The notes under the pieces were generated by a model, which was not told the DNA's origin, did not search any database, and saw only the letters and a list, made by a program, of their open reading frames with translations. Source: a virus. Taken from it: a stretch of DNA of 21,762 nt. Positions 1-21,762 of the stretch are shown piece after piece; the stretch's first letter is position 1, and each line of letters begins with the position of its first letter. The DNA is taken from the IMG/VR virus record IMGVR_UViG_3300024318_000017, positions 1 through 21,762 of that record; one strand, given 5' to 3'. The position numbers and the translations under genes were made by a program.

Positions 1-480
1 CATAGCAACTTCTGCGGCTGTTCCAGCAGCAGTACCTATAGCAGTTCCTAGACCAACGTCTTGCACTCCCTGACCGCTAAACATGTCAGCTTCAGATGAG
101 CCTATTGCGGTTAATGCAGATTCTCCTGCAGCCACTTTTGCAATTCGAGCTAAGTTAGTCCCTGCGGCTGGAGCTCCAACGCCAGTCATGGACATCATAA
201 CAGACGGAAGGAAAGCGCCAGCCACTTCTAGGGTTATAGCTTCGCCAGGGTTTGCTGTCTTATATTCTGTCAGCTTGCCCCTCAATTCATCCCTGATGAC
301 CTCATAGTCCCTACCGCCCATTGACTCAGGAACAAGTGATTTCACCGCAGCTTCAACCTCATCTGCAAAACCAAAAGATGCGCCCTGGGCAACAGTTCTA
401 AGTTTTTGGCTTTCAACAGGGCCTTGTGATATCGCTTGCGGCCTGTACTTCGCTAGTATCTCTTCTTTGGTTCTAGCCAT
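1..480 (-). CDS. Putative internal virion / DNA-ejection protein, N-terminal part (runs off the window)
   Basis: An open frame of exactly 160 codons runs from an ATG at 480 to the window edge without a stop, so the C-terminus is missing. The start overlaps the stop of the upstream gene by one base (TAATG), suggesting translational coupling. The N-terminus reads MARTKEEILAKYRPQ. It is followed by a GASFGFADEVEAAV block (about residues 34-47), a charged helix (YEVIRDELRGKLTEYK, about 59-74) and then Gly/Ala-rich, weakly hydrophobic sequence (EVAGAFLPSVMMS, GAPAAGTNLARIA, GTAIGTAAGTAA). This FGFADE...NPGEA...EVAGA pattern is familiar from large phage proteins thought to be packaged and ejected with DNA, usually many hundreds of residues long. 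That role is inferred from the pattern and from the neighbouring ejection-type genes. No catalytic motif is visible in the part seen. Confidence 0.75.
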   Translation of the reverse strand, partial: MARTKEEILAKYRPQAISQGPVESQKLRTVAQGASFGFADEVEAAVKSLVPESMGGRDYEVIRDELRGKLTEYKTANPGEAITLEVAGAFLPSVMMSMTGVGAPAAGTNLARIAKVAAGESALTAIGSSEADMFSGQGVQDVGLGTAIGTAAGTAAEVAM

Positions 481-1754
481 TATTGAGAAGCCTCTAAGTA
501 ATCTTTTCTGTCCTGGTTGGACATTTCACCCCATAAAGCATACGTCATGCCAGGGTCGCCAACCGGGTACGATGCAGTGATAGCTGTTGCAGCATCTATC
601 TCGGCCTGCATATCACTCATAAATTGGCTGAGACCAATGCCGCTCTGCAGCTTCCTGCCCATCTTTGTCATCTCTCTATACAGCTTGTTCTGCGCAGCTA
701 TCTTGTCGTCTAAATAGTCAACTAATGCCTGGCCGCTTAAAGTGTTAGGGATGTCCCTGCTCAAAGCTAGGTCTAGCTCTCGCACGCTTAGTGCACCAAA
801 CGTGGCGCTGTTAATTACATCAATACCAAGGGTGGTTCTAAGCGAGTTAAACATTGCAGTGTTTTCTTCAAACGCAGGCAAAAACCGCGCAATGACCCCA
901 GTTCTAACGCCTTCTGGGGACGCAGCTAAATCCCTGGCTTGCTTCATAATATCGATAGATCGATTAACCTGTTGCGACTGATCAAATACTTTCTCGCCTC
1001 TCTCTCTTGCGGCTTCGATGTCAGCAATCTTGTATTGAGATTCACTTTCAAATTGCGCTTTTGCCTCAGAAGTCAATCCTCGCGTGCCTAGCTTAGTAAC
1101 AGAGTATCCGTCTTCTGCATTGGGATCGTAAGTAATAACGTACTGATCGCCAGCCTTGAGCTGCGTATCGCCGACCGTCATGTCTTCTTCTGCAACTTGG
1201 ATTGATCCGATGTTTTTAGTGGCGTAGCTGGTGCCCATCTTCTTCTTTGTAAACTCAGCAAGAGCATCTTTTGCAAGGGCTGGATTAGCTTCAACCATGG
1301 CGGCAAGCTCAGGCTGTCCCTGCTGTCTTAAATAAGCAGCAGTTTGGTTAGCCTGCGCGGATACTGTGCGCATCTTCTGACGGTCAGCATAAGCCTGCTG
1401 TATGCCTGCATCTGGAGCAAAGCGCATGCTGTTAAATGCAGCCTGAAGGTCCATCATGCGGTCCTTATCCTGCACAAAGTCCTGAATACCAGAGCCGATA
1501 CGAGACAATAGCCCTGGCTTCTCCTGGGGAGCTTGTGGGGCTTGTGGCATCTGTAGGGGCTGCATTGGCTGCATTGCCTGCGGTATTGTGGCAGCAGGCA
1601 TCATGCTCTGATTTACAGCGCTCTGTATGTTATTGACAGCGCCTGGCTGATAATTAGCCCCAGGCATCTGTGGCATTTGTGGAAGCTGCTGTGGGCCAAA
1701 TGTGCCCATTGTCTTCAAGCGCTCCATCTCAGCCTGCATTTCTTCTGGTGTCAT
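480..1754 (-). CDS. Putative virion-internal / ejection protein with Pro-Gln-Met-rich N-terminus
   Basis: A 424-residue protein starting at an ATG shortly after the 156-residue gene and ending in a TAATG overlap with the next gene. Residues 1-90 are low complexity and rich in P, Q and M (repeated PQMPQMP, MQPMQPLQMPQ). A helical domain follows, then a small beta-like stretch (VAEEDMTVGDTQLKAGDQY) and a long helical C-terminal half with FDQSQQVNRSIDIMKQARDL, SPEGVRTGVIARFLP and FGALSVRELDLALSRDIP. That C-terminal pattern recurs in phage proteins encoded next to ejection proteins, in the style of DNA-transfer proteins. No signal peptide, membrane helix or active site is visible. An internal virion protein entering the cell with DNA is my inference. 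A scaffold or tail-needle-associated role is possible but less likely. Confidence 0.8.
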   Translation of the reverse strand: MTPEEMQAEMERLKTMGTFGPQQLPQMPQMPGANYQPGAVNNIQSAVNQSMMPAATIPQAMQPMQPLQMPQAPQAPQEKPGLLSRIGSGIQDFVQDKDRMMDLQAAFNSMRFAPDAGIQQAYADRQKMRTVSAQANQTAAYLRQQGQPELAAMVEANPALAKDALAEFTKKKMGTSYATKNIGSIQVAEEDMTVGDTQLKAGDQYVITYDPNAEDGYSVTKLGTRGLTSEAKAQFESESQYKIADIEAARERGEKVFDQSQQVNRSIDIMKQARDLAASPEGVRTGVIARFLPAFEENTAMFNSLRTTLGIDVINSATFGALSVRELDLALSRDIPNTLSGQALVDYLDDKIAAQNKLYREMTKMGRKLQSGIGLSQFMSDMQAEIDAATAITASYPVGDPGMTYALWGEMSNQDRKDYLEASQ

Positions 1755-1767
1755 TATCGAGCTCCCG

Positions 1768-2238
1768 TTACTTAAATCTATTTAATAGGCCCATTATATC
1801 TTGGCCCTGCGATGCAGAGGTCTGGCCCATCATCATTGGCGGCTCTTGTATTGCCATCATTCCACCTCCGCGCTGCAAGGGTATCATTTCTGCAGAGGTA
1901 GGCTGGTAGGCCATACCTGCAGAGGCGCCTGCAAGCTCTTTCATCATCTGCTCTCTAGCTATCTCTGACTCAGCATTCTGCTGTGCTTGTAGGAACGCAG
2001 GGTCTAACGTCTGAGCCTGGCTTAAAGATTCCATAGCAGCCGCAGTGTTGTCGATTGCGCCGGTCTGAGCCTGCATGCCTAACATGCTGTCAGATGGAGC
2101 CGCCGGGGCAGCAAAGTTATTGATCGCGCCCTGGTTAGCAGTCATACCCGCCATCATTGACGGGTCTACCATGTTAGAGCTCATAAGAGCCTTGCGCAGC
2201 ATTTCTTCTTGATCGTTCTTTTTTTGATATCCAAACAT
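1768..2238 (-). CDS. Small Met/Ala/Gln-rich phage protein, probably virion-associated
   Basis: A 156-residue protein beginning MFGYQKKNDQEEMLRKAL, with ATG at 2238 preceded by an AAAAAGG ribosome-binding site in the 11-nt gap after the 599-residue gene. Composition is biased to Met, Ala, Gln and Ser, with two similar internal segments (MTANQGAINNFAAPAA and MQAQTGAIDNTAAAME) separated by about 25 residues. Near the C-terminus is a flexible Gly/Met stretch (QRGGGMMAIQEPPMMMG), followed by a short helix GLLNRFK. I do not recognise a named family. Its place inside a run of low-complexity ejection-type proteins suggests a minor internal virion component. The alternative is a chaperone or assembly factor for its neighbours. 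Confidence 0.75.
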   Translation of the reverse strand: MFGYQKKNDQEEMLRKALMSSNMVDPSMMAGMTANQGAINNFAAPAAPSDSMLGMQAQTGAIDNTAAAMESLSQAQTLDPAFLQAQQNAESEIAREQMMKELAGASAGMAYQPTSAEMIPLQRGGGMMAIQEPPMMMGQTSASQGQDIMGLLNRFK

Positions 2239-2249
2239 AATAAACCTTT

Positions 2250-4049
2250 TTAAGAGAACATTCCTGCGCCCAGTGTTAAGTAGTCAAAGAAACCAGGGTT
2301 CCTCTGCGTGGTTTGAGTCTGCGGTATTGGAGCTGCGCCGAGAGCCTGTGACAACAATCCGATAGATGTGTACGGAGCCTGTTGATAGCCCTGGAACTGC
2401 GCCTTAGCTGCCTCAATAAGCTGCTGTTGTAGAGCCTGCTGCAACATACCCTGCTGCTGTAGGTTCTGGTTAACAGTCTGCCCCATGCCGAAGCCAAGGT
2501 TAGACAGTGAGCCCAGTTGACCTGCCGCGCCAAGACGCTGCGATGACCCAGTAAGACCTGCTGCCTGGTTAGCAAGCTGTGCCTGAAGAGACTGTGAGGC
2601 GTTAAACTGTCCAGCCTGGTTAAGTGCTGCCTGATTCGCCAAAGCCGCCTGATTAGCTGCGCCTGCGCCAAACTGCGACGCCTGGTTAAGCGCTGCTTGA
2701 TTAGCCAGAGCTGCTTGGTTCGCGGCAGATGCCCCAAACTGAGAAGCCGCCTGCTGTTGTGCAGATGCCTGTGCAGCGGCTTGGTTCTGAGCCCCTGCGC
2801 CAAACTGTGCCGCTTGATTCGCTGCGGCTTGATTAGCAAGAGCAGCCTGATTGGCAGCAGATGCGCCAAATTGACTTGCAGCCTGTTGTTGAGCAGATGC
2901 TTGCGCTCCAGCGACGTTAGCAGCTTGTGCGCTAAACTGTCGAGCCTGGTTCTGCGCAGCCTGGTTGGCAAGAGCTGCTTGGTTAGCAGCGGATGCACTA
3001 AACTCACCTGCACGCATACCAGCCGCCTGATTGGCCAGGGCTGCTTGTTGTGCCAGGTTAGCGCTAGTAGTGCCAGCCTGTAGACCTGCCTGCTGGTTAG
3101 CAAGGCTAGCCTGCATTCTTCCAGCAATGTCTTGTTGCGCCATGCCCTGGGCTTGAGTAAATCCAGCCTGGCGTAACTGACCTGCAGATCGTGCGGCTTG
3201 TTCGGCAAATGCTCGATTAGTCTCGGCCTCCATCAAAGCCTGTCGAGAACCACCAAAAGCACCTGCTGCGCTTGCTTGAGCTCCAGCCTGGCCCATTGAT
3301 ATCTGTCGGGCGCGATCTAGGTCAGACAGTGTAGACTGCACAACTTGGCTTTCATAAGGGTTGTAATACTGACTTAGGTCAGTGCCAGCTAATTGGCCAG
3401 CCGTCACATCTCTGGACGTTACTGTCGGTGCTGCACCTAATCTTTCTGCGCCAAATCCAGTTGCCCCGGTGCGAGCAGCGTCATAACCCTGAGCGTCTAA
3501 TCCAGCAGCCTGGAAGCCAGTAGCGCCTGCACGCTCTGCACCATAGCCTGTTGCGCCTACATCAGCACCCTGGAACCCTCTAGCGCCAGCCTGAGCTGCG
3601 CCATAGCCTGTTGCGCCAGACTGAGCCGCCTGATAGCCAGGAGCTCGTACATTCATGGGCTGATACTGCATCTCTCTAGCAGCACCAGCCATAGCGCCCT
3701 GAATACCCTGCGCGGCACTTTGATTAATGTTTGGAGCTTGCGGAGCTTGCTGTTGCTGCTGCTGTTGCTGCTGCTGTACGCGACCGCCAGCTTTACCGCC
3801 ACCACCAGCGGGAGGCGCCAGCTTAGGTCCAGACTGTGGCGCAGGAGCCCTTTTATCCAACAGATGGCTTGGCGGCCTTACAGGGCCTGATACACGCATT
3901 GCAAGCTCATCTTGCGGTACTGGTCGCTGTCCTGGCGGTTCCGTTACTGACGGGCCATAGTTAACCTGAGATGGGGATGTAGGGCCAGGCTGCATTCTTT
4001 GCGGTCCAGCCATGCCTACTTGTTGTGGTACACCGTTACCTGAAGCCAT
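2250..4049 (-). CDS. Ala/Gln-rich repeat phage structural protein (putative ejection/tail component)
   Basis: A 599-residue protein in four zones. Residues 1-90 are Pro/Gly-rich. A run of ten glutamines (92-101) follows. From about 140 to 210 there are tandem repeats of about 9-10 residues built on GATGYGA/GARGFQG/GATGFQA. A conserved core with QYYNPYESQVVQSTLSDLDRA and AGAFGGSRQALMEAETNRAF spans about 225-290. Then about 200 residues repeat A-N-Q-A-A-L-A-N-Q-A-A. The core matches a pattern found in many podovirus-like phages and prophages next to terminal structural genes. The repeats are predicted helical and could form a long coiled or amyloid-like assembly, but that is inference. Start and stop are set by TAATG coupling to the upstream 283-residue gene. 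The repeats look like a DNA repeat array but keep frame throughout. Confidence 0.85.
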   Translation of the reverse strand: MASGNGVPQQVGMAGPQRMQPGPTSPSQVNYGPSVTEPPGQRPVPQDELAMRVSGPVRPPSHLLDKRAPAPQSGPKLAPPAGGGGKAGGRVQQQQQQQQQQAPQAPNINQSAAQGIQGAMAGAAREMQYQPMNVRAPGYQAAQSGATGYGAAQAGARGFQGADVGATGYGAERAGATGFQAAGLDAQGYDAARTGATGFGAERLGAAPTVTSRDVTAGQLAGTDLSQYYNPYESQVVQSTLSDLDRARQISMGQAGAQASAAGAFGGSRQALMEAETNRAFAEQAARSAGQLRQAGFTQAQGMAQQDIAGRMQASLANQQAGLQAGTTSANLAQQAALANQAAGMRAGEFSASAANQAALANQAAQNQARQFSAQAANVAGAQASAQQQAASQFGASAANQAALANQAAANQAAQFGAGAQNQAAAQASAQQQAASQFGASAANQAALANQAALNQASQFGAGAANQAALANQAALNQAGQFNASQSLQAQLANQAAGLTGSSQRLGAAGQLGSLSNLGFGMGQTVNQNLQQQGMLQQALQQQLIEAAKAQFQGYQQAPYTSIGLLSQALGAAPIPQTQTTQRNPGFFDYLTLGAGMFS

Positions 4050-4900
4050 TATTGAGCACCTCGTCCATTTCTTGTGTTTTTAATGTTTCTTCCTGAGTTG
4101 CGCATATCTAGCATTAGCTCGTCAATGCCTTTCTTTGGTGCTGCAGGAATATTCATTGCTGGGGCTGTTGGAAGCGGGATGTCTACCAAAGGCGGTTGCG
4201 TAAACCTGGGAGGCAAATTGCGAGACGCCTCTTTGCGCTCAACTGGGCGATCATAATCGACAGTGTATGTAGGCAGCTCAGTGTATGTTGGCCGTGCAGC
4301 GGGCTGCATATCAAACGATGGCATTGTTGGGGATACTGGGTCAGGCACGACAAATGGGCCGCCACTAGCGACAACTGGAGGAGTCGGAGCACTTGGAATT
4401 GAGGGGGCAGGGCCGCCTCTTGTAGTAGGCATTGGGGTAGCCGCCCTTGCGCCGCGACCAGGATCATAGTCAACGCCACTCCCACGGATGAAAAAGTCAT
4501 TTCCAGGCCCGGGGAAAGGGGATGTATAAGTATTGCCAGCAAACAGCTCATTGTATTCTTTTGCGTAGGCAGGCTCTCTTGCCTCAAAGTCAGCAACAGC
4601 CTGGTCGAACAATCCACCAGAGCTGTATCCTGATATACCGCCACCAAAAGGTTGAGCTTGCGGCATGCCAGCCATAGGATCGCTTGGCGCGGCCATTCCA
4701 AATGCAGATGCAGCGGCTAGGTTATTTGCCATTGCGTCTTGCTGGCTAGGCGTAAATCCAGCAACGTCTGGGCCATAGTATGGCATGTAGCCGATCTTTT
4801 GGACCTCTTCAGCTCGCGCTAGATTCCGCTTTGTTGCGGCCTCTGCCCACGCTGGTATTTCTGTTTTTGTGGATTGACCACCGCCCTTGCCACCGCTCAT
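4049..4900 (-). CDS. Proline-rich phage virion-associated protein
   Basis: A 283-residue protein starting MSGGKGGGQSTKTEIPAWAEAA. The first 70 residues (AWAEAATKRNLARAEEVQKIGYMPYYGPDVAGFTPSQQDAM) form a pattern I know as the partner of the YNPYESQVV-type protein encoded just downstream. The two genes commonly sit side by side in podovirus-like phages, here coupled by a one-base TAATG overlap at 4049. The remainder is disordered and Pro-rich (PTPPVVASGG, PDPVSPTMPSFD, PPRFTQPPLVDIPLPTAP) and ends in a basic tail. No enzyme motif is seen. A structural or ejection role is inferred from context. It lies in the unit that begins at the promoter-like element at 5294. Confidence 0.82.
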   Translation of the reverse strand: MSGGKGGGQSTKTEIPAWAEAATKRNLARAEEVQKIGYMPYYGPDVAGFTPSQQDAMANNLAAASAFGMAAPSDPMAGMPQAQPFGGGISGYSSGGLFDQAVADFEAREPAYAKEYNELFAGNTYTSPFPGPGNDFFIRGSGVDYDPGRGARAATPMPTTRGGPAPSIPSAPTPPVVASGGPFVVPDPVSPTMPSFDMQPAARPTYTELPTYTVDYDRPVERKEASRNLPPRFTQPPLVDIPLPTAPAMNIPAAPKKGIDELMLDMRNSGRNIKNTRNGRGAQ

Positions 4901-4901
4901 A

Positions 4902-5270
4902 TCATATATCCTTGCTAAGTGTCGTGAACGCCTCGGTCCACCCTTTGCTTAATAAGACCCTTGCCCAACCTCTACGGCCAGCAACAGTCATGCCCGTGCA
5001 TCCCTGCTGTCTTGCAAACTCTACCGCCGACTCGTCCATGTCAACTATCTGATTCTTTTCGCCACCCGCCAAAAAAATGTGCAACACTTTCTTCCTGGGA
5101 AACGATATTATCTCTGTAACAGCGCAGCCGTGTTCTGCTGGCCAAAACTGCATGTATCCGTTCTTTATGGCCTCAACAATGTCCTCGTACTCGTGCGTCC
5201 CGCCACTGTACTCCAAGGCTGCCTTTATCCACTTCTCGCAACGATCTAGCTCTTCTTGTAAATCTGCCAT
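4902..5270 (-). CDS. Small phage protein with GNAT-like C-terminal pattern
   Basis: A 122-residue acidic protein. The ATG at 5270 follows a strong AGGGGG ribosome-binding site and lies 24 nt downstream of the TATAAT element at 5294-5299, making this the first gene of the ejection unit. The N-terminal helix (LQEELDRCEKWIKAALEY) is followed by alternating strands and helices, with MQFWPAEHGCAVTEI, KKVLHIFLAGG and a C-terminal QGCTGMTVAGRRGWARVLLSKGW. The latter pattern (GRRGW-R-L---GW) resembles phage proteins annotated as acyltransferase-fold (GNAT-like) in structural operons. I see no convincing acetyl-CoA Q/RxxGxG/A loop, so catalytic activity is doubtful. A structural-maturation or host-modifying role is open. 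Confidence 0.8.
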   Translation of the reverse strand: MADLQEELDRCEKWIKAALEYSGGTHEYEDIVEAIKNGYMQFWPAEHGCAVTEIISFPRKKVLHIFLAGGEKNQIVDMDESAVEFARQQGCTGMTVAGRRGWARVLLSKGWTEAFTTLSKDI

Positions 5271-5293
5271 ATATCCCCCTAAATAATTGGCCG

Positions 5294-5302
5294 ATTATAG
5301 CA
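5294..5302 (-). promoter_or_regulatory. Extended -10 promoter-like element (copy A), start of ejection unit
   Basis: On the minus strand the gap before the 122-residue gene reads TGCTATAATCGGCC. TATAAT (5299-5294) is preceded by TGn (5302-5300), the extended -10 signature of sigma70-type promoters, and followed by CGGCC. No -35 hexamer stands out 16-18 nt upstream. The element begins just after the stop codon of the 219-residue gene and sits 24 nt before the next ATG. Three further copies of TATAATCGG occur at 14018, 16772 and 18668. Confidence 0.6.
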
Positions 5303-5303
5303 T

Positions 5304-5963
5304 TTATTGACGGCTTCTGGTTATTGTAAGGTCAATTGGCTTAGATGCTGGCGCAAAAGATGTTGCAGCAGCCCCATCAAGCCATAAATCGGTATCACTA
5401 ACAGCAAACCTTGCCTGCATATAAGAGCCTGCAGTTACCTCAATTTGATCACTAACAGCCAAGACAATAAATTGATCGTTAGCATGCACCGTAACCCTTT
5501 CTGAGTGATCTTGGTTTGTGCCATTAACAGCCATCCAATAATACGCTGTCTTCGTTGATGCGCTTGACGATTTAAGCTGCAGGTGTCCCGCAATAGAATA
5601 CACCCCCGCTTCAGCAAACCTAATTTTTGTATTATCGCTGGGATCAATGCTCAATCCACCATTAGCGCTTACCGACGTAAACGATATATTGTACGCAGTG
5701 TCTACCGACGCCGCAGTAATGCTGCTGGTGGCTGAAAACTCACCATAACCGTCAGCTAATACAATCTGCCTAAACTCACCATTCTTGGACACTACCGGGT
5801 AACCAGTTCGGTCCCACAATACGACGCCATCTTCTGCCGCCGTGTCGCCAGCTATGTAGTAAGCCAGCTTTGTTTTAGTCCTGGCTAGAAAGCTAACAAG
5901 TCGCTCTCCCCAGGGTTTCCATTCTGGACCTAACGGGGGTGGCGGGTTCTCAGCCAGGCTCAT
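5304..5963 (-). CDS. Phage structural protein with C-terminal jelly-roll (C1q/TNF-like) pattern
   Basis: A 219-residue protein whose ATG at 5963 overlaps the stop of the 492-residue gene by four bases (ATGA). The N-terminal part (NPPPPLGPEWKPWGERLVSFL, then VVLWDRTGYPVVSKNGEFRQI) looks like a virion-attachment segment. From about residue 75 the sequence is beta-rich and follows the C1q/TNF-like jelly-roll pattern seen at tips of phage fibres and head decorations: IRFAEAGVYSIAGHLQL, then YWMAVNG, then VLAVSDQIEV and a final hydrophobic strand. A surface-exposed trimeric head-fibre or tail-tip protein is inferred. No enzymatic motif is seen. It is the last gene before the promoter-like element at 5294. 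Confidence 0.8.
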   Translation of the reverse strand: MSLAENPPPPLGPEWKPWGERLVSFLARTKTKLAYYIAGDTAAEDGVVLWDRTGYPVVSKNGEFRQIVLADGYGEFSATSSITAASVDTAYNISFTSVSANGGLSIDPSDNTKIRFAEAGVYSIAGHLQLKSSSASTKTAYYWMAVNGTNQDHSERVTVHANDQFIVLAVSDQIEVTAGSYMQARFAVSDTDLWLDGAAATSFAPASKPIDLTITRSRQ

Positions 5964-7438
5964 CGCTTGCCGCCTGGGATTACATTAAGCCGCATCTTGC
6001 CTGCACGCCAATCTTTAAGATCTGTGCCATTAATACGCATCCTGACCTGGCGACCACTAAACCTGGCGCCTGTTGGGTTAGCAAGAGCGAACGGCCCGTG
6101 GCTAACTTCTGAGTCATTAGGGTAGAACCTGGTCTTAAAGGTCAAAGTGACTTCGCCCTGGTTAAGCTCGTCCGGGATAATCTCATTTACTTTGGCGATC
6201 TGATCGCCCTGAGCAATCGATATAGGTCCACTCTCCAGGAATGTCTCACTACCATTGTGTGAGTACCCGGTCTCGTGGTTTAGAACGTTACCAGAGGTAT
6301 CAAACATAATTGGGTTAGAGAATACACCAGCATCAACTGCAGAGCTGCGAGATAGCTCACCAATGTTCCAGTGACCTTCTTTATAGTCGAACACAACGTA
6401 TCGGTCGTTCTCCAGAGAGTCGGCGCTGGGATAGAACCACCACACCTCACCAAACTGAGAGTTGTTGACTGCAAACGCCTTGCTTTTCTGGGCGTGGTTT
6501 ATGTCTTTAAAAACGTGATCTGAGACATCGCAGGGCATTTCCTGTACGGATGATCCGTTGTAAGTAAAAAAGCTCTTAGAGCCCATCCAGAAGGCCCCCT
6601 CGTCCACCGCAACTGCAGCCATGCGAGATATGGTGCCGCAAGATGTGCCAACCCTCTCAAAACCGTAAACAGTTGGCGGCCCATTGTATGTGGCGACGTG
6701 CGCGTCCAGGGAGGTCAGGATAAGTGTACGGCCTCTCACTCGGATACCGCACATGATCTCGCCAGAGGTCTGCAGCTCAAGATCACCAGCCTGGTTAATC
6801 GCTGTAGGCGTCCAATCCGTGTTGTCTTCTCTGTCACACCACTTTACAAGGCGCGGATTACTGCCTGCGCCTAGAGCAAAAATAAAGCGCTCCTCAGTAA
6901 CGACAATAGCGCCATTACCTACCGGGGCATTTGTAATTGCTGCAGCGGGGGTGCCGGTATTCAACTGCCACTCGTATATCTTGCCGTCCTTTGATGAACA
7001 GGCGACCAAATATTGACCCCAGGTATCCATGGACCAGGATGTGGCCTCTTCTGGCACGCCGTCACTAGGACGTTCTGTGCTGTAGTAAGAGGTGCCATAG
7101 AATGAACCGCCGTAGCCAAGATTCTGGTCTGCGTTAAGGTCGCCAGTGGTAAAGCTAGTAGGGGTAATGTCAGAAACCGTACCCACTTTATTAACGTGGT
7201 ACAGCTTTTCGTATGTTCCTGCCGCAATGTGGGCGTCTGCACTGTTGTCAGTCCATGTAATAGCGCCTCTGGGGGCGTAAGTGAATGCACTGGCCTTACG
7301 GGTGGTCCAGCCGCCAACAGGCCGCACAGAGCCATTTTGCCACCTTATGAGGTTAGCATCTCGCCACCGGCCTACAGAATCCAGGTCAGTACCATGCTTA
7401 AAGATACCTGCTGGAATGTCTACGCTAACATATGCCAT
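5960..7438 (-). CDS. Virion structural protein, putative tail nozzle / beta-propeller type
   Basis: A 492-residue protein starting MAYVSVDIPAGIFKHGTDL. The N-terminal signature (GRWRDANLIRWQNGSVRPVGGW, then GAITWTDNSADAHIAAGTYEKLYHV) is one I associate with a widespread podophage structural family encoded near adaptor genes. Repeated beta blade-like blocks follow (WGQYLVACSSKDGKIYEWQL, RFIFALGAGSNPRLVKWCD, LILTSLDAHVATYNG, GAFWMGSKSFFTYNGSSVQEMP), suggesting a propeller as in podoviral nozzle proteins. Length is comparable to, but somewhat shorter than, many nozzle proteins. The exact role (nozzle, or tail hub) is inferred. A ribosome-binding site AAAGGAAG precedes the ATG at 7438. Confidence 0.83.
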   Translation of the reverse strand: MAYVSVDIPAGIFKHGTDLDSVGRWRDANLIRWQNGSVRPVGGWTTRKASAFTYAPRGAITWTDNSADAHIAAGTYEKLYHVNKVGTVSDITPTSFTTGDLNADQNLGYGGSFYGTSYYSTERPSDGVPEEATSWSMDTWGQYLVACSSKDGKIYEWQLNTGTPAAAITNAPVGNGAIVVTEERFIFALGAGSNPRLVKWCDREDNTDWTPTAINQAGDLELQTSGEIMCGIRVRGRTLILTSLDAHVATYNGPPTVYGFERVGTSCGTISRMAAVAVDEGAFWMGSKSFFTYNGSSVQEMPCDVSDHVFKDINHAQKSKAFAVNNSQFGEVWWFYPSADSLENDRYVVFDYKEGHWNIGELSRSSAVDAGVFSNPIMFDTSGNVLNHETGYSHNGSETFLESGPISIAQGDQIAKVNEIIPDELNQGEVTLTFKTRFYPNDSEVSHGPFALANPTGARFSGRQVRMRINGTDLKDWRAGKMRLNVIPGGKR

Positions 7439-7469
7439 TTATACTTCCTTTGCAGAGCGACGGAGGCGG

Positions 7470-7850
7470 CTACTTACCGCGCATCTCCATAATTTTTCCG
7501 GCACCGCGAATACCAAAACTGGAACTGATCGCGATGAATAATAAATACTGATACCACTCAGGCAGCTTGTCTAGCGCCTCAAATCCCTCAGCCACCCGGT
7601 CAATTACCGACACGTCATTGGCGGCTATTGCGTAGCCAACCATAAACACTGGGATAGCTAACACAATGGTCCAAAATTCATCCTTCCAGGAGCTGCTAGA
7701 GGCATCTGCCATCTTGCTCTCCCAGTCAGCACTGTTCTGGATAACATTCATCTTGGCGTCATGCTTGGCCTGTTTTTCCGCAGCCTTGTTAGCCAGGAAC
7801 GTCTTGCCAATATCAGCAACCGGACCGATTAACGCCGTAAATATACTCAC
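7470..7850 (-). CDS. Holin, Holin_3TMs-like (GTA holin type)
   Basis: A 126-residue protein starting at GTG 7850, which overlaps the preceding stop by four bases (GTGA). Residues 1-55 form an amphipathic, Lys/Ala/Asp-rich N-terminus (FLANKAAEKQAKHDAKMNVIQ). Two clear hydrophobic segments follow, about 60-78 (WTIVLAIPVFMVGYAIAA) and 98-113 (WYQYLLFIAISSSFGIRG), ending in a basic tail. This fits the 3TM holin family found in phages and gene transfer agents, which open the inner membrane at lysis. The flanking small coiled-coil/membrane proteins support a lysis cassette. No endolysin is found beside it. A structural membrane protein is the main alternative. Confidence 0.8.
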   Translation of the reverse strand: MSIFTALIGPVADIGKTFLANKAAEKQAKHDAKMNVIQNSADWESKMADASSSSWKDEFWTIVLAIPVFMVGYAIAANDVSVIDRVAEGFEALDKLPEWYQYLLFIAISSSFGIRGAGKIMEMRGK

Positions 7851-8032
7851 TGAATAAGCCTTTCAAGCAAAGGTGATGCAATGACCAGCGGGTAAAGAAA
7901 CCATAGACGCTTGTCTATATCATCAAACCGCTTTGTTCCAGCGTCCAGTTGCTTCTCAATGTTTTGGTATCGAGTCAAGCATTCACGTTCATGAGCGTCT
8001 AGGCGCTGGATGGCTTCTTTTACCGTTGGCAT
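7847..8032 (-). CDS. Small coiled-coil plus C-terminal membrane helix protein (XhlA-like topology)
   Basis: A 61-residue protein: a helical, charged N-terminal two-thirds (MPTVKEAIQRLDAHERECL, YQNIEKQLDAGTKRFDDID) followed by a hydrophobic C-terminal segment (LWFLYPLVIASPLLERLI). This layout matches haemolysin XhlA-like lysis accessory proteins, which sit next to holins. Sequence identity to that family cannot be judged by eye. It is translationally coupled to the holin by a 4-nt overlap and lies 6 nt after the 71-residue gene, so these genes are likely translated from one message. Confidence 0.78.
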   Translation of the reverse strand: MPTVKEAIQRLDAHERECLTRYQNIEKQLDAGTKRFDDIDKRLWFLYPLVIASPLLERLIQ

Positions 8033-8038
8033 GTCTTA

Positions 8039-8254
8039 TTACTCTCCTGGCTCTTCTTTCTCCAGGTCAGCAACTAGCATGTTGATAAATGCGTCTTTGC
8101 CTACTGAAAGTTGATCAAGGTTAAACTGAGTGGACCTGATCTTTCTATCCAGGTCATTGCAGTGATTTACCATCACCTGCTGCTGCTCAGTCATGTCTTC
8201 AAAAATGTACTCTACTTCGTTTATCACTATGGGAGTTGTTTTTTTCTCGCCCAT
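8039..8254 (-). CDS. Small conserved phage protein (DUF6447-like pattern)
   Basis: A 71-residue soluble acidic protein: a short beta hairpin (TPIVINEVEYIFEDM) followed by helices with NHCNDLDRKIRSTQFNLDQLSVGKDAFINML. The DLDRKI...FNLDQL.VGK.AF pattern is one I recall from a small family common in T4-like and marine phages (possibly listed as DUF6447, from memory and unchecked). Function is unknown. It may assemble through the helical part. The ATG at 8254 is preceded by AAGGAG, an ideal ribosome-binding site. It sits among the putative lysis-cassette genes. Confidence 0.8.
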   Translation of the reverse strand: MGEKKTTPIVINEVEYIFEDMTEQQQVMVNHCNDLDRKIRSTQFNLDQLSVGKDAFINMLVADLEKEEPGE

Positions 8255-8271
8255 GTCGTGCTCCTTCCAGG

Positions 8272-8433
8272 TTATTGTTTGGCTTTATTGCCAAGGAATG
8301 CGAACTGCTCCAAAACCTTATAGGCTTTTGCAACAAATTCATCGTCTTTTGGTGTTTCAGTGTAATTGCATATTACGCTGGCTATTGTAACCAATGATGT
8401 TGCAAGCACATATAAGTCGAGTAAGTATTCCAT
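8272..8433 (-). CDS. 53-residue phage membrane protein
   Basis: This short gene fills the 192-nt gap between two larger genes. It starts at ATG 8433 with AGAAGGA eight bases upstream and ends at TAA 8272-8274. The protein has a hydrophobic N-terminal helix (YLLDLYVLATSLVTIASVIC, about residues 3-22) followed by NYTETPKDDEFVAKAYKVLEQFAF. The TP.KDDE.VAK.YK.L..FA pattern is typical of small phage membrane proteins encoded in lysis or tail regions. Coding status rests on the ribosome-binding site, the membrane helix and the family-like motif. A pinholin or holin-like role is possible but not shown. Confidence 0.78.
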   Translation of the reverse strand: MEYLLDLYVLATSLVTIASVICNYTETPKDDEFVAKAYKVLEQFAFLGNKAKQ

Positions 8434-8446
8434 TAAATTATTCCTT

Positions 8447-8917
8447 CTATTGACTCATTAAGAAAGAAACTATTGCGTATATACCGTAACCTAGTACGCC
8501 TATGCCTATAATCTGCACAGTGTTCCAGAAGAAGGCTTTACGTCTACGCGCCTGAGCGTATATAGTTTTCTCTCTCTGCTCTTTAATCTTCCTACGCAAC
8601 TCTACTAGCTCGCTGTATCCTGTAGGGCCGTAGGTGTACATTAGAAGCTCTCTCAGCTCCTTCTCTTGCTGCTTTATCTTCTTTTGGTGAGCATAAAGCT
8701 GCATAGCCTCCTGCTCTACAGACTGACCTGCTACTATCTTCTTAAACAGCGGCGGGTTCTCGGCCTGCTTCTGGCATTCATTTAGGTCACTGACGGCTCC
8801 ATACCACTTACCAATCTGACCCAGTGTATCCTCTACTTCACGACCAGCAGCTACCATGCGCTTAATAGTGTTAAACGCAGAAGTAGCTACACTAATGGCT
8901 GTGACGGGATCAATCAT
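8447..8917 (-). CDS. Conserved phage protein with C-terminal membrane helix
   Basis: About 156 residues, beginning MIDPVTAISVATSAFNTIKR. The start is ambiguous. ATG 8917 gives the one-base TAATG overlap used elsewhere in this window, while a TTG at 8923 would add two residues and sits closer to an AGGA site. The body is helical and charged (NPPLFKKIVAGQSVEQEAMQ, LRELLMYTYGPTGYSELVEL, KIKEQREKTIYAQARRRK) and ends with a membrane segment (WNTVQIIGIGVLGYGIYAIV, about 133-154). The NPPLFKK...SVE.EA...TYGP pattern is familiar from proteins of unknown function in cyanophages and other marine phages. Its role is unknown. Its position suggests lysis or virion-membrane contact. Confidence 0.82.
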   Translation of the reverse strand: MIDPVTAISVATSAFNTIKRMVAAGREVEDTLGQIGKWYGAVSDLNECQKQAENPPLFKKIVAGQSVEQEAMQLYAHQKKIKQQEKELRELLMYTYGPTGYSELVELRRKIKEQREKTIYAQARRRKAFFWNTVQIIGIGVLGYGIYAIVSFLMSQ

Positions 8918-9222
8918 TACCAAGGAGTTCCTACAGCTACCGCAGGAGCTTTGCTGTCTGCAATCTGAGCAGCGATAGAATCTTCTACGCCAGTGACTGC
9001 TTCCTCGCCCATGCTGTCCTTCACCCAGCCAATAGCCTGAGCTTCTGTGATGTCTGAATAGGCTGTGTAGCCGTCAGCAGTGCTGTCAGGAGTAAAGCCA
9101 CAAGTGCCATAGCTGCTGCCTGAGTGGTCGCCATCTACATCTGAGGCGCGCCAGTGTGCTACAACTACACCGTCATCTGATGTGTTGCGTTCTAGTGTTG
9201 AGATTGTCCAAGTTACTGCCAT
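8917..9222 (-). CDS. Conserved marine-phage protein of unknown function
   Basis: A 101-residue acidic protein: MAVTWTISTLERNTSDDGVVVAHWRASDVDGD, then GTCGFTPDSTADGYTAYSDITEAQAIGWVKD and a short helical C-terminus ending in VGTPW. The beta-rich start with TW.I..LER...DGVV..HWR is one I have seen repeatedly in cyanophage and marine-phage genomes close to tail fibre genes (possibly catalogued as a DUF, not verified). Function is unknown. A tail-fibre-associated or structural role is inferred from its place two genes after the fibre. The ATG at 9222 lies only 2 nt after the preceding stop, and the GGAGAA ribosome-binding site lies within that upstream gene. Confidence 0.8.
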   Translation of the reverse strand: MAVTWTISTLERNTSDDGVVVAHWRASDVDGDHSGSSYGTCGFTPDSTADGYTAYSDITEAQAIGWVKDSMGEEAVTGVEDSIAAQIADSKAPAVAVGTPW

Positions 9223-9224
9223 GA

Positions 9225-9473
9225 TTATTCTCCTTCTTCCAGCGATGCTTGATAAGCTGCAATAACTGCATCAGTATGCACAGCAGCACAGATAGCCTGT
9301 ACCTCTGTAGATTCGTTGCTGTAGTCCTGTCCTGCGGTTATAACGTGGCGATGGTAGCCTGAAGATAGCTCTACGCCGTCCTCTAGGACTTTGGTGCAGG
9401 TTCGTACTTGTACTGCTTTGTAGTCACCTACGATTTCAATCTTGTCTTCTGTTATTACTTTTTCTAAAGCCAT
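9225..9473 (-). CDS. Small conserved protein downstream of the tail fibre
   Basis: An 82-residue protein starting MALEKVITEDKIEIVGDYKAVQVRTCTKVLEDG, mostly beta-strand like, then HRHVITAGQDYSNESTEVQAICAAVHTDAV. This style of protein (EK...D.IE..G.YK..QVR..T.I.EDG......HR) is common directly downstream of fibre genes in marine phages. No function is established to my knowledge. It could assist fibre assembly or be a minor virion protein. An AGGAG ribosome-binding site precedes the ATG at 9473, which lies 45 nt after the tail fibre stop. Confidence 0.78.
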   Translation of the reverse strand: MALEKVITEDKIEIVGDYKAVQVRTCTKVLEDGVELSSGYHRHVITAGQDYSNESTEVQAICAAVHTDAVIAAYQASLEEGE

Positions 9474-9518
9474 TGTATTGCTCCTGTCTGTACCTACCGT
9501 CCGATAGGCGTATGGTTG

Positions 9519-12293
9519 TTATGCTGAGCGATAAGTAATCGTGCCTCTAAACTCGCCTGTACCTATATGTGCTGCTGTTAAATTGGTGTTAGATGCCCCT
9601 GTGCTTGATGTGGAACCCATTACATACAATACAGTTGTGGTGGCTTCGGCATAAACGCTCGGTGAGTTTATTGTTGTTGACCAATTTTGCCAGTAACTAA
9701 CTGATCCGTTTGCCTCAATACCTGTTGGACTTAGAACATCCGCAACAGTGAATGGCATACCTCTAACTTCTAATGATCCAGATGCACCATTAGTGTTTGA
9801 GCAATCTGCTTCAAAATTGATCGTCACCAAGTTGCCTATTTTTACATACGAGCCGCCATACTCACTTAAAGCTAATTGTGTCCCACCCGCCCAAAGCTCA
9901 ACATTGAAAGTCCCCTCCTCATAGTCTTCCAGCTTATTAGCAGCACCTGTGCCGCCTAAGTAGACACCGCCTGACAGGTAGAGGTTTTTGAAGCGTTGGC
10001 TAGATGTGCCTAGCGATATAATTGCATCACGCGAACCGCCACTAGCATTAGTTGGGCGAAGAACATTATTAGTATCGTCCAGCATGATTCCTGTATTAAC
10101 GGAATTAATAGCCAAAGTGCCGCTGTAAGTACCAATACTACCTACGGTTGCGCCGTCTTTTTGAAAGCCTAAAATGTTTCCGTCCGCAGTGCTTCTATTG
10201 ACTGAAACAACATTGTTAGTATCGCCTGAACCTAAGGCGCGTGAAAAGAAACTCCCGTCAGTTCCTCTTATGCTTACACCAGCCGTTGTGTTGCCAACTC
10301 CCGGAATAGTCGTGCTGGACTGACCCACCAACAGGTTGCCTGACCCGTCAAACCTACCATACTCAGTAGCGCCATCAGCCTGAACAAAAGATATACCATC
10401 ACCATTTTTGTCGTTAAGCTGTAAACCACCAGAGCCAGTAAGATACTTCATTGAGCCGTAGGTGGCGTTGTCTCCACGATAGACTCTTAACTCTTGACCG
10501 CCTTTTACTTCCACATTCCCTGATGAGTCTATGCGCATGCGTTCTGTGTCGGCTGTATTAAATACTAGAGGGTCAGACTCTATAGTTCCAATGTAACTTG
10601 CAGTAGTGTTTGATAGCAATCTAAAGGTGTGAGTCCCGTTGTTTTCAATATCAATGAACCCTCCATAGGTAGCGTTGTTAAGCGTCAAGCCTGTATAGTT
10701 AGTTACAGCGTTTGGACTGCTTGTACCAATACCCACGTTGCCTGATGAGTCGATAGCCATACCAACAGTTGTGGCTTCGTTATTATTGTCTCCACCAACC
10801 AGAAATTCAAGCTGTCCTGCGCCTGCGCCTGTGACAGTTGGCTTAATGCCTGACCTACTTGCTCCCCCAGAAACAGCAGGGAAGCCTAACGTCATCTCGT
10901 TAAAACCAGTGATAGACATTTTACTATTAGGTGAACTAGTACCAATACCCACGTTGCCTGATGAGTCTATGCGCATGCGTTCTGAGGTATTTGTGCCTAG
11001 ACGCATTGAGTCTGTATTATGGTCGTACTGTACAAACCCGCTATAGCTACCTGTTCCTGTAGCGGCATCACCAAAGAAAAGATTTCCAGTAGTTGTCGAG
11101 CTACTCGCTATTAACATAGAAGTATCGGCTGTTGTTCCTGCTGTTCCTATTGTAAGAGGATAGCTAGGCGAACTAGTACCAATACCCACGTTGCCTGCGC
11201 CAGTAATAACAAAATCAGATTCAGTTGTTCTTGCAGACAAAGATAGTAAACGACTAGATTCCGTAGTATGGGGGTAGTATGAAATCTTGCCATCACTCAA
11301 CGCGTCATCACTAAACAAAATAGATGCGCGGTTGTTGTTAGTACCGCCTCCGCTGATTCTAAGCTGTGAGTTTGAAGTATAGGCAGTACCGTTAGCGGCT
11401 GATGCAACTATTTTACTGGTGAAGGTATTCGTACCTCCAACTGCTAATGCCTCCGCAGACGCATCCCAGAACAACTTAGCCGTTGTGCCTGTGTCCTCGT
11501 AGAAGCTGATATCGCCGTTGTAGTCTATTTTCTGACGCAGTTTTGCATTTGTGTAATTGTAGATATGACCACCTGAAACATTACCTGCGCCAATATCTAA
11601 AGTTCCACCTAATGAAGCATGTTCATTTCCGTAAAGTCTAACTCTTGCACCCCTAGCATCGCTGTTAGCTCCACCGCCAGAAACAGCCAGTACACCATTA
11701 TCAGAGCCATCAGATGTATTTAATCTAATTGTATCCCCTGTTGTAAATACAGCATCCCCATCTACAGTCAGACCATCGCTGGTCACTGTGCCAGTAACGT
11801 CTATGCCTGTGGAGGTGGTTTCAAACTTTAAACTATTGTCGTAATAGGCTTTTACAGAACCATTGACGTTAAAATGAGCAATTTCTTCGTTTGTACTGCT
11901 ACGCAGATAAATACCATCTCCGTTACTTCTTATAAACAAATGCCCTGTTGCAGTCTCATCAATATAGCTATTAGACCCATCATGGTAAATCTGTAGGTCA
12001 GAGCCAGCACCAAACGTAGCCTTGTCATTGTCGCCCAATGCAATGCCACCGTTGGCTGTGATTTCGCCAGAGGCAGATAAAGTAGTAAACGCGCCAGTAG
12101 ATGCAGAGGATGCGCCGATAGTCGTGCCGTCAATAGTGCCTGAGTTGATGTCAATCCCGGTAACAGGCGTGGTCCCGTCAAGCAGGTTGTCCAGGCTGTC
12201 CAGGTTAGTGTTTAGCTTCTCGCCCCATGTATCTTCTGAAGCGCCAACTTCCGGCTTAGTCAAACCATAGGTGGTTGTAGTTGTATCAGCCAT
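9519..12293 (-). CDS. Tail fibre protein with [10 protein letters not shown] repeats
   Basis: The 924-residue receptor-facing fibre candidate. The N-terminus ([20 protein letters not shown], then [10 protein letters not shown] and [20 protein letters not shown]) is the usual fibre start in marine phages. The shaft contains [10 protein letters not shown] three times, at about residues 370, 440 and 520, with a degenerate fourth ([15 protein letters not shown]). Such repeats occur in trimeric beta-structured fibres. The C-terminal 140 residues begin [14 protein letters not shown], the common lead-in to a globular tip, with [15 protein letters not shown]. No chaperone-of-endosialidase cleavage motif is visible at the end. 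The gene abuts the 232-residue gene with no gap (TAA then ATG). Internal DNA repeats of 28-29 bp could drive fibre shortening or exchange. Confidence 0.92.
10519..10546. repeat. 28-bp direct repeat in tail fibre gene, R2 copy 1
   Basis: On the plus strand this segment (beginning CCTGATGAGTCTATGCGC) is identical base for base to 10957-10984. It encodes the RMRIDSSG part of the fibre repeat. The exact DNA identity, despite freedom in third positions, suggests recent duplication or gene conversion. Confidence 0.85.
10723..10751. repeat. 29-bp direct repeat in tail fibre gene, R1 copy 1
   Basis: The plus-strand segment starting GTACCAATACCCACGTTG is identical to 10939-10967, and its first 22 bases match again within 11170-11197. 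It encodes the fibre motif [11 protein letters not shown]. Confidence 0.85.
10939..10984. repeat. Tail fibre repeat, R1 copy 2 joined to R2 copy 2
   Basis: This block joins the two repeat types. Bases 10939-10967 match 10723-10751, and 10957-10984 match 10519-10546. Upstream bases from 10933 also match the third copy at 11170-11197. It encodes the complete [17 protein letters not shown] unit. Confidence 0.85.
11170..11197. repeat. 28-bp direct repeat in tail fibre gene, R1 copy 3
   Basis: The segment beginning GAACTAGTACCAATACCC is identical to 10933-10960. It encodes [10 protein letters not shown] at about residue 370 of the fibre, preceded here by a different codon context (GAGNV rather than DSSGNV). 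Confidence 0.82.
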
Positions 12294-12992
12294 TTAAGCG
12301 GCCTCCCATAAAGTTACAGTGTCGGACACGGTTGTCCATGTTTGTGAAGCGCCAGAGACGCCTACCCATTCGTTGTCGTCAGATGCAATATCAGACCAAT
12401 CATTCGACGCCGGAGCCTTGTCAGCCCAAACCTCATCGCTCCCAGGCTTATCAAGCCAAAGTATCTGACCAGATGACGCCAAGACAGATGATGCGCTTAT
12501 ACCACCAATACCAACAGCAGTTATGTTGCCAGAGAATACAGTCTGACTCTCAGCCGATATTACAGCCCCTGCAGCAACAACCTTAAATCCAACCACTGTT
12601 GCAGATGACGCAACACCTATTTCTGATAGGCCCTGCTGGACCAGGACGCCATCTACCGACGACCCCGATGTAGCGCTTACAGCAACAACACCCGACCCGG
12701 TCATGAAGCCGGACACAGATGACGATGAAGCCGCCGATATTGCAGACCCTGTCTGTAGTAGTGCCTGCGGATCTGCCTGAACAGATGCAGTGGCGCTAAT
12801 CAACGACGAGTCCTGGCGAACAGCAGTTCCGGATATTGACGCAGATGATACTGCCGATATAGAGCAGCTCGCCTCCCGTACAAACCCAGCAGAGACATTT
12901 AACGCGGACGTTGCCGATATTACGACTGCGCCATCTTCAAGATTAGCGGTCGAGTAGGCGGCCTGCCCGTATTTATATGCCCCGTAAAGCAT
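12294..12992 (-). CDS. Ser/Ala-rich beta-repeat protein upstream of the tail fibre
   Basis: A 232-residue protein starting MLYGAYKYGQAAYSTANLED. Residues 20-165 consist of about six imperfect repeats of roughly 23-25 residues built on V(I)SA-SS--VSG-(x)V---G (AVVISATSALNVSAG, CSISAVSSASISGT, SAISAASSSSVSGF, VAVSATSGSSVDG). These suggest a solenoid or fibrous beta structure. The C-terminal 55 residues are Trp-rich (LWLDKPGSDEVWADKAP, NDWSDI, NEWVGVSGASQTWTTVSD) and probably globular. The Trp-rich ending is familiar from marine-phage proteins beside fibre genes. A fibre connector or baseplate-like role is inferred. The start lies one base after the stop of the 126-residue gene. Confidence 0.8.
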   Translation of the reverse strand: MLYGAYKYGQAAYSTANLEDGAVVISATSALNVSAGFVREASCSISAVSSASISGTAVRQDSSLISATASVQADPQALLQTGSAISAASSSSVSGFMTGSGVVAVSATSGSSVDGVLVQQGLSEIGVASSATVVGFKVVAAGAVISAESQTVFSGNITAVGIGGISASSVLASSGQILWLDKPGSDEVWADKAPASNDWSDIASDDNEWVGVSGASQTWTTVSDTVTLWEAA

Positions 12993-12993
12993 A

Positions 12994-13374
12994 TTAGTCT
13001 AGCGTGATATCTAAGTCGCCAGCCGGGATGCGGAATACGTCACCCGTAGCGATAGTCTTGCTTGCAGTCAATGCACCATAGGCTAGCAGGTTACCGCTTG
13101 TGGCTGCGTCGAATACACCGACGTGCGTAATCGTGCCCCAGTCGCCTGTAGCTGTTGCCCACTCTTCTGCAGATGTGTTGCTAGCAGTGTTACCCGACAC
13201 AGTAAATGCTGTGGCCTGGCGAGCATAACCGCTACCTGACAGCTCTGTACCGCCGCCTGTGTCACTAGGTGCTGCAGTGTATAGTCCAGTGTATAAAGTT
13301 CCTGGGGCTGTGTAGGCGTTGCCACCAAACACATGGTCCAGGACCTCTGTTTCTAAGAAGTTGGAAAAGCTCAT
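12994..13374 (-). CDS. Phage tail-associated protein (LYTGLYTAAPSD family pattern)
   Basis: A 126-residue protein: MSFSNFLETEVLDHVFGG, then LYTGLYTAAPSDTGGGTELSGSGYARQA, WATATGDWGTITHVGVFDA and SGNLLAYGALTASKTIATGD, ending FRIPAGDLDITLD. This whole pattern is common to short structural proteins lying beside tail fibre genes in many phages and prophages. It is probably a beta-sandwich that makes fibre or tail contacts. The ATG at 13374 overlaps the adaptor stop by four bases (ATGA). Confidence 0.85.
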   Translation of the reverse strand: MSFSNFLETEVLDHVFGGNAYTAPGTLYTGLYTAAPSDTGGGTELSGSGYARQATAFTVSGNTASNTSAEEWATATGDWGTITHVGVFDAATSGNLLAYGALTASKTIATGDVFRIPAGDLDITLD

Positions 13375-13994
13375 CCGAGTCCTCGTATTTTAGTTGTCAG
13401 GCCAACACCAGAATAAGCTGCCTGTTCAGAAGTTAAGTTTAGTTTGTCTACCGCCTCACCATACAATCGAGCCCACACCTCAGCCCGGCCATCTTCAGCC
13501 AGGTATGGTGCAGAGTTCAGTAGTGAGCCGTACAGGTAGATGTCTGGATATGATGTCAGCAGCCAGTTTGTAGTCGCGCTGTCGCTGAGAGAGGGTATCT
13601 GCTGGATGTATAGCAACTCAGCAGCATATGAGCCGTCAGGGGTAGGGAATACCTCAAACTGGCCCTCAGAGTGGGCATAGTATCTTGGCTTGCCTGCTAC
13701 ATTCTCTGAGCCCTGGCGCTTGTCAGCCATGGCCTGAGTGCTTAACAGGTCCATCGCAGAGGTGTTCTGGCCGGTCAAATGCAGGCGTATAGTCTCAACC
13801 CAGTCGCCTGGCTTGGTTAGGTACTGGCCGTCAATTGTAGTCGATGCCCTGTTCTCCATCTGCCAGTGACGGATGTCTCGGTTCATCCTGGCCTCGCCCA
13901 ACGCAATAAATGTCGGGATCACAGAAGTCAGGTCAGACCTGTTCAAAAAGTCTGCCATTGACGACTGCAGCTCGCTGTATGTGCTTATTGCCAT
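13371..13994 (-). CDS. Head-tail adaptor (phage adaptor protein)
   Basis: A 207-residue, mostly helical protein: MAISTYSELQSSMADFLNRSDL, IPTFIALGEARMNRDIRHW, LPVDWVET-like GDWVETIRLHL, then a beta insertion ending AELLYIQQIPSLSD and helices (NWLLTSYPDIYLYGSLLNSAPYL, ERVWARLYGEAV-like AEVWARLYGEAVDKL). The SELQ..I..FL.R.DL...IP.FI.LAE.R..R.LR pattern is that of phage adaptor proteins joining portal to tail. It starts 24 nt after the TATAATCGG element at 14018, so it likely leads the adaptor/tail/lysis unit. A portal gene is expected in the same genome but is not in this window. Confidence 0.85.
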   Translation of the reverse strand: MAISTYSELQSSMADFLNRSDLTSVIPTFIALGEARMNRDIRHWQMENRASTTIDGQYLTKPGDWVETIRLHLTGQNTSAMDLLSTQAMADKRQGSENVAGKPRYYAHSEGQFEVFPTPDGSYAAELLYIQQIPSLSDSATTNWLLTSYPDIYLYGSLLNSAPYLAEDGRAEVWARLYGEAVDKLNLTSEQAAYSGVGLTTKIRGLG

Positions 13995-14017
13995 TATGGC
14001 CTCCAGTTATTGGGCCG

Positions 14018-14026
14018 ATTATACCA
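14018..14026 (-). promoter_or_regulatory. Extended -10 promoter-like element (copy B), start of adaptor/tail unit
   Basis: The minus strand reads TGGTATAATCGGCCCA. The TATAAT (14023-14018) has TGn upstream. It begins right after the stop codon of the 904-residue gene, and its -10 lies 24 nt from the adaptor ATG, exactly the spacing of copy A. No clear -35 box. Confidence 0.62.
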
Positions 14027-16741
14027 TTAAATGGGGCTTAATAACCCGCCAATCAATCTAGCCTGGTCCCTGGCCCTTTGATCCCTCTCATCCACAAAGC
14101 TGTAGTCTAAAAGTCCGCCCAGGCGATCACGCAAGGGGGTGCGCTTTGGCATGGTCATAGTGGATATGGCTGTAGGAAGCTGAGACACAAAGTCTACTGT
14201 ATCGACAGCCCCCTCAAGGGCTCCCATTCCCATCTCACCAATGGTCGGCAGAATCTGTGAGCGGCGGTATGCAGCCAGCTCTGGGGATACCTGGCCAAAT
14301 GAAGCAGACCCCATGTCACGCAACCTAGCGTCTTCACGCATCAATAAGCCAAACTTCTGGGCTTCTGCTGCCTGGGCTCTCTGGTTAATGTTGGCGTACT
14401 CGTTAACCATGTCGCCAAATGATTGCTCCTGCACTACAGGGGCTTCACGGTATTCGGGAGCATTTGACCTAACGTCAGGATATTTTAAATACTCAAGCTC
14501 CCGAAAGAGCTCATCGTCACTGCCTGCCCTGAAAATCTGTTGGCTTCTAGGCTCGAACACATCTTCCGACAACTCCAAGGGGGTTGCTCTAAGAAAATCA
14601 GGTTTCATCTTGTCCCTGGTTTCAACATTTCTTGCCTCAACCTCGCCCATTAATCCTTTGTACATACCATAGGGAGACCTTGCGCCTGCCTCGCCAACCG
14701 TATCGGCATTAAACCTGTCAGAAATTTGCTTTTCGACTCGGAGGCGCTCCAGGTCACTCATCTCTTGCAAAGACATAGAGCGTTGACCAACATCGCTTAT
14801 TTTTTGTTCCAGCTCTTGCAGTCGGCCACTTCCAGTGGGGGTCAATCCTACGCGCTCATAAAAAGAATCTTTTATTCTTTCCTCTTCTGCAAACTGTTTC
14901 TGATTGCCTCCAGCCGCAAACCCTTCTCTATCTTGGATTGAGTGCTGAAGCTCATGCAGCAATGTTGCTCTTTGCTCGGCTGGCGAGCTTTTGCCGCTGA
15001 TAACAATTGTTTCGGGCTGCCTTTCACCAAACTCATCAAAATAACCTTCTCGGTGGAACCCTTGTCCTTCCGGCATATTCTTATCGACTGTAAAAGCAAT
15101 ATCGCCTAAAGAACCAAAAAAGCCGCGAGACCCGTATTCTTCAATCTCACCATCCATGTCTCTAACAGTGGGCTTTCTGCCGCCTTTTTCATATTGAGAC
15201 AGCAGCTCTGGGTCATCAATGACATCAGCAATAGTCCCGGTATAGTATTGACTGCCCTCTGCCACTTCAGGAATGTTTATTTTTGTATTTGTATTAGGCA
15301 GCTCCGTTCTCCACTGACCGTCTGCTCCAATCTCCCAGCCGGTACGCTCTCGGATGCTCTGCACATCCATGCCCTCGTTTGCCATTTTCTGAGCCATTCC
15401 CAGAAGGTCTTGCCGCCCAGCACCAAGCTTCGACAGAGACCCTAAAATACTCGCATCACTATCTTCGCTCATGCCTGCGCTAAGCAAGCCTGTCATTGCG
15501 ACTGGAGCAGCTTGTCGCAACAACCCTGCAGGAGCTGCCTCAGCTTCTTGGGGTGCCATTGTGGCAGGAAGCCCGACCGCAGCAATCAATGCCGCATTAG
15601 ATGCGCCCTTGTTGTCTTCTAGCCATTTAGAAGCAGTATCTACCCACCTGGCATCCGCAACTTGGAATAGGTCTTGGCGCTTTGCAATAGCATCAATCTT
15701 TTCAGCGTCATATAGCAAGCGTGGAGTGCCGCCTTTTTTCGGCTTTGTCATAACGCCTTCTAGCTGCTTATAGGCGTCAGGATACATAATCTGCGGTGGC
15801 ACGCTTTGCTCAAACCCGCCAATGTATTCACCCCCAATGCCAGTGTTATATGACGGGTGATTGGTATTTCTGTTTAAGTCGAATCCTTTGCCAACACGGC
15901 CCATCGTAAATCCGGCCTCGCCTAAAGCTGTACCGGCAAGGTCAGGATCAATAAATGCTTTTTCTATATCCGTAATAGTCGGGAAGCCCAGATCGCGATA
16001 TTCAGCCTTGCTCATCTTTTTGGTGAAGGCACTTCTAAACTTGCCTGCGCCTTCTGGCTTAAAGCTGCCCATTCCAAGAAGCTGATCTCTTGCCTCAGGG
16101 CTCTCTAGCCCAACCCAATCAGATCTGCTCTTGCGCAAATCTTCATCAAACTTTTTAATGGCCTTTTTTGGCAGCTTCATAGACTGCGCCCACTGCAGCA
16201 TACCGTCAGCAAAAGCTTGGTTAAAGTAGTTAGCCTCTCTGCCCATCGCTGTATAAACGCCAGTGGCGTCCATTTTTAGGGACTCCATTAAGCCTTCAGC
16301 TTTATTCTGGAATGGAACTGCGCCAGTTTTCATTGAGGCCCAGTAGTTGCCCTCTGGAGTTAGTGGGCTGTTTGGATATCTAGCGCCACCTCTACTAGTG
16401 ACTGGGACAGGCAGGTCAAAACCGCCTATGTTCGTGAGCGTAACGTCTGTGCCAGATATGTCGCCCTTGTGTGGAACCAGGACAGTATTCTCAATATCTT
16501 CTGGCATTATGATGCGGCGGTCATCTAACAGGCCACGCTGCACAACTTGCGGATTGAGCATAGTCTGCTCTTCCCTGGCCCTAAATTGGTCATTGCCTTC
16601 ATACAGTTTTTGGTACTTAGTCTGCGCCGTCTTAACTGCGGTTGGGTTCTGAGCTGACTCATCTGTCAACATCCCAATACGCTTTAAGTTTTCAGGGCTC
16701 ATCCCTTCTGCCAGCAAAGACAGTAAACCTTTAACAGCCAT
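14027..16741 (-). CDS. Large polyvalent protein with HExxH zincin-like domain
   Basis: A 904-residue multidomain protein between the terminase and adaptor genes. The first 370 residues contain a conserved-looking block (LVPHKGDISGTDVTLTNIGG, then FDLPVPVTSRGGARYP and helical ANYFNQAFADGML) of the kind found in MuF-linked polyvalent proteins. A weakly hydrophobic Ala-rich segment spans 382-398. Residues 467-480 (TGWEIGADGQWRTE) are typical of polyvalent-protein domains. The key motif is LLHELQHSIQ at 594-603, with HExxH at 596-600 and GEVEAR at 699-704 offering E700/E702 as a third zinc ligand. This is close to the LPD23-type pattern. Likely it is packaged with DNA and acts as a peptidase on entry (inference). 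The ribosome-binding site is weak (CTGGA). Overall I am confident in gene and motif, less in activity. Confidence 0.87.
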   Translation of the reverse strand: MAVKGLLSLLAEGMSPENLKRIGMLTDESAQNPTAVKTAQTKYQKLYEGNDQFRAREEQTMLNPQVVQRGLLDDRRIIMPEDIENTVLVPHKGDISGTDVTLTNIGGFDLPVPVTSRGGARYPNSPLTPEGNYWASMKTGAVPFQNKAEGLMESLKMDATGVYTAMGREANYFNQAFADGMLQWAQSMKLPKKAIKKFDEDLRKSRSDWVGLESPEARDQLLGMGSFKPEGAGKFRSAFTKKMSKAEYRDLGFPTITDIEKAFIDPDLAGTALGEAGFTMGRVGKGFDLNRNTNHPSYNTGIGGEYIGGFEQSVPPQIMYPDAYKQLEGVMTKPKKGGTPRLLYDAEKIDAIAKRQDLFQVADARWVDTASKWLEDNKGASNAALIAAVGLPATMAPQEAEAAPAGLLRQAAPVAMTGLLSAGMSEDSDASILGSLSKLGAGRQDLLGMAQKMANEGMDVQSIRERTGWEIGADGQWRTELPNTNTKINIPEVAEGSQYYTGTIADVIDDPELLSQYEKGGRKPTVRDMDGEIEEYGSRGFFGSLGDIAFTVDKNMPEGQGFHREGYFDEFGERQPETIVISGKSSPAEQRATLLHELQHSIQDREGFAAGGNQKQFAEEERIKDSFYERVGLTPTGSGRLQELEQKISDVGQRSMSLQEMSDLERLRVEKQISDRFNADTVGEAGARSPYGMYKGLMGEVEARNVETRDKMKPDFLRATPLELSEDVFEPRSQQIFRAGSDDELFRELEYLKYPDVRSNAPEYREAPVVQEQSFGDMVNEYANINQRAQAAEAQKFGLLMREDARLRDMGSASFGQVSPELAAYRRSQILPTIGEMGMGALEGAVDTVDFVSQLPTAISTMTMPKRTPLRDRLGGLLDYSFVDERDQRARDQARLIGGLLSPI

Positions 16742-16771
16742 AACTAAATCCAGTCAAGTCACAAAGGCCCG

Positions 16772-16780
16772 ATTATATCA
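16772..16780 (-). promoter_or_regulatory. Extended -10 promoter-like element (copy C), before polyvalent protein gene
   Basis: The minus strand reads TGATATAATCGGGCC, with TATAAT at 16777-16772 and TGn at 16780-16778. It follows the large-terminase stop codon by 6 nt, and its -10 lies 31 nt before the ATG at 16741. It shares the CGG downstream of TATAAT with the other three copies and lacks an evident -35 box. Confidence 0.6.
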
Positions 16781-16786
16781 TATTGA

Positions 16787-18070
16787 CTACACAATGCCTT
16801 GTAGGTTACGGCGTAATGGCTCACCCCAGCTAGATGATGTGGGCTTGTACCCAACAGCCAGGTATCGCAGCGCATCGGCGCAGTGAGAGGTCCAGTCGTG
16901 TAGAGGTCGTCCACGCCAGGTCATGCCCTTGTCGTCGTAGTCTCGACGGTACTGCCGGATAGCATCAATGCCTCGCTCGCACTTCTCCTCATCGAACCAG
17001 CACCTGGGGAGCATGGAGCGCACAGACTGTATGCCATCATCGACCATCAACTGCGGAGCTATAGTGATTGGCCTCACCCCCAGGGCGCCAAGTGTCTCCA
17101 AGCGAGACTTACCTGAGCCTAGCTCCCTTACCCTGACATCGTGCGGCAGTACATGGCTCTCGTATACATAGCCCTTTGAGTTTAACAGGGCGACATAATG
17201 GTCCAGACCTACACCGCTGCTCTCATAATAGTCAATAAGGCGCACCTCAGCCCCCACAAACTGCGCAAACCAAATAGAGGTACTATCACCTACCCCCAAG
17301 TCCCAGGCCGTTACAACGCCAACAGCGCGGTCGTATGGCACGTTGGTTAGTCTGCCCTCAGATTTGGCCTCTCGCATCTCTACAGCGTAGTAGGCGCCAT
17401 CGGCGTGTATCTTCATCTCACCGTCCCAGACATGGCCATAATCATCCGGGCGCAGCTTAAAGTCTTCTTTGCGCTCGTTGTCTAGGACCTTTGGGAAGTA
17501 GGGGTTATCCTGCCAGTTGATCTCGCATATCTTGCTGTCCTGGGGAGGGTTGACGCGGAAGCGCCTATGCGTTGCTGAGTGCTTGGTCTCAGGGTTCCAG
17601 GTCACCCATATCTCAGAGTCGTCCTCTCGGACAGTTGGGATTAGCTTCTGCCAGGCTGCATCAGATACACCCTCGGCCTCATCTACCCAGGCGATAATGA
17701 TCCTGGCCTTTGACTTGATTGAGTCCAGGTTGCGGCGTAGACCGGCGAATACATAGTTGATGCGGCCATCCTTGGACCTGACAAACTTCTCGCCTATCTC
17801 ATAGTACGACAGAAGCCAAGGGACCGCCTTGATGGCAGACTTGATCTCTTCCAGGGATGATTCATCTAGGGAGTTTAGGTGCTCTCGTGCGCAGAGTATC
17901 TGGCCGCTGTTACCTGCCATGCCATGCCTGTACCCAGCCACTGCAGTCATCAGGGCAAAAGACCTGGTCTTGCCTGACCCTCGGCCACCGTATGCGCCTC
18001 TATACCGGGCCTCGCCTTCAAAGACCTCGACTATCTTGGGAGGGAGCCGAATCTCTGCAGTATCAGTCAT
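16787..18070 (-). CDS. terL: Terminase large subunit (DNA-packaging ATPase/nuclease)
   Basis: A 427-residue protein of the PBSX/Terminase_3 type by pattern. Walker A is GGRGSGKT at 28-35. Walker B is IIIAWVDEAE at about 124-133, with catalytic E131. A coupling motif WVTWNPE lies at 155-161. The C-terminal RNase H-like nuclease shows TAWDLGVGDS (D257, D262), LIDYYE (D280) and SHCADALRY (D399) as candidate metal ligands. It pumps DNA into the procapsid and makes the headful or end cuts with the small subunit. The start overlaps the small-subunit gene by 8 nt. Length is normal for the family and no key residue is missing. Confidence 0.96.
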   Translation of the reverse strand: MTDTAEIRLPPKIVEVFEGEARYRGAYGGRGSGKTRSFALMTAVAGYRHGMAGNSGQILCAREHLNSLDESSLEEIKSAIKAVPWLLSYYEIGEKFVRSKDGRINYVFAGLRRNLDSIKSKARIIIAWVDEAEGVSDAAWQKLIPTVREDDSEIWVTWNPETKHSATHRRFRVNPPQDSKICEINWQDNPYFPKVLDNERKEDFKLRPDDYGHVWDGEMKIHADGAYYAVEMREAKSEGRLTNVPYDRAVGVVTAWDLGVGDSTSIWFAQFVGAEVRLIDYYESSGVGLDHYVALLNSKGYVYESHVLPHDVRVRELGSGKSRLETLGALGVRPITIAPQLMVDDGIQSVRSMLPRCWFDEEKCERGIDAIRQYRRDYDDKGMTWRGRPLHDWTSHCADALRYLAVGYKPTSSSWGEPLRRNLQGIV

Positions 18071-18482
18071 TGGCTGGTAATGGTTCTGCCACTAGCTTAA
18101 TCACTGTGGGCTTGAACGAGTCATCAGATGATGTGTGGTCAATCTGCTGCTTGTCTCCATACTTCCTGGGCGACATCCTGGCAACCTTCCACTTCCTGCT
18201 GTCAATGCGCAGCTTGGCTATGTTAACGGCGTTAGAATCCACCCCCTCACCCAGCTCATCTGCTATGTCGATGATCTCATCAGCGTAGTAGTCAGCCTGG
18301 CAGTCACGGGCTCTCGCGTACTGCTCCGAAAATGCGACTTTATCAGGCTCTGTCAACCATTTCATTAGCGTAGACATAACAGGCATGCTGTCATCCCTGC
18401 AGATCTGCCTGGCGCTCTCACCAAGGGATAGCCTGCGACATATGTCAGCGGCTAGCTCATCTGTAAATATTGAAGGTCTCAT
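18063..18482 (-). CDS. terS: Terminase small subunit
   Basis: A 139-residue protein directly before the large subunit and overlapping it by 8 nt. The N-terminal helix-turn-helix (about 8-42: TDELAADICRRLSLGESARQ, then ICRDDSMPVMSTLMKWLTE) resembles small terminase subunits that bind pac/cos DNA. The middle (EQYARARDCQADYYADEIIDIADEL) is the helical oligomerisation region, and DSRKWKVARMSPRKYGDK is characteristic of this family. It acts as a ring that selects phage DNA and stimulates TerL. The ATG overlaps the previous stop by four bases. Confidence 0.93.
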   Translation of the reverse strand: MRPSIFTDELAADICRRLSLGESARQICRDDSMPVMSTLMKWLTEPDKVAFSEQYARARDCQADYYADEIIDIADELGEGVDSNAVNIAKLRIDSRKWKVARMSPRKYGDKQQIDHTSSDDSFKPTVIKLVAEPLPAND

Positions 18483-18664
18483 TTTAGGTCACAAGTGCAG
18501 TTGACCTCAAAACACCGGCACGTTCTTTCCATGCGCTGGTGAGTCAGGTACAGCACCTCAATCATCATTTGCTTATCCCGGTCCACTAGCGCCTCGGCGT
18601 AGTCTCGGACCAGGTCCATATCGGCCTCATGGACGTCTTCATCTGTAGTCAGTTTAATCATCAT
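18479..18664 (-). CDS. Small protein upstream of terS with C-terminal CxC...CxC
   Basis: Up to 61 residues. The C-terminus is CRCFEVNCTCDLK, with a C-x-C-x6-C-x-C spacing that could bind a metal. The start is uncertain. The ATGATG at 18664-18659 lies directly after TATAATCGG, which would make the message leaderless. An internal ATG at 18619 (residue 16) has GAGG five bases upstream and would give a 46-residue protein. The gene is coupled to terS by ATGA. I do not recognise a family. It may be a regulator or packaging accessory (inference). Confidence 0.65.
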   Translation of the reverse strand: MMIKLTTDEDVHEADMDLVRDYAEALVDRDKQMMIEVLYLTHQRMERTCRCFEVNCTCDLK

Positions 18665-18667
18665 CCG

Positions 18668-18673
18668 ATTATA
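18668..18673 (-). promoter_or_regulatory. TATAATCGG element (copy D), start of packaging unit
   Basis: TATAAT (18673-18668) followed by CGGATGATG. Unlike copies A-C it is preceded by GGG rather than TGn. No -35 hexamer is evident. A start site about seven bases downstream of the -10 would fall on the second ATG of the next gene, predicting a leaderless transcript. Confidence 0.5.
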
Positions 18674-18700
18674 CCCCCAACAGAGAATTTACGCACTAGA

Positions 18701-18955
18701 CTAAACCTCAGTCCCAAACAGCTCTTCTGCCATGGTGGCAAACTCCCGGAAGCCCTCGTAAGGCTCCAGGGCTGATACCTCATCCACCAGGTTGGCTACG
18801 TCGTCTTGCCAGTCAATCAGCTCATCGCGGAACTGTGATCGTGGCACGTCAGTGCTCATCAGCGACTCAATTATCGAGTCAAAGCGAATGATCTGATCAT
18901 TGAGCTCCCACTCAAAGCAATCCTCAAGACTTTTTGATAAGTTTAAATTTTCCAT
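18701..18955 (-). CDS. Small acidic protein of unknown function
   Basis: An 84-residue, helical, strongly acidic protein (MENLNLSKSLEDCFEWELND, FDSIIESLMSTDVPRSQF, WQDDVANLVDEVSALE, EFATMAEELFGTEV). I do not recognise it. The ATG at 18955 has AAAGGTG about six bases upstream and is downstream of a possible promoter at 18986-19014. It is the first convincing gene after the 310-nt gap and precedes the packaging unit. Small acidic phage proteins of this size can be host-takeover or DNA-mimic factors, but nothing here shows that. Confidence 0.7.
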   Translation of the reverse strand: MENLNLSKSLEDCFEWELNDQIIRFDSIIESLMSTDVPRSQFRDELIDWQDDVANLVDEVSALEPYEGFREFATMAEELFGTEV

Positions 18956-18985
18956 GCGACACCTTTATGTCAATAGAATAAAGGC

Positions 18986-19014
18986 ATTGTCCATGTTTTT
19001 ACTGCGAATGTAAA
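18986..19014 (-). promoter_or_regulatory. Possible sigma70-type promoter before the 84-residue gene
   Basis: On the minus strand TTTACA (19014-19009), a 17-nt spacer, then GACAAT (18991-18986). The -35 matches consensus at five of six positions and the -10 at four of six, with ideal spacing. The predicted start would lie near 18979, about 25 nt before the ATG at 18955. Confidence 0.4.
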
Positions 19015-19030
19015 CCTTTCGGATTACAGG

Positions 19031-19099
19031 TTAGACCAGGTCTTCCCTCGCTATTGCCATAAGACCTATAGTTACTACAATTACTCCGTACAGTACCAC
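19031..19099 (-). CDS. Possible 22-residue membrane micro-ORF
   Basis: A GTG at 19099 is preceded, six bases upstream, by AGAGG (within AGAGGTG, 19110-19104), a strong ribosome-binding site. The frame runs to TAA at 19031-19033 and encodes a hydrophobic peptide (VLYGVIVVTIGLMAIA) with a charged tail (REDLV), enough for one membrane span. Evidence is only the ribosome-binding site, the hydrophobic pattern and the lack of another use for this stretch. Chance is a real alternative at this length. It could also be a regulatory leader peptide. Confidence 0.33.
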   Translation of the reverse strand: MVLYGVIVVTIGLMAIAREDLV

Positions 19100-19121
19100 A
19101 ATACACCTCTCAGTTGATTAG

Positions 19122-19193
19122 ATGCGCATTGTATAGAATGCTCTTTAATACCTGAAATGCATTCTCCTGATTCCATAAATGCCAAAAATGCAT
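19122..19193. repeat. Cluster of AATGC repeats and small palindromes
   Basis: Within 72 bases there are AAATGC at 19155, 19177 and 19186, AATGC at 19137, the palindromes ATGCGCAT (19122-19129), AATGCATT (19156-19163) and ATGCAT (19188-19193), and the inverted repeat GCATT-6 nt-AATGC (19126-19141). This resembles a group of protein-binding sites. Function is unproven. Confidence 0.45.
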
Positions 19194-19265
19194 ACTACAA
19201 TGTACAAAGATAAGTCCGTTTCAGCTCCTGGTGGACCAGGCCAGGTCAAAAGGTCAAAGGAGACC

Positions 19266-19466
19266 TCAGCCTAGGGGGTAAGCTATTAACTGATACCCTA
19301 CAAAAGTGGCTAGCAAAAGGGTCGTGGCTATGAAATGTATCCTATGCACTACTACCGGCTCGGTGACCCACGCTCTAAAACTACTGACTTTCGCCTCGAT
19401 GTAAGACTGCCTGATGGCTTTGTCAGCGTAGGCGTTAGCCTCATAAATTAGCGTTTTAACGTCCAT
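19266..19466 (-). CDS. Small protein with one C-terminal membrane helix
   Basis: A 66-residue protein: a soluble helical N-terminus (MDVKTLIYEANAYADKAIRQ, SYIEAKVSSFRAW) and a hydrophobic segment at about 44-64 (IHFIATTLLLATFVGYQLIA). The ATG overlaps the preceding stop by one base (TAATG), so it is coupled to the 151-residue gene. It is not a recognised family. Probably an inner-membrane protein with its N-terminus in the cytoplasm (inferred from the HRIH charges before the helix). Confidence 0.7.
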   Translation of the reverse strand: MDVKTLIYEANAYADKAIRQSYIEAKVSSFRAWVTEPVVVHRIHFIATTLLLATFVGYQLIAYPLG

Positions 19467-19921
19467 TAATGGCTCCCCATAGCAATTCTATCAATATGGC
19501 AAAGGTCTGCAAATGAATCCATCACAAGCTCCTCCATGCTTGGCTCAAGATACGAGTATATCTGCTCGCGTATCTCCTCCAAGAAGTCAGGGCTATCCAG
19601 TATCGCCTCAAAGTCGTCCAAAGCCTCAGATAAGTAGGCATCGTTGTCCACATCTTTGGCGTTGCGTTCTGCAGCATCACGGAACATAGCAGCAGCCATC
19701 CTGGAGGTTGCGTCCTCGCTGTAAACGCACTCCAAAGCCAGCATGCGCTTATCGCTTACTGTGTGTGGAAATACGTCATCCATCCAGGTTGGGTGAGTTG
19801 CAAGCCATAATGCTATCATCCCGTCTTTAGCAATGTCAGGCAGACTTTGGTAGCTGCCCTCCCACAATGGGTTTTCATCACGAATTAAGCCCACTGCTTC
19901 ATTTAGTATTTTGTAACTCAT
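19466..19921 (-). CDS. Acidic phage protein of unknown function
   Basis: About 151 residues from ATG 19921, chosen because it forms a TAATG overlap with the previous stop and has a G-rich ribosome-binding site eight bases upstream. A GTG at 19927 would add two residues but lies too close to that site. The protein is helical and acidic: SYKILNEAVGLIRDENPLWE, DIAKDGMIALWLATHPTW, MAAAMFRDAAERNAKDVDND and FLEEIREQIYSYLEPSMEEL. No motif I recognise. It sits between two genes for single-helix membrane proteins. Confidence 0.72.
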   Translation of the reverse strand: MSYKILNEAVGLIRDENPLWEGSYQSLPDIAKDGMIALWLATHPTWMDDVFPHTVSDKRMLALECVYSEDATSRMAAAMFRDAAERNAKDVDNDAYLSEALDDFEAILDSPDFLEEIREQIYSYLEPSMEELVMDSFADLCHIDRIAMGSH

Positions 19922-20088
19922 TAGCACACCCCCAGGTTTTTACAGTCAAAGTAAGACATGTTTGATACCAGAGCAAAGATGATCAACACTATCAAAACCC
20001 CCACAAAGCCCTCGCGGCTCTCCGCTATATCCTGCTGCGCCTTGATGCGAGCATTGGACTCTTTTAAACAGCACTCATTGATTCGCAT
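19921..20088 (-). CDS. 55-residue single-span membrane protein
   Basis: I place the start at ATG 20088, which has AAGGGG six bases upstream. The longer frame, reaching 20190, would run through a GC-rich hairpin and into the upstream gene. The protein begins MRINECCLKESNARIKAQQD and has one hydrophobic segment (GFVGVLIVLIIFALVSNM, about 27-44), followed by a short polar tail with two cysteines. Its leader resembles that of the 93-residue gene (CAATCAAAAA, then AAGG). Function unknown. A small regulator or lysis-timing protein is possible. Confidence 0.65.
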   Translation of the reverse strand: MRINECCLKESNARIKAQQDIAESREGFVGVLIVLIIFALVSNMSYFDCKNLGVC

Positions 20089-20111
20089 ATTATTCCCCTT
20101 GGTTTTTGATT

Positions 20112-20127
20112 GCCCCCCGTAGGGGGC
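20112..20127 (-). ncRNA. GC-rich RNA hairpin with UACG tetraloop
   Basis: In the minus-strand transcript GCCCCC-UACG-GGGGGC forms a six-base-pair stem closed by C(UACG)G, a member of the unusually stable UNCG tetraloop class. It is followed by AATCAAAAACC, not a U-run, so it is unlikely to be an ordinary intrinsic terminator. It lies between two small genes, with its 3' edge 23 bases before the ATG at 20088. Roles as mRNA stabiliser or processing barrier are inference. Confidence 0.55.
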
Positions 20128-20137
20128 GGTTTGATTA

Positions 20138-20419
20138 TTAAGCCCAGCTAGGTTCATGGTTAACAATGTAGAGCATTTCTCTCTTTTCACCTTTTTCAGG
20201 GTGACCAGTCATTTCAAATTCTTGCAACCCGATATCATTTGATTCGAGCAGGCTACCTATTGTTCCTTCTGCGCTTTTGCGCTCCCAGCCGTTTTCGGTA
20301 AGCATTTCAATTAGGTCATCCATCCAGAAATAATCGCCCCACTCAAAATCTGATTCACATTCGATAAAGTCATGAAACACTGCAAGAGCCGCTGTTTGAT
20401 TAGAAGTTAATTTAGTCAT
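20138..20419 (-). CDS. Small acidic phage protein downstream of a strong promoter
   Basis: A 93-residue protein from ATG 20419 with AAAGGT nine bases upstream. A longer frame from 20482 is rejected because it would run through the promoter and leader. Sequence: MTKLTSNQTAALAVFHDFIE, EWGDYFWMDDLIEMLTENGW, RKSAEGTIGSLLESNDIGLQ and a final strand REMLYIVNHEPSW. The helical layout with a possible winged-helix feel (ENGW-RKSAEGTIGSLLESNDI) suggests a small regulator, but no close family is recognised. It is the first gene after the near-consensus promoter at 20454-20482, so it is probably well expressed. Confidence 0.72.
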   Translation of the reverse strand: MTKLTSNQTAALAVFHDFIECESDFEWGDYFWMDDLIEMLTENGWERKSAEGTIGSLLESNDIGLQEFEMTGHPEKGEKREMLYIVNHEPSWA

Positions 20420-20453
20420 TTGTTTATTACCTTTGTTTTTTGATTGAGGTGTA

Positions 20454-20482
20454 ATAATACCCCCCAACAAATAAACTGTCAA
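20454..20482 (-). promoter_or_regulatory. Near-consensus sigma70-type promoter
   Basis: On the minus strand TTGACA (20482-20477), 17 nt, then TATTAT (20459-20454). This matches 11 of 12 consensus positions with ideal spacing. It lies between the stop of the AT-rich HNH gene and the ATG at 20419, with a predicted start near 20447. It probably uses unmodified host RNA polymerase and may start transcription of the genes from 20419 onward. Confidence 0.8.
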
Positions 20483-20504
20483 GCTTTTCGGTTACAAACA
20501 GATG

Positions 20505-20517
20505 AAATTAATTATAT
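20505..20517. repeat. 13-bp direct repeat, left copy, at the 3' end of the inserted HNH gene
   Basis: AAATTAATTATAT on the plus strand, identical to 21002-21014. It covers the last codons and stop of the AT-rich HNH gene. The two copies are 497 bp apart, bounding that gene. Confidence 0.8.
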
Positions 20518-20984
20518 TTTGCGCTTTTAATTAGGTTATCTTTAGCCCACAAAGGTTGCAAATTTGATGGGTGGTTAATTACATCAAAATCATTTATACC
20601 GTTATCTAAAAAATCTTTTATTGGCCTAATGTGATCAATATGCCATTCCTTCCTATTCTCCCAGCTCATCCCCTCACAAAATAAAGACTCTATCCGACTA
20701 ACAACAATATTATCTTTCTTGATCAGGAGCCATCTTAAATGCGCTCTTATCCTATTAGATACTTTAGTCCTTGCGTCATCTCTCTTGCAGTAAAAGCAAG
20801 TCTGGCATTCCAAAAACCTTTTCTTTGCGCCGACACCTGTAACGCATTCACACCCATCATCTTGCCAAAACCCTTCGCTTAAATATGATTCCCCGCTACC
20901 AAAACATAAATCACACCGGCTGCTAGGACGGTAATAATCAAAATCCAAAAAAGAAAGCATTTTCTGCCCGCAGCATATATCCAT
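20508..20984 (-). CDS. Free-standing HNH endonuclease, AT-rich, likely mobile
   Basis: A 158-residue protein. The HNH core is EWHIDHIRPIKDF (D117, H118, P121) followed by HPSNLQPLWAKDNLIKSAKY (N141, N150, K153), the standard pattern of HNH homing-type nucleases. The N-terminal half is Cys-rich (CDLC at 24-27, C45/C47, CQTCFYC at 60-66) and probably binds zinc. Three sampled 60-base lines are only 25-37% GC, against 60% in a sampled large-terminase line, suggesting separate origin. The gene is bounded by a 13-bp direct repeat. Removing one repeat unit would join the upstream HNH gene cleanly to the promoter at 20454. It probably cuts DNA at a site in related phages lacking it and spreads by repair (inference). 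The ATG at 20984 has GGGGA upstream. Confidence 0.88.
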   Translation of the reverse strand: MDICCGQKMLSFLDFDYYRPSSRCDLCFGSGESYLSEGFWQDDGCECVTGVGAKKRFLECQTCFYCKRDDARTKVSNRIRAHLRWLLIKKDNIVVSRIESLFCEGMSWENRKEWHIDHIRPIKDFLDNGINDFDVINHPSNLQPLWAKDNLIKSAKYN

Positions 20985-21001
20985 AATATTCCCCGTTATT
21001 T

Positions 21002-21014
21002 AAATTAATTATAT
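21002..21014. repeat. 13-bp direct repeat, right copy, at the 3' end of the 129-residue HNH gene
   Basis: AAATTAATTATAT, identical to 20505-20517. It encodes the final Tyr-Asn-stop of the 129-residue HNH protein, just as the other copy encodes Tyr-Asn-stop of the inserted gene. Confidence 0.8.
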
Positions 21015-21394
21015 GAGACTGGCTCATAGCTCTCATCAGCGGTCATTTTCTTATGCTCTTCTCGGTAGTGCTTGGCTATCTCTGCCCTTAGCTTCTTGTT
21101 GGTTGGCATTAGCACCTGCCACTTCTCTCTAAGCATATCCAGGTGGCCCTGGCCTAGATGCGACTCAAGCCATACACTGAAGTCGAGCGGGTTGGCCGTA
21201 AACACTTTATGGCAGTAATGGCACAAGCATAGTGCGTTATCCATAGACCAGCGCACCGACTTAGCTGCCCTGCCCCAGATATGTGCGCACTCCATCCTGC
21301 CATCTTGCTTTCCGCAGTGCTCGCACTGGAAGCCAGCCTTCTGCCTGACCACATCACTAAACCACTTGTCTGCAGCGTCGCGCTTAATCGGCAT
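21005..21394 (-). CDS. HNH nuclease, possibly NinG-like or packaging-associated
   Basis: A 129-residue protein starting MPIKRDAADKWFSDVVRQKA. The zinc/HNH region runs FQCEHCGKQDGRMECAHIWG (C24, C27, H38), then SMDNALCLCHYCHKVF (N53, C56, C58, C61, H62). This C-x2-C ... AH ... N ... C-x2-CH layout fits HNH nucleases and resembles the NinG recombination-protein type. HNH proteins also help terminases cut DNA in some phages, and terL is about 3 kb downstream. Which role applies cannot be settled here. The ATG overlaps the DUF3310 gene by 11 nt. Confidence 0.85.
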   Translation of the reverse strand: MPIKRDAADKWFSDVVRQKAGFQCEHCGKQDGRMECAHIWGRAAKSVRWSMDNALCLCHYCHKVFTANPLDFSVWLESHLGQGHLDMLREKWQVLMPTNKKLRAEIAKHYREEHKKMTADESYEPVSYN

Positions 21395-21683
21395 CGTCGA
21401 ATATCTCGCGGCTGATTAGCTTCGCCAGGTACCACTGAGCTTTCTGCAGGTCCTCAACAGGGTTGTTCTTATAGGTATACCGCCATAGATACTTCATGCA
21501 GTTGCCTTTCAGATATCCGCGAAATGCCTCTGGGGTCATAGACTCCTCAATGGCCTCGATGCACTCGATGCCGCCGGTTCTATAATGGCTAGGGCTGTTA
21601 ACCGCATCATCTTCTGGCCAATCTTCGATAGCTGGTATAGATTCCTTTAATCGTCGCCAATCTTCGCTTGTAGCGTGCTTCAT
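21384..21683 (-). CDS. DUF3310 protein (phage SaV-like)
   Basis: A 99-residue protein with the full DUF3310 pattern: NSPSHYRTGGIECIEAIEE (29-47), FRGYLKGNCMKYLWRY (54-69) and NPVEDLQKAQWYLAKLI (74-90). The family is widespread in phage early and nucleotide-metabolism regions and has been called nucleotide kinase-like, though its biochemical role is unsettled. The extra N-terminal 28 residues are polar and probably disordered. The ATG overlaps the upstream stop by four bases (ATGA), indicating coupling. Confidence 0.92.
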   Translation of the reverse strand: MKHATSEDWRRLKESIPAIEDWPEDDAVNSPSHYRTGGIECIEAIEESMTPEAFRGYLKGNCMKYLWRYTYKNNPVEDLQKAQWYLAKLISREIFDDAD

Positions 21684-21762
21684 TCTTCATTCTCCTCAAT
21701 CTGGATTTTAATTTCATCAGGCGTATTAAGATCGCAGCGGTGACATAAACCATAGCTATCAC
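21680..21762 (-). CDS. C-terminal end of a phage protein with CxxC motif (partial)
   Basis: A frame entering from the right edge encodes SYGLCHRCDLNTPDEI and then KIQIEENEE before TGA at 21680-21682. The ATGA overlap with the DUF3310 gene supports this frame over the other open one. The CHRC pair could be part of a zinc site. Only 27 residues are visible, so no function is assigned. Confidence 0.6.
   Translation of the reverse strand, partial: DSYGLCHRCDLNTPDEIKIQIEENEE

Follow-up and report, generated by a model that had tools for sequence, protein, structure and literature searches.

Within the window, the whole 21,762-nt stretch of viral DNA analysed, an intact ninG/rap-like gene is followed on the minus strand by a second, AT-rich gene predicted to encode an HNH endonuclease, and then by the promoter and first gene of the next transcription unit (Table 1). 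The promoter, which the sequence-only reading had placed at 20454, was recovered as a consensus match. As that reading had also reported, the 13-mer AAATTAATTATAT occurs without mismatch at both ends of a unit that contains a single HNH gene, the spacing being 497 bp. Both HNH proteins end in Tyr-Asn-stop, read in each frame as TAT AAT TAA within the repeat.

Table 1. Features at the ninG junction of the window
Feature	Position	Strand	Basis or remark
Intact ninG/rap-like HNH gene (host gene of the insert), 129 aa	21005..21394	-	phrog_5034 1e-18, Pfam NinG 2.7e-5
Left copy of 13-bp direct repeat	21002..21014		native 3' end of ninG
Inserted free-standing HNH endonuclease gene (predicted), 158 aa	20508..20984	-	Pfam, PHROG, conserved residues, dN/dS
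Right copy of 13-bp direct repeat	20505..20517		junction of inserted-gene end with 3' end of host ninG; matches empty-site sequence of L073/L070/L075
Immigrant block, 556 bp	20498..21053		missing in near-isogenic empty phages; carries sequence of the second ninG clade (49-bp ninG tail, 7-bp right flank)
Sigma-70-like promoter of next transcription unit	20454..20482	-	TTGACA-17-TATTAT, 11/12; outside block; conserved in empty relatives
Next downstream gene	20138..20419	-	compared as protein 20138-20413; ATG at 20417-20419

The repeat is not a common AT-rich sequence: no third copy with two or fewer mismatches was found in the window. At least two such matches arose in 8 of 100 shuffles of the window, a repeat of at least 13 bp in 20 of 1000 dinucleotide shuffles of 20001-21500, and a 13-bp direct repeat within 1 kb in 46 of 200 shuffles of the whole window. 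Such a repeat is moderately improbable in an AT-rich stretch and, alone, is weak evidence; its significance derives from the comparison with empty sites described below. Low GC content had been cited earlier as a further sign of insertion. The unit contains 38.2% GC versus 49.8% in the rest, but synonymous codon use in the inserted gene is ordinary, with no mark of foreignness, and the segment at 20.3-20.5 kb, outside the unit, is about equally AT-rich.

The inserted gene and its product

The predicted protein consists of an N-terminal module with eight cysteines (C4, C5, C24, C27, C45, C47, C60 and C63) and a C-terminal HNH region. The latter carries a nuclease motif with catalytic residues H115, D117, H118, N141 and N150, which are kept in relatives from IMG/VR and from cultured phages. 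The protein matched Pfam PF01844 (E 0.007, under the curated cut-off) as well as phrog_28061 (1e-14) and phrog_1035 (1e-8). These matches fell mainly in the HNH end, and it is mainly this end that is common to the matching proteins of cultured phages. Compared with a homologue in contig L004, the gene had a dN of 0.13 and a dS of 0.78-0.95. The low dN/dS, ∼0.13-0.17, indicates that the protein is under purifying selection.

One of the matching PHROG families bears the name 'endonuclease VII'. The DHHRN/endonuclease VII kind, to which F-CphI belongs, is defined by a DHDH motif and has no central Asn (PMC6083498). The inserted protein lacks DHDH, having DHIR in its place, and possesses the conserved central N141; it was accordingly classed as HNH, not DHHRN. 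An intron- or intein-encoded homing endonuclease was also rejected, as the insert sits after the ninG stop codon. Rfam yielded no match at E ≤ 1 in 20300-21700, and searches of NCBIfam, PADLOC and Rfam returned nothing for the insert.

No relatives of the N-terminal 78 residues were found at E 0.01 among 50,697 phage records. No counterpart of the eight-cysteine domain was thus found in cultured phages, and its CxxCxGSG spacing suggests zinc binding. The AlphaFold model of the protein was poor (pLDDT 51); in the search for a related solved structure, phmmer gave weak, unrelated matches only and the profile search gave none. A host search of genome contigs detected no relatives of the insert or of the ninG-like protein. 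A DNA-level search likewise gave no useful cultured relative, and the searches recovered no cultured member of this phage group; the only near match to cultured-phage DNA lies in a tail-fibre-like gene, where 66 bp (11451-11516) are 91% identical to Roseobacter phage CRP-5.

Empty sites and the donor-derived tract

An IMG/VR search with the ninG-like protein yielded 80 contigs. In 71 of these, ninG was followed directly by other sequence; four were filled (L001/L015, L002/L016, L003 and L005/L017) and five, identical to one another, held a remnant lacking the HNH part. Presence of the gene at its fixed site is thus optional: close relatives have empty alleles, and the gene is not shared by all relatives at constant length. 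The sequence-only reading had called for relatives in which the empty site contains a single repeat copy, and these were found in L070, L073 and L075: their ninG ends in TATAATTAATTTCATTTATTTGTA, one repeat copy (at least 12 of 13 bases), followed by the right flank of the window. Empty contigs L048 and L076 share the downstream gene of the window, as ninG is followed directly by a homologue 74-79% identical to it. A scan for the right junction returned L073, which is empty, and three filled contigs.

These comparisons bear on two simpler accounts. An assembly artefact was rejected because the left junction is common to four contigs from different metagenomes and the right junction is spanned by three. 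It was also considered whether the repeat might be a chance AT-rich match beside an ordinary, vertically inherited gene, given that repeats of at least 13 bp appeared in 2% of local shuffles. We assign this account a negligible probability: the copies of the repeat coincide exactly with the ends of the unit that relatives of ninG clade B lack, and they sit at the borders of the block that clade A lacks, so that the empty sites refute it.

A single repeat copy is found in these clade-B relatives, but not in the closest empty phages of the window's own clade, A, where ninG has another tail and is followed by a terminator-like hairpin. This is because the insert reached the lineage of the window along with donor flanks. 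The closest relatives overall, L018, L019, L024, L026 and L029, are 93-97% identical to the window over DUF3310 and the ninG body, and all but the first are also ∼97% identical over the terminase region. Alignments with L018-L029 resume at the promoter and all omit precisely 20498-21053. With respect to the extent of the insertion, the repeat-bounded unit described previously is real, but the transferred block is larger.

The window's ninG is correspondingly a mosaic. Nucleotides 1-330 are mostly 89-99% like clade A. Over nucleotides 342-387, identity is 54-75% to clade A, 84-95% to clade B and 95-100% to other filled alleles (last two bins). Over nucleotides 351-387, the values are 54-59% for clade A, 86-89% for clade-B contigs L063, L070, L073 and L075, and 97-100% for the other filled alleles. 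To the right of the insert, seven donor bases (CATCTGT, minus strand) stand behind the repeat, after which clade A resumes at TTGTAACCGAAAAGC. The crossovers of the block lie at short shared sequences, ACCGAGAAGAGCAT on the left and TTGTAA on the right. A scan with the clade-A right flank returned 25 contigs, 3 filled and 22 empty; the junction of all 22 empty contigs lacked the insert and was of the type seen in clade A or in its sister group. The donor tract was present in 4/4 filled contigs, including the truncated contig L097, and in 0/22 empty ones (Fisher p 7e-5, kinship ignored). Donor flanking sequence was carried along with the gene and, judged from these alignments, is a short co-conversion-like tract. 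We also rejected the possibility that the insert is ancestral and was lost by deletion between the repeats: clade-A empties lack the repeat sequence and the donor tail, and the empty state is the commonest (71/80).

In empty clade-A phages, the terminator-like hairpin lies directly behind ninG (GGCTCT-AACC-AGGGCC-CTTTTATT, −8.1 kcal/mol; L030:4001-4016). It is absent from the filled allele of the window. Because the block displaces this hairpin, transcription of the inserted gene probably continues through from ninG.

Downstream genes differ between the filled alleles. The stretch from the promoter behind ninG to the terminase genes is a zone of free gene exchange (19200-20420 in the window and the same region in L018-L032, L095 and L096): among phages with ∼97% identity in the terminase and ninG flanks, the promoter is nearly the same but the first gene after it differs.

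Horizontal spread, origin of the repeat and related insertions

Filled alleles were more alike within the block than in their flanks. The window and L097 differed at 0/366 positions in the block and 17/630 in the flanks (Fisher p 0.0005); for L095 and L096, the corresponding values were 1/484 and 19/630 (Fisher p 0.0003). Between the window and L095, differences numbered 8/484 in the unit versus 29/630 in the flank and, at four-fold sites, 0/38 in the insert versus 15/73 in the flank (p 0.002). In a flank tree of 630 columns and 19 rows, the filled alleles did not group together and a single clade was rejected (p-AU 0.009). This tree may be blurred by recombination within the flank, in which case the histories of block and flank would still differ. 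Together, the similarity of the blocks and the rejection of one origin by the flank tree indicate that the block moves horizontally, spreading faster than the host genome among the only four filled alleles available.

The L004 homologue, which is 80% identical and occupies another gene junction, clarified how the repeat arose. It ends in AAATATATAAGGGG (KYIRGTK*), without TAATTAATTT. Accordingly, AAATATA belongs to the gene itself and the ATTAATTT that follows belongs to the host ninG. The claim that the 3' end of the host gene had been copied is thereby upheld for at least the outer 8 bp behind the window gene, ATTAATTT. The ATATA common to the gene end and the ninG end is the likely joining point, on the basis of this sequence comparison.

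In L004, the insert lies between two copies of TAAGGGGAACAARATG (∼16 bp), which provides the next gene with its ribosome-binding site and start; the near-isogenic (97%) empty contigs L107-L109 have one copy. A different insert of ∼195 bp occupies the same junction in L106 (L106:323-518). As this second insert marks the junction as a general gene-exchange site, the L004 case lends support but is not a clean one.

Direct repeats at both ends, with one copy in the empty site, would also be produced by a small transposon-like element whose staggered cutting duplicates its target. This origin is very improbable, however: the unit contains the HNH gene alone, with no transposase; the repeats vary in length and sequence, being 13 bp here and ∼16 bp in L004; the ATATA of the repeat is already present in the gene's own end; and donor flanks travelled along with the insert, unlike in transposition.

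A further form of the gene was found behind a clade-B-like ninG in five contigs from different metagenomes that are identical over the junction (the L056 group, one virus) and in the partial contig L121. At L056:4408-4611, a remnant of 66 residues ending in ...RDN-stop is 49% identical to the inserted protein over residues 3-63. The HNH part is gone and all eight cysteines are kept. The remnant has ATAATTGATTT as its left boundary and ATAATTAATTT as its right, and an HNH-less remnant with both repeats at the ninG-end site is as expected from decay after invasion. The stand-alone cysteine-rich protein may be decayed or domesticated. That the eight-cysteine module is a new DNA-recognition domain for phage gene junctions, and the L056 remnant a domesticated homing enzyme that binds the site and either shields it, giving immunity to homing, or regulates the adjoining genes, is a speculative and rather improbable extension of these observations.

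Mode of transfer and relation to known homing genes

Overall, the data make it likely that the insert behind ninG is a free-standing, intron-less HNH homing-type endonuclease gene. The sequence-only reading had seen the footprint of such a gene, and the empty sites support it; homing by cleavage is the part we infer. In the proposed scheme, the gene would first have inserted directly behind the ninG stop codon of a clade-B phage. The right junction would have formed at ATATA, where the Lys-Tyr end of the gene meets the ninG end, by a joining mechanism that is itself conjectural. Duplication of ATTAATTT would have given the gene a copy of the Tyr-Asn-stop of ninG, producing the 13-bp repeat and leaving ninG intact. 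Later, the gene would have been copied into phages of clade A along with flanking donor sequence, ∼49 bp from the ninG tail and 7 bp from the right flank, the block replacing the clade-A tail and hairpin in the manner seen in the mosaic. The enzyme is presumed to cut empty alleles at or close to the end of ninG, with repair from a filled genome in a mixed infection. From a tract this short, the cut would be expected to lie near the point of insertion. As the insertion spares both ninG and the next gene's promoter, the host phage would lose little. Only four distinct filled alleles are known, and the searches recovered no clade-B phage that carries the complete gene, as the donor would be expected to.

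Bioinformatics alone cannot prove active homing of a nuclease gene (PMC10448857), and frequent recombination among these phages could move the block without cutting. The gene might accordingly be a passive accessory ('moron') HNH gene with another function, such as rival exclusion or a recombination aid, that lacks self-drive and depends for its movement on ordinary recombination between phages at short stretches of shared sequence. The crossovers at ACCGAGAAGAGCAT and TTGTAA fit this account, as do the variability of the region behind ninG, the free swapping of genes behind the promoter and the other insert in L106. Nevertheless, the donor tract lies tightly against the insert on either side, and the block is younger than the surrounding sequence and traces to more than one origin. 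At the same ninG-end site, two divergent gene versions are found. In addition, ordinary exchange leaves unexplained why the gene family lies twice between short direct repeats of host sequence. We consider passive carriage unlikely.

A homing-type gene has parallels in characterized systems. Known free-standing homing genes occupy intergenic sites and have co-conversion tracts (PMC2988022). The seg and mob genes of T4-like phages, such as mobE (PMC2988022), resemble the window gene in being intergenic nuclease genes that are present or absent in close relatives, leave their neighbours unbroken and have co-converted flanks. The T4 free-standing enzymes cut at a distance of hundreds of bases or more from their own genes (PMC2988022). 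By contrast, the tract in the window, ∼49 + 7 bp, is far shorter and the predicted cut is near the insertion site, as for intron enzymes. The window insert further differs from the T4-like cases in leaving a direct repeat of the ninG end and in the N-terminal, rather than C-terminal, position of its accessory module. The I-HmuI-like HNH endonucleases of lactococcal Skunavirus phages (PMC12724721) are likewise HNH genes at particular insertion places and vary among close relatives of one group; for those phages, marker exclusion was measured. Homing genes at exchange boundaries (PMC10448857) likewise lie at the edge of a mosaic segment, adjoining a replication or recombination gene, although the window has a single gene and a very short tract rather than an island of cargo genes.

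The window gene fits an existing kind and leaves the known picture of phage homing genes unchanged. What it adds is a base-resolved view of a homing-type gene among near-isogenic marine phages, in empty, donor-flanked and apparently decayed states. The sharp edges of the donor tract predict the position of the enzyme's cut, and the displaced hairpin indicates how the insert is probably wired into its neighbour's transcript.

Elsewhere in the window, imperfect tandem repeats of 66/132 bp were observed at 2587-3004, within a gene of 599 aa (2250-4049, minus strand) that probably encodes a repetitive structural protein.
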